This document shows, in pieces, positions 1-64,000 of a DNA stretch of 64,000 bases. Each line of letters starts with the position of its first letter. The stretch's first letter is position 1. Both the position numbers and the translations under genes were made by a program. The notes under the pieces were generated by a model that had not been told where the DNA came from, did not search any database, and saw only the letters and a list, made by a program, of their open reading frames with translations. Source of the stretch: Prosthecobacter vanneervenii. Lineage in GTDB: Bacteria; Verrucomicrobiota; Verrucomicrobiia; Verrucomicrobiales; Verrucomicrobiaceae. The stretch covers positions 62,001-126,000 of the forward strand of contig NZ_JACHIG010000004.1 in the NCBI RefSeq assembly GCF_014203095.1. The letters run 5' to 3'.

Positions 1-1
1 G

Positions 2-1189
2 GCCAAGATCGTCCACATCGCGCATGACTGTGACCTCGCCCTGATCGAAGCCGAGGACGGCAGCCATTTCGACAAGCTCAAGCCGCTCGATTTCGGCGGT
101 ATTCCTCAGCTCAACACCGAGGTCATTGCCATCGGCTACCCCATCGGCGGCGATCGCATCTCCGTCACACGTGGTGTCGTCTCCCGCATCGACTTCCGCC
201 CCTACAGCCACACCAGTGTGGATTCCCATCTGGCCATTCAGGTGGATGCCGCGATCAACCCCGGCAACTCCGGCGGCCCCGTGATGCAGTCCGGTAAGGT
301 GGTGGGCGTGGCCTTCCAAGGCTTCAGCGGCCGGGTGGCGCAGAATGTCGGCTACATGATCCCTGTCCCGGTCATCAAGCGCTTCCTCAAGGACATCGAA
401 GACGGTCGCTACGACCACTACGTGGACCTCGCTGCTAGCGACTTCCCCATCGAAAACCCCGCGCAGGCCAAAGCCCTCGGCATCAACGGCGACGGTGTCG
501 GCGTGCTGGTGGGAGATGTGGAGCCTCAGGGCAGCGTGGCCGAGGTGCTCAAAATCGGCGATGTCATTCTCAGCATTGATGACAATCCGGTGATGAACAA
601 CGGCCTCGTCCGCTTCGAAGGCGAGCTCATGGACATGAACGAAATCGTGGAACGCAAGTTCGCTGGAGACACCATCAAGGTGAAGTACCTGCGTGAAGGC
701 AAAAAGAAGGAGGCCACGGTCACGCTCAAGCGCTTTGACCCCTATGTGCGCCTCGGTGCGCAGTACAACCAGCGCCCGCGCTATATCGTCAATGCAGGCC
801 TCGTCTTCCAGCCGCTGGACCGCAACCTTGTGGATGCCCACCAGATTCGCGATGACACCGTGAGCTATGTTTTCGACAACTTCCTCACCGACAAGCTCTA
901 TGTCGAGCGTCCGGAGCCCGTGGTGCTTACCAATGTGCTGCCGGATGAGGTGAACACCTGGATCACCCCCTACGCGCACAGCATCGTGGATGAGATCAAT
1001 GGTGTGAAGATCCGCTCCCTCAAGGACGTGCAGACCGCCCTGGCCAAGAAGGAAAAGCCCTTCATCGAAATCTCTCTGCTGGAGAAAAACCGCCCGCTCG
1101 TGCTCAAGCGCGAGCTCGCCGAGGCCGCCCACAAGCGCATCATGCAGAACTACAACATCCAGGAGGACTCCTATCTCGGAGACGAATAA
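2..1189 (+). CDS. HtrA/Deg-type serine protease with PDZ domain (5' truncated by window edge)
   Basis: The reading frame is open from the first complete codon, so the start and the catalytic His lie upstream of the window. Visible parts of a trypsin-like Deg fold are the triad Asp in HDCDLALIE (codon 32-34), GYPIGGD, and the nucleophile Ser in NPGNSGGP (codon 269-271). A PDZ domain follows (GVGVLVGDVEPQGS, GDVILSID), then a second degenerate PDZ-like region. The spacing and the IGYPIGGD and VTRGVVSRI motifs look closer to plant DEG9-like proteases than to DegP. The expected role is ATP-independent cleavage of misfolded or regulatory proteins, probably outside the cytoplasm. A paralogue with lost catalytic residues starts 38 bp downstream, probably in the same operon. 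The family is clear; the substrate is unknown. Confidence 0.9.
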   Translation, partial: AKIVHIAHDCDLALIEAEDGSHFDKLKPLDFGGIPQLNTEVIAIGYPIGGDRISVTRGVVSRIDFRPYSHTSVDSHLAIQVDAAINPGNSGGPVMQSGKVVGVAFQGFSGRVAQNVGYMIPVPVIKRFLKDIEDGRYDHYVDLAASDFPIENPAQAKALGINGDGVGVLVGDVEPQGSVAEVLKIGDVILSIDDNPVMNNGLVRFEGELMDMNEIVERKFAGDTIKVKYLREGKKKEATVTLKRFDPYVRLGAQYNQRPRYIVNAGLVFQPLDRNLVDAHQIRDDTVSYVFDNFLTDKLYVERPEPVVLTNVLPDEVNTWITPYAHSIVDEINGVKIRSLKDVQTALAKKEKPFIEISLLEKNRPLVLKRELAEAAHKRIMQNYNIQEDSYLGDE

Positions 1190-1227
1190 CAGCACCGCCT
1201 TCCGAACCTTCCAGCCTCGACGCCTCC

Positions 1228-2787
1228 ATGAAGCTCTCCCCGTTTTTCCCTCTCCTCCTTCTCACACTCGGTGCCGGCGCGCTCTCCGCGCAGACACCCT
1301 CGGCCGATGCACCGAAAAAGAAACGCGCTGCTGCTCCTGCAGAGAACGGCGCGGCCGTGCCTCAGCAGGTGGTGCAAAGCAATTCCCTCGTGAAGGTGAA
1401 CGCCACCTCCCAGCCCTACAGCCTGCATCTGCCATGGCAGAAGGAGTCACCCTCCGGTCGTCGTGGCCTGGGTGTGGTGCTGGCAGGCAATCGCGTACTC
1501 GTCACCGGTCAGATGGTGGCCAATGCCACCTACATCGAGCTGGAGCTGCCGGAGAACGGGCAGAAGGTCCCTGCCAAGGTCGTAGCGGTGGACTATGAGG
1601 CCAATCTGGCGCTGCTGGAGTCCCCGGCCTCGGACAAGCAGAAGGCCTTCTTCGCCGGGCTCAAGCCCATGGCCGTGGACAGCGGCACCCGTATCGAGGA
1701 CAAGGTGGACATCCTGCAGGCCGGACGCGTGGGAGAGCTCATCAAGAGCCCCCTCGTCATCAGCAAGGTGCTCACCCGCCGCTACAATGTCGAAGGCTCC
1801 GGCTTCCTCGTCTATGAGGCCAACAACATCGTCCGCAGCGAGGCCAACAGCTTCACCCTCCCTGTGGTGAAAGGCGGTAAGCTCGTCGGTCTGCTGCTCA
1901 GCTACGATTCCAAGAACCAGGTCACCACCATCCTGCCCGCGCCCATCATCGAGCACTTCCTCAAAGACGTGGCCGATGGCAGCTACGAGGGCTTTCCCAG
2001 CCTCGGCATGGAGATGCAGTCCACCATGGACGAGCAGTTCCGCGAATTCCTCGGCCTCAAGCCAGATGCCCCCGGTGTGCTCATCAGTGCGGTCATGAAA
2101 GGCGGCTCCGCCGAAAAATCCGGCATGAAAAAGGGTGACATCCTCGTGGCTATCAACGGCTTCTCCATCGACTCCCGCGGCGACTACAAAGACCCGCAGT
2201 TCGGCCCCCTGAGCTCCAGCCATCTCGTCCGCGGCCGCGCCTATGTCGGAGACAAGGTCGAGATCAAAGTCATCCGTGAGGGCAAGGAAATCGTTCTCAA
2301 GAGCGAGCTCGCCCGCCGCAAGCCCGACGACTTCCTCGTGCTGCCCTACCTCTTTGACAAAGGCCCTCGCTACGTGCTGATGGGCGGCCTCCTCTTCCAG
2401 GAGCTTTCCCGTCCGTATCTCGACGCCTTTGGCGATGAGCAGCGCGGCGGCGCCATCCTGCGCCTCGCGCACATCGCGGCGCATCCTGACAAGTATGAGG
2501 AAGAGGGGCGGCGGAAGCTCGTCTTCCTCAGCCTCGTGCTCCCCACGCCCAGCGCCCAAGGCTACGACAAGCTCGGCGGCCAGGTCATCAACAAGGTCAA
2601 CGGCCAGGTCATCAAAGATCTCAACGACCTCGCCGACGCCTTCAAAAACAACAAGGACACTGTGCACGTTATCGAGCTCAACGACTTCCCGCACATCCTC
2701 TACCTCGATGGCTTCAATGCCGAGCGCGACAACATGCGCCTCCTGGGCGGTGCCTACCGCATCGGCAGCTTGAAGCGGCTGGAGTGA
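1228..2787 (+). CDS. Catalytically degenerate HtrA/Deg-like protein (pseudoprotease) with PDZ domains
   Basis: 519 residues with a signal peptide (residues 1-21, cleavage near LSA-QTP) and a Lys/Ala-rich stretch (residues 28-45). The protein aligns by eye along its length with the protease just upstream, for example RYVLMGGLLFQ here against RYIVNAGLVFQ there. The triad is damaged: the His position reads Gln95 (RVLVTGQMV), the Asp position reads Asn126 (EANLALLE), and Ser208 sits in ANSFTLP instead of GNSGGP, so the oxyanion-hole glycines are gone. A PDZ domain is intact at about residues 270-360 (KSGMKKGDILVAINGFS). I infer a scaffold, adaptor or substrate-binding partner for the active paralogue rather than a protease. 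It ends 5 bp before the convergent yceH. Confidence 0.88.
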   Translation: MKLSPFFPLLLLTLGAGALSAQTPSADAPKKKRAAAPAENGAAVPQQVVQSNSLVKVNATSQPYSLHLPWQKESPSGRRGLGVVLAGNRVLVTGQMVANATYIELELPENGQKVPAKVVAVDYEANLALLESPASDKQKAFFAGLKPMAVDSGTRIEDKVDILQAGRVGELIKSPLVISKVLTRRYNVEGSGFLVYEANNIVRSEANSFTLPVVKGGKLVGLLLSYDSKNQVTTILPAPIIEHFLKDVADGSYEGFPSLGMEMQSTMDEQFREFLGLKPDAPGVLISAVMKGGSAEKSGMKKGDILVAINGFSIDSRGDYKDPQFGPLSSSHLVRGRAYVGDKVEIKVIREGKEIVLKSELARRKPDDFLVLPYLFDKGPRYVLMGGLLFQELSRPYLDAFGDEQRGGAILRLAHIAAHPDKYEEEGRRKLVFLSLVLPTPSAQGYDKLGGQVINKVNGQVIKDLNDLADAFKNNKDTVHVIELNDFPHILYLDGFNAERDNMRLLGGAYRIGSLKRLE

Positions 2788-2792
2788 TCGCT

Positions 2793-3485
2793 TTACTTCA
2801 CCGCCCCAATCAGAGTTTGCAGCCGCGACACCTGCGCCTTCAGCAGCGCTATCTCCGCCTCCATGCGTGCGCGCCAGTCGGCATCCGAAGGCTCCTCGGT
2901 CATCGGTGCTGCAGTGACAGGCGCTGAGTTTAGCACAGCCTCGGCCGCACCAGCCACCTCTCCACAAAAGAGGTGCATGAACTGCGCCACGCGCTGTCCT
3001 GGACCTGCGGGGATGCACTGCACCAGCGGTCCCTCCTTGTAGCCGATCAGTTCCGCCAGCGCATTCTCCACGCTCTGCATGTCGGGAAACTCAAACAGCC
3101 TCTCCGTTCTCTGGCGCAGCTCTCCAGCGGTCTGGCTGCCGCGCAGCAGCAGCATGCACAGCAGCGCCATGTGCTGCCGCTCCAGGCCTGGCAGCTTGCC
3201 CTTCAGATTGTGCCGGTACTTCAGCGTGCGCCCGCCCACGATGTTCACTTCAAACACATACCCGTGGGTCTTCAGCATCTCCAGAGCACGCAGTACGGTG
3301 CGTTCATCATAGCGTACGATCGGGTCCCGGTTCGTCGTCTGATTGCATGCTGTCACCAGCGCGTTCAGCGTCATTGGGTAGTAGTCTGGCAGTGTGATCT
3401 CCTTTTCGATGAGACAGCCCATCACCCGCGCCGCTTCAGAAGTTAGAGTAAACAGGATGGCGGTAGTTACAGATTCGGCGGGCAT
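2793..3485 (-). CDS. yceH: YceH family protein (DUF480)
   Basis: 230 residues from the chosen ATG. The protein carries the DUF480 signature near its N-terminus, ARVMGCLIEKEITLPDYYP followed by NALVTACNQTTNRDP, and continues with tandem winged-helix-like segments (RTVLRALEMLKTHGYV; ALLCMLLLRGSQTAGELR). YceH is widespread but has no firm molecular role; the fold suggests nucleic-acid binding. The reading frame extends upstream to ATG 3533 and TTG 3572. I prefer 3485 because E. coli YceH begins about ten residues before the conserved ARV motif and the added residues look non-conserved. No export signal, so it should be cytoplasmic. The stop codon is 5 bp from the convergent PDZ protein gene. Confidence 0.85.
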   Translation of the reverse strand: MPAESVTTAILFTLTSEAARVMGCLIEKEITLPDYYPMTLNALVTACNQTTNRDPIVRYDERTVLRALEMLKTHGYVFEVNIVGGRTLKYRHNLKGKLPGLERQHMALLCMLLLRGSQTAGELRQRTERLFEFPDMQSVENALAELIGYKEGPLVQCIPAGPGQRVAQFMHLFCGEVAGAAEAVLNSAPVTAAPMTEEPSDADWRARMEAEIALLKAQVSRLQTLIGAVK

Positions 3486-3625
3486 GGGGGATAAGTGAAG
3501 CTTTGTCGGATGAACATCATCCAACGGCTCCATGCCTCCTTCAACTTCGCGCCGCCATTGGATTTCAATCAATGTGAAATTATTTTTCTGAATACTTCCC
3601 GTGGGCAGGCGTCCAACTCTGTGTC

Positions 3626-4216
3626 ATGAAAACGAAACTTCTCCTCCTGTGCGGTGCCCTTGTTGCCGCGCTCTCACTCTCCTCCTGTGATATTTACGGG
3701 TATCCCGGCTATAGTTACGGAGGATACGGTGGCTACTCACCATACGGCTACGGCCTTGGTAATAGCTACTATAATAACTATTACGGTGGTGGCCTTCTCG
3801 GACTCAGCAGCTACTATGGCGGTTACTCGCGGCCCTATGTTTATAATAACTATTATAACAGGGGTTACTATCCTAGCGCCTTCCGCTCCTATGGCAGCAC
3901 TTACAACAGAGGCCACTATTCATCCCCGCTGTGGAATCACACCGCGTTCCGTGGCCTGAACAGCTCCTCGTTTGCCCACACAAACTTCGGCAACTTTGGG
4001 AACTTCAGCCACAACAACTTCCGCGGCCTCAGTTCTCCTTCGTTTGGCCACAGCTTCGCCAGCCATAGCGCTCCCTCCTTTGGTGGCTCTCGCTCCTTTG
4101 GTGGCATGCCGCACATTGGCGGCGGCGGTGGCCACTCCTTTGGTGGCGGCGACCACAGCTTCAGTGGCGGCGGCCACAGCTTCAGTGGCGGCGGTCACGG
4201 TGGCCATCATCACTAA
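3626..4216 (+). CDS. Gly/Tyr/Asn/His/Ser-rich putative lipoprotein
   Basis: 196 residues. The N-terminus is a lipoprotein signal peptide with a lipobox-like LSLSSC, so the mature chain should begin at Cys21. The rest is low complexity: a Tyr/Gly/Asn-rich half (repeats such as GYGGYSPYGYG and NSYYNNYYGG), then a Ser/Phe/His/Gly half ending in repeated HSFSGGGH units and HHH. No globular domain is visible. This composition suggests a disordered, possibly amyloid-like or metal-binding envelope protein; that is inference. A strong terminator follows at 4254-4285. Frame and signal peptide make it a real gene even though homology detection would be poor. Confidence 0.75.
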   Translation: MKTKLLLLCGALVAALSLSSCDIYGYPGYSYGGYGGYSPYGYGLGNSYYNNYYGGGLLGLSSYYGGYSRPYVYNNYYNRGYYPSAFRSYGSTYNRGHYSSPLWNHTAFRGLNSSSFAHTNFGNFGNFSHNNFRGLSSPSFGHSFASHSAPSFGGSRSFGGMPHIGGGGGHSFGGGDHSFSGGGHSFSGGGHGGHHH

Positions 4217-4253
4217 CAGCAGGCCCTGTTAAAAAGCCCTTCTGCAACTCTCG

Positions 4254-4285
4254 CAGCGCCCAGGATCTCTGGGCGCTGATTTTTT
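4254..4285 (+). terminator. Rho-independent terminator of the Gly/Tyr-rich lipoprotein gene
   Basis: A perfect 10-bp stem, CAGCGCCCAG (4254-4263) and CTGGGCGCTG (4269-4278), with a 5-nt loop, followed by A and six T residues on the plus strand. It begins 37 bp after the lipoprotein stop codon. The T-run lies on the plus-strand side only. Confidence 0.9.
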
Positions 4286-4371
4286 GGCACAGCATCCTCA
4301 CGCATTGCACCAGCGTGTTTGCCGAAAGAGAGATCATCCTTAGCGCTTCGTCAGGGCAATCAGGGGCTCCC

Positions 4372-5061
4372 CTATCCACGCATCGGCTCCAGCATCCGCC
4401 ACTCTCCCTCTGGCAGATCACCCAGCTCATACGGTCCAAAGCGTTCGCGGTGCAGCTTTTCCACATGCCAGCCCTGACTGGCAAACATCCGCCGCACCTG
4501 ATGGTACCGTCCTTCCGTGATCGTGAGCCGCGCTGTGAGGTCTGAGACAATTTCCAACCTGGCAGGCAGGCAGGGTTTGTCCTCGCTGCGCAGCATCAGA
4601 TCGCCTTTGGCAAACACCTCCTTCAGCGCTGGATCCAGCGCCTTGTCCACTTCCACCAGATACGTCTTCTCGATGTCCGACTTCGGCGAGGTGTAGCGGT
4701 GTACCAGGCTTCCGATGTCAGACACCAGCAGCAGTCCGCTGGTATCCTTGTCCAGGCGGCCCACGCTTGTCACCACAGGGTTTCTGTCCGGCCAATGGGC
4801 GGGCAGCAGCTCATAGATGTTCGGTCCTTCATCCACGCTGTGGGTGCAGGAGTAGCCCACGGGCTTGTGCAGTATCGCCAGCAGACCGTCGGGTGCCTCC
4901 AGCGGCAGATCATCCACGGTGATCTGCGCCGCATCCACCCGCTGGTCCGAGCGCTTCACCACCACACCGCCCAGTTTCACCCGCCCATCCTTCACAAACG
5001 CCATCGCCTCCTTGCGCGAGCAGTAGCCGAGGGCGGAGAGCAGTTGATCTAGGCGGCGCAT
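4372..5061 (-). CDS. rsuA: RsuA-type 16S rRNA pseudouridine synthase
   Basis: 229 residues from the chosen ATG (MRRLDQLLSALGYCSR). An N-terminal S4 RNA-binding domain (about 1-60) is followed by the RsuA/RluB/E/F catalytic domain with GRLDKDTSGLLL, where the Asp is the family catalytic residue. HRYTSPKSDIEKTYLVEV, GRYHQVRRMFA and KLHRERFG then match RsuA more closely than RluB. The expected reaction is U-to-pseudouridine isomerisation in 16S rRNA in the cytoplasm; position 516 is the E. coli RsuA target. The frame opens earlier, to 5127, but the extra 22 residues are not part of the S4 fold. RsuA versus another small-subunit-type paralogue cannot be fully separated by eye. Confidence 0.88.
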   Translation of the reverse strand: MRRLDQLLSALGYCSRKEAMAFVKDGRVKLGGVVVKRSDQRVDAAQITVDDLPLEAPDGLLAILHKPVGYSCTHSVDEGPNIYELLPAHWPDRNPVVTSVGRLDKDTSGLLLVSDIGSLVHRYTSPKSDIEKTYLVEVDKALDPALKEVFAKGDLMLRSEDKPCLPARLEIVSDLTARLTITEGRYHQVRRMFASQGWHVEKLHRERFGPYELGDLPEGEWRMLEPMRG

Positions 5062-5165
5062 GAGGGGTCGGAACAAGGAGGCTCGGATGCTCGCTGTTTG
5101 TAGCAGGATGTCATGCAGGAAATGCACGCAGTTCCCGCATCGTTCAAATACTGCATCTCAAGGCA

Positions 5166-7523
5166 TCACCCGATCACATTCTCCCCACGATTCTCCTGTT
5201 GCTGAATGGTCATGGGCCAGCCCGGGAATTGGTTTGTGGTTTTGCCGTCTTTCACATCAATGAGAAAGCGGAAGGATTCAATGAAGTAGGTCTTCTTCTC
5301 TGTGTCGAAGGTGATGAAGCCAAAGCCGCTGCCTTTTTCGTGCGCCTTCTCGTAGCGATTGGCGGCCTGCCCCACCGCTGGATTTCCCACGGCATAGACA
5401 TAGGCCTTGTTGCCAAAACCGTCGATAAACTCACCAGTGTCCGGCAGACCGTGCTTGGGACGATTTTGATGCGGCATCTTGAGCTCGTCCGGACGCCACC
5501 AGCGGGGGTAGCCAGCAGAGATCGCGGGGGTGCAGAAAGACCAGTTGCTGTCGCGCTGTTTGTCCACGCCGTATTGTGTGAGCGTGGTGAGATGCTGGTC
5601 GCCATTGATGTGCAGGGCCATGGAAGGGCGCATGATTTCCACAGCGCGATTACGCGGCGTCTGTGGCCAGCTGCCGGAGTCGAGATCGGCTTTGAGATAC
5701 CCATCCGGGGCGCCGTGATGCGTCGCTACATTGGCAAACACCGTCTGGCTCAGCACGGCCTTTAGCGTGTGGCCGCGCCAGTCCTGCGCCCACTTTTTGA
5801 GAAACTCCTCCTGCCGCTCTCCGAGCAGGACGAGCCCGGGCTTGTCGAGCGTGGAAGTGTCAAAGTTGGGATCCGGCACATGGTCAGCGCGGCCGGCGCC
5901 CGTCTGCACATGCTCGGGGCCGCTCTTCCACTGGCGGTCGGCGATGATGGCAAAGCCCACACCACCATAGACCATGTCTCCGTAATACACGCTGATGTCC
6001 TGCTGCACGGGTTTGGGATCATAGGCATCCGGGTGGTGGGCCACATTCGTCTTGTGCACCGCATTGACCATTCGTGCCGACTCGATGTAGCCGCCCTTTG
6101 AGGATGCACCTGAATCACCCACATCCATCTTCTTGCCACCTTCGCCCCAGATGTTCCCCTGAAAAACATCGTGGTCATCTGGCAGGCAGAGCGTCGGCGC
6201 ATTTCGCATCACCTCGCGAAAGGCCCAGCCGTGCTGGTAGAATTTGCGCAGGTAGTTCAGGATGGCGCGCTCTGATGGCTCTCGGATGATGCCAAAGCCG
6301 CCGTGGTTCTCATAGATCTGATCCCCGGAGAAAAAAACGAGATCGGGATCCAGCTTGAGCAGGTTCTCCGCCACGGGTGCGTAGGGAAAGCCGTAGTCGT
6401 TTTGACAAGTCAGCGCCGCCATGCGCAGTGGGCGGCCTTCGGGATTGGCCTTGATGTTGCCGGTCCACTCATACAGCGTTTCTCCGCCGCCATCCTTGTG
6501 CTGCTCACGGTAAACTACCTTGTACGGTGTGGCCTGTTTTGCATCCCACTTGGGAATGCGAAACGTCGCCACCCAGGCATCCGGGTCCAGCTTTGCCGTG
6601 CCAAGTGATTCCCATTCACGGCCCTTTTTCACCATCAGCTCGACGAGCTGATTATCCTTGGCCCCCAATGGAGCTGTTAGCGCGCTGAGCTTCAGGACAA
6701 AGCCCTCGTTCGTGCGTGAATCGCTCAGGGAGTACATCGACCACAGCAAGGGGCCGAAGCAATGCTGCGGCGTCACGGTGAAAGCCGCACCATACAGATC
6801 CCAGTTTTGAAACCGGTAGCGCCCTGCGCCTGCTGCTCCAGCCTTGGCCTTGTTTGCGTTCTTTTTCGCGCCTGCCACTGCACCTGCGGCGAAGTTGTTG
6901 GCGATCGACACATTGCCGAGAATTGCGTCCGCTTCGAATGTGTGCGAGACAGCGCCTAGTTCAGCACGGGAGTCCACGCCATACGCCGTGAGTGTCAGCA
7001 CACACTTGTCACCTTCAGGCACGCCCTTGAGCGTCAGCTTCACCTGCTTCAAAACGCCGCCGTCTTTGACCAGCCCGGTCTTCGGGCCTAGAACGAGCTG
7101 GTCGCCCTGCCATCCGGCGTTGATGCCCTTCTGCACGAAGCAGTTGCTCCGGTATTCGTTGATCTCGCTGCGAATGCCGATGCGGAAACCCGCGCCACCG
7201 TCGGTCTTGCTGGCTTCCAGTCGCGTCAGGATCACTTCCATGGTGAAGTCGCCATTCTCCGTCACCTGATGCGTCAGCGAATGCACGCTGCGTCCGCCAC
7301 CCATGCTGAGGCACTCCGCGCCGCCTTCGCTTACGCGCCAGTCTTCCATGGGATTCGCCCAGAACTGCCCGCCGAGAAACACGCGGTCGTGTGTCCAGGT
7401 CCAGACATCGTTTTTGAGGCGTCTTGCAGCAGCGGCAGATGCGTCATCACGGCTAGCGAGCCCCATGAGCGTGCCTGCCGTCATCAGCTTGAGTCCGGTG
7501 CGTCGGGAAATCTTTCGTTTCAT
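5166..7523 (-). CDS. Tat-exported PhoD-like metallophosphatase with N-terminal accessory domain
   Basis: 785 residues. The N-terminus carries a twin-arginine signal, [16 protein letters not shown], so export of the folded protein is expected. Residues about 40-250 form a LamG/DUF1080-like beta-sandwich region containing a Lys/Ala insert ([15 protein letters not shown]). The C-terminal half is a PhoD-like metallophosphoesterase: [11 protein letters not shown] near residue 395, [11 protein letters not shown] near 450 and NGDQH near 636 supply metal-binding Asp, Asn and His. The expected activity is phosphomono- or diester hydrolysis in the periplasm. It is the last gene of a likely operon with the membrane protein 70 bp upstream and the esterase before that. 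The exact substrate is unknown. Confidence 0.85.
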
Positions 7524-7593
7524 AAAGATGCTGCAACGTCATTCACGTGCCGCACCCATCAGTGAATTTCGGTTTTTCCAGAAGCTCCCACCT

Positions 7594-8715
7594 TCACGCC
7601 TTGAAGAAGATCTGCCTGCGGTAGAGAGCGTAAAGAAAGAGCCACACCAGCAGCAGGCCGCCGGTGCTTTCCAGCACGTTGTGCCATTTGGGATCCAACG
7701 GCTGGTAGAGTCCGCTGAAGAGCAGCTTGGAAGTGTGGCCAAAATCCACGAAGTGGTACACCATGTAGATGGTGAGGCTGTTCATTCCCACGACCACCAG
7801 CGGAAAGGCCCAGCGCTTGAAGTTCAGGAGGTCGATGATGCCGTAAAACACCGCCAGCAGCGTGAAAGAGATGCCGGTCGTCACCAGAATGAAGGAGCTC
7901 GTCCACATCCGCTTGGCGATGGGGAAATGCAGGCTCCACAGCAGGCCTAGCGCGAGGCACACCGCCCCCGCAAGCAGCAGCTGGCGGAACTTTGCCGATG
8001 GCGTGCTGGTGCCGCCTTTGAGAATCTCCCCGGCAAAGACGCCAAACATCGTCAGGCACATGGCCGGAAACTGCGTGAGCAGGCCCAGCTCGTCATACGT
8101 TCCTTGCAGCAGACGCCCGGGAAGGAAGCTGCGGTCAAACCAGCCGACGAGGTTGCCTTCAAACGAGAGATTGCCCGCGCCGTAGCCGGGCACCGGCACG
8201 AGGAACAGCGCCGCATAGTAGGCCAGCAGGATGCCGCCGGCCACGCACAGCCGCTTCATGGAGTCCAGATTCAAATACAGCACCACGCTGACAAAGCCTG
8301 CCAGACCTATGCGCCCCAGCACACTGCCCAGTCGCATGTGGTGCGGCTCAAAGAAAGGAATCGGCGCGTTTTTGTCCAGAAATCCCAGCGCTGCGAGGAT
8401 GAGCAGGCGCACAAAGGCCTTTTTGTACAGCTCGGCTTTCGGCGTGCCCTGCGCCACGGCCTTGGCCAGCGAAAATGGAATGGACACTCCTGCGAGGAAG
8501 AGGAAGAGCGGGAAAAAGCAGTCGTAAAAGGTGAAGCCGAACCACGCCGGATGCGTGAACTGTCCTGCCACCGCATCCACCCATGCCAGTCCTGTTTTCC
8601 CTTGCAGCTGATGGATCACCTGTCCCGCCCCGGCAATCATGAGCATGTCAAAGCCGCGCAGGGCATCGATGGATACGAGGCGGACTTTTTGCGCAGGAGC
8701 AGGTGAGGCGGACAT
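7594..8715 (-). CDS. DUF5009 / heparan-alpha-glucosaminide N-acetyltransferase-like membrane protein
   Basis: 373 residues, very hydrophobic, with roughly ten predicted membrane segments. The N-terminal motif RLVSIDALRGFDMLMI, the FTFYDCFFPLFLFLAGVSIPFS segment read in two parts, and the conserved MNSLTIYMVYHFVDF near the C-terminus are typical of the YeiB/NagX/HGSNAT-like acyltransferase families. The family idea is transfer of acetyl groups from cytoplasmic acetyl-CoA to glycans across the membrane. It starts 18 bp after the upstream esterase gene, so co-transcription is likely. An acetyltransferase next to an esterase would fit acyl-group handling on glycans, but this is inference. Confidence 0.82.
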   Translation of the reverse strand: MSASPAPAQKVRLVSIDALRGFDMLMIAGAGQVIHQLQGKTGLAWVDAVAGQFTHPAWFGFTFYDCFFPLFLFLAGVSIPFSLAKAVAQGTPKAELYKKAFVRLLILAALGFLDKNAPIPFFEPHHMRLGSVLGRIGLAGFVSVVLYLNLDSMKRLCVAGGILLAYYAALFLVPVPGYGAGNLSFEGNLVGWFDRSFLPGRLLQGTYDELGLLTQFPAMCLTMFGVFAGEILKGGTSTPSAKFRQLLLAGAVCLALGLLWSLHFPIAKRMWTSSFILVTTGISFTLLAVFYGIIDLLNFKRWAFPLVVVGMNSLTIYMVYHFVDFGHTSKLLFSGLYQPLDPKWHNVLESTGGLLLVWLFLYALYRRQIFFKA

Positions 8716-8733
8716 GTCTTGCGTTCGGGCTGC

Positions 8734-9981
8734 TTATTTCGCCAATTCCACCACGGTGCTCACCATTGCATCCCGCTCATCAGTCACGCCAATGAACCAC
8801 GTGTTCGCTTCAGCAGGCGGTTTGGGCGCGGTGATGGTGCTGCCCTGGATCGTAGCCGGAATGGATTTCCATTCGCGTTTCGAGCGCAGGCCCGTATCCG
8901 TGGTGTAGTTCAGCTCAGCCTTTTTCAGCGGGATCTTGCTCTCACAGCTCACCGTGACCTTGTCGCCTGTAACCACAGGTGCACTCGGATTTGGCAAAGG
9001 GTCTCCGCCACGACATTTCGAGTCGATGAAGAGCCCGATCTCCTTCGGTGCCCATCCTGGCGGGTGTCCATGCGGCATCTTCACCTGGATGCGGATATGC
9101 TTCTCTCCGGGCACGGCATTGTAGCTCTTCATGTAGCTGTCCAGCACGTAGTGCACGTCGTTGGTGCCGTTCACAAAGAGGATGGGCACACGGCAGCGCG
9201 GCAGCAGGCTGCCGGGGTCATACTCCTTCACCCATAACGCGCGGTGCTCAGGGTCCAGCTTGTCGATGCTGGGTTTCTGCACAGATTCGCCCTCATGCAG
9301 AAAGCCGCAGCCATACACCGGCACAGCGGCTTTGAATCGGTCATCCAGCGAGGCCACGAGACAGGTGGTGTAGCCGCCCCAGCTGATGCCCGTGACGGCC
9401 GTGTGCTCTGCGTCCACTTCAGGAAAACTGCGCAGCAGCGAGTGCGCTCTCATCACGCTGGCAGCAGCGTGAAAGGGCCAGTCATCGCTCGTGTCCGGAG
9501 TCAGAATGCAGTCAAATTTCTCCGGATGACCGTGCGCAGGTCCGCCATTGGGCAGACGCTTGCGTTCACCACGATGCCCGTTGCCGATCGCCATGCCAGT
9601 CTTGGGATCAAACTCCACCTCAGGCGGGCGCGAGCCGTTCAGATCCATGGCAATGGCCGCGTAGCCACGCTTGGCCCAGAGGTGCACCCAGTCGGCAAAG
9701 GCCGTGCCTCCCCCACCGTGGATGAGCACCACGCCGGGGAATTTGGAGCCGGACTTTGCCTCTCCCAGCGTGGCGGGAGAGGCATAGAAGGCGAAAACCT
9801 CCGTGTCCTTGCCCTGATATTTCTCCCCAGCATAGGTCAGCGAATGGATCGGCTGATCCTGCCGCACCCACTTCATGGCGGGCACGTTGCTTTTGAGTGC
9901 ACCCAGGTCCCAGGGGCCGACTTTTTCGGCCTTCAGGGAGGTGGCAAGACAGAGAGCGGCGGTGAAAACAGAAAACCTCAT
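8734..9981 (-). CDS. Secreted alpha/beta-hydrolase (acetylxylan-esterase / dienelactone-hydrolase-like)
   Basis: 415 residues with a short signal peptide (MRFSVFTAALCLATSLKA). The alpha/beta-hydrolase core shows the oxyanion segment VVLIHGGGGTAFADW, the nucleophile elbow TGISWGGYTT (G-x-S-x-G), an acid candidate Asp in FVNGTNDVHY, and a His in MPHGHPPG. A C-terminal beta-sandwich of about 80 residues follows (VSCESKIPLKKAELNYTTD). Related secreted proteins in this phylum are usually annotated as acetylxylan esterase or S9-like peptidase; the sequence alone does not decide. First gene of the run of three on this strand, 80 bp downstream of the giant subtilase gene. Confidence 0.82.
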   Translation of the reverse strand: MRFSVFTAALCLATSLKAEKVGPWDLGALKSNVPAMKWVRQDQPIHSLTYAGEKYQGKDTEVFAFYASPATLGEAKSGSKFPGVVLIHGGGGTAFADWVHLWAKRGYAAIAMDLNGSRPPEVEFDPKTGMAIGNGHRGERKRLPNGGPAHGHPEKFDCILTPDTSDDWPFHAAASVMRAHSLLRSFPEVDAEHTAVTGISWGGYTTCLVASLDDRFKAAVPVYGCGFLHEGESVQKPSIDKLDPEHRALWVKEYDPGSLLPRCRVPILFVNGTNDVHYVLDSYMKSYNAVPGEKHIRIQVKMPHGHPPGWAPKEIGLFIDSKCRGGDPLPNPSAPVVTGDKVTVSCESKIPLKKAELNYTTDTGLRSKREWKSIPATIQGSTITAPKPPAEANTWFIGVTDERDAMVSTVVELAK

Positions 9982-10061
9982 GACGGATGATCAAACGACA
10001 AAGGCAGGCTTGTTCAGCCATTTTTTCAGCTTTTGTGAGAGACTTTTTCTTGAACCGCCGG

Positions 10062-13000
10062 CTACTGCGACATCAGGCCAGGCAGGACACGCACACGCCC
10101 GAACTGGCGGGAACCAACCAGCTTGTTCATGGTAAAGCTCATGTTGGTGCCAGTGCCCGTGAGAACCGTGGTGGCCGGGGTCCAGGTGCTGAGATCGCTG
10201 GAAGTCTCCACGATGTAAAGTCGCCCTGCCTTGGAGTTCCAAGTCAGCAGCAGTTCGTTGTCGGGCGCCGTTTGTGACTTGCTGGGAACGATTTCAAGAC
10301 GGTCCAAGGCGGAGCGTGGATCTGTGCCCGCTCTGAACTCGTTCAGGTCGCTCATGCCATCATGGTCGCTGTCCGTGGTGGCCGAAGCCAGGGACAGACT
10401 GCCGAAGTTCTGCATTTCCCACCAGTCAGCGATCCCATCGAGGTCGGTGTCGGCAATGGAGAAGGTGGCTTCGTAAATGCGGCTGACGTCGGAGCCTTTG
10501 ACAGAGATGGCGCGGATCTTGCCACTCCAGCCCATGCGCACAGGCGTGCCTGAGACGAACTGTGGGCTGGTAAAATCCGGTGCCGAACCGTCTACAGTGT
10601 AATGGATCTGAGTGGTCGCATCCGCAGCACCGATGACCACATTCACCGGCTGATCAAAAGACCCACCCGGGGGGGAGAAGGTGATGGCCGGCTGCGCAGC
10701 CCATGCCGAGACGGTGCCTGCAGAGGGGTTGGAGATGATCAAAGCATCATCGACGACCGCCGGGCTGCCGCCGCTGCTGAGCGTGGCGAGCAGCACCTGA
10801 TCGTAACGGCCAAAAATGAAAGTATTGCTGCCCGAAGCGGCAATGACGAGATCATCCGTGACCACAGGCTGACCGGAAAGGTAGGTGCCGGCGGGTGTGG
10901 AGTAGGTGCAGACAAGCCCCCCGTCCGTCGTGTTGCGAGCCTGCACGGTGTTTCCACTGATCACAAACACAGTGCCGCTGGAGACCGCCGGCGTGCCGGT
11001 GAAGTCACTATTTACTGACCAGACGACAGCCTGAGTGTCGAGGTTGATGCACACAAGGTCTTCATCGTAATAGACGGCCGTTGGACTGTCGTTCACAAGG
11101 TAGGCGCGACGGTTGTCCAGCGCCGTGGTACGGCCCATGCTGTAGCCAAATCCCCCCCATCCCAGGGATCGGGTCCAGAGGACAGCCCCAGAGGCTGGAT
11201 TATGACGTGCAAAGTCGCCGTTGACGAAGGCATAAAGCTCCGAGTCCAAGATGGAGGGCGTCCAGCTGTCTGACTGCGGTTTGGTCTGGAAAAACATCTG
11301 TGTGCCGCTGGCAGAGAGGCCATACATGCCGCCGTAGGCACCGCCATCGGCGAAGATGCCGAGATCTGACACTGCAGGTGCCATGTAATTTTCCCATTGT
11401 GCTGCAAGCGGCGCGGACCATACAGTGGCTCCGGTGTCCGACTGCAGGGCGTACAGCTGGGTGTCGCCGTAGTTGTTGCACCGCTGGACGTAGACGCGCC
11501 CGTTGTAATAACTGGGAGGGTTCATGGAAAACGCACTGGTGAAACTGCGCGACCAGAGCTGAGCACCGCTGCCCGCGTTCAGAGCGATCACACGACAGGA
11601 GGAGGAGTCGCGGAAAGAGGCATAGATTCTGCCTTCAGCACTGGCGATGGGCTGCAGGCTGTTGTAGCCGCCGCTGCCGACGGCGTTGCTCCAGCGCATG
11701 GCCCAGCCTGTTCTTCCCAGCGCTGAGGTGGAGTAGCCTGTATGCGCCGGACCGTTGCCAAAGCTAGGCCAGGTGCCTGTGATGGACTGCATGATCGAGA
11801 CAGTCACGCTCGCGGTGGCAGCAGCGCCTGAGGGATCAGTGATTGTGTAGCTGAACTGGGTGCTGCCCGTCGTGATGTCCGAGGGGGCCTGATAGCGCAG
11901 CGTGCCGTCAGAATTGCGCGCCACAGTGCCCAGAGCTGGCTGTGTGAAGGACAGAACCGTGAGAGCGTCTCCATCCACATCATAGTCATTAAGCCTTTCG
12001 CGAACAGGGCTGAGGATCTGGCCTGGTTGGGCAACTCGGACGTCCGCACGCGCCACAGGCGCATCGTTCACCGGCTGGACATTGAGGGTGGCCGTGGCAG
12101 GGGCTGAGAGGGATTTCCCGTCACTCGCAGCAAAATTGAAACTGGTCAGGGGCGAGCCATTGCGGTCAGCCGCAGGGAGGAAGATGACCTTCCCCTGGGC
12201 ATTGGTGACCAGCGTTGACGGCGAGGACACAGGATTGCCGATGGTGGTGCCGTCGCTGGTCTGGTACAGGGTGCCTGCTGCTGGCAGGGAGGTGATGACA
12301 AAGTTCAGGGCATCATTGTCCGCGTCTGTGCCCTGCAGGGTGAGCGTCACGCGCGTGTCTTCCAGCGTCGCAGCTGTCTGCGAGATGGCCGCAGGAGGGT
12401 GGTTTGCCGAATCCGGAACACTGAAGGAGCGGATGTAGTTGTCGCTTGAAGCAATGTACAGGGAACTGCCTGCGAGGCTGATGTTTCCACCGAAGAGAAT
12501 GGTCTGGCGCAAAGCTCGGGTGCCAAGGTCAAAGATGTAGGTCTTGGCTGCCGAGGAAGCGATGACAGCGTCATTAGTGACGATGGGCTGCATGACGAGC
12601 CCGGTGTCCGTGCCGGGTAGTGTGTATGCTCCGATGAAGACACCGGAGGCGGAGTCATACGCCCTGATGGAATTACCCCCTGAGATCGCGAACACTGCCT
12701 GGTGGGCCACGGCTGGTGTGCCGCTGAAGCTGCCAAGCACCTTCCAAGCGGCTTTTTTCTGGTTCAGATCCACACAGATCAACTCCTGGCTGCCTGAGGG
12801 GATGGTGACGGAGTCATTGACAAGGTAAGCGCAATTATACGCGCATGCCGTGGTCCTTCCCATGGAATAGCCTGCCCAGTTCCAGCCAAAGTCAAGAGAC
12901 CACAGAACCGCTCCAGTGGACTTGTTGTGGCTGCGGAAGATACCTTTCATGTAGGAGTAGAGCCCCCCGTTGTAGAGAGTGGGTGTCCACTGGTCGTACT

Positions 13001-16000
13001 GATCCAGAGACTGGTAAAACAGCTGTGCTCCTGTCGAAAGATTGTAGGCATACATGCCGCCATAGGTCCCACCATCGACGTAAACGCCCGAAGAGTCGAC
13101 TGCAGGCGCAAGGTAGGTTTCCCATTGCGCTCCAAAAGGCGAGCTCCATGTCGTGGCGCCAGTTGTGGCATTGAGGCAGTAGAGCTTGCTGCTGCTGGAG
13201 TAGGCATATTGCATGAACACACTATTGTTGAAAAATGTCGGAGGGTTCATGTAAGCAGGCTGGGTGAAATTAGATCGCCAAAGCTCGCCGCCACTCGCGC
13301 TGTCCAGCGCCACCAGGCTGGAGTCCTGGAAATAGACCTGCAAGCTTGCGAAAACTTTCCCCCCCGAAACTGCGAGCTGGTAGGCAGGCTTCGTCATGTT
13401 TGTCTGCCACACCTGGGTGAAGGCTGTGCTGCCAAGCCTCACCGGCAGAAAGCCTGTGTGATCCGGCCCGGCACCGAATGTAGGCCACGAGCGCCCCAAG
13501 GTGGTGCTGATGGTGACGCTCACCGCGGCAGAGGCCTGCACATTGGCAGCGTCGCTGATGGTGTACGTGAAGGTGTCAGTGCCAGAGGTGAAGCCGGCAT
13601 TGGGAGCATACTGCAGGGTGCCATCAGCGCTCTGCGTGACCTGCCCCGAAGCGCCCTGGGTGTAGGAGACCACCTTGAGCACATCTCCATCGACATCGCG
13701 GTCATTGGCCTCAGGATGAAAGTTCAGCAGGGATTCTCCAGGACGCAGGGCGATGCTGTCAGCCACAGCCACCGGCGGATCGTTCACAGGAGCGATGTTG
13801 ATGGAGATGGTCGCTGCTGCCGAAGTGGAGACTTGATCACTGGCGGTGAAGGTGAAGGAACCTGCTCCCGCCCCAAAGACATTTAGCGGAGCCACATAAA
13901 TCACAATGCCAGAGTCATTGAGCACCTGCGCGGGCGCCTGCGTGATGGCAGCTCCTTTGGTGTTGCCGTCCACAGTCTGGTAGAGAGTGCCTTGGACGGG
14001 CAGCGTGCGCACCACATAGCTGAGAGCTTCTCCGTCAGCGTCTGTACCTTCGAGGGTGATGGCGGCCTGGGCCTCTTCCAGAATACCCGCCTGGGCAGCG
14101 AGGGCCACAGGGGTGTGGTTTGAAGCCACAGTGTGGCCAAACAACCGGACTTTGTTGTCTGAGCAGGAGAGATAGAGCAGGTCGTTGACGACGGCCGCCT
14201 GGCTGCCAAACGCAAGCGTCTGAATCAAGGAGCGGTTGATCAAATTAAAGATATAGGTTTTTGAAGACGAGCCAATGATCAGCAGATCATTGCTGACAAC
14301 CGGACTGCCATTGAGGCTGGTTTCCGTCCCCGCCGTGTAGTCCCCGGTCCAGACGCCGGTCGAAGCATTGCAGGCTTTGACCACACCGCCGCAGCAGGCA
14401 TAGACGATCCCATTCGCAATGGCCGGAGTGCCGTTATAGTTTCCGGCGGTCCTCCACAGCACACTTTGTGTCTGCAGATCCACGCACACGAGTTCTGTGC
14501 CTGAGGCTCCCTGGTTGACGACATAAGCCCGTCCAGACTCACCGCAGATGGTGCGGTTCATGGACCCGCTTGATGATCCAGTCAGGTTTACAGACCACTG
14601 CACCACGCCTGTGTCCGGGTGGTGATTGCGGAACGTGTTGCTGACAAAGGAATAGACCTTGCCGTCGATGATGGCGGGAGTCCATTGATCCACCTGCTCC
14701 AGGCCGAGGAAGAATTTCTGCGTCCCAGTCTGGTAATTGAAGCCATAGATGCCTCCGTAGCTGCCGCCATCGACATAGACTCCCAGATCCGACACGGCAG
14801 GGGAGAAATACCGCTCCCACTGGGAATCGTGCGGAGTGTTCCAGAGCACGCTGCCATCAGAGGATTTGAGCGCCCAGAGCTGGGTGTCTCCGTAGTTGTT
14901 TCCGCGCTGTGTATAAACCGTCCCGGCATAATAGCTCGGCGGATTCAGTGAATTTCCTGGCTGGAACTTCGTGCGCCATGCCTCGCCGCCGGTGACGGTG
15001 TCCAATGCCACCGCATACATGTAGTTGTTCCAGTTGCCTGTCTGCGTGGCATAGACCTTGCCTCCGGCCACAGCGATCGGGTTGATGCTGGACGGGAAGG
15101 CATACTCCCAGCGCTGCACCCATGTCTGTGTGCCCAGGGATCCAGGATAGCGCCCTGTGTGATTTGGGCCATTGCCAAACTGCGTCCATTCCCTGCCATA
15201 CGAGGCGCTTACGAGCACCTGCACTGTTGCCGTGGATTGTGCGCCTGCACCGTCGCGAAGTGTGTACTGGAAGCTGTCCGTTCCCTCGGTGAAACCAGCC
15301 TGCGGTACATAGTTCAAGGAGCCGTCTCCATTCTGGGTCAGAGCGCCCCTGGCGGGATTGGTGAAGGAGACGATGGTCAGCGGCTCGTTGTCCACGTCCA
15401 CATCATTCGCTGTTGGCTGGTAGGAACTCAGAGTGCTGCCGGCCCGCAGATACACCGTGTCATTCACGGCAACAGGCGGATCATTGACGTTTGTAATATT
15501 GATGGTGGAAGTGACTTCAGCGGAGCTGATCGTGCCGTCGTTGACCTTGAACTTGAACGTGGTGTAGGGCGTGCCGAAACCGTCGGGCGCCGGACGGTAG
15601 ATGACCTTGCGTGCAGAATTTTGCACAACAACAGGTGCTAGCGTAATCGGACTGCCCACCTGCACGCCGTCGGGCGTCTGGTACATGACTCCTTTGGCCG
15701 GGAGGCTGGTGATGATGCCGACGATAGGGTTGTTGTCTGCATCCGTTCCTGGCAGCGTCAAGGTCAGGAGCTGGTCTTCGACACCAGTGGCCATCAGCAC
15801 CGAGGCCACGGGGGCCCTGTTGCCGGAGCTGATCACCGCATAGCAGCGCAGAACGCCGTCTGTGCCCGCCAGCAGCAGGTAGCCATTGCTGAGACTGGGG
15901 ATGCCGCCGGCGGCAATCGTTTGTATTTTGGTGCCCGAGCTGAGGGTATGAACAGCAGTGCTCGTCGATGATGAGGCGATGAGCGCATCATTGGTGATGA

Positions 16001-19000
16001 TGGGCTGGTAAAGCCCCGTGCTGCCAATGCCAGTGATGTAGGTCTTCTGCAGGGTGCCTGTGCTGATATCATAGGCGTTGACGTTTCCTGAAGCATCAAA
16101 GGCATAGACAGAAGATCCCGAAATGGACGGCGTGCTGACGGCAAAACCGGTCTGCACCCGCCAGCGGACGGCCTGGGTGGACAGGTCGATGCAGACGAGC
16201 TCGTTCGATGGCGTGCGATTGTTCACCACGAAGGCGGCACCCGAGGCAATGGCCATCGTGCGTGCCATGGTGTAGCCGCTCCAGTTCCACGTCAGGTCCA
16301 GTGTCCACTCGATGGCCCCGGTGGTCAGATTGTGCTGGCGGAATTTTCCTGTCACGAACGAATAGACTTTGCCGTTGTAAACGGAGGGGGTCCAGGTGTC
16401 GTATTGTTCAAGACTGGAGTTGAAAAACAGCTGACTGCCGGAGGTGCGGTTGTAGCCATACATGCCGCCATAGGTGCCGCCGTCCACAAACACGGAGGTG
16501 TCAGTGACTGTAGGAGGCAGGTACTCCTCCCACTGCGCACCGAAGCTTGTGGCCCATAATTGCGCTCCGGTGCCAGCATCGAGACTCACTGTCTGCGGAA
16601 AATCTGTGCCCGATGTTGACTTGCCACGCTGCACGTAGATTGATCCGCCGTAATAGGCGGGCCCGTTGATCGAGCGCGCCTGCAGAGGCCAGGTGTATTT
16701 CCATGCCAGGGTGCCGGTGACCAGATCCACGGCACTGACCTGCGTTTCGTTGAAATAGATGTCAGGAGAAGCAAACACCTTTCCTTCCGCGATCGACACC
16801 TGGTTGAGTGCCTGCGGGGCCACCTGCAGTGTCCAAGCCTGGGAAAGAGTCTGCCCGTTCAGGCTTCCGGGGTAAAAGCCGGTGTGTGCCGCGTTTGCCC
16901 CCATCATAGGCCAGGGGCCCGCAGCCAGGAGGCCCACGGCAACCGTCACACGGGCGGTGGCGGTGCCGCCCGCACCATCGCTGATGGTGTAGGTGAAGGA
17001 ATCCTGTCCGCTGGTAAAGCTGGCATTGGGCGTAAAGCTCAGCGTTCCGTCGCCATTGCTTGCCACAGTCCCCTTTTGGCCCTGAGTGAAGGAGGTGAGC
17101 GTCAGAGTCTGGCCGTCCACATCGATGTCATTGGCCAGCACTTTGATCGGCGAGATGACCTGTCCTGGCAGACCCGAAGCGGAATCATCAAAAGCCACGG
17201 GAATGTCATTCACCGGCGTGACATTGAGGGTGACCGTGGCCGCAGTGGACTGCGAACGCTTGTCCTTCATCAAAAACTGGAGGCTGCCGTAGGGAATGCC
17301 GTTGGCGTTTGGCGGCGGCACGAAGATCACTTTTTTCGCGTTGTTGGACACAATCGCCGGCGCGGCTGTAATGGGGTCGCCCAAGCTGGTGCCATCGCTC
17401 GTCTGGTAAAGGGTGCCGGCGGCTGGCAGCGTCTGGATTTGTGCGGTGAGTGCATCCCCTTCGGCATCGCTGCCTGTCAGGGTGATGACCGCCTGAGCAT
17501 CCTCATTCAGTGTCACGGTCTGCGCGTTTGCCACCGGCGGGGTGTTTGGCCGCTGCTGCACCGTCATCGTCACGGGAACAGAGACCACGGGATTCGCGGG
17601 ATCATTGGAACTGATGTCGATCTGGCCCAGGTAGTCGGCCGCCAGCTTGCTGGTCGCGTCCAAGGTGACCGTGACTGTGGCAGACTGACCCGGTGCCAGC
17701 GTGCCCCCGGCAGGGGACTGCGTCAGCCAGTTCAGGCTGGAATCCATGAGGCGGATGTCGTCCCACCAGGCCTCAGAACCAGTGCTGAAGTTGTAAAGCC
17801 AGAGCTGGGAGACTTCATCGACAAGGGAGGGATTACGGAATGGGATGCCCGCCTTGACCAGGGTGCCATTGACATAGTAGTCGAAGGTTTTTGCAGTCCA
17901 GTCGAGATTTTGAAACTCAACATGGTACCAGATGTTAGCCTGGTAGGTGTACGTCTTGTCTCCGCCGACATCGCCATTCACATAAAAGGTGCCCAGACCG
18001 CTCGCGTAGAACCAGATCAGCTCCGCGCCATAGGTGCCGTCTGTCAGGACGAAATAGCCGTCGTGTGTGGCCGTGGAGCCGGATCTCACCCAGAAGGAGA
18101 TGCTTTTCGGCTTTGCGCCGGAGGCGAAATCCTGGCTGATGCCGTTGAAGTGACTGGTGCTGCCCTGATAGGTATAGTGAAAACTCTTGCTGCCGGCAGC
18201 GGCCGTGCTGGAAACGATCTCCCGCGTGCCGGCACCTGAACCCATGGTCCAGTTGGATAGGGAGCCGCTTTCGAAACTGTCAGAAAACGGCAGCGTCGTG
18301 GAACCTGATTCGATGCGGATCAGCGCAGTCGCGCCCGCAGGCTGGGACTCGGCCGCAGCATCCTGCTGGTCTGTCACAGGCGCCGGGGAGATGCTGGCTG
18401 CGCCCAGATCCATCGAAAACACGGAGGCGCGTGGCACGGTGTTGATATCAAAGACCAGCGGCAGATCTCCATTGTTCGTCAGAGTCAGCGACTTCGTAGC
18501 CACGGAGTCTTCATACTGCGTGGAGGCCAGCGATGTGGGATTAACCTGGAGATGGGATTTGCCGAGTGCAAAATTCACAGCCGCAGGAGCGGGCGGCACC
18601 GTCACGACTGTGCTTGCGGATGCATTGTAGCCCGGAGCTGCCGCGCGGAACTGATAGGTTCCGTCTGTGAGATTGACACTGTACCTGCCATCTGCCGCCG
18701 CGATGACACTGCCCGTGGAGGTGCCCGTGTAACTGATAAGCGCACCGCCGATGCCTGCACCGCCTGTCACTGCCGTGACACTCCCTGCCACAGTGCTGCT
18801 CCTGAAGGCCGTGAGCTGGGCCTGGGCATCCCAAGTATTGCCATTTGTATCTGCCGTGGTCAGGTTGAGTGAGAAGACCAGCGGAGTGGGGGCGTTTGCG
18901 GCGATGCGGATCAGGAAAGGTGAGCTGCCGGTGTATGCAGTGCCACCCGCCGTCAGGTCGCCCCAGGAATGGCTGCCCTGCAGGACAGTGACGTAGTTCC

Positions 19001-20840
19001 CTGCTGAAGTTGAGCTGAGGGTGCTGGTGATCCCAAATGCGGTCTGCGAACCGCTGTTTTTCAGCGTTACAGCCAGCGTGATGTCTTCTCCAGGACTCAA
19101 GATGCCGTCGTTGTTGCCAGTGCCGCCCTGCTGACCGCTGTCCGAAGCCTGCAAAGTGGCCAGCGTCACATAAGGTCCTGTGGCAATGACGAGCGCCCGC
19201 GCCAGATTCAGTCGCCCGTTGGCGACCATCTTGCCGTTCATCCCAGCCACCCCATCGACGTTGGCAATCAGGGAATTTTTGATATCCAGCCATCCCATGG
19301 TCGGGCGGGCGGATTTCATCAATGCGCAGGAGCCTGCCACATGCGGGCATGCCATGGATGTGCCGCTCAAGGTGCGATAGCCGCCGCCAGGACTGGTGGA
19401 GTAAATGCTGACACCCGGAGCAGCAAGGTCCACCGTAGTGGCGCCAAAATTGGTAAAGCTGGCCAGCGAGTCCGTGTTGTCACTGGCGGCCACGGAGATG
19501 ATGTTGGCGGAATCATAGGATGCAGGATAGGAGGGCGAGACGTCGGTGTTGAGGCTGCTGTTTCCCGCCGCCGCGACGAACAGGATGCCGGCCGCACCGG
19601 CTGCATCGATGGCATCCTTCAAGGTTTGCGAATAGCCACCGCCTCCCCAGCTGTTGGAGGTCAGCGTCACGTGGTTGGCCGTGGCATAAAGCACAGCCTC
19701 GATCGCGTCTGAAGTGGAGCCGCCGCCGCCGCTGGAAAGGAACTTCAATGCCATCATGCGCACGTTGTGGCAGACCCCGGCGACTCCGATGCCATTGTTG
19801 CCCACGGCCCCGATGGTCCCTGCGCAGTGTGTTCCATGATAATGATCGTCTGCAGGGTCATTGTCGTTCGAGACGAAGTCCCAGCCGCGGGTGTCGTCAA
19901 TGTAGCCGTTGTGATCATCATCGATTCCATTGTCAGGCACTTCACCGGCATTCAGCCAGATGTTCGCCGCGAGATCCGGATGTGTGTAATCAATGCCGGT
20001 GTCAATGATCCCCACCACCACGGCGGCACTGCCACGCGCCACGTCCCAGGCCTCCGGTGCGTCGATGTCCGCATCGCCCACACCTCCATTCTGCCCATTG
20101 TTGTTCAAGCCCCAGAGCGAGGAGAAAGAGGGGTCGTTTGGCACCATGGAGGCAAAGACCACGTAGTCCGGCTCGACGACCTGCATGCCTTTCCCCTTCT
20201 GCCGGTAATCGGCCAGTTTGGAGTCGAACAAATCTAGGTCGGAGGTGCCCGGTTCCACAAGATAGACCTGCGAATTGGGCACATGTCTGCGCACCTTGCC
20301 CCCCAGGCTCTGCAGCACGGCCTGCAGTTCTTCAGCGGTTACGCCGTCCTTCAGAGTCATCAGGAAATGATCTGCCACCATGATCTTCTGATCCAGCATG
20401 GTGTCAGTGCCAGTTGTAGGATCGCGTTTCCACGACTCCTCAACGCGCAAATACGGATACTTGAACTTCGCCTCCACCACACGTTTCCGGGTGTAGTTGC
20501 CTTTTTCGTCGGGTGCTGTGTCCCGCTGCTGCAAGACACGCGCCTGCCTCAGAAAACGCTCCCGCTCTGCGCTGGCCGCCAGATCCGCGCCGCTACGCGG
20601 GGCCACGTAAGGTGCAGGCTCGTTTTTAGCCCCAGGATTTGCCTCCCGAGGGCCGAAAACTGCCGGGGCCGCAGAAGGGGAAGGTTGAACGCTGGCCGAT
20701 GCCCTGTCTGGCACTTTGGGTGCCGGTGAAGTGGAAGCAGAAGGGGATGCCTTTTTTGCAACAGTAGTCTGCCACCCCACAGCGGCTGCAAAAAGCAGGA
20801 CCAATGTCAGGGCCAGGAAAAAAATGCGCCGGGGTGTCAT
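10062..20840 (-). CDS. Giant subtilisin-like protease with four cadherin/PQQ-propeller modules
   Basis: About 3,592 residues from ATG 20840. That start gives a clean signal segment (MTPRRIFFLALTLVLLF). ATG 20864 and TTG 20876 are alternatives; the TTG has a possible GAAGGA before it, but adds acidic residues to the signal. Order: propeptide-like region (149-226); peptidase S8 domain (244-551) with Asp280 (IIDTGID), His335 (HGTHCAG) and Ser495 (GTSMACPH); beta-sandwich segments; carboxypeptidase-regulatory-like domain (690-755); LamG-like domain (850-1035); four modules of 567-575 residues (1099-3381), each with two cadherin-like domains (PVNDPPVA, ANDVDVD) then a PQQ-like propeller opening with a WPxFGxGPxHTG motif; chitobiase-C-like domain (3384-3460); DTDLDGIADWWE calcium-type repeats; C-terminal sandwich. 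Likely a secreted or surface protease. Substrate unknown; no sorting signal recognised. Confidence 0.92.
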   Translation of the reverse strand: MTPRRIFFLALTLVLLFAAAVGWQTTVAKKASPSASTSPAPKVPDRASASVQPSPSAAPAVFGPREANPGAKNEPAPYVAPRSGADLAASAERERFLRQARVLQQRDTAPDEKGNYTRKRVVEAKFKYPYLRVEESWKRDPTTGTDTMLDQKIMVADHFLMTLKDGVTAEELQAVLQSLGGKVRRHVPNSQVYLVEPGTSDLDLFDSKLADYRQKGKGMQVVEPDYVVFASMVPNDPSFSSLWGLNNNGQNGGVGDADIDAPEAWDVARGSAAVVVGIIDTGIDYTHPDLAANIWLNAGEVPDNGIDDDHNGYIDDTRGWDFVSNDNDPADDHYHGTHCAGTIGAVGNNGIGVAGVCHNVRMMALKFLSSGGGGSTSDAIEAVLYATANHVTLTSNSWGGGGYSQTLKDAIDAAGAAGILFVAAAGNSSLNTDVSPSYPASYDSANIISVAASDNTDSLASFTNFGATTVDLAAPGVSIYSTSPGGGYRTLSGTSMACPHVAGSCALMKSARPTMGWLDIKNSLIANVDGVAGMNGKMVANGRLNLARALVIATGPYVTLATLQASDSGQQGGTGNNDGILSPGEDITLAVTLKNSGSQTAFGITSTLSSTSAGNYVTVLQGSHSWGDLTAGGTAYTGSSPFLIRIAANAPTPLVFSLNLTTADTNGNTWDAQAQLTAFRSSTVAGSVTAVTGGAGIGGALISYTGTSTGSVIAAADGRYSVNLTDGTYQFRAAAPGYNASASTVVTVPPAPAAVNFALGKSHLQVNPTSLASTQYEDSVATKSLTLTNNGDLPLVFDINTVPRASVFSMDLGAASISPAPVTDQQDAAAESQPAGATALIRIESGSTTLPFSDSFESGSLSNWTMGSGAGTREIVSSTAAAGSKSFHYTYQGSTSHFNGISQDFASGAKPKSISFWVRSGSTATHDGYFVLTDGTYGAELIWFYASGLGTFYVNGDVGGDKTYTYQANIWYHVEFQNLDWTAKTFDYYVNGTLVKAGIPFRNPSLVDEVSQLWLYNFSTGSEAWWDDIRLMDSSLNWLTQSPAGGTLAPGQSATVTVTLDATSKLAADYLGQIDISSNDPANPVVSVPVTMTVQQRPNTPPVANAQTVTLNEDAQAVITLTGSDAEGDALTAQIQTLPAAGTLYQTSDGTSLGDPITAAPAIVSNNAKKVIFVPPPNANGIPYGSLQFLMKDKRSQSTAATVTLNVTPVNDIPVAFDDSASGLPGQVISPIKVLANDIDVDGQTLTLTSFTQGQKGTVASNGDGTLSFTPNASFTSGQDSFTYTISDGAGGTATARVTVAVGLLAAGPWPMMGANAAHTGFYPGSLNGQTLSQAWTLQVAPQALNQVSIAEGKVFASPDIYFNETQVSAVDLVTGTLAWKYTWPLQARSINGPAYYGGSIYVQRGKSTSGTDFPQTVSLDAGTGAQLWATSFGAQWEEYLPPTVTDTSVFVDGGTYGGMYGYNRTSGSQLFFNSSLEQYDTWTPSVYNGKVYSFVTGKFRQHNLTTGAIEWTLDLTWNWSGYTMARTMAIASGAAFVVNNRTPSNELVCIDLSTQAVRWRVQTGFAVSTPSISGSSVYAFDASGNVNAYDISTGTLQKTYITGIGSTGLYQPIITNDALIASSSTSTAVHTLSSGTKIQTIAAGGIPSLSNGYLLLAGTDGVLRCYAVISSGNRAPVASVLMATGVEDQLLTLTLPGTDADNNPIVGIITSLPAKGVMYQTPDGVQVGSPITLAPVVVQNSARKVIYRPAPDGFGTPYTTFKFKVNDGTISSAEVTSTINITNVNDPPVAVNDTVYLRAGSTLSSYQPTANDVDVDNEPLTIVSFTNPARGALTQNGDGSLNYVPQAGFTEGTDSFQYTLRDGAGAQSTATVQVLVSASYGREWTQFGNGPNHTGRYPGSLGTQTWVQRWEYAFPSSINPIAVAGGKVYATQTGNWNNYMYAVALDTVTGGEAWRTKFQPGNSLNPPSYYAGTVYTQRGNNYGDTQLWALKSSDGSVLWNTPHDSQWERYFSPAVSDLGVYVDGGSYGGIYGFNYQTGTQKFFLGLEQVDQWTPAIIDGKVYSFVSNTFRNHHPDTGVVQWSVNLTGSSSGSMNRTICGESGRAYVVNQGASGTELVCVDLQTQSVLWRTAGNYNGTPAIANGIVYACCGGVVKACNASTGVWTGDYTAGTETSLNGSPVVSNDLLIIGSSSKTYIFNLINRSLIQTLAFGSQAAVVNDLLYLSCSDNKVRLFGHTVASNHTPVALAAQAGILEEAQAAITLEGTDADGEALSYVVRTLPVQGTLYQTVDGNTKGAAITQAPAQVLNDSGIVIYVAPLNVFGAGAGSFTFTASDQVSTSAAATISINIAPVNDPPVAVADSIALRPGESLLNFHPEANDRDVDGDVLKVVSYTQGASGQVTQSADGTLQYAPNAGFTSGTDTFTYTISDAANVQASAAVSVTISTTLGRSWPTFGAGPDHTGFLPVRLGSTAFTQVWQTNMTKPAYQLAVSGGKVFASLQVYFQDSSLVALDSASGGELWRSNFTQPAYMNPPTFFNNSVFMQYAYSSSSKLYCLNATTGATTWSSPFGAQWETYLAPAVDSSGVYVDGGTYGGMYAYNLSTGAQLFYQSLDQYDQWTPTLYNGGLYSYMKGIFRSHNKSTGAVLWSLDFGWNWAGYSMGRTTACAYNCAYLVNDSVTIPSGSQELICVDLNQKKAAWKVLGSFSGTPAVAHQAVFAISGGNSIRAYDSASGVFIGAYTLPGTDTGLVMQPIVTNDAVIASSAAKTYIFDLGTRALRQTILFGGNISLAGSSLYIASSDNYIRSFSVPDSANHPPAAISQTAATLEDTRVTLTLQGTDADNDALNFVITSLPAAGTLYQTSDGTTIGNPVSSPSTLVTNAQGKVIFLPAADRNGSPLTSFNFAASDGKSLSAPATATLNVQPVNDAPVARADVRVAQPGQILSPVRERLNDYDVDGDALTVLSFTQPALGTVARNSDGTLRYQAPSDITTGSTQFSYTITDPSGAAATASVTVSIMQSITGTWPSFGNGPAHTGYSTSALGRTGWAMRWSNAVGSGGYNSLQPIASAEGRIYASFRDSSSCRVIALNAGSGAQLWSRSFTSAFSMNPPSYYNGRVYVQRCNNYGDTQLYALQSDTGATVWSAPLAAQWENYMAPAVSDLGIFADGGAYGGMYGLSASGTQMFFQTKPQSDSWTPSILDSELYAFVNGDFARHNPASGAVLWTRSLGWGGFGYSMGRTTALDNRRAYLVNDSPTAVYYDEDLVCINLDTQAVVWSVNSDFTGTPAVSSGTVFVISGNTVQARNTTDGGLVCTYSTPAGTYLSGQPVVTDDLVIAASGSNTFIFGRYDQVLLATLSSGGSPAVVDDALIISNPSAGTVSAWAAQPAITFSPPGGSFDQPVNVVIGAADATTQIHYTVDGSAPDFTSPQFVSGTPVRMGWSGKIRAISVKGSDVSRIYEATFSIADTDLDGIADWWEMQNFGSLSLASATTDSDHDGMSDLNEFRAGTDPRSALDRLEIVPSKSQTAPDNELLLTWNSKAGRLYIVETSSDLSTWTPATTVLTGTGTNMSFTMNKLVGSRQFGRVRVLPGLMSQ
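10700..17546 (-). repeat. Four tandem diverged protein-coding modules of about 1.7 kb in the giant protease gene
   Basis: Anchoring each unit at the NxxPVA motif that opens the first cadherin-like domain gives units at 15822-17546, 14121-15821, 12405-14120 and 10700-12404, that is 575, 567, 572 and about 568 codons. Each carries the same order of motifs: LPAxGTLYQT, VNDPPVA, ANDxDVD, GPxHTG, WExYxxPxV, VDGGxYGGMYG, DxWTP, and a closing SDNxVRxF-like strand. The copies differ at many positions and are not a recent duplication. Confidence 0.88.
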
Positions 20841-21050
20841 ACTGAATCCACTACGAATTTCCATCTCAAATCGCAAGCCTTTCCTTCGTAAATATTAGGT
20901 TACAAGATTAATTCACCCAGTATAAATCTTATCGCTTAAACGTTTTTTCAAATAGGATTCGTTGAATGGTATTTCACGGCAATTCCGATGTTCAAAACGT
21001 TCTGATTCAGTGAATTGTAAGCCGTTTTCTCTGGCTCATTTCTCTTTTTC
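20841..21050 (-). promoter_or_regulatory. AT-rich upstream region of the giant protease gene
   Basis: This stretch is clearly richer in A and T than its surroundings. Read on the minus strand it contains possible -10 hexamers TATACT and TAATAT within about 80 bp of the start codon, but no convincing -35 box at the right spacing. No coding sequence is supported here. A promoter for the protease gene is likely; its exact position is not. Confidence 0.35.
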
Positions 21051-21098
21051 TCAAACGAAACCGCCGCAGCGAGCGACTCCTGGCACTCACTGCGGCGG
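21051..21098 (-). terminator. Terminator downstream of the exported globin gene
   Basis: A stem of CCGCCGCAG (21061-21069) against CTGCGGCGG (21090-21098), extended by partial GAG/CTC pairing, ends in TTTCGTTTGA on the minus strand. It lies 29 bp after the stop codon of the minus-strand globin gene and separates it from the giant protease gene. Confidence 0.75.
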
Positions 21099-21127
21099 CT
21101 TATGGGTCAATGAGAGATGGACCGCTC

Positions 21128-21727
21128 TCAGTTGGCCTTCTTCGGACGGCCAAGCACATCGTCCTTGGTCGTGAGCGCGACGGCCACGACCTGGTCGATG
21201 AGATCCTGGCTGATCTTGAGATCCTTCAGGGTGTTCACGAGGTTTTCAGCGATGGCGTTGAAGTGCACCTCGGTCAGTCCCATGCCTTCATGGGCTTTGC
21301 GCATGTCCTTGCCTGTCCAGGGCAGCGGGCCGCCAAAGGCAGCGCTGAGAAATTCCTTCTGCTTCCGGCGCTGTTTGTCCATGCTCACATCATCAAAGAA
21401 GTGCTTCACACGGTCATCGGCCAGCACTTTCACATAGAAGGCATCCACAGCAGCATTGATGGCGGCCTTGCCACCCAGCTTCTGGTAAAGACTGTCCTCG
21501 CGCGCCTTCAGCCACTTCGTCTTGCAGGCCTCTTGGGCAAACGCCCATTTGCGGCCCTCATATTCGGTGTTGATGGCGGGATCCACAGGTTTGCCGCTGA
21601 TCGGGCAGATCGCGTTGGTGGCAGTTTCAGAGGCGACTGCGGCGGGGTCTACCGCCAGAGCAGCGGCGTTGACCAGCAGAGTCATGACAGCGGTGATGGT
21701 GACGAGGGATGAGAGGATGAGTTTCAT
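21128..21727 (-). CDS. Exported group I truncated haemoglobin with N-terminal YHS-like motif
   Basis: 199 residues from ATG 21727, chosen because it gives a signal peptide (MKLILSSLVTITAVMTLLVNAAALA); the frame is open to 21838 but adds no recognisable sequence. Residues 38-72 resemble a YHS/TRASH-type metal site: CPISGKPVD (Cys41) and WAFAQEACKTKW (Cys68). Residues 78-190 are a group I truncated globin: SLYQKLGGKAAI, FYVKVLADDRVKHFF, and AHEGMGLTEVHF with His146 as the probable haem ligand. Likely role: nitric oxide or oxygen chemistry outside the cytoplasm. It diverges from a trHb3-nnrS unit across two NsrR-like repeats. An exported globin is unusual; the signal peptide rests on hydrophobicity only. 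Confidence 0.85.
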   Translation of the reverse strand: MKLILSSLVTITAVMTLLVNAAALAVDPAAVASETATNAICPISGKPVDPAINTEYEGRKWAFAQEACKTKWLKAREDSLYQKLGGKAAINAAVDAFYVKVLADDRVKHFFDDVSMDKQRRKQKEFLSAAFGGPLPWTGKDMRKAHEGMGLTEVHFNAIAENLVNTLKDLKISQDLIDQVVAVALTTKDDVLGRPKKAN

Positions 21728-21748
21728 GGTTTGGTTGGGCCATGTAAT

Positions 21749-21771
21749 AAGTTGCATCGGCGATGCATCAA
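21749..21771. promoter_or_regulatory. NsrR/Rrf2-like 11-1-11 inverted repeat, site 1
   Basis: Left arm AAGTTGCATCG, central G, right arm CGATGCATCAA. The inner 15 bp are a perfect palindrome apart from the centre. Arm length, the AAG edge and the TGCAT core match the known NsrR box layout of two 11-bp arms around one base. It lies 21 bp upstream of the exported globin start and about 117 bp from the divergent globin start. Confidence 0.6.
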
Positions 21772-21870
21772 TGCACCGATCCTGCCTAGCTCTGCGCATT
21801 TCTTGCGTGGCACTTCTCGCGCCAATTCCTGCGCACAAGGGCGCAGGAAGCGGCGAGCGCTGCCCGTTTA

Positions 21871-21893
21871 AAGTTGCATCATCAATGCATGTT
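21871..21893. promoter_or_regulatory. NsrR/Rrf2-like 11-1-11 inverted repeat, site 2
   Basis: Left arm AAGTTGCATCA, central T, right arm CAATGCATGTT. The left arm is identical to that of site 1 except for the last base. The site overlaps the ATG (21889) of the group III globin, so a bound repressor would sit at the translation start. The right arm is the less perfect half. Confidence 0.5.
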
Positions 21894-22365
21894 TGATTCC
21901 TCCCAAGCTAACAAACCCGATATCACTGGACGCGCCGAGATCGAAACTCTGGTGAACACCTTCTACGACCGCGTCCGCGACGATGCAGTGTTGGGCTTCA
22001 TTTTCAACGAGGTCGCCCAGACCAACTGGACCACCCATCTGCCGAAAATGTATGCTTTCTGGGAAACGGTGCTCTTCCGCACGGGTGGCTTCACGGGCAA
22101 TCCCATGGCCGCACATGCCAAACTGGTGCCTCTTACAGACATGGGGCGTGACAAGTTTGACCACTGGCTGCAGCTCTTCCGCAGCACGGTCGATGATCTC
22201 TTTGCGGGAGAACGTGCCGAGCACATCAAGAACTGCGCCGCTGACATGGCCAATGTGATCTACTCGCGGATCAACCAGGTGCCCGACCCACGTTTTGATC
22301 CCGCTAATCTCACGCCAGAGCAGCGTGAGCGCTATGCACGCTACAAGCCGCCGCCCGTCGTATGA
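21889..22365 (+). CDS. Group III truncated haemoglobin
   Basis: 158 residues from ATG 21889; a TTG five codons earlier falls inside the operator-like repeat and is less likely. The sequence fits group III truncated globins: LVNTFYDRVRDDAVLGFIFN, then HLPKMYAFWETVLFRTGGF, then NPMAAHAKL, with the His of AAHAKL in the usual haem-binding segment. No signal peptide, so it should be cytoplasmic, in contrast to the exported globin opposite. Group III members are linked with NO-related or haem-redox roles. Its stop overlaps the nnrS start by 4 bp (ATGA), so the two are probably translationally coupled. Confidence 0.9.
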   Translation: MFDSSQANKPDITGRAEIETLVNTFYDRVRDDAVLGFIFNEVAQTNWTTHLPKMYAFWETVLFRTGGFTGNPMAAHAKLVPLTDMGRDKFDHWLQLFRSTVDDLFAGERAEHIKNCAADMANVIYSRINQVPDPRFDPANLTPEQRERYARYKPPPVV

Positions 22366-23561
22366 GCCAGTTTCCTGCCTGCAAACACAAAAAACACCGC
22401 GCCACCGGGCCGCGCCGTGACGGCCTGCGCTGGCTCGCTTCGGAGCCATATCGCGTGTTCTTTTTCAGTGGCGCTCTATGGAGCATCATCGGAGTGGTGA
22501 TGTGGCCGCTGTATTATGCGCAGCAGCTCGGTTTTTATCCCAGCTTTGTGCATGCGCGGATCATGATCGAGGCTTTTGGCGCAGCATTTGTCGTTGGCTT
22601 CCTCGGCACCGCCGGACCGCGCATGGCTACCGCGCCCAAGCTCACGCCACTGGAGCTGGCGTGGCTGTTCTCACTGCATCAGGCCTGCGGCATCTCCCAC
22701 CTCACGCTGCACATGGCGTGGGGAGATGCGTGCTTCATCGCGCTGCTCGGTTCATTGCTGTTGTGCCTCCTCATCCGCGTGGTGAAGTTCCGCAAAGATG
22801 CGCCGCCACCACAGTTGCTCCTCGCCCTTACCGGCCTGCTCTGTGGCATCACAGGTGCGTCATTGCTGCTTTCTTCCGTCACGCTGCTCGATCCGCAGCG
22901 TCTTCGTCTCGCCAACCTACTGCTATATCAGGGACTCCTGCTGCCGCCCGTTCTCGGCATAGGTGCGTTTGTGTTTCCACGCATGCTCGGCGGAGATTTT
23001 GGCGATCCCAAAACCGCGGCACAGAGCCGTACGAAGCTCATCCGCGCTGTCATTGCTGCTGCTTTACTCGTGGGCAGCTTTTTTCTCGAAGCCTGCGGCC
23101 ACGTCATCGCGGGCTATGCGTTGCGTGTCTTTGTGACGGCGGTTTATCTTCTCATTGAGGTCAGGTGGAAAACGGCGCAGAGCGGCTCTCTCACCACTGG
23201 CTTGTTCTGGTCGCTCATCGTGGGCGGACTGGGGCTGGCGCTGGCCGGGTTCTTCTATGCGCAGCATGTCAGCGTGGAGCACCTGCTCTACATTGGCGGT
23301 TTCGGCATGCTCATGCTCATCGTGGGCAGCCGCGTGCTCTTTGGCCACAGCGGCGACCTCGACGGCTTCTTTGTGAAGAGCAAATGGGTGCGTTTCCTGA
23401 TCTTCCTCGGTGTGCTGGCCGCCATCACCCGCGCCACACCTGCCTGGGCACCTTCCACCACGGTGTCTCATCATATTTACGCTGCATTCACGTGGGCTCT
23501 GCTGGCTCTCTCCTGGCTGCTCTGGCACCGCAGGCGCTTTGTGAAGCGGGATGAGGAGTAG
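22362..23561 (+). CDS. nnrS: NnrS family membrane protein (nitric oxide response)
   Basis: 399 residues with about twelve hydrophobic segments. Features typical of NnrS are the N-terminal SEPYRVFFFSGALWSIIGVV, HARIMIEAFGAAFVVGFLGTA, and VEHLLYIGGFGMLMLIVGSR toward the C-terminus. NnrS is a haem- and copper-containing integral membrane protein of NO-response regulons that protects against nitrosative stress. It begins inside the stop of the upstream globin gene (ATGA overlap), which makes a functional link with that globin strong. The gene ends 22 bp before a hairpin that separates it from the radical SAM gene. Confidence 0.88.
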   Translation: MSQFPACKHKKHRATGPRRDGLRWLASEPYRVFFFSGALWSIIGVVMWPLYYAQQLGFYPSFVHARIMIEAFGAAFVVGFLGTAGPRMATAPKLTPLELAWLFSLHQACGISHLTLHMAWGDACFIALLGSLLLCLLIRVVKFRKDAPPPQLLLALTGLLCGITGASLLLSSVTLLDPQRLRLANLLLYQGLLLPPVLGIGAFVFPRMLGGDFGDPKTAAQSRTKLIRAVIAAALLVGSFFLEACGHVIAGYALRVFVTAVYLLIEVRWKTAQSGSLTTGLFWSLIVGGLGLALAGFFYAQHVSVEHLLYIGGFGMLMLIVGSRVLFGHSGDLDGFFVKSKWVRFLIFLGVLAAITRATPAWAPSTTVSHHIYAAFTWALLALSWLLWHRRRFVKRDEE

Positions 23562-23582
23562 CCTCCCCGCAAAATCAGCACA

Positions 23583-23609
23583 GCATTCCCCATGCGCAGG
23601 TGGGAATGC
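23583..23609 (+). other. Hairpin between nnrS and the radical SAM gene
   Basis: GCATTCCC (23583-23590) pairs perfectly with GGGAATGC (23602-23609) around an 11-nt loop. There is no T-run, so it is not an intrinsic terminator by itself; it could mark an RNA processing or attenuation point. It covers two early in-frame starts (23600, 23606) and argues for a later start of the radical SAM protein. Confidence 0.4.
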
Positions 23610-23680
23610 GGCGGCCTTCCTTGGTTTACTCCGGCATGAATGCAGCACTGAGCAATCCCGAATGGTCCAAGGTGGAGTCA

Positions 23681-24739
23681 ATGGCCTACGATGGCTTTGA
23701 TGAACGTCCGTTTCTTGTCTTCTGGGAGATCACGCGCGCCTGTGCGCTGGCATGCAAACACTGCCGTGCCGAGGCGCAGTCTCACCGCCACCCGGATGAG
23801 TTGACGCGGGAGGAATCGAGCCGCCTCATCCGCCAGCTGGCGGAACTGAAGCCCCCCATGCTTATCCTCACTGGCGGTGATCCCCTCATGCGCACGGACG
23901 CGCTGGATCTCGTGCGTGAAGCCACCGCTGCGGGCCTGCATGTGGGCCTGAGCCCCTCCGCCACGGCACGGCTCATGCACGCCGACTTTGCAGAAATCAA
24001 AGCCGCAGGTGTGGAGCGCATCTCACTGAGTTTGGACGGTGCCACACGGCAGACACACGACGCTTTTCGAGGCGTCAGCGGTACATTTGACCGCACCATC
24101 GCCGCCGTGCATCGTGCCCATGCAGCGGACCTGAGCGTGCAGATCAACACCACCCTCACACGCAGCAACCTGCGCGAATACGAGGCCTTCAAGAATCTCA
24201 TGTTTGAGCTGAAGCCTGCCATGTGGAGCGTCTTCCTCCTGGTGCCCACCGGCCGTGCTGGCATAGCGGACCTCCCTGATCCGCAGGACATCGAGCACGT
24301 GTTTCAGGACATGGCCTCGCTCGTGGGCAGGGCGCCGTTTGCCATCAAGACCACCGAGGGCCACCACTTCCGCCGCGTGCTGATCCAGCGCCATGGGGCT
24401 GGCGGTCGGCAGCGCCCCGGCATGCGCTCACCGCTTGGCATTCGCGATGGGCGCGGCGTCATGTTCATCTCCCACACCGGCGTCGTGTCACCCAGCGGCT
24501 TCCTGCCGTTTGATTGTGGCAATGTGCGCGAAGAGCATCCTGCGGACATCTACCGGCATCATCCGCTCTTCATCTCCCTGCGCGACAACGATGCCCTCGG
24601 CGGCAAATGCGGCCGCTGCGAATTCCGCACCGTTTGCGGTGGCTCCAGAGCACGCGCCTACGGAGTCACGGGCGATCCCTTTGCGGAAGACCCCGCCTGC
24701 ATTTACCAGCCAAAACTGAGCGGCGCTGTGCAGGTATGA
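23681..24739 (+). CDS. Radical SAM / SPASM domain protein
   Basis: 352 residues from ATG 23681, which is preceded by GGTGGAG; ATG 23636 is a possible earlier start. The core begins at once with RPFLVFWEITRACALACKHC, holding the CxxxCxxC [4Fe-4S] site, followed by LTGGDPLMR and SLDGATRQTHDAFRG. The C-terminal SPASM-like cluster has CGRCEFRTVCGG and a last Cys in EDPAC. The overall pattern fits the group I know as TIGR04053, related to the haem-modifying NirJ/AhbD enzymes. Position directly after the globin-nnrS unit suggests haem or NO-related biochemistry, but the substrate is unknown. It is not a sulfatase maturase: the CxxxCxYC form is absent. Confidence 0.85.
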   Translation: MAYDGFDERPFLVFWEITRACALACKHCRAEAQSHRHPDELTREESSRLIRQLAELKPPMLILTGGDPLMRTDALDLVREATAAGLHVGLSPSATARLMHADFAEIKAAGVERISLSLDGATRQTHDAFRGVSGTFDRTIAAVHRAHAADLSVQINTTLTRSNLREYEAFKNLMFELKPAMWSVFLLVPTGRAGIADLPDPQDIEHVFQDMASLVGRAPFAIKTTEGHHFRRVLIQRHGAGGRQRPGMRSPLGIRDGRGVMFISHTGVVSPSGFLPFDCGNVREEHPADIYRHHPLFISLRDNDALGGKCGRCEFRTVCGGSRARAYGVTGDPFAEDPACIYQPKLSGAVQV

Positions 24740-24749
24740 TCAAAGTGCG

Positions 24750-25289
24750 TTAAGAACTGACCGTTTGAAAATTTTCCATTAAACGCGGTTCGGAGAGCAA
24801 TGATTTGGCAAGAGTTCCGGCAAGTGATTGTGGCAAAAATTGCTCCAGTTCGAGACGAAGCACGAGCCTGTTGGGTGCTGCGACAGGACGAATCATAAGC
24901 AGAGCATCGACAGCGGTGCGCACAAGTTCCGCACCATCCATGCCCTTGTCCCAAAGGGATTGAACGATGAGGAGCAGAGCAACAGCGGTGCTGCGGGAAC
25001 GGCCTGCCCAGCATTGCACGAGGAGCGGAGCATTCCCGCTCTGTCGGGCAAATCGCAGGATGCTTTCGAGGTGTGTGGCTCTGGGCCCGTCACTCTCTGT
25101 ACCACCGAATACGTCTGTAAAAACAAAGACACGGCTCCTGAGAGCATCTTTCAGGATGGCTTCCGGATGGTCGGGTTCACGAATACTGATGACATGCCAG
25201 CGGCCAGGTGAATCTGCCAGAAACTGTTCGACTTCTGAATGAGGACAGACGGCGGTCTCGCGCTGAAGGCTTTCGATAAACACCTGCAC
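24750..25289 (-). CDS. Protein tyrosine phosphatase-like protein
   Basis: 179 residues, GTG start. The phosphatase loop is LLVQCWAGRSRSTAVALLL: it satisfies Cys-x5-Arg, but the residue before the Cys is Gln instead of the usual His. RPVAAPNRLVLRL downstream matches the conserved tail of the group annotated as predicted protein tyrosine phosphatase (COG5350). A general-acid Asp candidate is in FTDVFGG. Cytoplasmic, no signal peptide. Convergent with the radical SAM gene, with 10 bp between stop codons. Activity is likely but the changed loop residue could alter its rate or its thiolate pKa. Confidence 0.75.
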   Translation of the reverse strand: MQVFIESLQRETAVCPHSEVEQFLADSPGRWHVISIREPDHPEAILKDALRSRVFVFTDVFGGTESDGPRATHLESILRFARQSGNAPLLVQCWAGRSRSTAVALLLIVQSLWDKGMDGAELVRTAVDALLMIRPVAAPNRLVLRLELEQFLPQSLAGTLAKSLLSEPRLMENFQTVSS

Positions 25290-25339
25290 AGATTAGCACA
25301 GCCTTGCAGCCGGGTCACTGGCAGAAGCATCCAGCCTGC

Positions 25340-26860
25340 TTAAAGCGACGGTGGCGACCAGTCAGGGATGCCGCCGGACTTCTGCTGCTTCTCGTACAGC
25401 TCCCAGAATGGCTTGGTGGGAGACATCGGTGCAGTCTCATTCACCATAAGCGGGCGTGCCTCTTTCCAGAAGGCCTCGTAGGCGGCGTTCATTTTCTGCA
25501 CCACTTCAGGGTAGTCGCCACTGACATCGGTCTTCTGATAGGGATCTGCATCGAGATCGTAGAGTGCGCCTTTGCCGGTCTGTGCGGCAGCCGCCTGTTT
25601 CTTCTTTGGGTTCCCGCCACCACGCGGTCCCACATAGCGGAATCGCTGGTTGCGCACGCCATAGTTGAGGAATTCCTGCGTGTTCGGCTCCGTGCCCGTA
25701 GGCCAGCGCGCCACATGAGTGAAAAGATAGCGGTCTTCCCAGTTGCCAGCCTTGTCCTCGATCAACGGCAGCAGGCTGCGGCCTTCCACTTGGTTCTTGG
25801 GCAGTTCGGCCCCGGCCATGGCGGCAAAAGTGGGCAGGAGGTCGATGTGCGCGGCGATGGTCTTGATGTCGCGCCCCGGATTGATATGCCCGTCCCAGCG
25901 GATGAAGAAAGGCACGCGCACGCCGCCTTCATCCGTGGAGCCTTTCAGGCCCACCTGGTCACCATTGAAGAAGGCGTAGCCGGGAATGATCTCCTTGCCA
26001 CCGACAGCGGCGCCAGGTCCGCCGCCCGTGGTGCCATTGTCAGACATGAAGATGACCACCGTGTTTTTATAGAGGTCCCACTCCTTCAGCTTCTCCGCCA
26101 GACGCCCCATGTTTTCGTCGAGGTTCTCGATCATGCCATAGAATCCGGCCTGATCCTTGCCAAAGCCGAGATCGGTGAAGCGCTTCGCGTTCTTCTCTGG
26201 CGCGATGTAAGGGCCGTGTGGCGCATTGGTGGCGATGTAGGTGAAGAAAGGTTTCCCGCTGTCCTTTTGCTGCTTGATCCAGCCGAGCGCGGCGGTGAAA
26301 AAGACATCCGTGCAGAAGCCGTGCGTCTTCACAAAGCTGCCATTGTGCCGGATCACGGGATCCATGTACTTATTGTCTGGCGCATCCGCGCAGGAGCAGT
26401 CGTAGGCTTGGCCAATGCCGCCCGCGCCGTGGATGAAGGCTTCATCAAAGCCGCGCTTGTGCGGCTGGTAGGCCTCCTCATCGCCCAGGTGCCATTTGCC
26501 AAAGATGCCGGAGGTGTAGCCTTTGGTCTTGAGCACCTGCGGCAGGATGGTGGCATTCAGCGTCATGCGCTCGCGCTCCAGGATGGTGTGCGTGATGCCG
26601 TTCTTCAAATCGTGCCGTCCGGTCATGATCGCGCTGCGCGTGGGCGAGCAGGTGGGGCTGACGAGAAAGCGTGTGAAACGCAGGCTTTTCTCATGCAGCG
26701 CATCGAGATTCGGCGTCTTCAGCCAGGGGTGGCCCACGCAGCCCATCTGCGCATAGCCCTGGTCGTCTGACATGACCAGGATGATGTTCGGCCTGCTGCC
26801 GACGAGATCGGCAAAGGCATGCAGGGCCAGGGCAAAGAAAAAGATCAGGGCGAGTTTCAT
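25340..26860 (-). CDS. Secreted sulfatase (Cys-type, formylglycine-dependent)
   Basis: 506 residues from ATG 26860, chosen for its signal peptide (MKLALIFFFALALHAFA). Metal-binding Asp-Asp is in VMSDDQGY. The activation motif is CSPTR with Cys71 to be converted to formylglycine, followed by FGKWHLGD and the metal-binding FMSDNGTT. A conserved LYDLDADP segment comes late, preceded by a Lys/Ala/Gln insert (NPKKKQAAAAQTGKG). Expected reaction: hydrolysis of a sulfate ester in the periplasm or outside. The exact glycan is unknown. First of four sulfatases between 25.3 and 31.9 kb. Confidence 0.93.
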   Translation of the reverse strand: MKLALIFFFALALHAFADLVGSRPNIILVMSDDQGYAQMGCVGHPWLKTPNLDALHEKSLRFTRFLVSPTCSPTRSAIMTGRHDLKNGITHTILERERMTLNATILPQVLKTKGYTSGIFGKWHLGDEEAYQPHKRGFDEAFIHGAGGIGQAYDCSCADAPDNKYMDPVIRHNGSFVKTHGFCTDVFFTAALGWIKQQKDSGKPFFTYIATNAPHGPYIAPEKNAKRFTDLGFGKDQAGFYGMIENLDENMGRLAEKLKEWDLYKNTVVIFMSDNGTTGGGPGAAVGGKEIIPGYAFFNGDQVGLKGSTDEGGVRVPFFIRWDGHINPGRDIKTIAAHIDLLPTFAAMAGAELPKNQVEGRSLLPLIEDKAGNWEDRYLFTHVARWPTGTEPNTQEFLNYGVRNQRFRYVGPRGGGNPKKKQAAAAQTGKGALYDLDADPYQKTDVSGDYPEVVQKMNAAYEAFWKEARPLMVNETAPMSPTKPFWELYEKQQKSGGIPDWSPPSL

Positions 26861-26929
26861 GGTCGGAACTGTGAGGACGCAGGAGCGGCGATGCTCTTTC
26901 AAGCAATGCAGCCGAGCGCGGCGTGGAAG

Positions 26930-28348
26930 TTACTTTTTATACGGAGTGCGCTTCACTTCCAGAATGACGGGCACATCCTTGTTCATCTCTTCGTAGGCGG
27001 CCATGAGCCGCTTCACCTCCTCGGGATGCTCGGTGGCCACATCGTGCTGCTCGCCGGGGTCGTGCTGCAGATCAAAGAGCTGCATCTTTGCCGCTGCGTC
27101 TCCGGTGTTCAGGCCGGGGAAGGCATCGAGGTTATACTGCTCATAGGGGGCAAGAATGGTGACACCATCCGGTGCGCGCGGGTCCAGCCATTTCCCGTCC
27201 GCACCGGGCTTGAGCTTGATCTGCGTGGCGGGCAGCACATGCAGCTTCCAGCGTGCATCGCGGATGTTGGCCAGTTTGGAATTGAGATGGCCAAAGATGT
27301 ATTCATGCGGCGATTTTGCCTCCGCGCTCTTCAGCACCGGCATGAGGCTGCGGCCATCCAGCACACGATCATCTGGCATCATTGCGCCTGTGGCCTCCAG
27401 CACGGTGGCAAAGAGATCCATCGTGATCGCGAGCTGATCACACATCCTCCCGGCGGGGATCTGCCCCGGCCAGCGTGCGATCATGGGCACGCGGTAGCCG
27501 CCTTCCCACTGAGCCGACTTCATGCCGCGCAGGACTCCGCAGCTGCCGCCGAACCATGCGCCATTGTCACTGGTGAAAAGCACGAGCGTGTTTTCATCCA
27601 GCCCCAGCTCCTTCAGCTTCGCCAGCACCTGGCCCACGCTCCAGTCCAGCTCCTCCACCGCATCGCCATAGAGTCCCGCCTCGCTTTTCTTATAAAACGC
27701 CTCTGAGACAGCCAGCGGCTTGTGCGGCATGGCCTCCGCCAGGTAAAGCAGGAATGGTTGGCCCTTGCTGCGCTCGATGAAGCCCAGCGCGCGTTCCGTG
27801 TAGCGCCGCGTCAGCGTGGCCTGCACCACAGGATATTCGATGATCTGCGTGCCCTCCAGCACCTGCACTGGACGCATGTCGTTGGAGTAAGGAATGCCGT
27901 AGTATTCATCAAAGCCGCGCTCCGTGGGCAGAAAGCCCGGCTTGTGGCCTAGGTGCCACTTGCCCACCATGCCCGTGGCATAGCCTGCGGACTTCAGCAC
28001 CTGCGCCAGAGTGGTCTCTTTTTCCGGCAGATGCAGTGCATCCGCCTCCGGTCCTCCATCGGGTGCCGGATTGGCCGTCATGCCACAGCGAAAAGGGTAG
28101 CGCCCCGTCATCAGCGCCGATCTCGTGGGCGCGCAAAACGGTGCCGGGCAGTTGAATTGGGTAAAGCGTGCACCCTCCGCCGCCATGCGGTCCAGATTCG
28201 GCGTCTTGATCTTTGGATGCCCGTAGCAGCCGAGGTCGCCATAGCCCAGATCATCGGCCAGGATGACGACGATGTTGGGTTGTTTCGCTGGCAGTGATGC
28301 AAGCAGAACAACAAAAATGGAGAGCAGCGTCAGGAGTGATGTCTTCAT
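26930..28348 (-). CDS. Secreted sulfatase (arylsulfatase A-like)
   Basis: 472 residues with signal peptide (MKTSLLTLLSIFVVLLASLPA). Motifs: ILADDLGYGDLGCYG (metal Asp pair), CAPTR with Cys72 as the formylglycine precursor, GKWHLGHKPGFLP and FTSDNGAW. The N-terminal pattern is closest to arylsulfatase A / cerebroside-sulfatase-like bacterial enzymes. It lies 69 bp upstream of the next sulfatase on the same strand, so the two may share a transcript. The 121 bp before its start hold no gene that I can support. Confidence 0.93.
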   Translation of the reverse strand: MKTSLLTLLSIFVVLLASLPAKQPNIVVILADDLGYGDLGCYGHPKIKTPNLDRMAAEGARFTQFNCPAPFCAPTRSALMTGRYPFRCGMTANPAPDGGPEADALHLPEKETTLAQVLKSAGYATGMVGKWHLGHKPGFLPTERGFDEYYGIPYSNDMRPVQVLEGTQIIEYPVVQATLTRRYTERALGFIERSKGQPFLLYLAEAMPHKPLAVSEAFYKKSEAGLYGDAVEELDWSVGQVLAKLKELGLDENTLVLFTSDNGAWFGGSCGVLRGMKSAQWEGGYRVPMIARWPGQIPAGRMCDQLAITMDLFATVLEATGAMMPDDRVLDGRSLMPVLKSAEAKSPHEYIFGHLNSKLANIRDARWKLHVLPATQIKLKPGADGKWLDPRAPDGVTILAPYEQYNLDAFPGLNTGDAAAKMQLFDLQHDPGEQHDVATEHPEEVKRLMAAYEEMNKDVPVILEVKRTPYKK

Positions 28349-28469
28349 GCAGATGCGCGTGGTTGAGGTGCGTACTCCACGGATTCAGAGCGGAAGTCTT
28401 TCACAGGCATCCAAACACAGACCTCTTCATGAGGCGGCTCAACTGCGTGCATCTGAAGTTCAACAAAGC

Positions 28470-29060
28470 TCAGGGCGCTCCTGCCTCGGCGCGGATGCCG
28501 CGCAGTTTCGTCCAGATCTCCGCCTCGGCAGCCTGTGGCGAGAGCAGCAGAATGATCTGCGTTTTGCTGCTCTGCGGCAGCGGGCGCACCTCGATCTCTA
28601 CATTCAGCGTGATCTGACGACCGTCTGTAAAGGTGTCGATGTAAGGCACCCTGGCTAAAAACGAGCCTGCTTTCTCCAGCGGTTTGACCTCGGCATTGAA
28701 GACAGCGGGATCAGGCTGCATGCCTTTGCCCCGGCCCACCATCGTGCTGAGCCCTTTGAAATACCGGTCCAAAAAGTCTTTCAGCTCCGCTGCTTCAATC
28801 TTTGGTGTGCCGTCGATGCAGACGGACAGCACATACGTGAAATACGTGGGCGAATCCGTGCGGAACATGCCGGGGGAGAAGCGTGCCTCCTCGTAGCCGC
28901 TCCATGGGATGTCACGCGCAAAGCCGGGTGGAATGGGCAGCCGCTCAAACCGCCAGTCCGCAGGACCGGCCAGCATGGTGGGCGCAGGCGGTACTCGTTG
29001 TGCGGAGGCCATGTCGAGGGCCCCGCAGGCAAGCATGATAAACAGGATAAAAAGCTTCAT
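28470..29060 (-). CDS. Secreted protein of unknown function
   Basis: 196 residues from ATG 29060, which gives a signal peptide (MKLFILFIMLACGALDMASA). I do not recognise the family. Visible features are a mixed alpha/beta chain with PPGFARDIPWSGYEEARFSPG, a region DGTPKIEAAELKDFLDRYFKGL, and alternating strands TLNVEIEVRPL and KTQIILLLSP. No catalytic motif stands out. It sits between two sulfatases on the same strand, 34 bp after the end of the upstream one, so it could be co-expressed with them, perhaps as a periplasmic accessory protein. Confidence 0.6.
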   Translation of the reverse strand: MKLFILFIMLACGALDMASAQRVPPAPTMLAGPADWRFERLPIPPGFARDIPWSGYEEARFSPGMFRTDSPTYFTYVLSVCIDGTPKIEAAELKDFLDRYFKGLSTMVGRGKGMQPDPAVFNAEVKPLEKAGSFLARVPYIDTFTDGRQITLNVEIEVRPLPQSSKTQIILLLSPQAAEAEIWTKLRGIRAEAGAP

Positions 29061-29094
29061 GATGGCTGAAGATGCGATCTCACTACACCACACG

Positions 29095-30411
29095 CTACTT
29101 CTGCATTTTCTTCTTTTTCTTTTTGCGCGGCTTCTCGTCTTTCTCGCCACTGGGGTCGTTTTTCCCTGCCGCAGGGTTCAGCTCCGCCAGCACGGCGGTG
29201 AGTCGTGTGCGGGCGGCCTTGCTGGCTTCGGTGTCAGCAGCTGCTTCCACAGGCTTTTCCACAAAAGGAGCGTCGCTCATGTCAAAAAGCTCCCCTTTTT
29301 CATTGAGCTTCCAGCCCTGATTCCGCACATACCACCTGGCACCGAGCTGCACATAGACCCATTCGCGCGGCGCGCCCTTCTCCCCACGCAGCTGCGGGGC
29401 GATGCTGACACTGTCAAACTTGAAGCCCTCAGGCGCTTTGGCGCCGGCCAGCTCCAGAAAAGTGGCGTGCATGTCGGTGAAGTTGATGAGGTCCTTGTTC
29501 ACCTTTCCCGCCGGGGTCACGCCAGGCCAGCTGGCGATGAGCGGCACACGTGAGCCGCCTTCCTGCATGGAGGCTTTTTTGCCATTGATCATGCGCCCGC
29601 CGATGGTCCTGGGATGATTCAGCGCGGTGCCGTTGTCTCCGGAGAAGATGATGAGCGTCTTCTCGCGCAGGCCCAGTTTGTCCACCTCCGCCACCAGTGC
29701 ACCCACCTGCTTGTCCATGTAGGCAATGTTGTCGTTGTAAAAGTCCGTGTCCTTGCCGGCATCTGCCGCTGAGTCCGGCGTGCGCAGGATGGGGCCGTGC
29801 ACGAGGTGCATGGAGTAATACAGGAAGAACGGGTGCTCTTTGTGCCGGTTGATGAAGTCGAGGCTGAAGGCCTGGATGATGTCGGGATTGTACTCCTCTT
29901 TGGGCGTGGTGACCGTCTCGCCGTTTTTCTCGTAGCTGTCTTTCCAGTACCATCCACCTGCCGTGGGATCGGTGCAGTATTCGTCAAAGCCCCAGTCACG
30001 CGGCGTCTCGCCCACCTGCCGCCATTTGCCCGACTCGCCCGTAGAATAGCCAGCCTGCTTGAGCAGCCTGGCCATCGGCTGCTCATCAGCCGATTTCGCG
30101 CCAGGGCCGCCATTGCGCCAGGATCCATTGCCAATGCCACCGGTGCGGAAGGCGTAGCGACCGGTCATCAGTACGCAGCGTGAGGGCCCGCACAGCGGTG
30201 CTGAGTAGCACTGCTCAAACCGCGTGCCGGAGGCTGCGAGCTTGTCGATGTTGGGTGTCTTGCGCACATCCGAGCCATAGCAGCTCAGGCCATCAAGACC
30301 CAGATCGTCCGCTAGGATGAAAATGATATTGGGTTTTCCGGCATTTTCTGCAGCAGGAGAAAAACATGGTAAAACAGCCAGGGTGCAGAGCAGTGTCAGG
30401 ATGCGTTTCAT
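29095..30411 (-). CDS. Secreted sulfatase with poly-lysine C-terminal tail
   Basis: 438 residues from ATG 30411 (signal MKRILTLLCTLAVLPCFSPA). Metal Asp pair in ILADDLGLDGLSCYG, activation motif CGPSR with Cys74, SGKWRQVGET in place of the usual GKWHLG segment, and FSGDNGTAL. The C-terminus ends in a very basic tail, EKDEKPRKKKKKKMQK. The change of the KWHLG His to Arg is notable, because that segment normally contributes active-site contacts; substrate or rate may differ from its neighbours. Confidence 0.9.
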   Translation of the reverse strand: MKRILTLLCTLAVLPCFSPAAENAGKPNIIFILADDLGLDGLSCYGSDVRKTPNIDKLAASGTRFEQCYSAPLCGPSRCVLMTGRYAFRTGGIGNGSWRNGGPGAKSADEQPMARLLKQAGYSTGESGKWRQVGETPRDWGFDEYCTDPTAGGWYWKDSYEKNGETVTTPKEEYNPDIIQAFSLDFINRHKEHPFFLYYSMHLVHGPILRTPDSAADAGKDTDFYNDNIAYMDKQVGALVAEVDKLGLREKTLIIFSGDNGTALNHPRTIGGRMINGKKASMQEGGSRVPLIASWPGVTPAGKVNKDLINFTDMHATFLELAGAKAPEGFKFDSVSIAPQLRGEKGAPREWVYVQLGARWYVRNQGWKLNEKGELFDMSDAPFVEKPVEAAADTEASKAARTRLTAVLAELNPAAGKNDPSGEKDEKPRKKKKKKMQK

Positions 30412-30490
30412 AGTGGGCATTGGAATGAAGTGCCTAAAGCAGCAAGCGGCGTGCACCGCAGAAACGACAAAGACAGCCGCTTCATACAGC

Positions 30491-31888
30491 TCAATCGCCC
30501 TTGTCATCGCCATGGTCGTAGGTCTTGGGCAGCGTGGCCGTCCAGGCCGCGAGCTGTTCGGTGAGGCGTTTCAGCACCTCGGGCTGCTTTTCGGCCAGGT
30601 TGGTTTTCTCGCCCGGATCGGCGGCCAGATCGTACAGCGCAACCTCGCCTTTGCGGCGGTGGGAACCATGCAGCTTCCAGTTTTCCACCAGCAGTGTGGG
30701 ATCGCTCTTTTCCGTGTTGGTTTTCCAATAAAGCGGCTTGGTCCGCACATGCACACCGCCCAGCAGCGCCTTGGACGAGTCCTCGCCGTCAAAATCACTC
30801 GCGTTGACAGAAATTCCCGTGATGGCGCAGAGAGAGGGGAGCCAGTCTGCCCCGCTGATCACCGACTGCTCGTCCACACGCCCTGCGGGCACCCTGGCAG
30901 GCCAGCGGACGATGAAAGGCACGCACACTCCGCCTTCCAGATCGGTGTGCTTGCCGCCTCGGAAGTTCGGACCTGCGTAGCCCATGGCATTGAGGCGGAT
31001 GTCATCGATGTCGCTGCCTGCAGGCCCTTTGTTTTTCTTCCGGGGCTTGGCGTCTGCACCTTCGGTGTCGCGCAGCGGTGCGGCACCTTGGTCGCTGGAA
31101 AAGACAACAAGTGTGTTCTCACTCAGGCCCAGTTCATCCAGCTTCTGCAGCAGGCGTCCGATCTCAGCGTCCATGGATTTCACATCCGCCAGGAAGGCTC
31201 GCATATGGGTCGCAGGATCACCACCCAGCTTTTTGCAGGTTTCAAACTTTTCGCGCATCTCTGGCGTGAACTTTGACTCGTCCAGCTCCAGCGGCCCAAA
31301 GGCATCCAGCACTGCCTGGTTGGGGTGGATGGGATGGTGAGAGATGTGATCCCAGATGTTCACGTAAAACGGCTCCGCCTTGTGCTGCTCAATGAAGCTG
31401 ATCGCCTGATCATACATGGGCGCATCGCGTCCGCGATTGTCCTCCGGCTGGCGGTGCTTGCCTGCCGAGCCCTGATCTGAGCCGATCACATCAATGCCAT
31501 ACGTCCCGGGCTCCAACACTGGGCCGATGTGCCATTTGCCAAAGTGGCCGGTGGTATAGCCGTTCTTCTTCAGCAGCTCTGTGATGGTGACGCGTGATCC
31601 GAATCCATAGCTGGCTGGATACTTTTGAAACGTGGCCGGAAATTTCCCCGTCATCAGACCCGTGCGCGCCGGGCAGCAGGTGACGCCCGTTGCATGAAAC
31701 TTCGTGAAGCGTGTACCCTGCGCCGCCAGCTTGTCCAGATTCGGCGTCTGCGCATACGGATGCCCATAGCAGTGCGGGTCCCCCCACCCGAAATCATCAG
31801 CGAGAATAAAAATGATGTTAGGTCTATCAGCTGCCAAAGATGCTGGCGGCAGAGCCAGGAACAAAGATGCGAACAAAAGGATCTTCAT
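30491..31888 (-). CDS. Secreted sulfatase
   Basis: 465 residues from ATG 31888 with signal peptide (MKILLFASLFLALPPASLA). Motifs: ILADDFGWGDPHCYG, activation motif CCPAR with Cys71 followed by a second Cys72, FGKWHIGPVLEPG and FSSDQGAAPLR, where the usual SDNG Asn is Gln. A Lys-rich insert (AKPRKKNKGPAGS) follows that motif. The Asn-to-Gln change at a metal-site position is unusual. It heads the first sulfatase cluster and diverges from the thioredoxin/MsrA-like gene across 111 bp, which must hold both promoters. Confidence 0.9.
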   Translation of the reverse strand: MKILLFASLFLALPPASLAADRPNIIFILADDFGWGDPHCYGHPYAQTPNLDKLAAQGTRFTKFHATGVTCCPARTGLMTGKFPATFQKYPASYGFGSRVTITELLKKNGYTTGHFGKWHIGPVLEPGTYGIDVIGSDQGSAGKHRQPEDNRGRDAPMYDQAISFIEQHKAEPFYVNIWDHISHHPIHPNQAVLDAFGPLELDESKFTPEMREKFETCKKLGGDPATHMRAFLADVKSMDAEIGRLLQKLDELGLSENTLVVFSSDQGAAPLRDTEGADAKPRKKNKGPAGSDIDDIRLNAMGYAGPNFRGGKHTDLEGGVCVPFIVRWPARVPAGRVDEQSVISGADWLPSLCAITGISVNASDFDGEDSSKALLGGVHVRTKPLYWKTNTEKSDPTLLVENWKLHGSHRRKGEVALYDLAADPGEKTNLAEKQPEVLKRLTEQLAAWTATLPKTYDHGDDKGD

Positions 31889-31999
31889 AGAGTTACGGGC
31901 GCGAGCGGTGAATATATGGCGCTTCATGGTCTGCCCCTCAAACGCTGTCCCGGCCAAGTCTTTCGTGAAATAAATGCGCCCGGCCCGCCTCTCACCGGC

Positions 32000-32929
32000 A
32001 TGAAGCCCGCCCTTTTCGCTCTCGCCCTCATGCTGCCTTTCCTATCCTGCTCCGCCAGCACCACCCCGCAGCCTGAGGAGGCCGGCACGGTACACTGGGG
32101 GCGCATTTTGGAGACTGCGCTGGCCTCCAGCGCACAATCGGGAAAGCCGGTCTTTGCCTTGTTTCAGGAAATCCCCGGCTGCGCAGGCTGCAGGCAGTTT
32201 GGCCGCGAGGTCATGTCGCATCCCCTCATCGTGGAGGCCGTGGAGACAGAGTTCATCCCGCTGCTCATTCACAACAACAAAGGCGGCAGAGATCTGGAAG
32301 TGCTGCAGCGTTTTGGCGAGCCCGCATGGAACTACCAGTTGGTACGCTTTTTCAATGCTCAGGCCGAGGACATCATCCCGCGCAAGGACCAGGTGTGGGA
32401 CACCGGGGGAATCGCCGAGCGCATGGTCGCGGCACTCACCCTGGCAAAGCGCCCGGTGCCAGCCAGCCTGAAGCTGCTGGCGGCAGAGCATTCACCACGG
32501 CTGAAAGAGGCCGTGTTTGCCATGTACTGCTTCTGGACCGGCGAGATGGAGTTGGGCCGCATCGATGGCGTGATCACCACCGAGGCCGGATTCATGGGCG
32601 GGCATGAGGTCACGCGGGTTAAATACGATCCCGCTGTCATCACCCTGCCTCAATTGATCGCCGCAGCCGAAATGGTGCGATGCGCCAATGCAGTGTCTGT
32701 ACCTGAAACGGATCTGCACGTGGCTAAAACCACGCGCCTCAAGATCGGCACCATCTCCGGCTACCGTACGGCACCTGTGAGCGATCAGAAAAAACAGATC
32801 AGCGGCACGCCGGCTGAAAAGCTGACTCTATCTCCTTCTCAAGCCACCAAGGTGAATGCCTGGATCCGCACCGATCCGGCGAAGGCGCTGGCCTTCCTCA
32901 GCAAATCACAGCAGGCGCAGATCCGGTGA
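32000..32929 (+). CDS. Thioredoxin-like / MsrA-like fusion lipoprotein
   Basis: 309 residues from ATG 32000; the frame is open further upstream but overlaps the divergent sulfatase gene. The N-terminus is a signal peptide ending in a possible lipobox (FLSC17). Residues about 32-140 resemble a thioredoxin fold with CAGC (Cys61, Cys64) in QEIPGCAGCRQFG. Residues about 168-225 resemble a shortened methionine sulfoxide reductase A: FAMYCFWTGE with Cys177 at the GCFWG position, AGFMGGHEVTRVKYDPAVI as in MsrA, but with the usual segment between GG and GHxE missing. Likely an envelope thiol redox or repair protein; possible relation to the VPGUxxT thioredoxin-like (seleno)proteins is from memory. 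Convergent with the beta-helix gene, 4 bp apart. Confidence 0.7.
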   Translation: MKPALFALALMLPFLSCSASTTPQPEEAGTVHWGRILETALASSAQSGKPVFALFQEIPGCAGCRQFGREVMSHPLIVEAVETEFIPLLIHNNKGGRDLEVLQRFGEPAWNYQLVRFFNAQAEDIIPRKDQVWDTGGIAERMVAALTLAKRPVPASLKLLAAEHSPRLKEAVFAMYCFWTGEMELGRIDGVITTEAGFMGGHEVTRVKYDPAVITLPQLIAAAEMVRCANAVSVPETDLHVAKTTRLKIGTISGYRTAPVSDQKKQISGTPAEKLTLSPSQATKVNAWIRTDPAKALAFLSKSQQAQIR

Positions 32930-32933
32930 AGGC

Positions 32934-33899
32934 TCAAGGCTGCGTCTTCACGATGAGGCTCTCCAACGGTGGTGCATCGTGCGCGCCGTTGTTTTCATAG
33001 CCGGGCAGCTCCTTGCCACCATGCCGCTCCTCGCGCGTCTTCACGTCCGGCCCGTAGGCCATGCGCAGGATCTTGAGATCCTGGATTTTGTCCTCGGCAC
33101 GTAGGGCTGCTTGGGTGCGATAGACGGCGCAGTCCTCCACCCGCACCCTTGCATCTCCACGCCCGCCCGGCCCACGCGCACGGATGGCCACCTCATTGTC
33201 ATCAAAGACACAATGTGAGATCACTGCATCAATGTGCTCCTTCAGATTCAGCGCTGCACGCGTGCTGATCTGGCTGGGCTGATTCCACCCATGCAGGTAG
33301 CACTGGCGGATGATGAGCTTGCAGCGCTCGCCATCGGGCGGCGTCTTGGAATCAAAGGCATTTTCTCCAGGGCTCTGCCCTGCTTTGAATCCGGGTGCAT
33401 CTTCCGCCAGCGCGCCCGTCCACAGACGGCACATTTCAATAGTGAGGCTGCCACGCGAACGACGGTCGGGATCAAACTGAATGCAATCACCCGTGATGTG
33501 GGAGATGTCACAGTTGCGGATGGTCACATCGCCCCAGCGGCCGGTGATGCCATGGGCGTCCGTCTGCTTTTCAAAAGTGCCGTTGAGAAGATGATGGATA
33601 CGGCAGTTTTCAATCACCACGCGAGTGCCAAATACACCCACACCGTTGCCGGTGCCATTGAAGATCTCGCAGTTCCGCAGCGTCACATCATCGGCGGTGA
33701 TCTTCACAATGTTGCCGCCCGCACCTTGGGCATCCACGCGGTAGTTTTCATAAACGCCCGGCTTGGTGATCTCCAGCCGGTGCACCAGCTTGGCCCCAGT
33801 CTGTGTGCCCACGGGTCCCGGAGTTCCCGCCAGCTCGGCGGCATGTAGCGGAGTCAGCAGAATCGAGATGATGCAGCAGAGACAAATCGTTTTTGACAT
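32934..33899 (-). CDS. Secreted right-handed beta-helix protein
   Basis: 321 residues with signal peptide (MSKTICLCCIISILLTPLHA). The middle consists of repeating short strands and turns (VTLRNCEIFNGTG, VVIENCRIHHL, VTIRNCDISHI, LIIRQCYLHGW, AVISHCVFDDN), the mark of a parallel beta-helix with a stack of Asn-Cys turns, as in pectate-lyase-like and related polysaccharide-active proteins. No catalytic residues can be assigned by eye. It could be a lyase, an epimerase or a binding protein. It starts 37 bp after the SDR gene and may belong to that transcript. Confidence 0.78.
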   Translation of the reverse strand: MSKTICLCCIISILLTPLHAAELAGTPGPVGTQTGAKLVHRLEITKPGVYENYRVDAQGAGGNIVKITADDVTLRNCEIFNGTGNGVGVFGTRVVIENCRIHHLLNGTFEKQTDAHGITGRWGDVTIRNCDISHITGDCIQFDPDRRSRGSLTIEMCRLWTGALAEDAPGFKAGQSPGENAFDSKTPPDGERCKLIIRQCYLHGWNQPSQISTRAALNLKEHIDAVISHCVFDDNEVAIRARGPGGRGDARVRVEDCAVYRTQAALRAEDKIQDLKILRMAYGPDVKTREERHGGKELPGYENNGAHDAPPLESLIVKTQP

Positions 33900-33936
33900 G
33901 CCCTCTCAACGTTGCTGTAGGGTGGAAGTTTCCAGT

Positions 33937-34623
33937 CTACCAGGGAATCACCGCCCGATCCTTGATGAACTTCCCGCGCAGATCGTGCGGTGCCTCCAGC
34001 GCCAGCCAGGTCAGCGTGTCAGCTCCCTCCTCGGGGCTGCGTGGCGCGTCGCTGCCGCCCATTTCCGTGCGGCACCATCCGGGGCACATGCTGTTCACCA
34101 TCACCTGCGGCAGTGCGGCGGTGAGCTGCTGCGTGAGCATGTTCAGCGCGGTCTTGCTGATGCAGTAAGCCGGCGCCCAGGCCTGTGGCTCTCCATCCAG
34201 CTGCCCAGCCCCGCTGGAGACGTTGATGATGCGCGGTGCGCTCGACTTGGCGAGCAGCGGCGAAAAAGCCTGGCTCACGCGCAGCGTGCCCACCACGTTC
34301 GTGTCCAATGTCTCCAGCAGCACCTCGGGTTTGAGGTCGAGCAGGCTTTGATAGTGGTCCAGCAGGATGGCCGAGTTGTTTGCCAGCACGTCCAGACGGC
34401 CAAACTGTCTGCCGATTTCCCCCACCGCCGCCTCCACGCTGGCGGCGTCCGTGATATCCAGCGCTACGCCCGTCGCTCCTCCGCCAATTTTTTCAGCAGC
34501 CGCCATGGCACGCACACCATCACGACTGCCGATGATGACCTGCGCACCGCGCGCGGCCAGTTGCTTCGCTGCTGCAAGGCCAATGCCACGCGTGGCTCCG
34601 GTGATGAGGATGATGGGCTTCAT
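33937..34623 (-). CDS. Short-chain dehydrogenase/reductase (carbonyl-reductase-like)
   Basis: 228 residues from ATG 34623. Rossmann cofactor motif TGATRGIG at the N-terminus, LANNSA (the NNAG-type motif), catalytic Ser in INVSSGAG and Tyr/Lys in YCISK, followed by CPGWCRTEMGG. A conserved Arg after the second strand (GSRDG) suggests NADP(H). The expected role is reduction or oxidation of a small carbonyl or alcohol in the cytoplasm. Last gene of the DsrE-PPOX-NTF2-SDR operon divergent from a LysR regulator. Confidence 0.9.
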   Translation of the reverse strand: MKPIILITGATRGIGLAAAKQLAARGAQVIIGSRDGVRAMAAAEKIGGGATGVALDITDAASVEAAVGEIGRQFGRLDVLANNSAILLDHYQSLLDLKPEVLLETLDTNVVGTLRVSQAFSPLLAKSSAPRIINVSSGAGQLDGEPQAWAPAYCISKTALNMLTQQLTAALPQVMVNSMCPGWCRTEMGGSDAPRSPEEGADTLTWLALEAPHDLRGKFIKDRAVIPW

Positions 34624-34647
34624 GAGATGAACCAAGGCAGCGCGGCT

Positions 34648-35073
34648 TCAAACGCGTTCCCAGCGGAACTTACGCTCCTCTTCACGGATCGGTTGATCAT
34701 TGATGCTCGCATAGCGTCTGGCCATGTAGCCGTTTTCATCAAACTCCCAGTTTTCATTCCCATGACTGCGCCACCACTGGCCGGAATCATCATGCCACTC
34801 GTACTCAAAGCGCACGGCGATCCGGTTTCCCGTGAAGGCCCAGAGCGTTTTCTTGAGCCGGTAGTCATGCTCCTTGGCCCACTTCTTTTTCAGAAATTCC
34901 ACCACTTCAGTGCGGCCGTTGAGAAACACATCGCGGTTGCGCCACTCGGTGTCCGGTGTGTAGGCCAGCGAGACACGCTCGGGGTCGCGGCTGTTCCAGG
35001 CGTCTTCGGCGGCCTGTACTTTTTTGATTGCAGATTCTTCAGTGAAAGGTGGCAGGGGTGGGCGGGGGTTCAT
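34648..35073 (-). CDS. NTF2-like protein (DUF1348 family)
   Basis: 141 residues. The cone-shaped NTF2-like fold is indicated by [73 protein letters not shown] and the PIREEERKF tail, which is the DUF1348 pattern. Function unknown; members often sit beside oxidoreductases. Its ATG overlaps the stop of the PPOX-like gene by 4 bp (ATGA), so translation is probably coupled, and the SDR gene follows after 24 bp. Confidence 0.85.
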
Positions 35074-35675
35074 GGTGTTTGGAGTTTGAGCTGGGATTCG
35101 AGTTCGGCAATGCGGGCTTTCAGAGGCGCCACGGCCTCTTGCACTTCAGCGGCCGTGAAGCGCGGTGTGATGAATTTGGGGCAGTTCCAGTCGTAGGACA
35201 AAACGTCGATGACAAAGACGCGCTCCACTTTGGCTGCATGACCACCGGGCGGGGCGATCTTTTCCACCAGCTCAGGATGCTCACGCGCATCCAGCACACG
35301 GGCGTGGCCGAGAATCTTCAGCCTTTCACGCGCCGGATAGTCCATGAGGAAGAGGCTCACGCGGTCATTCTTCGCCAGACTGCCCACGCTGATCATCTGG
35401 CGGTTGCCGCCATGGTCTGCAAACATGAGCTCGTTCGGCCCCGTGACACGCAGGAAGCCTTTGGCCCCGCCCCGATGCTGCAAATACGGCCATCCGTTTT
35501 CCGTGATCGTGGCCATGTAAAACGAGTCACGCTGCGCGATGAAAGCAGCTTCTGCCACAGTCAGTGGATCGCGCTCAGGCGTGGATTCAAAGGCAGGATA
35601 GGTCCGCCCATAGTAATGACGCTCCGCCGCGAACACGGCAGGCGTGAGCACAGTATGCATGAAACGGTCGGCCAT
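35070..35675 (-). CDS. Pyridoxamine 5'-phosphate oxidase-like FMN-binding protein
   Basis: 201 residues. The split-barrel FMN fold is seen in [53 protein letters not shown] and [19 protein letters not shown]. These are typical of the PPOX group annotated as general stress or putative nitroreductase/flavin oxidoreductases. The C-terminus has a short coiled-coil (ELESQLKLQ). Cytoplasmic. Second gene of the operon, 41 bp after the DsrE-like gene and overlapping the next by 4 bp. Confidence 0.88.
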
Positions 35676-35716
35676 GGTCGGGGTGGAGCGAGGGGTTAAA
35701 AGAGGCAGGGTTTGTT

Positions 35717-36088
35717 TTAAAAGACCAGCGTCTGCCAGCCTTCGGCAAGATATCGGCGGATGCTCGCAAAACCGGGCGTCCCAGCCAGTGCGAAATCTTT
35801 GATCTCCGGCAGACCGCAGGCTTCGACTTCCTTCGTGGCGCCAAAGACAGCCGAGCAGCCGCAGGAGGCACCAGCGATGGCGTGACGCACGGCATTATAG
35901 AGACCATGGGCGGGATGCGTTGGCTTGGAAAATTCCGCAGGCCAGCGCACGCCGGTGCCGGTGAAGACGACGCTGACTTCGTCGTTCTTTTCCTGGGCTT
36001 CTGCCGCCAGCGCGAGGCCGTTGAAGGCGCGGCCGAGGGCTTCTTCGCCGTTTTGAGGATCCGAGGTGATGATGATGGCAAGTTTCAT
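35717..36088 (-). CDS. DsrE-like family protein
   Basis: 123 residues from ATG 36088 (MKLAIIITSDPQNGEEAL). The alpha/beta layout with VSVVFTGTGVRW and the Cys pair in AGASCGCSAVFGA, plus Cys110 in EVEACGL, matches the DsrE/DsrF-like superfamily, some of whose members carry sulfur as Cys persulfide. The frame extends to 36145, but that would enter the divergent promoter region. First gene of the operon, head to head with the LysR gene. Confidence 0.8.
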   Translation of the reverse strand: MKLAIIITSDPQNGEEALGRAFNGLALAAEAQEKNDEVSVVFTGTGVRWPAEFSKPTHPAHGLYNAVRHAIAGASCGCSAVFGATKEVEACGLPEIKDFALAGTPGFASIRRYLAEGWQTLVF

Positions 36089-36190
36089 GGGATGGTATGT
36101 TTGGTTTGGTTCAGCTCTTTCTGGAGCGAGTGAAGACTGCGCCATGGCTGAGCCTGCGGGTAATGCCGTCTGTCACTTGCCGTTATGCCA

Positions 36191-36202
36191 GATATGCATA
36201 TC
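36191..36202. promoter_or_regulatory. Palindromic candidate LysR-type operator
   Basis: GATATGCATATC is a perfect 12-bp palindrome 11 bp before the LysR start codon and about 100 bp from the divergent DsrE-like gene. LysR regulators commonly bind dyad sites in such divergent regions and control both directions. The site is close to the lysR-type start, which would fit autorepression. Confidence 0.45.
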
Positions 36203-36212
36203 CTCCATCATC

Positions 36213-37106
36213 ATGATGGACCGCATTAAAGCCCTGCTGACGGTGATCGAAGAAGGCAGTGTCAACCGCGCCGCCGTGCGGCTGCGCATCACCCAGCCGG
36301 CGCTGAGCCGCCAGATGCAGGCGCTGGAGCACGAGCTCGGTGGCAGGCTGCTGGAGCGCGAGACCAGCGGTGTGAAGCCCACGGGCCTTGGCCATGCCCT
36401 GGTTAAATCCATGCGCCCGCTCGTCGAAAATTACGATGCCGCGCTCGCCGATCTGCGTCGGCAGGCGCGTGGAGAGCACTCCGAGCTGCGCGTGGGGTAT
36501 CTATTCTCTGCCGCTCAGAGCATGCTCACACCAGCGCTGGCCAGGCTGCGAAAATCACACCCGCAGGTAAAGCTCAAACTGCATGACATGTCTCCCCGCG
36601 AGCAGATCGACGGGTTGCGTTCGGGCGAGCTCGATCTCGCGCTCATCGGGCAGGAGGGCATGCTGGCCGCACGGGAGTTCCACAGCGCCAGGCTCCGCTC
36701 GTTCACTGTCTGCGGGGCCGTTGCAGATGGCGATTCTCTAGCCCAGAAAAAACGCATCACTCTTAAAGAGCTGAAGGGCCGCGATTTCATCGGTGTGGAT
36801 GAAGATCAGGTGCCCGGGCGCAACCGCTGGATGACCGCCCTTTGCAAATCGGCCGGGTTCAAGCCGCGCTTCGCCATCGTCGTGGATGGCATCACCCATG
36901 TGCTTTCGCAGGTCGTTTCAGAATCCGCCGTGACTCTGCTGCCCGGCTACTTTGAAAAACTCCAGCATCCTGGGGTGACCTTCGTGCCAGTGAGTGATGA
37001 CACTGCCCGCTGGGACTGCATGGTGCTCTGGCAGAAAGGCCGGGCGTCTGCTGCTGCCCGTGCTCTGGTAGATGCGCTGAAACAGGTGGCGGCAGAAATA
37101 AAATGA
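36213..37106 (+). CDS. LysR family transcriptional regulator
   Basis: 297 residues from the first of two adjacent ATG codons (36213, 36216). N-terminal winged helix-turn-helix typical of LysR: IEEGSVNRAAVRLRITQPALSRQMQALEHELG, read in two halves. The effector domain (about 90-295) begins LRVGYLFSAAQSMLTPAL and includes DLALIGQEGML. Expected role: ligand-dependent control of the divergent DsrE-PPOX-NTF2-SDR operon and of itself. Its stop codon is the first part of a hairpin shared with the convergent hydrolase gene. Confidence 0.92.
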   Translation: MMDRIKALLTVIEEGSVNRAAVRLRITQPALSRQMQALEHELGGRLLERETSGVKPTGLGHALVKSMRPLVENYDAALADLRRQARGEHSELRVGYLFSAAQSMLTPALARLRKSHPQVKLKLHDMSPREQIDGLRSGELDLALIGQEGMLAAREFHSARLRSFTVCGAVADGDSLAQKKRITLKELKGRDFIGVDEDQVPGRNRWMTALCKSAGFKPRFAIVVDGITHVLSQVVSESAVTLLPGYFEKLQHPGVTFVPVSDDTARWDCMVLWQKGRASAAARALVDALKQVAAEIK

Positions 37107-37130
37107 GGAAGCTCCTGGGGAGCTTCCTCA
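37104..37130 (-). terminator. Terminator between convergent LysR and hydrolase genes
   Basis: A perfect 12-bp stem, TGAGGAAGCTCC (37104-37115) and GGAGCTTCCTCA (37119-37130), with a 3-nt loop. The LysR stop codon is its first three bases. On the minus strand the stem is followed by TTTTATTT, so it terminates the hydrolase gene; on the plus strand there is no T-run. Confidence 0.8.
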
Positions 37131-37181
37131 TGACGTAATCTTCTCCGTCCTGGCCTTGCGGGCAGATCAGACCGGGAGCGG

Positions 37182-38174
37182 TTACTTTTTCACGCCCATC
37201 TTTTGGCCTGCCACTTTCTCGGTGTAGAAACGGTGCATCTTCTCGGAGATGAACTCCAGGTGGTCCTCCACAGCAAAGTGCCCCGCCTCCAGCCGGTGCA
37301 TTTCGGCATTCGGCAGGTCCTTCAAGTAGGCCTCTCCGCCCTCAGGCGTGAAGAAGATGTCTGACTGCCCCCAGAAAATCAGCGTCTTCGGCTGGTTCTT
37401 GCGCAGGAACTCCTGCCACACGGGATAGAGCTCCACGTTTTTGCGGTAGTCGTAGAACAGATCCAGGTTCAGCCGCGCGGCGTTCGGCCTCTGCATGAAG
37501 GCAAAGTCTGACTCCCAGTTGTCAGGGCTGATCAGGGCCGGATTCTTTGCCCCTTGGACATACATGCCCTTGATGGCGTCATGGGTGAAAAACCCCGTCA
37601 GCGGTTTCTCCGTTTCCTCCGAGCGGTTTTTCCAGAGCGCGCCACGAAGACCATCCCATGCCGCAGTGAACCCGGACTCATAGGCGTTCGAGTTCTGCAC
37701 GATCAGCCAGTCGAGGGCCGCAGGATTGCGCACCGCGATCCTGAATCCCACCGGGCCGCCATAGTCCTGCATGAACAGCCCGTAGTGTTCGAAGCCCTTG
37801 AGCTTGAGAAAGTGCTCCACAATCTCGGAGATGCCGTCAAAGGTGTAGCTGTAGCTTGCCGGGTCAGGCATGTCGCTGAGGCCAAAGCCGGGATAGTCTG
37901 GCGAGATCACATGGAAGGCGTCAGACAATGAGCGAATCAGGTCACGGTACTGATGGGATCCTGAAGGAAATCCGTGCAGCAGCACCAGCTTGGGTTTGGC
38001 GGGGTCGCCCGCTTCACGAAAGGCGATGTTCAATCCGTCCACCTTGATGCTCCCAAAGCTGATGGGGTGCGGTTTGGCGTTCATCACCGGTTTGGCGGCA
38101 CTGGCCACGCCACCCGTGAAGGTGCATGCGGCGATTAGTGCGATGGTTGCAAGGGTTTGTCGTCGGGTGTTCAT
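37182..38174 (-). CDS. Exported alpha/beta-hydrolase, haloalkane-dehalogenase/epoxide-hydrolase-like
   Basis: 330 residues from ATG 38174. The N-terminus MNTRRQTLATIALIAACTF is a Tat-like or Sec signal. HGFPSGSHQYRDLI forms the oxyanion region, Asp137 in MQDYGGPVGF is the nucleophile, and GHFAVEDH supplies the base His. Haloalkane dehalogenases and epoxide hydrolases normally have Trp right after the nucleophile; here it is Tyr, so dehalogenase activity should not be assumed. Located outside the cytoplasm by its signal. Substrate unknown. Confidence 0.82.
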   Translation of the reverse strand: MNTRRQTLATIALIAACTFTGGVASAAKPVMNAKPHPISFGSIKVDGLNIAFREAGDPAKPKLVLLHGFPSGSHQYRDLIRSLSDAFHVISPDYPGFGLSDMPDPASYSYTFDGISEIVEHFLKLKGFEHYGLFMQDYGGPVGFRIAVRNPAALDWLIVQNSNAYESGFTAAWDGLRGALWKNRSEETEKPLTGFFTHDAIKGMYVQGAKNPALISPDNWESDFAFMQRPNAARLNLDLFYDYRKNVELYPVWQEFLRKNQPKTLIFWGQSDIFFTPEGGEAYLKDLPNAEMHRLEAGHFAVEDHLEFISEKMHRFYTEKVAGQKMGVKK

Positions 38175-38248
38175 GTTCGTATCAGGTTTTGTTTTTTTCG
38201 GGGTTTGCTCACGACGCCGGAAGCGTGGTGAAAAAATGAGGCTCTCGC

Positions 38249-38692
38249 CTAGGCCTCGCCGCCAAAGCTCACGTGGTCGTCCAGGTCGAGGTAGTCGAAG
38301 GTGCCGTGCAGGTCTTCGCGTGCGGGGTTGAGGCGCTTGATCTGCTCGGTGAACCATTCGCGCATCGCGACGTCATTGAAGGCCACCGTCTCGGTCCAGT
38401 CGGACCACTGCTCGATCTCCAGTGCGGTGCGCTTGTACGGTGCCTGCTCGTTAACCCACAGCAGCAGCTCCCAGTCTCCAGCGCCGGTTTTCACCTGCGC
38501 CAGCAACGCCTCCGGCTCGATGCCGGTGAAGCTGAAAAAGCGTTGGTCGTTCAGGCTGTCATAGACGTATTCTCCATGGGTGCCGGCCAGCGTGGCCCGC
38601 GCTTTGTCGAGCAGGCGTGGCAGGATGGTATAACCGCCGAGGCGGACGCGGGGGCTGCGGGGAGGACGTTGGGTGAGGTTGAGTGCTTTCAT
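38249..38692 (-). CDS. DUF5069 family protein
   Basis: 147 residues from ATG 38692. The N-terminal PRSPRVRLGGYTILPRLLDK is the hallmark of DUF5069, followed by FFSFTGIEPEALLAQV and DWTETVAFNDVAMREWF. The family is widespread in Verrucomicrobiota and relatives with no known function. Cytoplasmic, acidic C-terminus (DYLDLDDHVSFGGEA). It precedes the hydrolase gene on the same strand by 74 bp. Confidence 0.85.
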   Translation of the reverse strand: MKALNLTQRPPRSPRVRLGGYTILPRLLDKARATLAGTHGEYVYDSLNDQRFFSFTGIEPEALLAQVKTGAGDWELLLWVNEQAPYKRTALEIEQWSDWTETVAFNDVAMREWFTEQIKRLNPAREDLHGTFDYLDLDDHVSFGGEA

Positions 38693-38793
38693 CACCACCA
38701 TCATCCACGCCGCCGCCGTCGGCGGGTAATGCCGCCTTGTCGTGACGGCTATGCCCATTCGGCATCGCCTTTTTCTTCTGCCCAGGCGTGGCC

Positions 38794-39678
38794 TCAGCGC
38801 AGCCTCAGCCCATGTTGCAGCCAGAAGGACTGCATGGCCGCATGCGAGCCGTTGAAGACATTGCGCTCCACCGGTCGGTCCAGATTGCCAAAGTAGAGGC
38901 TGTTACGGTTCATGCCGTGGCTGTACACCTTGGGCTGCGAACGGCCATGAGACCAGTCCACACCGCCATACTGCCACATGGCCCAGTCTGACCACACCCG
39001 GTACTGATGCAGCAGGCCATGCGGAGTTCCTGGTGCGGGATACACCGGACCCGCGCCGCCATCGTGCGAATACAAAGCCACCCAATAGGGCATGCGGCGC
39101 AGCTTTGCCTTCGTGGCTGGATCCGCGCTGCTCAGCATCTGTTTCAGGTGTGTGCTGTTTTCCAGATACGCTACTGGCACCACGCCTGTGCGGGACTCCA
39201 CGCGGTCCATGAAGCGCAGGATGTCTGACATGCGGGAGTTCGCATCAAAGTCCGCGCACAGCAGCAGCGCCGGTGCATTCCACGCACGGCCACGTGCCAG
39301 GGAGTGCGCGCGTGCGCAGAACTGATCTGCCTGCGCCACCGCATCCACATGCGTCTGCAGCCGGTAGTAAATCCCTGGCAGCATTCCATTTCGGTCCGCC
39401 GAGGCCAGGAAGTGCGCGCACTTCTCATCCAGATTTCCACCCTTACCCGCTCGTGCGATCAGCGCACTCGCCCCATTGGCCCGCAGCGCCGACACATCAT
39501 GCTCCGAGTAGCCCTGACCCGGCCGCTGCTTCTCCTTCGGATCATACGCCGAGACATTGATGACCTGCGGCATGCCCCAGGAAGACATCGGCGGCTGGCT
39601 CTCCGGCGGTCCGCCGGTGGGCGGTGTGGTGCAACTGGCGAGAGCAAGAAAAAGAGGCAGCAGCAGGGGGCGTTTCAT
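38794..39678 (-). CDS. GH25/lysozyme-like lipoprotein
   Basis: 294 residues from ATG 39678. Lipoprotein signal with LASC lipobox (MKRPLLLPLFLALASC). The barrel-like order INVSAYDP, SALIARAGKGG, LPGIYYRLQTHVDAVAQADQF, LLLCADFDAN and FMDRVESRTGVVPVAYLENS follows the GH25 (Chalaropsis-type lysozyme) layout. In GH25 the acidic pair reads D-x-E; here it reads Asp-Phe-Asp, so the general-acid position is changed. Could be a muramidase-like or a glycan-binding protein in the envelope. Its start overlaps the PhyH stop by 4 bp. Confidence 0.68.
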   Translation of the reverse strand: MKRPLLLPLFLALASCTTPPTGGPPESQPPMSSWGMPQVINVSAYDPKEKQRPGQGYSEHDVSALRANGASALIARAGKGGNLDEKCAHFLASADRNGMLPGIYYRLQTHVDAVAQADQFCARAHSLARGRAWNAPALLLCADFDANSRMSDILRFMDRVESRTGVVPVAYLENSTHLKQMLSSADPATKAKLRRMPYWVALYSHDGGAGPVYPAPGTPHGLLHQYRVWSDWAMWQYGGVDWSHGRSQPKVYSHGMNRNSLYFGNLDRPVERNVFNGSHAAMQSFWLQHGLRLR

Positions 39679-40394
39679 ACGGATGTATTCGGTTGTGGCA
39701 CCAGTGGCGGACTGACCGGCCTTTGGCAAGGAGCCTCATGCCACTCCATCGGTGGAGGCAGGTAAAAGCCGGCGAATTCCACATGCAGTACCCGGCGGCG
39801 GCTTGTACTGGTGGAACGTGACGAGGCATGAAGCAAAAGCGGCCGCATCAGCAGCACATCTCCTGCCCTGGCTTCACACAAAACCTCACAATGTGTTTCG
39901 CGGCATTGTTGGATGGACTCGGCGCTCAATCTACCCAGCCGATGCGTGCCGGGCAGCACTCTCAGCGCACCATTTTCTGCGTTGGCATCATCGAGGTGCA
40001 GACGCACTGCCAGCATCTGCTCCAGCAGCGGAACAGGCGGCTGCACATGCGGCACGCCGTCCTTCACACTCCAGGGGCCGAATCCCGGAGATTCCACCGG
40101 GGCTCGGAGCGCCAGTGTCAGATCCTGATGCCAGGCCACCAGCCAGTTGGTTTCAGGGCGTTTGTCAAAGTAGATGCCGCGTACCGGCACTGGATCGGAT
40201 GGGAGATGGGGGCGTACAAGACCGGCCAGTATGTTCTGAGCCAGGTCCGCCACCACAGGAATGTGCAGCATGCCGCGTGAGCCGGCACCGGTTGCATCCC
40301 CGAGCGCTGACCTCAGGCCATCGCAAGCGGAGTCATCGAGCACATTCGGCACGATGACATATCCATCGGCATCCAGGCTGGCGGCGAGATTCAT
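39675..40394 (-). CDS. Phytanoyl-CoA dioxygenase (PhyH) family protein
   Basis: 239 residues from ATG 40394; an in-frame TTG lies 19 codons earlier. Iron(II)/2-oxoglutarate dioxygenase features: DADGYVIVPNVLDD at the N-terminus, the HxD of the facial triad in WHQDLTLAL, the LPGTHRLG turn, and the distal His in RPLLLHASSRS, with the Arg expected to bind 2-oxoglutarate nearby. Substrate unknown; hydroxylation of a small molecule is the usual role. It overlaps the GH25-like gene by 4 bp, so the two are co-translated. Confidence 0.85.
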   Translation of the reverse strand: MNLAASLDADGYVIVPNVLDDSACDGLRSALGDATGAGSRGMLHIPVVADLAQNILAGLVRPHLPSDPVPVRGIYFDKRPETNWLVAWHQDLTLALRAPVESPGFGPWSVKDGVPHVQPPVPLLEQMLAVRLHLDDANAENGALRVLPGTHRLGRLSAESIQQCRETHCEVLCEARAGDVLLMRPLLLHASSRSTSTSRRRVLHVEFAGFYLPPPMEWHEAPCQRPVSPPLVPQPNTSV

Positions 40395-40447
40395 GTCCCG
40401 ATGGCTTGCGCGGCCACGGCGCTTTTGCAAGTCATCGAGCTGGTGAA

Positions 40448-42331
40448 TCAAAACTCCGTCCGCGTCATCTTAACGCCATTCTCCGAACGCAGCTCGATCC
40501 AGTCGAGCTCCACCGGCTGCTCCTGCATGGGCAGGTAAAGCCGCACGATGCCCAGCGGTCCAGCAGCAGGGATCTGCACGCTGATCTCCTCCCAGCCGCC
40601 TCCCTTCAGCGTAAAGAGCACGCGCTGCGCTTTGCCACCGCTGGGCACCCAGTCAAAATGGGAGGTCCCCGCCTTGGCCTTGATGCGGAATTTCGCCGTC
40701 GTCGGCCCGCTGTGCTTGCCAGCGGCGAACCCGAGAAAGCATTCAAAGCCGATGTTGGTCACACTCACGATGCCGTCCTTCACCGTGGCCTTGCAGTCGC
40801 GTGCCTTCCAGCCTTGCAGCGCGGGATCACCGTCATCTTTGGCGGGTGCCTTGGCTTTCGCCTTGGCCTGCGGCTTGCCTTCGAGCTCGGGATGATACTG
40901 CTTCGGGTCAAAGGCCGGATTCGGCACCGGTACCACCGCATGGGTGGCTTTGAGAAACGCTTCGATCAGCGCGTCCAGCTCCTGCACGAGTTCCGGCTTC
41001 TGTGAGGCGAGGTTGTTCTGCTCACCGGGATCATCGTGCAGATTGAAAAGCAGGTATCGGTGCGCGCCTTTCTCGCCGCCGTGGAAGAGCCGGATGAGCT
41101 TCCAGTCGCCACGATGCACGGACACTCCCGGCGGCAGCCAGGCCGGCACATTGGGAGAGGAATGCGGGAAGTACTGGAAGATGGCCTTGCCGGGAAGATC
41201 ACCGCCTTTCAGCGCGGGCAGAAGGCTGTGGCCGTCAAAAATCTGCCCTGCCGCAGGCTGGATCGCGAAGGCTTCGAGCAGCGTGGGATAGTAGTCCTCG
41301 CTCTGGATCAGCGCATCGCTGCGTGCTCCCGCTTTGGCAAGACCCGGCCAGACGATCACGCCCGGCACATGTGTTCCGCCTTCAAACAGGCAGGCCTTAC
41401 CCCCACGCAGCGGCGCATTGCTGGTGGGCGTGGTGCCGTCCACCTTGTCATACATGTTACCGCCGTTGTCGGAAGTGAAGATGATGATCGTATTGTCAGC
41501 AATTTTGAGGCGGTCCAGTGCATCCAGCAGCGTGCCGATGGCGTCGTCCATGCTCTCCACCATCGCCGCATAAGTCGGGCTGCGCTGCGGATCTTTGGGA
41601 TTCACACGTGCGCGATGTTTCTCGATCAACGCCTTCTTCGCATCAAACGGCGCATGCACGCTGAACATCCAGTAGTTCATGTAAAACGGTCCGTCCTTGT
41701 GCTGCTCCATGAAGGCCACCGCTTCCTTGGCCATGCGGTCCTCGATGTGCTGGTCCGGCACATCCGGATCCGAGTCAAAGTCCGCGAACTTCCACGGCGC
41801 CACGTAGCTGCCCGCCGGTCCCGGCCCAGGATGGTGCGGCACATCCACATCAAAACCCTGCTGCAGCGGCGAGTACGGCTCGGGGCCCAGATGCCATTTG
41901 CCAAAGTGCCCCGTGGCATAGCCCGCATCATGCAGCGTCTCTGCCAGTGTGCGATATTCAGTTTTCAGGCGTGTCGGTGGCGTGGGCTGGATCGCCTTTT
42001 GGTCCGCTGCCGATTTCTTGGGCAGCGTCGCTTCCAGCACCACCTGTGGCATGTGGCAGTTCGGCACGGTGATGCCCGTGCGCGCCGGGCTCAATCCCGT
42101 GAGAATGGCCGAGCGCGTGGGCGAGCACAGCGGGCTCGCCGAATACGCCCGCGTAAAGGTCATGCCACGCTGCGCCAGCCGTTCCACGTTCGGTGTCTGG
42201 TAAAACTTAGTCGTGCCATACAGCGTCGTATCACTCCAGCCAAGATCATCCGCCAGGATGAAGATGACATTCGGCTGGGCCGCGATCAAGGGCGTGGCTA
42301 TCGCGAAAAGACAGGCAAGAAGACGAAGCAT
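40448..42331 (-). CDS. Secreted sulfatase with C-terminal beta-sandwich domain
   Basis: 627 residues from ATG 42331 (signal [18 protein letters not shown]). Sulfatase domain, about 20-470: [15 protein letters not shown], activation motif CSPTR with Cys69, [14 protein letters not shown] and FTSDNGGN. A linker, [18 protein letters not shown], leads to a beta-rich domain of about 110 residues beginning [17 protein letters not shown] and ending ELDWIEL. The C-terminal domain looks like a carbohydrate-binding accessory module and resembles that of the sulfatase at 45374-47137. It follows the alpha/alpha-barrel gene by 71 bp. Confidence 0.93.
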
Positions 42332-42402
42332 GACAATGTGAGTGATAAAACTGTGACAGTGATTCTTCAGCAAGTGCGGGATGGCGATTCGAGTCTGGCA
42401 GT

Positions 42403-43974
42403 TCAAGGCGCTGCAGCATCCTCCTTCTGCAGTTCCTGCATGGCACGCACGGCCATGAGCTCACAGTTGAACCACATTGTGGGCCCGCCGGATTTCATGA
42501 GCCAGGTAAGATAACGCCCCGGTGCCTTCTTGTTCTGCTGGCTGCGCACGAGAGTGCCCGCCAGAGCCCGCGCCTTTTGCAGATGCAGCCGGTCTTTCGT
42601 CACACGATATGCAGCAAGGTAGGTGCGGATCAATTTCGCCGAGCTCGCGCAGACTGGCGCGTAGCACCGGTATTGCTCCAGCACACAGGGCAGCAGCCAG
42701 TTCTTCGTTTTGGCCGTCGCCTGGCCATCGTCATTTTGGCCGCCGGGGCGGCTTTCGGGCGGCTGATCCCACACCACAAACTGGTCCTCAGCAAAGCGCA
42801 GCAGATCCAGCGCGAGCGTCCGCTCCTCCGGCAGCATCTTCGCCTGGTTCAGCAAGTGAATGGCGAAATCGCAGGCCTCATGCTTGGTCAGGTTTTCATA
42901 AGGCGGCAGAGGCTTCACGTCCTCAAACTGCCCCTGCCAGTTCCAGGTGCGCACGGGGTTGCGCATGATCCAGGCCACGGCTTTTTCACGCATGGCATCA
43001 AAGCGCCGCTCCTTCGTTGTATTGGCAAGATGGTCGAGGAACTCGACGACCAGTGTGGGCACCAGCACATTGTTCGTGGCTGCCTGGCCGTCCTTTGGTG
43101 TCACAAAAAGCAGCCAGCTGCCGTCCTCGCGCTGCTGCTTCTCATAGGTCTCGGCGATACCCACCGCCGCCTTCAGATACTTTTCATCCTGGCTGGCACG
43201 ATATGCATCCAGAAAATACCGGCCGGCCTCCGCTCCGCAGTTGGTCATGTAGTTGTTGGGATTCATATGCCCCTGCATGCGCTCGCCGAACCGAGTGGGA
43301 TGATACGTCGGCGGATGAAAGGCCCAGGCAGACTCTGCGGGCTCGCAGAGCGCCAGCAGCGTGTCCGCCGCACGCCTCGCAGCCTGCACAGCTTCAGCAG
43401 CATCCGCAGGTGCGGGCGTCTGCATGGCATACACCGCCAGTGCCGACGCTGCCGCGCCGATGATCTTCGAGGGATAACGATACAGGTGAAACTGCTCGTC
43501 GATCTCGCCCGTGGTAAACCAGCAGCGCAGATCAGGCGAATGCACCAGGGCATCCAGCGCAGCCCGCGCACTCTCACTCCAGCTCTTGTCCAGCTTGGCT
43601 TCACTGGATTGAAACACTGAGGCACGATGAAACATGCGCGTCATAGCCTCGCCCATCATCACACCGCTTGCACCCAGCGCCTCCACCTTCAGCGTTGTTT
43701 GGCCAACGGGCACTCGCGTCCATACCGGAGAAAGCGGCACATTTGGCTTGGCGGCCTCAAACATCAATTTTTCACCCGACGATGGGGTAAGTGTATAGTG
43801 GTACGACTTCGCTCCTTCGACATCCTTGAAATCAAACGCAGGCGCAAACTGAAACTGCACAGACTCCTGATTCCAAAACGGCACACCGGCGCGCACAGGC
43901 GTGGCGGATTCGTTCAGCGCCTGCTGCGCCATGATCTGGCACGGGAGCAAAAAAGCGGCAAAAAAGGACTTCAT
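42403..43974 (-). CDS. Putative alpha/alpha-barrel glycan-active protein
   Basis: 523 residues. N-terminal leader [16 protein letters not shown], then a beta-sandwich of the Fn3 type (about 30-110) and a helical region (about 125-520) with the repeating pattern of (alpha/alpha)6 barrels: [40 protein letters not shown] and [29 protein letters not shown] is common in alpha/alpha-barrel lyases, unsaturated glucuronyl hydrolases and epimerases. I cannot assign a CAZy family. Its ATG overlaps the stop of the upstream sulfatase by 4 bp, so it is made with it and probably acts on the same glycan. Confidence 0.7.
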
Positions 43975-45371
43975 GGCGAAGTGACGTTTTTTAAATGCAC
44001 CGCGAGCCGCTCCCGCATGCGCTTCATGCGCTCAGCCTGCGACGGTTGGTCGGCAAGATTGTGCAGTTCGTCCGGGTCGGTGCGCAGGTCGTACAAAAGC
44101 TCGCCGCCGTTTTGATCCCAGGCAATGTAGCGAAAGGCGTCTGTGCGCACGCTGTGGCCGGTCAGCTTTGTGTTGGTGGCCACCATGGTGCTGACAGCAA
44201 TCTGGCGGCCCTTGGCGGCGGGATCGTCGAGCATGGGTTTCAGACTTCGGCCCTGCAGGTGCCTGGGTCGTGGCAGTCCGGCGAGGTCGCACAGCGTTGG
44301 GTAAATATCGACCTGCTCGGCCAGCCCGCTACGCACTCCCGATTTCACGCCAGGCGCGGCTATGATCAGCGGCACGTGAGTTCCGCCTTCAAACAGGGTT
44401 TGCTTGGCCCACAGGCCATGTTCGCCCAGCTGATAGCCGTGGTCGCCGGTGAGCACCACGATGGTGTTCTCTGCGAGCTTCAGCTCAGTGAGCCTGTCGA
44501 GGACACGACCGATCTGCGAATCCACAAAACCCGTGGCCGCCAGATAGGCCTGCAAGGCATCACGAGCTTCGTCATGCGTGGGCTCAGCATAGCGGAAGAC
44601 GTTGTTGTTGGGCCGCAGCGATGACTGTGGCAGCTGCGTGAGCACCTCTCCGCCCGTGCGGTAAAACGGCGGCATGCTGAGCCGGTTTTTCTCGACGGCA
44701 TCAAAGAACGACTTTGGTGCTACATACGGGGTGTGCGGCCGGATGAAGCCCACCGCCAGGAAGAAGGTTCTTTCTTTGAAGGCATCCAGCGTGGCGATGG
44801 CATCATCGGCGATCTGGTAGTCGGTGAAGTCAGCCGCCGGCCGCGCCGAGGCGGCGTAGGCGCGGTTGTATCCCTCTCCCTTGGTGGTTCCGTGCGGCTT
44901 GTCACCAGGATCGTTCGCCACCTTCGCTTCGACGAAGTTTTCGGTGTCCTTGTGCAGCGCCGTGCGCAGCTCCACATCGAGCTTCGTTTTGGGGTCGGTC
45001 ACATGAAAAACTTTTCCGACCCGCCCCGTGGCATATCCATGATCTTTGAAATACTGCGGCAGCGTCACCACATCCGGCAGCGCCTTCCGCAGGCTCGTCG
45101 TGAGATCCATGACCCCCGTTTTCTCTGGGTAGCAGCCCGTCAGAAAGGAGCAGCGTGAGGGATTGCACAGGGCAAACTGAGTGTAGGCATGCTCAAACCG
45201 CACACCACGCGCAGCCAGCGCATCCATGGCCGGAGTGTGGACGTGCGGGTGGCCGTGGCAGGAAAGAGTAGTCGTCAGATCATCGACGATGATGAACAGA
45301 ACATTGGGGCGCGCTGCGTTCAGCACAGGCGTGCAGAGCATTGCCAGAAAGAATGCAAAAGAACGCATCAT
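43971..45371 (-). CDS. Secreted sulfatase, iduronate-2-sulfatase-like
   Basis: 466 residues from ATG 45371; GTG 45377 or the next ATG is also possible. Signal peptide MMRSFAFFLAMLCTPVLNA. Motifs: IIVDDLTTTLSCHGHP, activation motif CNPSR with Cys69, GRVGKVFHV and LTGDHGYQLGEHGLWAK. The CNPSR form, the missing KWHLG segment and the GDHGYQLGEH block are characteristic of the iduronate-2-sulfatase-like group, suggesting 2-O-sulfated uronic acid or a related sugar as substrate. It begins two bases after the stop of the upstream sulfatase and overlaps the alpha/alpha-barrel gene at its end. Confidence 0.92.
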   Translation of the reverse strand: MMRSFAFFLAMLCTPVLNAARPNVLFIIVDDLTTTLSCHGHPHVHTPAMDALAARGVRFEHAYTQFALCNPSRCSFLTGCYPEKTGVMDLTTSLRKALPDVVTLPQYFKDHGYATGRVGKVFHVTDPKTKLDVELRTALHKDTENFVEAKVANDPGDKPHGTTKGEGYNRAYAASARPAADFTDYQIADDAIATLDAFKERTFFLAVGFIRPHTPYVAPKSFFDAVEKNRLSMPPFYRTGGEVLTQLPQSSLRPNNNVFRYAEPTHDEARDALQAYLAATGFVDSQIGRVLDRLTELKLAENTIVVLTGDHGYQLGEHGLWAKQTLFEGGTHVPLIIAAPGVKSGVRSGLAEQVDIYPTLCDLAGLPRPRHLQGRSLKPMLDDPAAKGRQIAVSTMVATNTKLTGHSVRTDAFRYIAWDQNGGELLYDLRTDPDELHNLADQPSQAERMKRMRERLAVHLKNVTSP

Positions 45372-45373
45372 GG

Positions 45374-47137
45374 TCACTTGGCTGGCTGGAGGTCAATCGT
45401 GCGGAATTCCGCCGCGCCCAATGGCAGATGCACACGCACATGAATCACACGCCCCTTGGCCGGGATCGCAACCTCTTGCGTCTGCCATTCATCGCCCGCT
45501 TTCACTTCAAACGGCGCACGGTTCGCAGGGAGAAAGTCTTTGTCTCCATCCATGCGCCAGGCGATGGCGCCCTGACCTGAAGCGGCGGTTTTGAAGATGA
45601 TTCTGGCTGTCGCAGGAGCGGCCAGCTTGATCTGACTGCGGGTGATGAAGGTGCCCTTGCCACCCTTGTCTGGCGTGAGCACCAGCACTCCATTCTTATT
45701 GATCAGGTTGCCTCCACGCGCCAGCCAGCCGCGTGTGGCCTTGGTGTCGGGTGGGTCGGCCTTGGTCTCAGGTTTCGGCGCAGGCTTTCCTTCGAGGTAA
45801 AAGTCAAAATAGTCATTCCACACGGGGGACATAGGCCCGAGAGCAAGGCCGGGCGGGTTGAGCTCCGCACACCATGTCGTGAGTTTGTCACGCAGCCGTG
45901 TCGCGATGTCCGGATGCTGCGAGGCCAGGCTGTGTTTCTCCTCCAGATCGGTGGAGAGGTCGTAGAGATACTCGCGCTCGCCCCCGCGCAGCAGCTTCCA
46001 GTTTCCCTCACGAATGGCGCTCTGGGCCATCCAGCGCCACATCAGCGCCTCATGCGGAGGTCGCGTGTTTTCCCCTTTGAGATAAGGCATGAGATTCACG
46101 CCATCCAGATCTCCCGGCTTCACGGGAACATCAGCCAATGCCGCCGCCGTGGCCGCGACATCCAGTGCGCTCACCGCATGCTTATACGTCTGCCCGCCGG
46201 GAATCGTGCCGGGCCATGCGATAAGAAAAGGCACATGCATGCCGCCTTCGCTCAGCATGCCCTTCTCTCCATTCAGCGGTGTGTTCAGGCTGCCATCCCA
46301 GCCGCCCGCGTCGCCATCCAGCGGCGAGTCGGTTTTGTGAATCTTGAGCGGAGCGCCGTTGTCGCCGATGAGAAAGATCAGCGTCTTTTCCGTCAGTCCG
46401 TGCTGCTTCAGCGTGTCCGTGATCAGGCCCACGCCGTCGTCCACCGCAGCCAGCATGCCCAGCGCGGCACGACGGCGCTCCGGCATCGGGCCGGGAAAGC
46501 GGTCCTTGTACGACTGCGGTGCATCCAGCGGCGTGTGCGGCGCACGCAGGGCGATGTATAGAAAGAACGGCTGCTCCTTGTAACGCGTCACGATCGCCGC
46601 CGCCGCCCGTGTGCAGCCATCGATGTGATAAAGCTCCGGCTTCATCTCGCTCATCGGCTTGTCTTGACCATCCACCGTGATGTTGGCGGGAAACTTCTGC
46701 TGCCCGTGCTGCGAATACACATGCTTGAACCCATGTTTGGTGATCTCACTCTGCGGCCCCAGGTGCCATTTGCCAAACTGCGCCGTCACATACCCGGCCC
46801 GCTGCAGCCGCGTGGCGATCGTCGTCTCTTTGTTAAAGCCGTCCAGAGCGGAGCCGTTGTTGTCCAGATTGAAACGCCCCTGGAATTTCCCTGCCATCAG
46901 CCCGCCGCGTGAGGGCACACACTGCGGCGCGGTGCTGTAGCCATGCTTTGCGATGACACCGCTGCGCGCCAGCGCGTCGATGTGCGGCGTTTTCACATCC
47001 TTCTCCACACCTCGGATGCCGAGATCAGCATAGCCGTGGTCATCGGTGTAGAAGACAATGATGTTGGGCTTCACCGAAGCGCAGGCTGCTTCAGCCAGAA
47101 TGACGAGGCCTAGAGCGAGGATAATGCGGAGCTTCAT
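45374..47137 (-). CDS. Secreted sulfatase with C-terminal beta-sandwich domain
   Basis: 587 residues (signal MKLRIILALGLVILAEAACA). Motifs: FYTDDHGYADLGIRG, activation motif CVPSR with Cys73, [16 protein letters not shown] and LIGDNGAPL. A Pro/Lys-rich linker (KPAPKPETKADPPDTKA) leads to a C-terminal beta-sandwich starting RGWLARGGNLINKNGVL. This tail resembles that of the sulfatase at 40448-42331. Third gene in the run of overlapping genes; its ATG overlaps the stop of the sulfatase before it by 4 bp. Confidence 0.93.
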   Translation of the reverse strand: MKLRIILALGLVILAEAACASVKPNIIVFYTDDHGYADLGIRGVEKDVKTPHIDALARSGVIAKHGYSTAPQCVPSRGGLMAGKFQGRFNLDNNGSALDGFNKETTIATRLQRAGYVTAQFGKWHLGPQSEITKHGFKHVYSQHGQQKFPANITVDGQDKPMSEMKPELYHIDGCTRAAAAIVTRYKEQPFFLYIALRAPHTPLDAPQSYKDRFPGPMPERRRAALGMLAAVDDGVGLITDTLKQHGLTEKTLIFLIGDNGAPLKIHKTDSPLDGDAGGWDGSLNTPLNGEKGMLSEGGMHVPFLIAWPGTIPGGQTYKHAVSALDVAATAAALADVPVKPGDLDGVNLMPYLKGENTRPPHEALMWRWMAQSAIREGNWKLLRGGEREYLYDLSTDLEEKHSLASQHPDIATRLRDKLTTWCAELNPPGLALGPMSPVWNDYFDFYLEGKPAPKPETKADPPDTKATRGWLARGGNLINKNGVLVLTPDKGGKGTFITRSQIKLAAPATARIIFKTAASGQGAIAWRMDGDKDFLPANRAPFEVKAGDEWQTQEVAIPAKGRVIHVRVHLPLGAAEFRTIDLQPAK

Positions 47138-48579
47138 GGAGCTTTCTTTTTTTTGGTCTGGTCAAACATCGCTGCAGCCTCATGGCCTACCTGGCCCGGT
47201 GTCACGGCGTCTTTCAGGAACTCGGCCAGTTTGGCACGCATCGTGGCCAGACGCTCGGGCTCCTGCGCTGCCAGATTGTTCTTTTCGCCGATGTCGTTGG
47301 CGAGGTTGTAGAGGGCGAAAGTGTCTGCGGTGTTGGCTGTCTTCGCACCCCCCTTTCCCTTTTTGCCTTTTCCCTTCCCTTTTGCACCCTCTGCCGGTGC
47401 TTCCTCGCTGTCGGCATCACTGCCATTCATGACGAGCTTCCAGTCGCCCATGCGCAGCGCGGCCATGGTGGGAGACTGCACGCAGAGGATCGCATCATGC
47501 GGAGAGGGCGCACCCTGCGTCAGCATGGGCCAGACATCCTTGCCATCCAGCGGCGTCTTCTGCTCCAGGGAGCCGCCGGCCAGTTTCACCAGCGTGGGAT
47601 ACCAGTCCACCGTATGCATGGGTTCTTTGAGGCGCTTGCCAGCCGGAATATGTCCCGGCCAGTTGGCAAAGGCGCAGCCGCGTACACCGCCCTCATAGAT
47701 GCTGCCTTTAAAGGCACGCAGCGGCCCGTTGCTGCCAGGAGGCGGACCGCCGTTGTCGGTGGAAAAAAGGATCAGCGTGTTCTCACGCTCGCCGCTTTTT
47801 TCCAATGTGGTCACGATTTGACCGATCGCCTCGTCCACCGCCGCCAGCATGCCCGCGAGTTTTTGCCGTCCGCCTTTCAATTCGCCATAAGGTTTCAGAT
47901 ACTCATCCGGCACCTCCAGGGGGCCATGCACTCCATTGAAGGGCACGTAGAGAAACAACGGCTTCGACTTGTCCTTCTCAGCGATGGTGCGGCAGGCCTC
48001 ACGTGCGAGAAGATGCGTGGTGTAGCCCTCCTCTTTGATCTGCTGGCCGTCGCGGTACCAGTCCAGATCCTGGCCACGCATGTGGGTGAAGTAGTCCAGC
48101 ATGCCAAAGTAGTGCCCGTAATGGTGGTGGAATCCTCGCGCCGTGGGCAGGTAGGATGGCTGGAACTCGCCTAGATGCCATTTGCCGATGATCGACGTGG
48201 CGTAGCCCGCATCATGCAGCGCATTTGCCAGCGTGCGTTCCGTCAGCGGCAGACCCCACGTGGCATGCGGACGCACGATAGTGTACACACCCGTGTGCGT
48301 GGCGTAGCGGCCGGTCATTAATGCGGCGCGCGTTGGCGAGCACACCGGCTGCACATACAGCGACTCCAGCACCGTGCCTCCGGCTGCAAGCTTGTCGATG
48401 TTCGGTGTCCGGATCTCCTTGCCGCCATTGAATCCGCAGTCCGCATAGCCAAGGTCATCGATCAAAAAGAAGACAATGTTAGGCTGCTTTTCGACCGCGA
48501 AGGCTGACACCGAAAGGAGAAGCGATGATAAAAACAGTGCGCTGATTTTCATGAGAGGAGAATGGAGATAAGGTTTCAT
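47134..48579 (-). CDS. Secreted sulfatase (arylsulfatase B-like) with Gly/Lys insert
   Basis: 481 residues. ATG 48579 overlaps the upstream stop by 4 bp, in keeping with the operon; ATG 48552 (MKISALFLSSLLLSVSAFA) would give a simpler signal peptide. Motifs: FLIDDLGYADCGFNGG, activation motif CSPTR with Cys80, IGKWHLGEFQPSYLP and FSTDNGGPPPGSNGPLRAFK, matching arylsulfatase B / galactosamine-4-sulfatase-like bacterial enzymes. A Gly/Lys insert (GAKGKGKGKKGKGGAK) stands just before the conserved FALYNLANDIGE strand, and the protein ends QTKKKKAP. Confidence 0.93.
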   Translation of the reverse strand: MKPYLHSPLMKISALFLSSLLLSVSAFAVEKQPNIVFFLIDDLGYADCGFNGGKEIRTPNIDKLAAGGTVLESLYVQPVCSPTRAALMTGRYATHTGVYTIVRPHATWGLPLTERTLANALHDAGYATSIIGKWHLGEFQPSYLPTARGFHHHYGHYFGMLDYFTHMRGQDLDWYRDGQQIKEEGYTTHLLAREACRTIAEKDKSKPLFLYVPFNGVHGPLEVPDEYLKPYGELKGGRQKLAGMLAAVDEAIGQIVTTLEKSGERENTLILFSTDNGGPPPGSNGPLRAFKGSIYEGGVRGCAFANWPGHIPAGKRLKEPMHTVDWYPTLVKLAGGSLEQKTPLDGKDVWPMLTQGAPSPHDAILCVQSPTMAALRMGDWKLVMNGSDADSEEAPAEGAKGKGKGKKGKGGAKTANTADTFALYNLANDIGEKNNLAAQEPERLATMRAKLAEFLKDAVTPGQVGHEAAAMFDQTKKKKAP

Positions 48580-49982
48580 TTGGCCTTCTTCTTTTTGCCG
48601 GCGCCGGGATCCACCATCGTCAGCGGTTCGCCAATCATCAGCGGCTTGCCAAAAACGGTCTGCTTGTCCCCCTGCTGCTGCATCCAGGCATCCATATCGA
48701 CGCGCATCTGCTGCAGGCGCTCAGCCTGCGTGGGTTCGGCGGCGAGGTTGTGCAACTCGTTCGGATCACTCTTCAGATCGTACAGCTCCTCCGCAGGCCG
48801 CACCGAGTACCGCTTCACCTTGGCCGCAGCTTCTGGGCTGCTCTCTGCGGCGCTGAGCCAGCTCTGCCAGTAGTTGAACCCGCTGGTCACATTGCTGGAG
48901 CGGGAGATGTGGGTGTGATGCTGGAATTCGGGGTGCAGGTTGCGGATGTACTTCCAGTCGCGCGCACGCACACTGCGGATGGGATAGACGTTGAAATCAC
49001 CATCGCCGCTGTGCGTGGTGAAAATGCGCTCACGATGCGTTGTGGCTTTGCCCAGCAGCACGGAGGCAAATGATTTCCCATCAATGCCCTCCGGCACCGT
49101 GCCGCCACCCAGCTCGATGAAGGTCGGCAGCAGATCCGGCCAGGCGATCATGGCATCATTCGTGGAAGCCGGTGCCAGATGTCCCGGCCAGGCTGCAATG
49201 AAGGGGATGCGGATGCCCGCATCATAAAGGTTCCATTTCCCAAACGGCCACTGCCCGCCGTGATCAGCGGTGTAGATGAAAAGCGTATTCCCCGGCACCT
49301 TTTCTTTCACCAGCGCCCGCAGCTCACCGAGCAGGTTGTCCGCACGCGTGATGTCCGAGCAGTAGCGCGCTCGTTGCTCCCGTGTCGCCGCAGTATCCAC
49401 ATGTTTAGGGGGAAGTTTGATCGTCGCCGTGTCATAGCCCGCGTTCTCGCCCCAGGGGACATGCGGATGACGCGTGCCAAAGAACAGGCACAGCGGCTTG
49501 GAGGCATCACGGGTGTTGAGAAACTTGGCCACTTCCACGGTGTCTGTGTCACCGTGCTGCTCACCTCCCAAAACATCGAAGCCATGGTCCTTGCCGTAGT
49601 TTCCATGCGCCACCTTGCCAAACGCCGCCACCTCATAGCCCAGCGCATGCAGCACGGGCGGAAGAGATTTCACATCCGGATTCTTCGCCTTGTGGTTCGG
49701 CTCCGCTCCATTCCGCGCCGGCCACAGCCCTGTGCACAGCGCCGTGCGGCTGGGGCCGCAGGAAGGCGAGGCCACAAACGCATGCGTAAACTTCATTCCC
49801 TCCGCCGCCAGCTTCGCCATGTTGGGCGTGCCGATGTCCGTGGCTCCATAAGGCTCGGAATCCAGCATGCCATGATCATCCGAAATAAAGACGACGATGT
49901 TTGGCGGCAAGACTTTCTCAGCTCCATAAAGCTGCAGGCTCAGAAAAGCAGCGGCAAGAAAGGTCAGAGTCAGGTTGGACAT
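48576..49982 (-). CDS. Secreted sulfatase, heparan N-sulfatase-like
   Basis: 468 residues (signal MSNLTLTFLAAAFLSLQLYG). Motifs: FISDDHGMLDSEPYGA, activation motif CGPSR with Cys75, FGKVAHGNYGKDHGFD and YTADHGGQWPFGKWNLYDAG. The FGKVAHG segment, the YTADHG form and SPSCGPSR are those of N-sulfoglucosamine sulfohydrolase-like sulfatases, so an N- or 6-sulfated amino sugar is a reasonable substrate guess. First gene of the overlapping operon; a motif shared with the DUF1080 fusion gene lies 37 bp upstream. Ends in GAGKKKKAK. Confidence 0.92.
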   Translation of the reverse strand: MSNLTLTFLAAAFLSLQLYGAEKVLPPNIVVFISDDHGMLDSEPYGATDIGTPNMAKLAAEGMKFTHAFVASPSCGPSRTALCTGLWPARNGAEPNHKAKNPDVKSLPPVLHALGYEVAAFGKVAHGNYGKDHGFDVLGGEQHGDTDTVEVAKFLNTRDASKPLCLFFGTRHPHVPWGENAGYDTATIKLPPKHVDTAATREQRARYCSDITRADNLLGELRALVKEKVPGNTLFIYTADHGGQWPFGKWNLYDAGIRIPFIAAWPGHLAPASTNDAMIAWPDLLPTFIELGGGTVPEGIDGKSFASVLLGKATTHRERIFTTHSGDGDFNVYPIRSVRARDWKYIRNLHPEFQHHTHISRSSNVTSGFNYWQSWLSAAESSPEAAAKVKRYSVRPAEELYDLKSDPNELHNLAAEPTQAERLQQMRVDMDAWMQQQGDKQTVFGKPLMIGEPLTMVDPGAGKKKKAK

Positions 49983-50018
49983 GCTTCGGTTAACGTACGG
50001 ACTTGCAGGGACATCTCA

Positions 50019-50038
50019 GCAAATACTGTGTCGGATTG
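50019..50038 (-). promoter_or_regulatory. Upstream motif shared by a sulfatase operon and a DUF1080 fusion gene (copy 1)
   Basis: Read on the minus strand: AATCCGACACA, three variable bases, TTTGC. It lies 37 bp before the start codon of the first sulfatase of the overlapping operon. The same pattern is 45 bp before the gene that starts at 56573. Nature of the element (activator site or sigma-factor box) is unknown. Confidence 0.3.
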
Positions 50039-50084
50039 AGCATCCCGGCTTGTCATTCGTGAAAAGGCCTTTTAGCGTGCTGCC

Positions 50085-50543
50085 ATGAGCTCGAAACCTA
50101 CGAACGCCACCGCCAAACAGTCAGCCGAATACGCAATCTACAAGCCCAATAGTCGTAACACCGGTGGTGTGATCCGCTTCGAGTTCAACCGCGCCAAGGG
50201 CTCCGTCTTTGTGGATGCCGCCTCACAGAGCGGGGAGAAGCAGTTCGACTGGGAGCAGAAGATCACCATGAAATGGGGCCTCTCCGATCTCGGCGCCGTA
50301 CTGGCCACCCTTCAGGGACGCCAGGAGCAGGCCAAGCTCTTCCACCAGTCCGAAAAAGCCAACAGCGCCTTTGAGCTCACCTTCCGCGATGATCCGCAGA
50401 AGGCCCCGTATTTCATGAGCATGTCGCGCCAGGAGGCCGCATCCAAGAGCGTGAAGAAAGTCACCTTACCAGTGACCCACGCCGAGGCCGCGATTCTGGA
50501 AACCGCCCTGCGCGCAGCGATCACGCGTTTGATCGGGTGGTGA
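50085..50543 (+). CDS. Small Whirly/MRP-like candidate nucleic-acid-binding protein
   Basis: 152 residues, no signal peptide. The order of strands and helices, YAIYKPNSRNTGGVIRFEFN, SVFVDAASQSGE, FDWEQKITMKWGLSDLGAVLATLQGR, FELTFRDDPQKAPYFMSMSRQ and VTLPVTHAEAAILETALRAAI, resembles the Whirly-type fold of plant Whirly and trypanosomal MRP single-stranded nucleic-acid-binding proteins. I rely on pattern only; a domain of unknown function is the safe label. It is convergent with the P450 gene, 4 bp between stops, and stands alone on the plus strand among sulfatase genes. Confidence 0.6.
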   Translation: MSSKPTNATAKQSAEYAIYKPNSRNTGGVIRFEFNRAKGSVFVDAASQSGEKQFDWEQKITMKWGLSDLGAVLATLQGRQEQAKLFHQSEKANSAFELTFRDDPQKAPYFMSMSRQEAASKSVKKVTLPVTHAEAAILETALRAAITRLIGW

Positions 50544-50547
50544 GAAA

Positions 50548-51690
50548 CTAGAGCGCCTCCAGCTTCACCGTCAGCGATTCATATCCCAGCTTGCGGTCAA
50601 ACTTGGCCTCATGCTCCACACGCTCTGCCGCATTCACAATCGTGATGCGCTTCACGCGTTCGCAGCACAACCTCAGCAGCGTGCGCAGGATGAGGCGTGC
50701 GTGCGGTGCTCCGAGGCAGAGATGCGTACCAAAGCCAAAGCTCAGATGCGGGTTGGGTTTGCGGTCCAGGCGCACCTCCTCCGGCTGCGGGAAGGCGTCG
50801 GCGTCAAAGTTGGCAGAGGCCCAGGCCAGAGAAATGCGCTCGCCAGCTTTCACCGTGACACCGTTCACATCCGTATCCGCCGGGCACACGCGGCCGATGT
50901 GCGTCAGCGGCATGAACACGCGGAAAAACTCCTCGCTCGCCAGCGTGATGCGCTTCGGGTCTTCGCGGAGAAACTCCAGCGCCTCATGATGCTCCGCCAG
51001 ATAACCGAGCGCGCAGGAGATCGTGTGAATGATCGTGTCTCGACCGCCGGCAAAGGCCAGATTCGCAAAGCCCATCATCTCCTCCCGCGTGAGCTTGCGC
51101 CCGCGATACTCCGCCAATGTCAGCGCACTGAAGAAGTCCTCGCCAGGATTAGCCTCAGCACGGTCAAATTGCGCGTGCAGATAGTCCTCCAGCACATTGC
51201 CTTTTTTGAACTCACCGCCAGTAACCTTGAATACATGAATGCCCCAGCCGATCCACGTTTCGCCTTCAGACGCGGGCACATTGAGCAGGTGAGTCAGTGC
51301 ACGTGACTGGATGGGCAGCGCGAATTCGTTGACGATCTCGATCGAGTCGCGGCTCAGCGCCTGCGTCAGCATGCCGTCCATCAGCGCCTCCACTTGCGCG
51401 ATCATCGCCGGGTCTTTGGATCGTTGAAAAAAGGGCTCCACGATGGCGCGGTAGTCGGTGTGCTCAGGCGGATTCGTCTCGATGGGCAGCTGGCGCATGG
51501 TGCGCACCTCCTCCTCGGAGGGAATCGGCACGCGGAAGGGCGCGTCCGAGCTGAAGGTCTGCCAGTCCTTGGCCGCCTTGCGCACATCCTCGTGGCGCAG
51601 GATCATGGTAATGTCTTCGCCATGAAAGGGGCACTTCATCACGCCGGAGGTGCTGCGTGCTTCGCGGAAGGGATCGGAAAAGGCGGGCAT
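50548..51690 (-). CDS. Cytochrome P450
   Basis: 380 residues, no signal peptide, so a soluble bacterial P450. The haem-binding loop is FGFGTHLCLGAPHAR with the axial Cys. The I-helix oxygen-activating motif is AGGRDTII, and the ExxR element is EEFFR. PPEHTDYR and the C-terminal order are typical of class I bacterial P450s that need a separate ferredoxin and reductase, none of which is in this window. Monooxygenation of an unknown small molecule is expected. 97 bp downstream of the sulfatase at 51788-53185 on the same strand. Confidence 0.95.
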   Translation of the reverse strand: MPAFSDPFREARSTSGVMKCPFHGEDITMILRHEDVRKAAKDWQTFSSDAPFRVPIPSEEEVRTMRQLPIETNPPEHTDYRAIVEPFFQRSKDPAMIAQVEALMDGMLTQALSRDSIEIVNEFALPIQSRALTHLLNVPASEGETWIGWGIHVFKVTGGEFKKGNVLEDYLHAQFDRAEANPGEDFFSALTLAEYRGRKLTREEMMGFANLAFAGGRDTIIHTISCALGYLAEHHEALEFLREDPKRITLASEEFFRVFMPLTHIGRVCPADTDVNGVTVKAGERISLAWASANFDADAFPQPEEVRLDRKPNPHLSFGFGTHLCLGAPHARLILRTLLRLCCERVKRITIVNAAERVEHEAKFDRKLGYESLTVKLEAL

Positions 51691-51787
51691 AGGAGGAGTT
51701 CAATGAAACGCTGAATGCAGGATGCTTTCAGTGCAACCTTTGCTCTTTGTAAGATGATGCCTGCGGCCTGTGCAAAGGCCGTTCCGC

Positions 51788-53185
51788 TCACTTCTTTTTC
51801 GCCTTGCCAGCCTTGGCCGCCGGTTTGGCCGGAGCAGTGGGATCTTCGTTGATCGCCCCATGCCACTGCGGCGCGATGTTTTTGGCGTTCCACTCGGCCC
51901 AAGCCTTGGAGAGCTTTGCCACGATCTCCGGCTTTGCCGCCGAGAGATCATGCTCCTCGCCGATGTCTGTGCTCAGGTCGTAAAGCTTCCAGCCGGACTG
52001 CGTCTTGGCCTCCATGTCTCGTACATCCACCAGCTTCCAGTTTCCTTCGCGGATGGCCTTCTGCGGCCCGAAGCGCCAGGCCAGCATGTCATGCGGCGGC
52101 GTGGAGACCTCGCCTTTGAGATGAGGCAGCAGATTCACGCCTTCCACACCCGCAGGCTGTTTCGCAGCGGTGATGGCGCAGGCCGTGGGCAGGATGTCCA
52201 AGGTGCTCACTGGGTGGTCGTAGGTCTTGCCAGCTGGCAGCTTGCCCGGCCAGCTCACAAAGAACGGCACCCGGATGCCACCCTCCAGCGTCTGGCCTTT
52301 ATCTCCACGCAGCGGGGTATTGACACCCGTGTTGTAGGCAAAGAAGGGTTTCCTGCCGGAGCCACCGTTGTCACTGAAAAAGAACACCAGTGTGTTCGGA
52401 TGCTTCGCCTTCAGCTCTGCGGTGATGCGGCCAATGTCATCATCGAGCGCCAGTAGCAGCGAAAGATAACCACGACGGTTCTCATCGGTCACATCCGCAG
52501 GAATCCGATCCTTCACTCGGTCTGCGATCTCCAGCGGCGTATGCACGGCATTATAGGCCAGGTAGAGGAACCAAGGCTTGGCCGCATTCCGGCCCATGAA
52601 TCCCAGCGCCTCATCGGTGAAAAGGTCCGTGGCGTATCCATCCAAATGCTGCAGCTCACGACCGCGATAGATCATGTCATGCGAATGCGCGGAGCCAAAC
52701 TCAGGCTCGGCATCCTTGTGCAGCAGGTAGTTGTGCCCGCCCACGAGGAAGCCAAAGAACTCATCAAAGCCACGCGACTGCGGGTGATGTGCCGCATCAA
52801 AGCCCTGGTGCCATTTCCCGATGAGCGCCGTGGCGTAGCCCTCGTCATGCAGCACATTGGCGATCGTACGCTGATCCAGCGGCAGCCCCAGCTTCGCCTC
52901 ATCCCCCACATGCGGGTTGAACTCATGCCCAAACCGCGTCTGCGCCTTCCCCGTCAGGAACCCTGCACGCGACGGGCTGCAATAGGGTGCAGTGACGTAC
53001 CCATTCGTGCACCGCACCCCGCTGGCCGCCAGCGCATCAATGTTCGGCGTCGGTACCACCTTCCCCCCATGCACGCCGATGTCCGCATACCCGAGATCAT
53101 CTGCGACGATGACAAGGATGTTGGGTTTCTCAGCAGCATACAGCGAAGGACAGAGGGCAAGCAGGAGCAGGGCGAGGCGTTTCAT
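51788..53185 (-). CDS. Secreted sulfatase with Lys/Ala-rich C-terminal tail
   Basis: 465 residues (signal MKRLALLLLALCPSLYA). Motifs: VADDLGYADIGVHGG, activation motif CSPSR with Cys69, IGKWHQGFDAAHHPQ, where the usual Leu of KWHLG is Gln, and FFSDNGGSGRKPFFAYNTG. The C-terminal tail is PAKPAAKAGKAKKK. The N-acetylgalactosamine-6/arylsulfatase-like pattern suggests a sulfated sugar substrate. It follows the DUF1080 fusion gene by 40 bp and is probably co-transcribed with it. Confidence 0.93.
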   Translation of the reverse strand: MKRLALLLLALCPSLYAAEKPNILVIVADDLGYADIGVHGGKVVPTPNIDALAASGVRCTNGYVTAPYCSPSRAGFLTGKAQTRFGHEFNPHVGDEAKLGLPLDQRTIANVLHDEGYATALIGKWHQGFDAAHHPQSRGFDEFFGFLVGGHNYLLHKDAEPEFGSAHSHDMIYRGRELQHLDGYATDLFTDEALGFMGRNAAKPWFLYLAYNAVHTPLEIADRVKDRIPADVTDENRRGYLSLLLALDDDIGRITAELKAKHPNTLVFFFSDNGGSGRKPFFAYNTGVNTPLRGDKGQTLEGGIRVPFFVSWPGKLPAGKTYDHPVSTLDILPTACAITAAKQPAGVEGVNLLPHLKGEVSTPPHDMLAWRFGPQKAIREGNWKLVDVRDMEAKTQSGWKLYDLSTDIGEEHDLSAAKPEIVAKLSKAWAEWNAKNIAPQWHGAINEDPTAPAKPAAKAGKAKKK

Positions 53186-53225
53186 GATTCGCAGCAGGTG
53201 GGTGTGGATGGGTCAGAATACGAAC

Positions 53226-56200
53226 TCACTTCACAAACATCGCATTCCCCTTGTCACCACCGCTCAGCACATAGGCCACGAGGTCGAGGATCTCGTCCTT
53301 CTTGAGCATGGACAGCAGCATGGGCGGCATGGGGGAGACGGTGCTGAGCTCGATGCTCTTCACTTCCTTGCGGTCCACGTTCACGCGCTGGTTCGGGTCG
53401 GTGAGGTCGGTGTTGAGGGTCACGCCGTCGCCGCTCAGGTTCACCACCACGCCGCTCATCACGCTGCCGTCGTTCTTGGTGACAATGATCGGAGCAAACT
53501 GCTCGTTGATGACCTTGCTGGGGTTGATGATGTTGTCGAGCAAGTCGTGCGGGCTGTAGCGGCCGCCAGCGCCGGTGAGGTCCGGGCCGGTCATGCCGCC
53601 GGCATTGCCAAAGCGGTGGCAGGTGTAGCAGGCGGCGGCAGTGAACATTTTGCGGCCGTTTTCAAAGCTGCGGCCCTTCATGCCTGTCTTGGCGGCGGCG
53701 CTGAGTTCGTCCAGCGTCCACATCGTGGGTGTGCGGCCCACGAACATGGCACCGACGTTTTCGATGGCGGATTTGCGTTCGGGCTTCTTAGCGATCAGCT
53801 CCGCCAGCTCCGCGTTTTCTTCCGGCGTGAAGGTGGTCAGGCTGTCATTGCGGATGAACTCGATGAATTTGTCAAAGCTGGCGCCGCCTTTGTAGTTCGC
53901 CGCTTTCAGGAACCACTCAAGCTGCTGTGTGCGCAACTCCTTGGTCCAGCCGGTCTTCAGAAAGCGCAGGCTGCGTGCATATTCCATCTGCGGCTCCTGG
54001 CTCTCTGCTGCGGCAATGAGGGCCATGCCCTTCGCCGCAGCCTTCGGGTCCTGCAGGTAGCCCAGTGTTTCCGTGAGCAGCCAGTTGAGCTCAAAGTTGT
54101 CCGCCGGATACGCAGGGTCGAGCTTGGCGATGATCGCCGCCACCGTGGCATCGTCCGGATTGCCAAAGCGGTGCAGCACGATCTCGGTCAGGCGCACATA
54201 GGCCATGCGCTGCTCGTTATTCAGCTTTTTAAAGTCGCGCTTGAGCAGCGCGGCGAGGATTTCATCCCTCTTCGCCGTGTTCACCACGTAGCCTTCGGTG
54301 CGGTGAGTGGGGCACACGCCCGTCACGCGCGCCAGCGCCAGCAGCGCTTCAAGCTGCGCGGTGGCATTCTTTTCATTCAGCGCCTTGGTCTCCCATTCAG
54401 AGACAGGGTTGTGCTCCAGCACCGTGCGGGCGGCGGCGCGGATGTAGCGGTCCTTATGGCTCAGATGTGGCCAGGCGAATGCAACGGCTTTTGTATCCGC
54501 CTTGCCATGGAACGCCTCCAACTGCTGACGCAGTTTGGCACCTGCCGTGATCTGCGGTTCGTGTATCGCGGGTGCGGTCGATTCCTGGCCTGTGTATGTT
54601 ACACGATACAGACCGCTCTGCACACGACGGCCGCCAATCGTGAAATACATCGCTCCGTCTGGGCCGATGATCGCATCGCTCACCGGAAGCGGACCTCCAG
54701 TCACAAACTCTTCCTTCGTGGCGGTGTAGCTCGCGCCGTCTGGCTTGAGATGCACGGCGTAGATTTTGCCCCAGCTCCAGTCCAGCGCGTAAAAGGCATC
54801 TTGGTATTTGGCAGGGAATTTGGCACCGTAACCAAAGGTGCAGCCGGTGGGCGATCCCGGACCGATGTTCAGCGTGGCGGGCAGGTTGTCATAGTAGAAC
54901 TCGGGATACTTGCCCGCGCCGTTGCGCCAGCCGTACTCTCCGCCGCTGACGACGTGGTTGATACGCGTGGGGCGGTACCAGGAGGTGTTGAAGTCATACT
55001 CCATGTCTGCGTCGTACACGAAGAGCTCGCCCTCGCGGTTCACACCGCCGTCGTAGATGTTGCGGAAGCCGGAGGCAAAGATCTCGAACTGTTTGCCATC
55101 CGGTGAGAAACGGTAAACGATGCCGCCAGGAGCCATCACATGGCGGTTGTGGCCGCGGCCGTCCGGCATGCGCGGCAGCAGGTGGTCATCGCCCCAGAGC
55201 TTGGCCACAGGAGAGGTGTCCAGCGTGCCAGCCTTCGGCCCTTCCTTGAGCACGGCATTGTTTCCGCTGATGAGGTAGAGCCCCTTGCCGTCCGGCGTTT
55301 TCAAAATGGCATGCACGCCGTGGTCGCTGCCGGCGTCAAATTCGCGCAGCATCTCCACCTTGTCTGGCATGTCATCGTTGTTGCTGTCAGTGATGCGGTA
55401 CACGCCGCTGGGGATCTTCTTTTCGTAATCGTTCACGCCGATGTAAAGAGCGCCAAAGGCGAAGAGCATGCCGTTCACTCCGCGAATTTCCGCAGCCACT
55501 TTCTGCACATCGGCAGCCTTCAGCGGCTGACCTGCGGCAGGCGGGTTGAAGCGGTACAGGCAGCCATACTGGTCGCTGGCATAGATGCGGCCTTTGTCGT
55601 CCGCGCAAAGATTCACCCAGGAGCCCTGCTCACCGCCGGGCACGGAGTAGAGCAGCTCCACTTTGAAATCTGGCAGCGTCTTGATGTTGCTGACCGGTGT
55701 GGCCACATTCGCGCCGATAGCCGGACCGACCGCATCCGGGCGCTTCGGCTTCCCCTTGGCGGCAGCATTCTTGCCCTTGGCATCACCCTTGGCCGGAGCA
55801 GGAGCTGGCGCAGGTGCCTTGCCTTTGCCCTTGGCAGGTGCCTTGGCTTCGATGATCTGCGCATCGCTGGGGATCGCGGACTTCTCAAACGAGATCACGC
55901 CTCCATCCGGCAGCTCCTTGAGCATTACGTCTTTGATCTGCACCCTCATGGCAGGGCCGCGATGAATCTGGAACGCGATCAGCCCTTCGAGTGCGCGCTT
56001 CGATTCCTCAAAGTCGAGCAGGTCGATCGTCACCTTGCCATCGATCTTGTGAATCAGGTGGTTTCCCTGCGCGATGACGGTGTACTCATGCCATTCGGCG
56101 ATGTCCACCTTCACCGGCTCGTGCTCGGAGGCCAGCCAGCGTTTGCCCTCGGGATCGATCACCACCCCCTGCCCGTTTTGCACGATGATGCCTCGCCCGC

Positions 56201-56573
56201 GCTCTTCATACACCATCGCGTTGTTGGGATGGGCTGGATGAATGTCGCATTGATAGCCACCGATGGACCACTTGCCATTCTCCGGCAGCTCCTTGCTGCG
56301 GTACTGAATGCCCGTGTTGTTGCCGCTTTCCTTGATCTTCGCATGCAGCTCAAAGTTCTTCACCTTGCCGCCGCGCCAGATCAGAAACTGGTTGTACGTG
56401 AGCTGCTCCGGCCCGGTGGTCTTGCCCGTGATGCAGCCGTCCTCCACGCTCCACAGCTCCGGATTGCCATCCCAGCCGGTGAGGTCCTTGCCGTTGAACA
56501 AAGGCTTGAAGCCCTCCTGGGCGGAGGCAGAACCCAGGGCGGCGAGCAGGAGAGGTAGAAGAAGACGTTTCAT
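53226..56573 (-). CDS. DUF1080 / beta-propeller / haem-binding fusion protein
   Basis: 1,115 residues from ATG 56573 (signal MKRLLLPLLLAALGSASA). Order: DUF1080, or 3-keto-disaccharide-hydrolase-like sandwich, about 20-225 (PLFNGKDLTGW, GIQYRS, DGKVTIDLLD); Lys/Ala/Pro linker about 245-285 (KAPAKGKGKAPAPAPAPAKG); propeller of the PVC sugar-dehydrogenase-like type about 295-660 (GSWVNLCADDKGRIY, GVNGMLFAFGALYIG); helical HEAT-like region 670-960; haem-binding domain with CYTCH at 982-986 and GPDLTGAGGRYSPHDLLDNIINPSK, as in TIGR02603. A periplasmic sugar-binding and electron-transfer protein is likely. Oxidation of sugars released by the sulfatases is inferred. 40 bp ahead of a sulfatase. Confidence 0.9.
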   Translation of the reverse strand: MKRLLLPLLLAALGSASAQEGFKPLFNGKDLTGWDGNPELWSVEDGCITGKTTGPEQLTYNQFLIWRGGKVKNFELHAKIKESGNNTGIQYRSKELPENGKWSIGGYQCDIHPAHPNNAMVYEERGRGIIVQNGQGVVIDPEGKRWLASEHEPVKVDIAEWHEYTVIAQGNHLIHKIDGKVTIDLLDFEESKRALEGLIAFQIHRGPAMRVQIKDVMLKELPDGGVISFEKSAIPSDAQIIEAKAPAKGKGKAPAPAPAPAKGDAKGKNAAAKGKPKRPDAVGPAIGANVATPVSNIKTLPDFKVELLYSVPGGEQGSWVNLCADDKGRIYASDQYGCLYRFNPPAAGQPLKAADVQKVAAEIRGVNGMLFAFGALYIGVNDYEKKIPSGVYRITDSNNDDMPDKVEMLREFDAGSDHGVHAILKTPDGKGLYLISGNNAVLKEGPKAGTLDTSPVAKLWGDDHLLPRMPDGRGHNRHVMAPGGIVYRFSPDGKQFEIFASGFRNIYDGGVNREGELFVYDADMEYDFNTSWYRPTRINHVVSGGEYGWRNGAGKYPEFYYDNLPATLNIGPGSPTGCTFGYGAKFPAKYQDAFYALDWSWGKIYAVHLKPDGASYTATKEEFVTGGPLPVSDAIIGPDGAMYFTIGGRRVQSGLYRVTYTGQESTAPAIHEPQITAGAKLRQQLEAFHGKADTKAVAFAWPHLSHKDRYIRAAARTVLEHNPVSEWETKALNEKNATAQLEALLALARVTGVCPTHRTEGYVVNTAKRDEILAALLKRDFKKLNNEQRMAYVRLTEIVLHRFGNPDDATVAAIIAKLDPAYPADNFELNWLLTETLGYLQDPKAAAKGMALIAAAESQEPQMEYARSLRFLKTGWTKELRTQQLEWFLKAANYKGGASFDKFIEFIRNDSLTTFTPEENAELAELIAKKPERKSAIENVGAMFVGRTPTMWTLDELSAAAKTGMKGRSFENGRKMFTAAACYTCHRFGNAGGMTGPDLTGAGGRYSPHDLLDNIINPSKVINEQFAPIIVTKNDGSVMSGVVVNLSGDGVTLNTDLTDPNQRVNVDRKEVKSIELSTVSPMPPMLLSMLKKDEILDLVAYVLSGGDKGNAMFVK

Positions 56574-56617
56574 GGTTGAGCGCGTGGATAAACGCACCCG
56601 TCTGTCAAAACCTACCG

Positions 56618-56637
56618 GCAAAGGATGTGTCGGATTC
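56618..56637 (-). promoter_or_regulatory. Upstream motif shared by a sulfatase operon and a DUF1080 fusion gene (copy 2)
   Basis: Same minus-strand pattern as copy 1: AATCCGACACA, three variable bases, TTTGC, here 45 bp before the DUF1080 fusion start. A TTGACA hexamer lies between it and the gene, but no matching -10 is visible. Confidence 0.3.
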
Positions 56638-56686
56638 GGCAAAAGAGCATGAGGATCTTCTTTGAAATGGACAGTCTCATGGCAAA

Positions 56687-56971
56687 ATGGTTCCCATGAC
56701 CGCCGTCGTCACCCTCGACAAAAATGGCCGCTTCGTGATCCCCAAGGCCATGCGCGATCATTTGCACTTGAGTGCGGGTGACAAACTGCGCCTCGATGTC
56801 GTCGGCGGACGCATGGAGCTTAGCCAGGAGACACTGGAAGCCAAAATTGTCCGGAAGGAGAATGGATTGCGCGTGGTTGTGGGCTGGGAGGGCTTTGATG
56901 CAGCCAAGGCCGTGCGTAAAATGCGTGCGGACCAGGTGGCGAGACTGGAATCGCCTTTCCGCAGAAAATGA
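56687..56971 (+). CDS. Orphan AbrB/MazE-type DNA-binding protein
   Basis: 94 residues. The N-terminal swapped-hairpin motif is clear: TAVVTLDKNGRFVIPKAMRDHLHLSAGDKLRLDVVGGRMEL, read in parts, as in SpoVT/AbrB-domain antitoxins. The C-terminal half (KMRADQVARLESPFRRK) resembles antitoxins of the VapB type. No PIN-type or other toxin gene follows: the next gene is convergent and starts at 57843. It may be a solitary regulator or a remnant of a toxin-antitoxin pair. The second ATG at 56696 is an equal start candidate. Confidence 0.8.
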   Translation: MVPMTAVVTLDKNGRFVIPKAMRDHLHLSAGDKLRLDVVGGRMELSQETLEAKIVRKENGLRVVVGWEGFDAAKAVRKMRADQVARLESPFRRK

Positions 56972-56979
56972 CGGCATGT

Positions 56980-57843
56980 TCAGGCGTTCAAGCCTGCCTG
57001 CCATTTCTCTTCAAGTTCCACAATCCTCTGCCACATCGCCAGGCGAGGCACTCCCGCATAACCGGACTCCTGAGCGTCATTGATTTCGATGACGATCCAG
57101 CGGCCGTCGATGCACTGGGCCATGTCAACGACCACGAATGGCAAAGCTGCCCGCTGAGCGGCCTCTCCGGCCATTTTCATGGCATCTGCTTTTTCAGTTT
57201 CGGTCCACTGGTATTTGGCGAACTCCGCAAAATAAGGCCCGACTCCGACCAGATGGCCATGCCACCAGAATGAGCGAAACTCGAAGGATGCGGGAATGCG
57301 ATGCCCCATGTCTGCCTGGATGGGGCGAAGACGTTCGAAGCGACGTATGACCACCTGCTGCCAGTGCAGCATGCGGTCTATGGCAAATGCTTCAACAGCA
57401 GCACGGTATTCGTCCGCATTGTGAATGATGGAGAGCTTGAACTGATGGCGGCTGGTCTGGCGGCTGCCTTTGATGAACAGCGGCCATCCGGCCAGCTCAC
57501 CGGCAGTTTCTGCATCCGGGGCTTTGTCGAACCACCAGCTTTCCGGAGTCAGTCCCTCCAGCAGCGGATACCACTGGGGCAACTCACTGCAGAGCTGATG
57601 CTGTGCAGGCGAGTGGATGAGTTTGACGCCGTGCTCCAACAGTTCGTTGTAGAGGGCATCATAATCAACGACAGCGCCAAAGCGACCCACAGCGGTTACT
57701 TCATCGAGGCCGAAACGCGTGTGCGAGCAGGCCATGAGCTGGCCGAAGGCGAAGTCGTAGTTGGGGGATTGAATTTTAGCTTCTGCGATCCAGACGCTGC
57801 GCTCGATCTGGAAGACATCGATGTCGTCTGGAGTGTGCTGCAT
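56980..57843 (-). CDS. ATP-grasp domain protein (R2K / DUF4343-like)
   Basis: 287 residues, cytoplasmic. ATP-grasp hallmarks: GWPLFIKGSRQTSRHQFKL (nucleotide-binding Lys), QQVVIRRFERL, ASFEFRSFWWHGHLVGVGPYF and FVVVDMAQCIDGRWIVIEIND (metal-binding Asp, Glu, Asn). This order matches the ATP-grasp clade called R2K, whose members are thought to ligate amino acids or modify peptides. It stands alone here, 8 bp from the convergent AbrB gene. No peptide substrate gene is evident nearby. Confidence 0.78.
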   Translation of the reverse strand: MQHTPDDIDVFQIERSVWIAEAKIQSPNYDFAFGQLMACSHTRFGLDEVTAVGRFGAVVDYDALYNELLEHGVKLIHSPAQHQLCSELPQWYPLLEGLTPESWWFDKAPDAETAGELAGWPLFIKGSRQTSRHQFKLSIIHNADEYRAAVEAFAIDRMLHWQQVVIRRFERLRPIQADMGHRIPASFEFRSFWWHGHLVGVGPYFAEFAKYQWTETEKADAMKMAGEAAQRAALPFVVVDMAQCIDGRWIVIEINDAQESGYAGVPRLAMWQRIVELEEKWQAGLNA

Positions 57844-57956
57844 AAGGGTGAATGATCGGATGGCTGTGTGCAGCGAATCAATGCGTGCAGCGGGTCAGGC
57901 GCAACGTTGCTTTTGCGGGCCGGGCGCGGGGTGAGGATTGAGGACGCCACATACCC

Positions 57957-58003
57957 CGCGAAAGCGGTAGCTACGATGCAGGCTTGCGCCTTGCATCTTC
58001 GCG
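57957..58003 (-). other. Structured intergenic element (nested hairpin)
   Basis: Inner stem GATGCAGGC (57975-57983) pairs with GCC and TTGCATC (57988-57997) with one bulged base; on the minus strand the loop is GCAA, a GNRA tetraloop. An outer stem pairs CGCGAA (57957-57962) with TTCGCG (57998-58003). It lies between the 1,391-residue fusion gene and the ATP-grasp gene, in a 202-bp gap with no supported ORF. It lacks a T-run. Possible dispersed REP-like repeat or mRNA 3' end structure. Confidence 0.4.
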
Positions 58004-58045
58004 ACCGCACTCCAAAACGCTGACGCGCTGCTAGTATATCTGCCC

Positions 58046-61000
58046 CTACTTCATCGGATGCAGCTTCAGCAGCTCATCCGTCGTGAACAGCATCATGCGG
58101 CCGGCGCTGGCGTCGCGGACGGCTTTGACTTCGGCGGCGGTCACAGGGTCTGCCTTGTTGCCGAAGTGATTGCGCACAAAGGTGAGCACGCTGGCGATTT
58201 CCTCGTCCTTGAGCATGCCGCCGAAGGGCGTCATGGGCACCTGGCCGTTGTATTCCTTGCCACCGACCTTGATGGGGCCCATCAGGCCGTACATGACGAT
58301 CTTGATGAGGCGGTCGCGATCCGTGGTGACCCAGGGGCTGTTGACGATGCTGGGGAAGGCGGGATCGAGACCGGCACCATTCGGCTGATGGCAGGTGACG
58401 CAGTGGCCTTCGCGGTTGTAGATCTCCTGGCCCAGCTTGAACTGCTTCTTGGCCGCGTCGCTCAGGTAGGCGGGGGCGGGCACCACGGGGTGCTCGGGCT
58501 TCACGGTTTCCGCCACGCCAGCGAGGCGGTCGGCAGCAGTTTTGATGGCGGCCTTGTTCCAGTCATCCTGCGGCAGCTTGGCTGCGATGGCGACGATGTT
58601 CTTGGCGGCAGGAATGTTCGGCAGCCACGAGGCGGCCACGACGGCTTCGAGGCGCACGCGGCCATGCTCATCGGCGGCGGCTTTCTCCAGCAGCGCGACG
58701 TGATCGGCGATGCGGTGGGTATTGTAGCGCAGCACGCGCACGGCGGCGGCACGGGCATGGAAGTCGGAGGAGGCCAGCATCTCACGCAGCAGCCCCTCAT
58801 CGGCCTCATTGAGACCCCAGGTGACCCACAGAGCTTCGAGCTTGGCGTGCGTTTCCTTCTGGTCAGCGGCCCAGGTTTTGATGGCAGGCAGCACTTCCTT
58901 GGCATCGCGGGCGCGCAGCTCGCGGCGGGCGCGGTAGCGGGTGCGCAGCTCGGGTTCCTTGAGGTCTTCTAAGAGCGTCTTAAGCGGCGCTCCAGCCACA
59001 GGCACGGGCTTCACCAGCGGGCGGCCGGGGTAGGTGATGCGATAGATGCGGCCGTGCACATGGTCGCGCAGCGGATCACGCGCATTGTGCTGCATGTGGC
59101 CGATGAGCACATTGTGCCAGTCGATGACGTAGAGCGAGCCATCCGGCGCGAATTCCAGATCCACCGGGCGGAAGTTGCCATCCTTGCTGGTCAGCAGGTC
59201 GTGGCGGTGAGCGGTCTTCCAGCCGGTGCCGTTGTCTTCGATTTTGACCTGCTTGATGCCGAGGAAGCCGATGGCATTGCAGTAAATCAGATCGCCCTGC
59301 ACTTCATCGGGGAAGTGGCGGGAGGAGACAATTTCCAGGCCGCTGGTAGGGCGCACCTTGTGGCCATCTGGTACCAGGTCGGGGGCGGAGGGCGTCTTGC
59401 TGCCAAAGGTGGGCTTCACCTCTACTGGCAGGGCCCAGTTCATGGTGGTGCCGGAGGTGTGCAGCAGGAAGTCCTGGCCCCACTGGTCAAACACAAAGCC
59501 CCAGGGATTGGGGATGCTCATCTGGATGGTGCGCTCCAGCATGCCACGCTGCGGGCTGTAGCGGAAGAAGCCGCCGTCCACGCAGCGCACCGGCCCGTAG
59601 GGCGTCTCGACATTGGAGTGCAGGAAGACACCTTCGCACAGGATGAAGGCACCGCTGGGGTCTGCCGTGAAGGCGCTGATGGCGTGGTGCGTGTCATGCG
59701 TGTCAAAGCCGCCGAGCACGATCTCCATGCTGTCAGCCTTGTCGTCGCCGTTGGTATCACGCAGCAGCACGAGGTTCGGCTCCTGTGTCACATACACGCC
59801 TTCGGGGGTGAACTCAAAACCGATGGGCAGGTGCAGCTTGTCGGCAAAGACGGTTTCCTTGTCCGCCTTGCCGTCGCCGTTGGTGTCTTCGTAGATGAGG
59901 ATCTTGTCGTCCGGCATCGCATCTCCGGGGCGGTAGTGCGGGTAGGTGGGCATGGTGGCCACCCAGAGACGGCCCTTGTTATCAAAGGACATCTGCATCG
60001 GGTTCGCCAGATTGGGGAACTCCTTCTCGCTGGCAAACAGCTCCACCTTGTAGCCTTCGGGCACCGTGAGGGACTTCAGGGCTTCCTCGCCGTAGAGATA
60101 CTTCTCGCTGCCGTTCTTCACGCTCGGCACGTAGTTGGTCGGCACCGGAGGCAGCACGTGGGTCTTGCTGTCGTCCACCTTGAGGCTGGTGGTCTTGCTG
60201 GTGGCTACGGCGTGAATCAGGCCATCGCGCAGCACGGTCATCTCGCGGCTCTTCTGTACTTCATCCGGGTAGTTCTGCGGGCCATACGGATTGTAGCGGC
60301 GGCCATGCGCATGCACGCCATTGAGGATGTTGTAGTCTGTGTTCCAGAACCAGTCTTTCTCCTTCACCGCCTCACGCACCAGCTTGGGGTCGGCTTTGGA
60401 CTCATGGCTGGCGTGGCCATAGAGGCCGGTGGCCAGCAGCTTGCCGATCTCTTCATAGCCCTTTTCCGTCGGGATGAATCCGCCGGTGGTGAAGAACTCG
60501 CCGCCCTTCGCCTCGATCTCCTTCGTCGGCGTGAAGAGGTCGACATAGGTCAGGCCGTGTTTCTTGGCCACTTTTTCGATCGCTCCTGCATACAGCAGCA
60601 GGTTGGCGTTTTCCACATCGCCCTTCGGCAGGTCACGCTTGGCGCTCTGGTTTTCGTAGGCGATGGGGCTCACGAGCACCACGCGCGGGGCGGCCTTGCC
60701 GTTGTAGGCCTTGCTCAAGGTGTGGACGACCCAGGCGTCCAGCTCGGCTTCGAAATTGCCCACCTTGCTGGGGCCGTCGAAGGACTCGTTGTAGCCAAAG
60801 AAAGCCACAATCGTGTCCGCCTTGAGATGAGTGAGCCACTGGTCCGGCGTGGAGAAAAAGCCCTGGCCGTTGTGGATGGTCTTGTCCGGATGGAATTTTT
60901 CAGCGCCGGGGAAGGCCCACTGCGAAGCGCGGGAAGGATGCGGGCGGAAGCCGGGGGTGTCACCCACATGGCCCATGTTGCGGAAGAAGAGCTCGCGGTC

Positions 61001-62221
61001 CGGGTAGCGCAGCTGCAGCTCGGTCTCGATCTGGCTGTACCAGGTGTCGCGTTCGGCGAGTCCGTTGCCAATGAGCACGATGTGCTCGCCTTTTTCCGGC
61101 GGAGCCACGGCCTGCGCCCGGGCGGTGGTGGCGGCGGCAGGTTCAGCGGTGGGCTGGTGCGGGGCCTTTACTTCCTCAGTCTTCTTGGCGGTGGCCTGCT
61201 TGGATTTCTCATCCGGCGTGCCCATGCTGGGGCTGCTGCCCGTGGCGAAGTCGCCGGGCTTCAGATTGCGCTGCTTGAAGTAAGCGGAGTCCTTGATGAA
61301 GCCGTAGGCGCTGGGCTTGAAGGGGTCGATGAAGGCCACGTCCGCCTTGGCAGGCACCGGCAGCTTCAGCAGGGAGTGCACCGCATTCACAATGAGGCGG
61401 CGCAGATTTTCGTCCGTGTAGTCCATCGAGGCACCCATGGTGGTGCAGAAGGAGCGGCCCTTGGCCTTGCCATCTGGGGAGGTGTAGTCATGCAGCCAGG
61501 CAATGGGCTGCATCGGCTCGTTCTTCGCGCCTGCGACCGCCTTGGACTTTGGGTCCAGAGACTCAGTCACCGCGCCGCGCAGCAGGATGGTGTCGCTCTC
61601 CGGCTTCACATCGGGTGCGCCGTACACATCCGTGGTGCAGAAGATCTCGCCCACACCGCTCAGGATTTCATTCTTGCCGTTGGCCTCCACCACCACGCTG
61701 CGGGTGCCTTCCTTTTTATGCTGTCCATGGTGGCTCACCCACTTCTCCCCGAGGATCTTCAGGCCAAACTCGCTCCACTTGAAGTCGCCCGTTTTCGCAT
61801 TGCCGGTAAAGGCATGCGTGGCCGTGCGGAAGCCGATCACCGGCTTGCCCGCGTTCAGGAATTTCGCAAAATGCGCCAGGCTCTCGTCCGGAAGCTGGCG
61901 GAAGCGTGTGCCGATGATGAGCAGGTCCGCATCGTCGATCACCTCGGTGCCGCGGATGTTCTTCTGGTTGTTCGGATCAATGAAGCCGCCCTTTTCATCC
62001 GTGGAGAAAAGCACGATGCAGTTGAAGCCGTGCGTCTTGGCCAGGATCTTGGCCAGCATGGGCATGCTCTCCTCCGTGCGGTACTCCTCGTCACCGGCCA
62101 CCAGGACGATCTTTTTGCCTTTGCCGGCGCCGACCGGATTGGCCGCGACTTCGAGATATTCCTGCGCGTGCGCGGACAGGGCCGAGCCGAGGAGTGCGAG
62201 GGTGAATAGGAGCTGCTTCAT
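58046..62221 (-). CDS. ThuA / SGNH / dehydrogenase-propeller / cytochrome c mega-fusion
   Basis: 1,391 residues (signal MKQLLFTLALLGSALSAHA). Order: ThuA-like domain about 35-300 (KIVLVAGDEEYRTEES, GFRTATHAF); low-complexity Lys/Ala linker about 335-375; SGNH-hydrolase-like domain 377-610 (HIVLIGNGLAERDTW, FFGYNES near 474), whose last block reads GGFIPTEKGY near 580 where active enzymes have D-x-x-H; PVC-type dehydrogenase propeller (TIGR02604-like) about 714-1064 (NPMQMSFDNKGRLWVATM, DTHHAISAF); HEAT-like repeats 1070-1225; cytochrome c with CVTCH at 1274-1278 and Met in VPMTPFG. Exported. Probable role: binding and oxidation of a sugar with electrons passed to the haem. Substrate unknown. 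Confidence 0.9.
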   Translation of the reverse strand: MKQLLFTLALLGSALSAHAQEYLEVAANPVGAGKGKKIVLVAGDEEYRTEESMPMLAKILAKTHGFNCIVLFSTDEKGGFIDPNNQKNIRGTEVIDDADLLIIGTRFRQLPDESLAHFAKFLNAGKPVIGFRTATHAFTGNAKTGDFKWSEFGLKILGEKWVSHHGQHKKEGTRSVVVEANGKNEILSGVGEIFCTTDVYGAPDVKPESDTILLRGAVTESLDPKSKAVAGAKNEPMQPIAWLHDYTSPDGKAKGRSFCTTMGASMDYTDENLRRLIVNAVHSLLKLPVPAKADVAFIDPFKPSAYGFIKDSAYFKQRNLKPGDFATGSSPSMGTPDEKSKQATAKKTEEVKAPHQPTAEPAAATTARAQAVAPPEKGEHIVLIGNGLAERDTWYSQIETELQLRYPDRELFFRNMGHVGDTPGFRPHPSRASQWAFPGAEKFHPDKTIHNGQGFFSTPDQWLTHLKADTIVAFFGYNESFDGPSKVGNFEAELDAWVVHTLSKAYNGKAAPRVVLVSPIAYENQSAKRDLPKGDVENANLLLYAGAIEKVAKKHGLTYVDLFTPTKEIEAKGGEFFTTGGFIPTEKGYEEIGKLLATGLYGHASHESKADPKLVREAVKEKDWFWNTDYNILNGVHAHGRRYNPYGPQNYPDEVQKSREMTVLRDGLIHAVATSKTTSLKVDDSKTHVLPPVPTNYVPSVKNGSEKYLYGEEALKSLTVPEGYKVELFASEKEFPNLANPMQMSFDNKGRLWVATMPTYPHYRPGDAMPDDKILIYEDTNGDGKADKETVFADKLHLPIGFEFTPEGVYVTQEPNLVLLRDTNGDDKADSMEIVLGGFDTHDTHHAISAFTADPSGAFILCEGVFLHSNVETPYGPVRCVDGGFFRYSPQRGMLERTIQMSIPNPWGFVFDQWGQDFLLHTSGTTMNWALPVEVKPTFGSKTPSAPDLVPDGHKVRPTSGLEIVSSRHFPDEVQGDLIYCNAIGFLGIKQVKIEDNGTGWKTAHRHDLLTSKDGNFRPVDLEFAPDGSLYVIDWHNVLIGHMQHNARDPLRDHVHGRIYRITYPGRPLVKPVPVAGAPLKTLLEDLKEPELRTRYRARRELRARDAKEVLPAIKTWAADQKETHAKLEALWVTWGLNEADEGLLREMLASSDFHARAAAVRVLRYNTHRIADHVALLEKAAADEHGRVRLEAVVAASWLPNIPAAKNIVAIAAKLPQDDWNKAAIKTAADRLAGVAETVKPEHPVVPAPAYLSDAAKKQFKLGQEIYNREGHCVTCHQPNGAGLDPAFPSIVNSPWVTTDRDRLIKIVMYGLMGPIKVGGKEYNGQVPMTPFGGMLKDEEIASVLTFVRNHFGNKADPVTAAEVKAVRDASAGRMMLFTTDELLKLHPMK

Positions 62222-62344
62222 GGATTGGGGAAAAAACGAGCGGGAAAGCTAGTACCGCACAGGGCGGCGAAACCGGACAAGAAAAAATCGCAAGAGTTCG
62301 TACAAACCCACCACGGGGAGGCCCATGGTTAACTGTTTCGACTG
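62222..62344. other. Gap upstream of the mega-fusion gene
   Basis: No ORF, RNA gene or clear promoter hexamers. The minus strand upstream of the fusion start is pyrimidine-rich (GTTTTTTCCCC) with no Shine-Dalgarno sequence. Confidence 0.3.
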
Positions 62345-62740
62345 TTATGAGATCAAGATACGCAGCTTCTGCGTCACTTCATCACGACTCAGCACGCCCG
62401 CAGCCACTCCAAGCGTGAGGCTTTCCCACGCATCCACATCCAGCTCCTCATTTTTCAGCAGACCATTCTCGCACAGAAACACAAGGCATGTGGCCAGCGC
62501 GACACGCTTGTTACCATCCACAAAAGGGTGATTGCTGCAAAGGTAGAAAAAGTAGGCCGCTGCGATTTCGATGGGATCAGACATCATGGTCTCACCCATC
62601 ATCGTGGCCTGCGGAGCTGCGATCGCGGATTCCAGCAGCTCACGAGAACGCAGCCCTGGGCTGCCGCCATGCGCGGCGAGCACCTCGGCATGGATCGCCA
62701 GCACGGCATCAATAGTTGGGTGCAGGACTGGGCCGCTCAT
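62345..62740 (-). CDS. doc: Doc/Fic-family toxin (death-on-curing type)
   Basis: 131 residues. The Fic/Doc core motif is HPFVDGNKR (71-79), with His71, the phosphate-loop Gly-Asn-Lys and Arg79. LRSRELLESAIAAPQ is the typical Doc segment that precedes it. Doc of phage P1 phosphorylates EF-Tu; Fic relatives transfer AMP. The GNK-type loop here does not by itself decide between the two. Its ATG overlaps the stop of the AbrB-type antitoxin gene by 4 bp, the usual antitoxin-first layout. Confidence 0.9.
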   Translation of the reverse strand: MSGPVLHPTIDAVLAIHAEVLAAHGGSPGLRSRELLESAIAAPQATMMGETMMSDPIEIAAAYFFYLCSNHPFVDGNKRVALATCLVFLCENGLLKNEELDVDAWESLTLGVAAGVLSRDEVTQKLRILIS

Positions 62741-62967
62741 GAAAGTCGCCGGAACAGCTCGCTATTCTTTCCAATCAGGCGTTTGGCTGTTTCAGCGGCA
62801 TTCGCTGCCTCGATCACTGGAGGCATTAAAGGCACGATGGTGATGGTGCCACCAGCATGCACTTCGACATTCACCTCATCTCCGACTTTCAGTCGTGCAA
62901 GCTGGAGCAGGGCGGAATCAAAAATGATCCCCTGGGAGTTGCCGATTTTGCTGATGGTTTTAACCAT
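62737..62967 (-). CDS. AbrB/MazE-type antitoxin partner of Doc
   Basis: 76 residues. MVKTISKIGNSQGIIFDSALLQLARLKVGDEVNVEV, read in parts, is the swapped-hairpin AbrB/MazE DNA-binding domain; the C-terminus (AKRLIGKNSELFRRLS) would be the toxin-binding tail. The antitoxin is expected to neutralise the Doc toxin and repress its own promoter. Pairing of an AbrB/MazE-type antitoxin with Doc, in place of Phd, is known but less common. It is preceded by a clear promoter with an embedded palindrome. Confidence 0.9.
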   Translation of the reverse strand: MVKTISKIGNSQGIIFDSALLQLARLKVGDEVNVEVHAGGTITIVPLMPPVIEAANAAETAKRLIGKNSELFRRLS

Positions 62968-62972
62968 GCGTA

Positions 62973-63001
62973 AAACTATGTATTACATGGCGGGTTGTCA
63001 A
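62973..63001 (-). promoter_or_regulatory. Promoter and operator of the AbrB-doc operon
   Basis: On the minus strand a perfect -35 TTGACA (62996-63001) is followed after 17 bp by a weak -10 TAGTTT (62973-62978). Between them sits the inverted repeat ATGTA-A-TACAT (62978-62988), a likely operator for the antitoxin. The start codon is 5 bp past the -10, so the 5' leader would be absent or a few bases long. Confidence 0.5.
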
Positions 63002-63037
63002 ACGTCACAATGCGCTCCTGGAAGCACTCCGTGTTCT

Positions 63038-64000
63038 TCACCTCGCCAGAACCGCGATCTCCTCATCGCTCAGCGCGCGATCCCAGAGGGCAAACTCGTC
63101 CATCGCCCCGCTTAGGAGGCGGATGGCCACGCCGCCGGAGCTGCGGCGGTCATTCCAGTTGCCGAGCTCGGCGATGCCGATCTTCAGTGGGGCGGTGTCC
63201 TTGAGCGCGGCGCGGGTCAGCAGCTCGCCATTGGCATAGTGGCGCACCTCCTTTGAGGCGGGGTCATACACCACGGCGAGGTGAGTCCAGCGGCCAAAGC
63301 GCTCCGGGGTAAAAAGCACAGGGGTATCATGATCCACATGCGCCGCGCCACCGCCGCCGGCAATGCCGAGGCGCACTCTCCCATCTCTCATGATCTGCCA
63401 GTGCGTCTTGCGGTCGCCCCAGCCTTCGGACATGAAAAGGGAATTGAAGGTGCGGTCCAGACCGTTCACGCGCACCCACACGGCCATGGTCAGCGCCTTG
63501 GTCTCGCCGGGAATGTTCAGCCGCACGCGGTCGCTCACATTGCGAAATTCCAGGGCGCGCTTGCCCGGCCAGCGGCCTGTCGTCCACGATGCACCGACAA
63601 TGCTGCCATCGGCAATTTGAGCGCCGTTCACCGCATGGTTGCGCAGGGAGCGTGCCCCTTCGTCATCTTGGAAATCAAAGCGCAGGCGCAGCCCGGCATC
63701 GGCATTCAGCTTGGCGCTGGAGGCCAGCCATTTCTCAAACTGAAAGCGCTGGGACATCGCACTGCGCGCATCGATCTCATTCAGCGAGGCAAAGCTGGAC
63801 GCATTCGCCGGAAGCACCGCCGTGTTCCCCGCGATGGCCATGGCCTGCCCCTCTTTCAGCGACTTCATCGTCACCGCAGGCTGGTGCAGCTCCACCTCGC
63901 CCTTGAACACATGCACCTCCGCATTCTGCGCGCCCACATCCAGGCCAAACTCGGTGCCGAGATCCACGATGGTGCCCTTGGGCGTGTTGATACGAAAGCC
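63038..64000 (-). CDS. FecR-like / LamG domain protein (5' end outside window)
   Basis: 320 visible residues; the frame is open to the window edge. The first residues, FRINTPKGTIVDLGTEFGLDV, are the end strand pattern of a FecR domain (TPxGxxxxxGTEF), followed by VHVFKGEVELHQ. Residues about 120-320 are a LamG/concanavalin-like domain (ALEFRNVSDRVRLNIPG, TMAVWVRVNGLDRTFNSLFM, WTHLAVVYDP, MDEFALWDRALSDEEI). In Verrucomicrobiota and Planctomycetota such FecR-LamG proteins are commonly encoded next to ECF sigma factors and may act as membrane anti-sigma regulators; the sigma gene would lie beyond the window. Confidence 0.85.
   Translation of the reverse strand, partial: GFRINTPKGTIVDLGTEFGLDVGAQNAEVHVFKGEVELHQPAVTMKSLKEGQAMAIAGNTAVLPANASSFASLNEIDARSAMSQRFQFEKWLASSAKLNADAGLRLRFDFQDDEGARSLRNHAVNGAQIADGSIVGASWTTGRWPGKRALEFRNVSDRVRLNIPGETKALTMAVWVRVNGLDRTFNSLFMSEGWGDRKTHWQIMRDGRVRLGIAGGGGAAHVDHDTPVLFTPERFGRWTHLAVVYDPASKEVRHYANGELLTRAALKDTAPLKIGIAELGNWNDRRSSGGVAIRLLSGAMDEFALWDRALSDEEIAVLAR

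Follow-up and report, generated by a model that had tools for sequence, protein, structure and literature searches.

In Proteobacteria and Bacillus, as set out in the available text of PMC1274295, NsrR is an Rrf2 repressor whose operators follow the palindromic consensus gATGyAT-N5-ATrCATc and whose targets include nnrS, haem NO-detoxifying proteins and, in some species, nirK. The same text gives the glbN operon as the sole predicted NsrR target of Legionella pneumophila, with a single-domain globin replacing flavohaemoglobin and with a reductase; it names no exported globin and no nnrS there. The original prediction took NsrR to be known mainly from Proteobacteria and Bacillus, a description that holds for these groups and has to be widened to Streptomyces, where the protein is well studied too (PMC5411485, available part). 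In ScNsrR of Streptomyces coelicolor, the cluster ligands are Asp8 and three Cys, Arg12 joins Asp8 to the DNA-binding region (available text of PMC5411485), and the operator fragment is 23 bp long (PMC5411485 and PMC9338935, available parts). ScNsrR regulates its own gene and two hmp genes only, according to the accessible portion of PMC4861436. On plasmid p4 of the alphaproteobacterium Roseomonas mucosa (L194), an NsrR-like gene occurs together with hmpA and a group III truncated globin. The regulator and hmpA have an operator-like site between them, and the examined stretch has no annotated exported globin. For the mat studied in PMC10866078 (available text), nsrR is reported from two candidate phyla only, and the available text of PMC11102522 has no NsrR. 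In the literature searched, we found no description of an NsrR regulon in Verrucomicrobiota or Prosthecobacter.

Here we describe a predicted regulon of an NO-responsive repressor in Verrucomicrobiota. Its best conserved targets include an exported globin, and it would extend known NsrR-type control to a new phylum. The window, a 64,000-nucleotide stretch of the Prosthecobacter vanneervenii genome, contains a divergent gene unit with the following features:

21128-21727, minus strand: group I truncated globin of 199 aa, exported; signal-peptide-like N terminus, YHS-like module
21744-21771, minus strand: possible promoter of the exported globin, TTGATG (21771-21766) and TATTAC (21749-21744), 16 bp apart, identified by eye
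21749-21771: operator 1 (predicted), 11-1-11 palindrome, AAGTTGCATCGGCGATGCATCAA, 8/11 pairs, 1/14 mismatch to the NsrR consensus
21871-21893: operator 2 (predicted), 11-1-11 palindrome, AAGTTGCATCATCAATGCATGTT, 7/11 pairs, 2/14 mismatches to the NsrR consensus
21889-22365, plus strand: trHb3, group III truncated globin, 158 aa, Pfam Bac_globin 23.1 bits
22362-23561, plus strand: nnrS, membrane protein of NO stress, Pfam NnrS 109.3 bits
23600-24739, plus strand: TIGR04053 radical SAM/SPASM protein, related to the haem-synthesis proteins AhbD/NirJ, NCBIfam 440.4 bits (cut-off 395)

Pfam and PDB comparisons agree with the original gene calls, which had the repeats framing a divergent unit of an exported globin and trHb3-nnrS and read its content as two truncated globins plus NnrS; the exported globin falls in group I and the cytoplasmic one in group III. 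Specifically, the exported globin scores 67.7 bits against Pfam Bac_globin, its PDB matches are cyanoglobin and HbN, and the best Foldseek matches of its AlphaFold model are HbN; its signal peptide is a by-eye call. Pfam YHS gives no match in the exported globin of the window, and one of three homologues tested (L237) reaches 29.8 bits against a cut-off of 30.3. The sole PDB match of trHb3 is 2ig3, a group III globin. The reading frames of trHb3 and nnrS share 4 bp, nnrS has only one match in the genome, and the radical-SAM gene follows it after a 38-bp gap, provided that the listed GTG start is correct. A TIGR04053 gene also lies downstream of nnrS in six named relatives (L197, L202, L204, L205, L208 and L217), and the radical-SAM gene probably ends the operon. 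Globins of the HbN type oxidise NO, and NnrS is a protective protein under NO stress. The genes targeted by the predicted sites are NO or nitrite genes, namely the globins and nnrS, and in sister species also nirK, which lies in the operon there. Elsewhere in the window, a single open frame of 3604 residues (10062-20876) has, by eye, a subtilisin-like start and repeated domains.

The unit shares with the regulon of Proteobacteria and Bacillus the palindrome, the type of repressor and the nnrS and haem targets, but it lies in another phylum, has no hmp in the operon and carries an exported group I and a group III globin instead, its half-site is GTTGCAT, and one operator lies over the trHb3 start codon (compared with the available text of PMC1274295). 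It resembles the Legionella operon in using single-domain globins, and Roseomonas p4 is alike in placing trHb3 near an NsrR-like regulator and differs in having hmpA.

The two 23-bp inverted repeats, their shared left arm and their TGCAT core were confirmed at the coordinates given in the original prediction, and the sites, of the NsrR-like 11-1-11 layout proposed there, have 1 and 2 mismatches to the 14 defined positions of the published consensus. The pair counts in this register make both sites imperfect inverted repeats. Common to both are AAGTTGCATC and the TGCAT core, and their half-sites read GTTG in place of the consensus GATG. The trHb3 start codon (21889-21891) falls within site 2, a feature absent from the original prediction. 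With up to 2 mismatches to the NsrR consensus, the 64-kb window contains both sites and no others; as a control, the same scan detects the known sites at hmp and ytfE of Escherichia coli without a mismatch. When a looser regular expression matching both sites was run on 100 Markov-1 copies of the window, the mean was 0.05 matches per copy and no copy had 2. A pattern built from the two sites, and thus fitted to them, finds just these two in the 6.66-Mb genome (control, 0). The pattern AAGNTGCATNNNNNATGCANCTT with up to 2 mismatches occurs at four places in the genome, which are both sites, the interior of a helicase-like open reading frame (by eye) and the start of a cytochrome c gene; with up to 3 mismatches it occurs at 26, compared with 1 for the reversed pattern. 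We inspected the genes around three such places outside the window (L039, L040 and L047), and most of the 3-mismatch places are probably due to chance.

The imperfect pairing would also be expected if the palindromes had arisen by chance and coding constraint had preserved the one at the trHb3 start. The comparison of orthologous regions is the strong test that the sites exceed chance. Across 14 orthologous divergent regions, including that of the window, the operator arms have mean identities of 0.95 and 0.94, compared with 0.77 for the sequence between the sites and 0.70 and 0.69 for the five-base operator centres. Within the intervening sequence, one 23-bp stretch has a value of 0.89 and is about as conserved as the sites, which could be read in favour of chance and suggests that other elements, perhaps promoters, are also kept there. 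Against chance stand the better conservation of the arms than of the intervening sequence on average and of the spacer bases, the non-coding position of site 1, and a search of 56 relatives that yielded 43 palindromes (up to 1 mismatch) compared with 1 for the reversed pattern; the same motif also recurs at nsrR, as described below. Chance is therefore a most improbable explanation of the two sites.

The possible promoter of the exported globin is placed inside and beside site 1. The outer arm of this site, CATCAA (TTGATG on the globin strand), is identical in all 14 orthologous regions and, judged from the sequence, could be a -35 element sharing operator bases, which would explain the departure of the outer arm from AAG. 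A simple sigma-70 and terminator scan of the divergent unit returned no promoter or terminator, and the promoter at site 1 is for that reason put forward as a candidate.

The 43 palindromes in relatives, sorted by hand, lie before nsrR (13), at trHb3 (13), before an exported globin (1), in a second globin divergent unit (6), at the start of a cytochrome c gene (5) and elsewhere (5). Exported-globin loci provided a test free of the bias of pattern-based selection, being picked by protein without the pattern (30 loci from 40 matches); 21 of the 30 have a palindrome that passes a shuffle control (at most 1/100 shuffles). The repeats are thus kept upstream of orthologous genes, as had to be checked, in the 14 divergent regions, at these loci and at nsrR. 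At trHb3 starts, 16 of 36 fail the shuffle control, among them L026 and L028, which still show a recognisable site, and we rejected the idea that every trHb3 is under this control. Among named verrucomicrobial trHb3 loci with no exported globin found nearby, a palindrome is listed in only 4 of 33. No palindrome passes the shuffle control at the starts of nnrS (0/19), of X448 (0/27) or of the radical-SAM gene (0/9), and the one passing palindrome among eight starts of the HPP gene adjoins nsrR.

In the genome of the window, the start codon of a diheme cytochrome c gene (G000:C8; L149:4119-4141) also carries an NsrR-type palindrome. This site is present in 7/7 pattern-picked rows, two of which are distant cytochromes, and among 28 protein-picked orthologues it is strong in five (the nearest ones, own included) and weak in two, so that the diheme cytochrome c is a possible lineage-specific target only; we set it aside as a firm further target after the protein-picked count.

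The candidate binding protein lies outside the window, as the original prediction had it, and the Rrf2/NsrR homologue with three Cys that was to be sought is present in the genome. Specifically, one of five Rrf2 genes, at G000:C9:141275-141712, encodes an NsrR-like protein of 146 aa that scores 110.5 bits against PF02082 (cut-off 30), in keeping with an Rrf2-type winged helix-turn-helix protein, and has ScNsrR as its best solved relative (E 2.8e-24). This C9 regulator has Asp8, Arg12, Cys90, Cys98 and Cys104, the same residues in the same places as ScNsrR (available text of PMC5411485 and PMC9338935). The Asp8/Arg12/three-Cys pattern is found in 52 of 53 aligned NsrR-like rows, the exception (L168) being a frameshifted fragment. 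The remaining four Rrf2 proteins of the genome (G000:C1, C6 and C7; L001, L002, L004 and L005) all have Glu8, and three of them keep the three Cys. Their Glu8 recalls the redox sensor RsrR, in which position 8 is Glu. The RsrR cluster is held by Cys, Glu and His, to judge from a reference title within the available text of PMC9338935.

We assign a probability of about 0.86 to the reading that both palindromes are operators of an NsrR-type repressor encoded at C9, released by NO and controlling both divergent units and its own gene. The observations behind it are the sites, their conservation, the regulator gene with its ligand pattern, and the linkage to the same genes in other families, and they favour the NO regulon in Verrucomicrobiota that the original prediction had proposed.

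An unlikely alternative is that the C9 regulator responds to iron or redox state, as a RirA-, IscR- or RsrR-like protein, and happens to use an NsrR-like operator, so that the globins would answer to those signals and not to NO. The NCBIfam scores leave room for it, with 126.5 bits for NsrR (cut-off 182) and 121.1 bits for RirA, both below cut-off, and a protein of Streptomyces venezuelae at first regarded as homologous to NsrR proved to be an Rrf2 protein of a novel type (PMC5015018, available part). The hmp-linked regulators of Priestia and Roseomonas also fall under the NsrR cut-off, and the Roseomonas protein scores higher for RirA; we therefore did not take this cut-off as defining. The C9 regulator falls outside RsrR, having Asp at position 8, and outside IscR, as E. 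coli IscR has Arg8 and Thr12. In a tree of 62 Rrf2 sequences, midpoint-rooted, with long branches and without a true RirA, a 100/100 split places the NsrR-like proteins, the C9 regulator among them, with E. coli NsrR and the hmp-linked Roseomonas and Priestia regulators, and IscR and the four other Rrf2 proteins of the genome on the opposite side. NsrR is also favoured by the match of the operator to its consensus and by the NO genes among the targets, to which sister species add nirK in the operon.

Still less probable, and in our view very unlikely, is that another factor binds the sites, either one of the four other Rrf2 proteins encoded in the genome or an FNR/DNR-type regulator, since FNR-type regulators control nnrS in some Proteobacteria (available text of PMC1274295). 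By eye, the sites do not fit the DNR consensus CTTGATnnnnATCAAG or the NnrR consensus published in that text. All four other Rrf2 proteins have Glu8, two of their genes are flanked by cysteine-synthase-like open reading frames (by eye), and two that were examined have no palindrome at their own start.

An NsrR-type repressor controlling its own gene, as ScNsrR does (PMC4861436, available part), is predicted here from the sites before nsrR. In 19 of 20 orthologue rows (at least 72% identity, own gene included), nsrR is preceded by a palindrome at a distance of 49-51 bp; the sole miss, L185, has the gene split in two fragments. The site before nsrR in the genome itself, AACATGCACGCCGGGTGCAAGTT, is degenerate, lies 50 bp upstream and has 2 mismatches to the generic core. 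When all 56 NsrR-like rows are considered, 39 pass the shuffle control (at most 1/200) and 17, mostly distant ones, fail. Rows were dropped before the count when the match started past residue 45, when less than 150 bp of upstream sequence was present (for example, L062) or when they were duplicates. Part of the nsrR loci were picked by pattern, and their nsrR genomes were also found by protein search.

Regulator and operator also occur together. Among 56 genomes, in sets compiled by hand, 24 have both NsrR (E 1e-12) and the palindrome (up to 1 mismatch), 8 have NsrR only, 3 the palindrome only and 21 neither (Fisher p 3e-6). Palindromes are present yet no NsrR is found at E 1e-12 in G004, G014 and G024, and trHb3 occurs without NsrR in G004, G036 and G041. 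In a survey of 387 genomes of the phylum, an NsrR-like protein (E 1e-20) is found in only 18 and the strict consensus in 5, three of these being without an NsrR-like protein at E 1e-20; with only G282 and the genome itself having both, the strict consensus is not useful as a phylum-wide marker.

From these comparisons we infer binding, an Fe-S cluster, NO sensing, repression and the following order of events. Without NO, the repressor would be a dimer whose Fe-S cluster has three Cys and Asp8 from the partner subunit as ligands. It would occupy operator 1, where the exported globin probably has its promoter, as well as operator 2, at the trHb3 start, keeping both units off. NO would attack the cluster, and the repressor would leave the DNA. 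Its release would allow the exported globin, the cytoplasmic globin, NnrS and probably the haem-pathway radical-SAM enzyme to be made. The repressor would govern its own gene as well.

In relatives, nsrR is linked to the same genes. It adjoins the exported globin in G037, G055, G049, G282 and G283, which represent four families by assigned labels, the neighbour in G283 being a globin-domain match only; each of the five has a shuffle-passing palindrome at nsrR or at the globin. In particular, nsrR and the exported globin of G037 are separated by an operator that matches the consensus perfectly, and G049 has a single cluster of nsrR, the exported globin, X448, trHb3, nnrS and nirK. In the genome of the window, the gene after nsrR is X448; its product shows, by eye, a CxxCH motif and matches nothing in Pfam or NCBIfam. 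A nirK-cytochrome c fusion gene lies between trHb3 and nnrS in four named relatives (L206, L211, L215 and L246), with a palindrome at trHb3; that of L206 (TIGR02376, 362 bits, cut-off 296) is followed by a sulfatase-modifying-factor/SCO1 protein. Other trHb3-nirK pairs (L014, L022, L024, L153 and L154) have no passing site, and a search for nirK in the genome of the window gave no match apart from a cytochrome domain.

A second exported-globin divergent unit, in L116-L123, L139 and L177-L179, is paired with a chorismatase/RidA-like gene (TIGR04444, 167.9 bits, below the cut-off of 325). Its two NsrR-type sites are about 123 bp apart, much as the 122 bp in the window.

A stretch of about 46 kb in G016 (C1:756278-802197; L329-L333, matching L334-L342) has 99.5-99.9% identity with G024, in two pieces, and over parts of its length with G028, G004 and G011; all are from the genus of the window but from different species. 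It has one sharp end, which in G024 is GGCAAAATAGG-ATGATA-CCTATTTTGCC, a dif-like 11-6-11 palindrome with variants in G028 and G011. The stretch carries genes for COX1/NorB-like, NorQ, VWA and YtfE-like hemerythrin proteins and two exported globins, and it also holds a globin divergent unit with NsrR-type operators. It is apparently a mobile NO/denitrification island, unless it reflects cross-contamination of metagenome-assembled genomes.

Several genomes of the genus have NsrR-like paralogues next to trHb3 and the exported globin, and the main NsrR occurs together with such a paralogue in G009, G011, G019, G028, G033, G034 and G247. Five paralogues of 39-46% identity (L141, L142, L143, L186 and L322) have AATAGGTAT-type palindromes near trHb3-globin pairs; the L322 palindrome is near an exported globin, and an HPP membrane protein lies nearby in L141, L142, L143 and L186.

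Residue 37 of the recognition helix tends to covary with the operator triplet. Paralogues with Lys37 have GAAGYAT half-sites (3/3; one Lys37 protein is in the tree, the others being too short). Those with Leu/Val37 and Asn38 have TAGGTAY in 5 of 7, L322 being close and L147 without a site; the TAGG group is a single clade (100/99), so its five cases may be one event. With Arg37, half-sites are mostly [G/C]NTGYAT, from which L072, L075 and L092 depart, and several Arg37 rows have no site. We consider it an even bet that, in one verrucomicrobial lineage, NsrR has diverged into paralogues each with an operator language of its own, most of them adjoining the same globin genes, and that mobile NO islands with matching operators could plug into a host repressor. 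Residue 37 aligns with Tyr40 of ScNsrR, which touches a base nine positions from the operator centre (available text of PMC9338935), and would thus be a natural specificity code for NO repressors, predicting which residue sets operator choice in NsrR.
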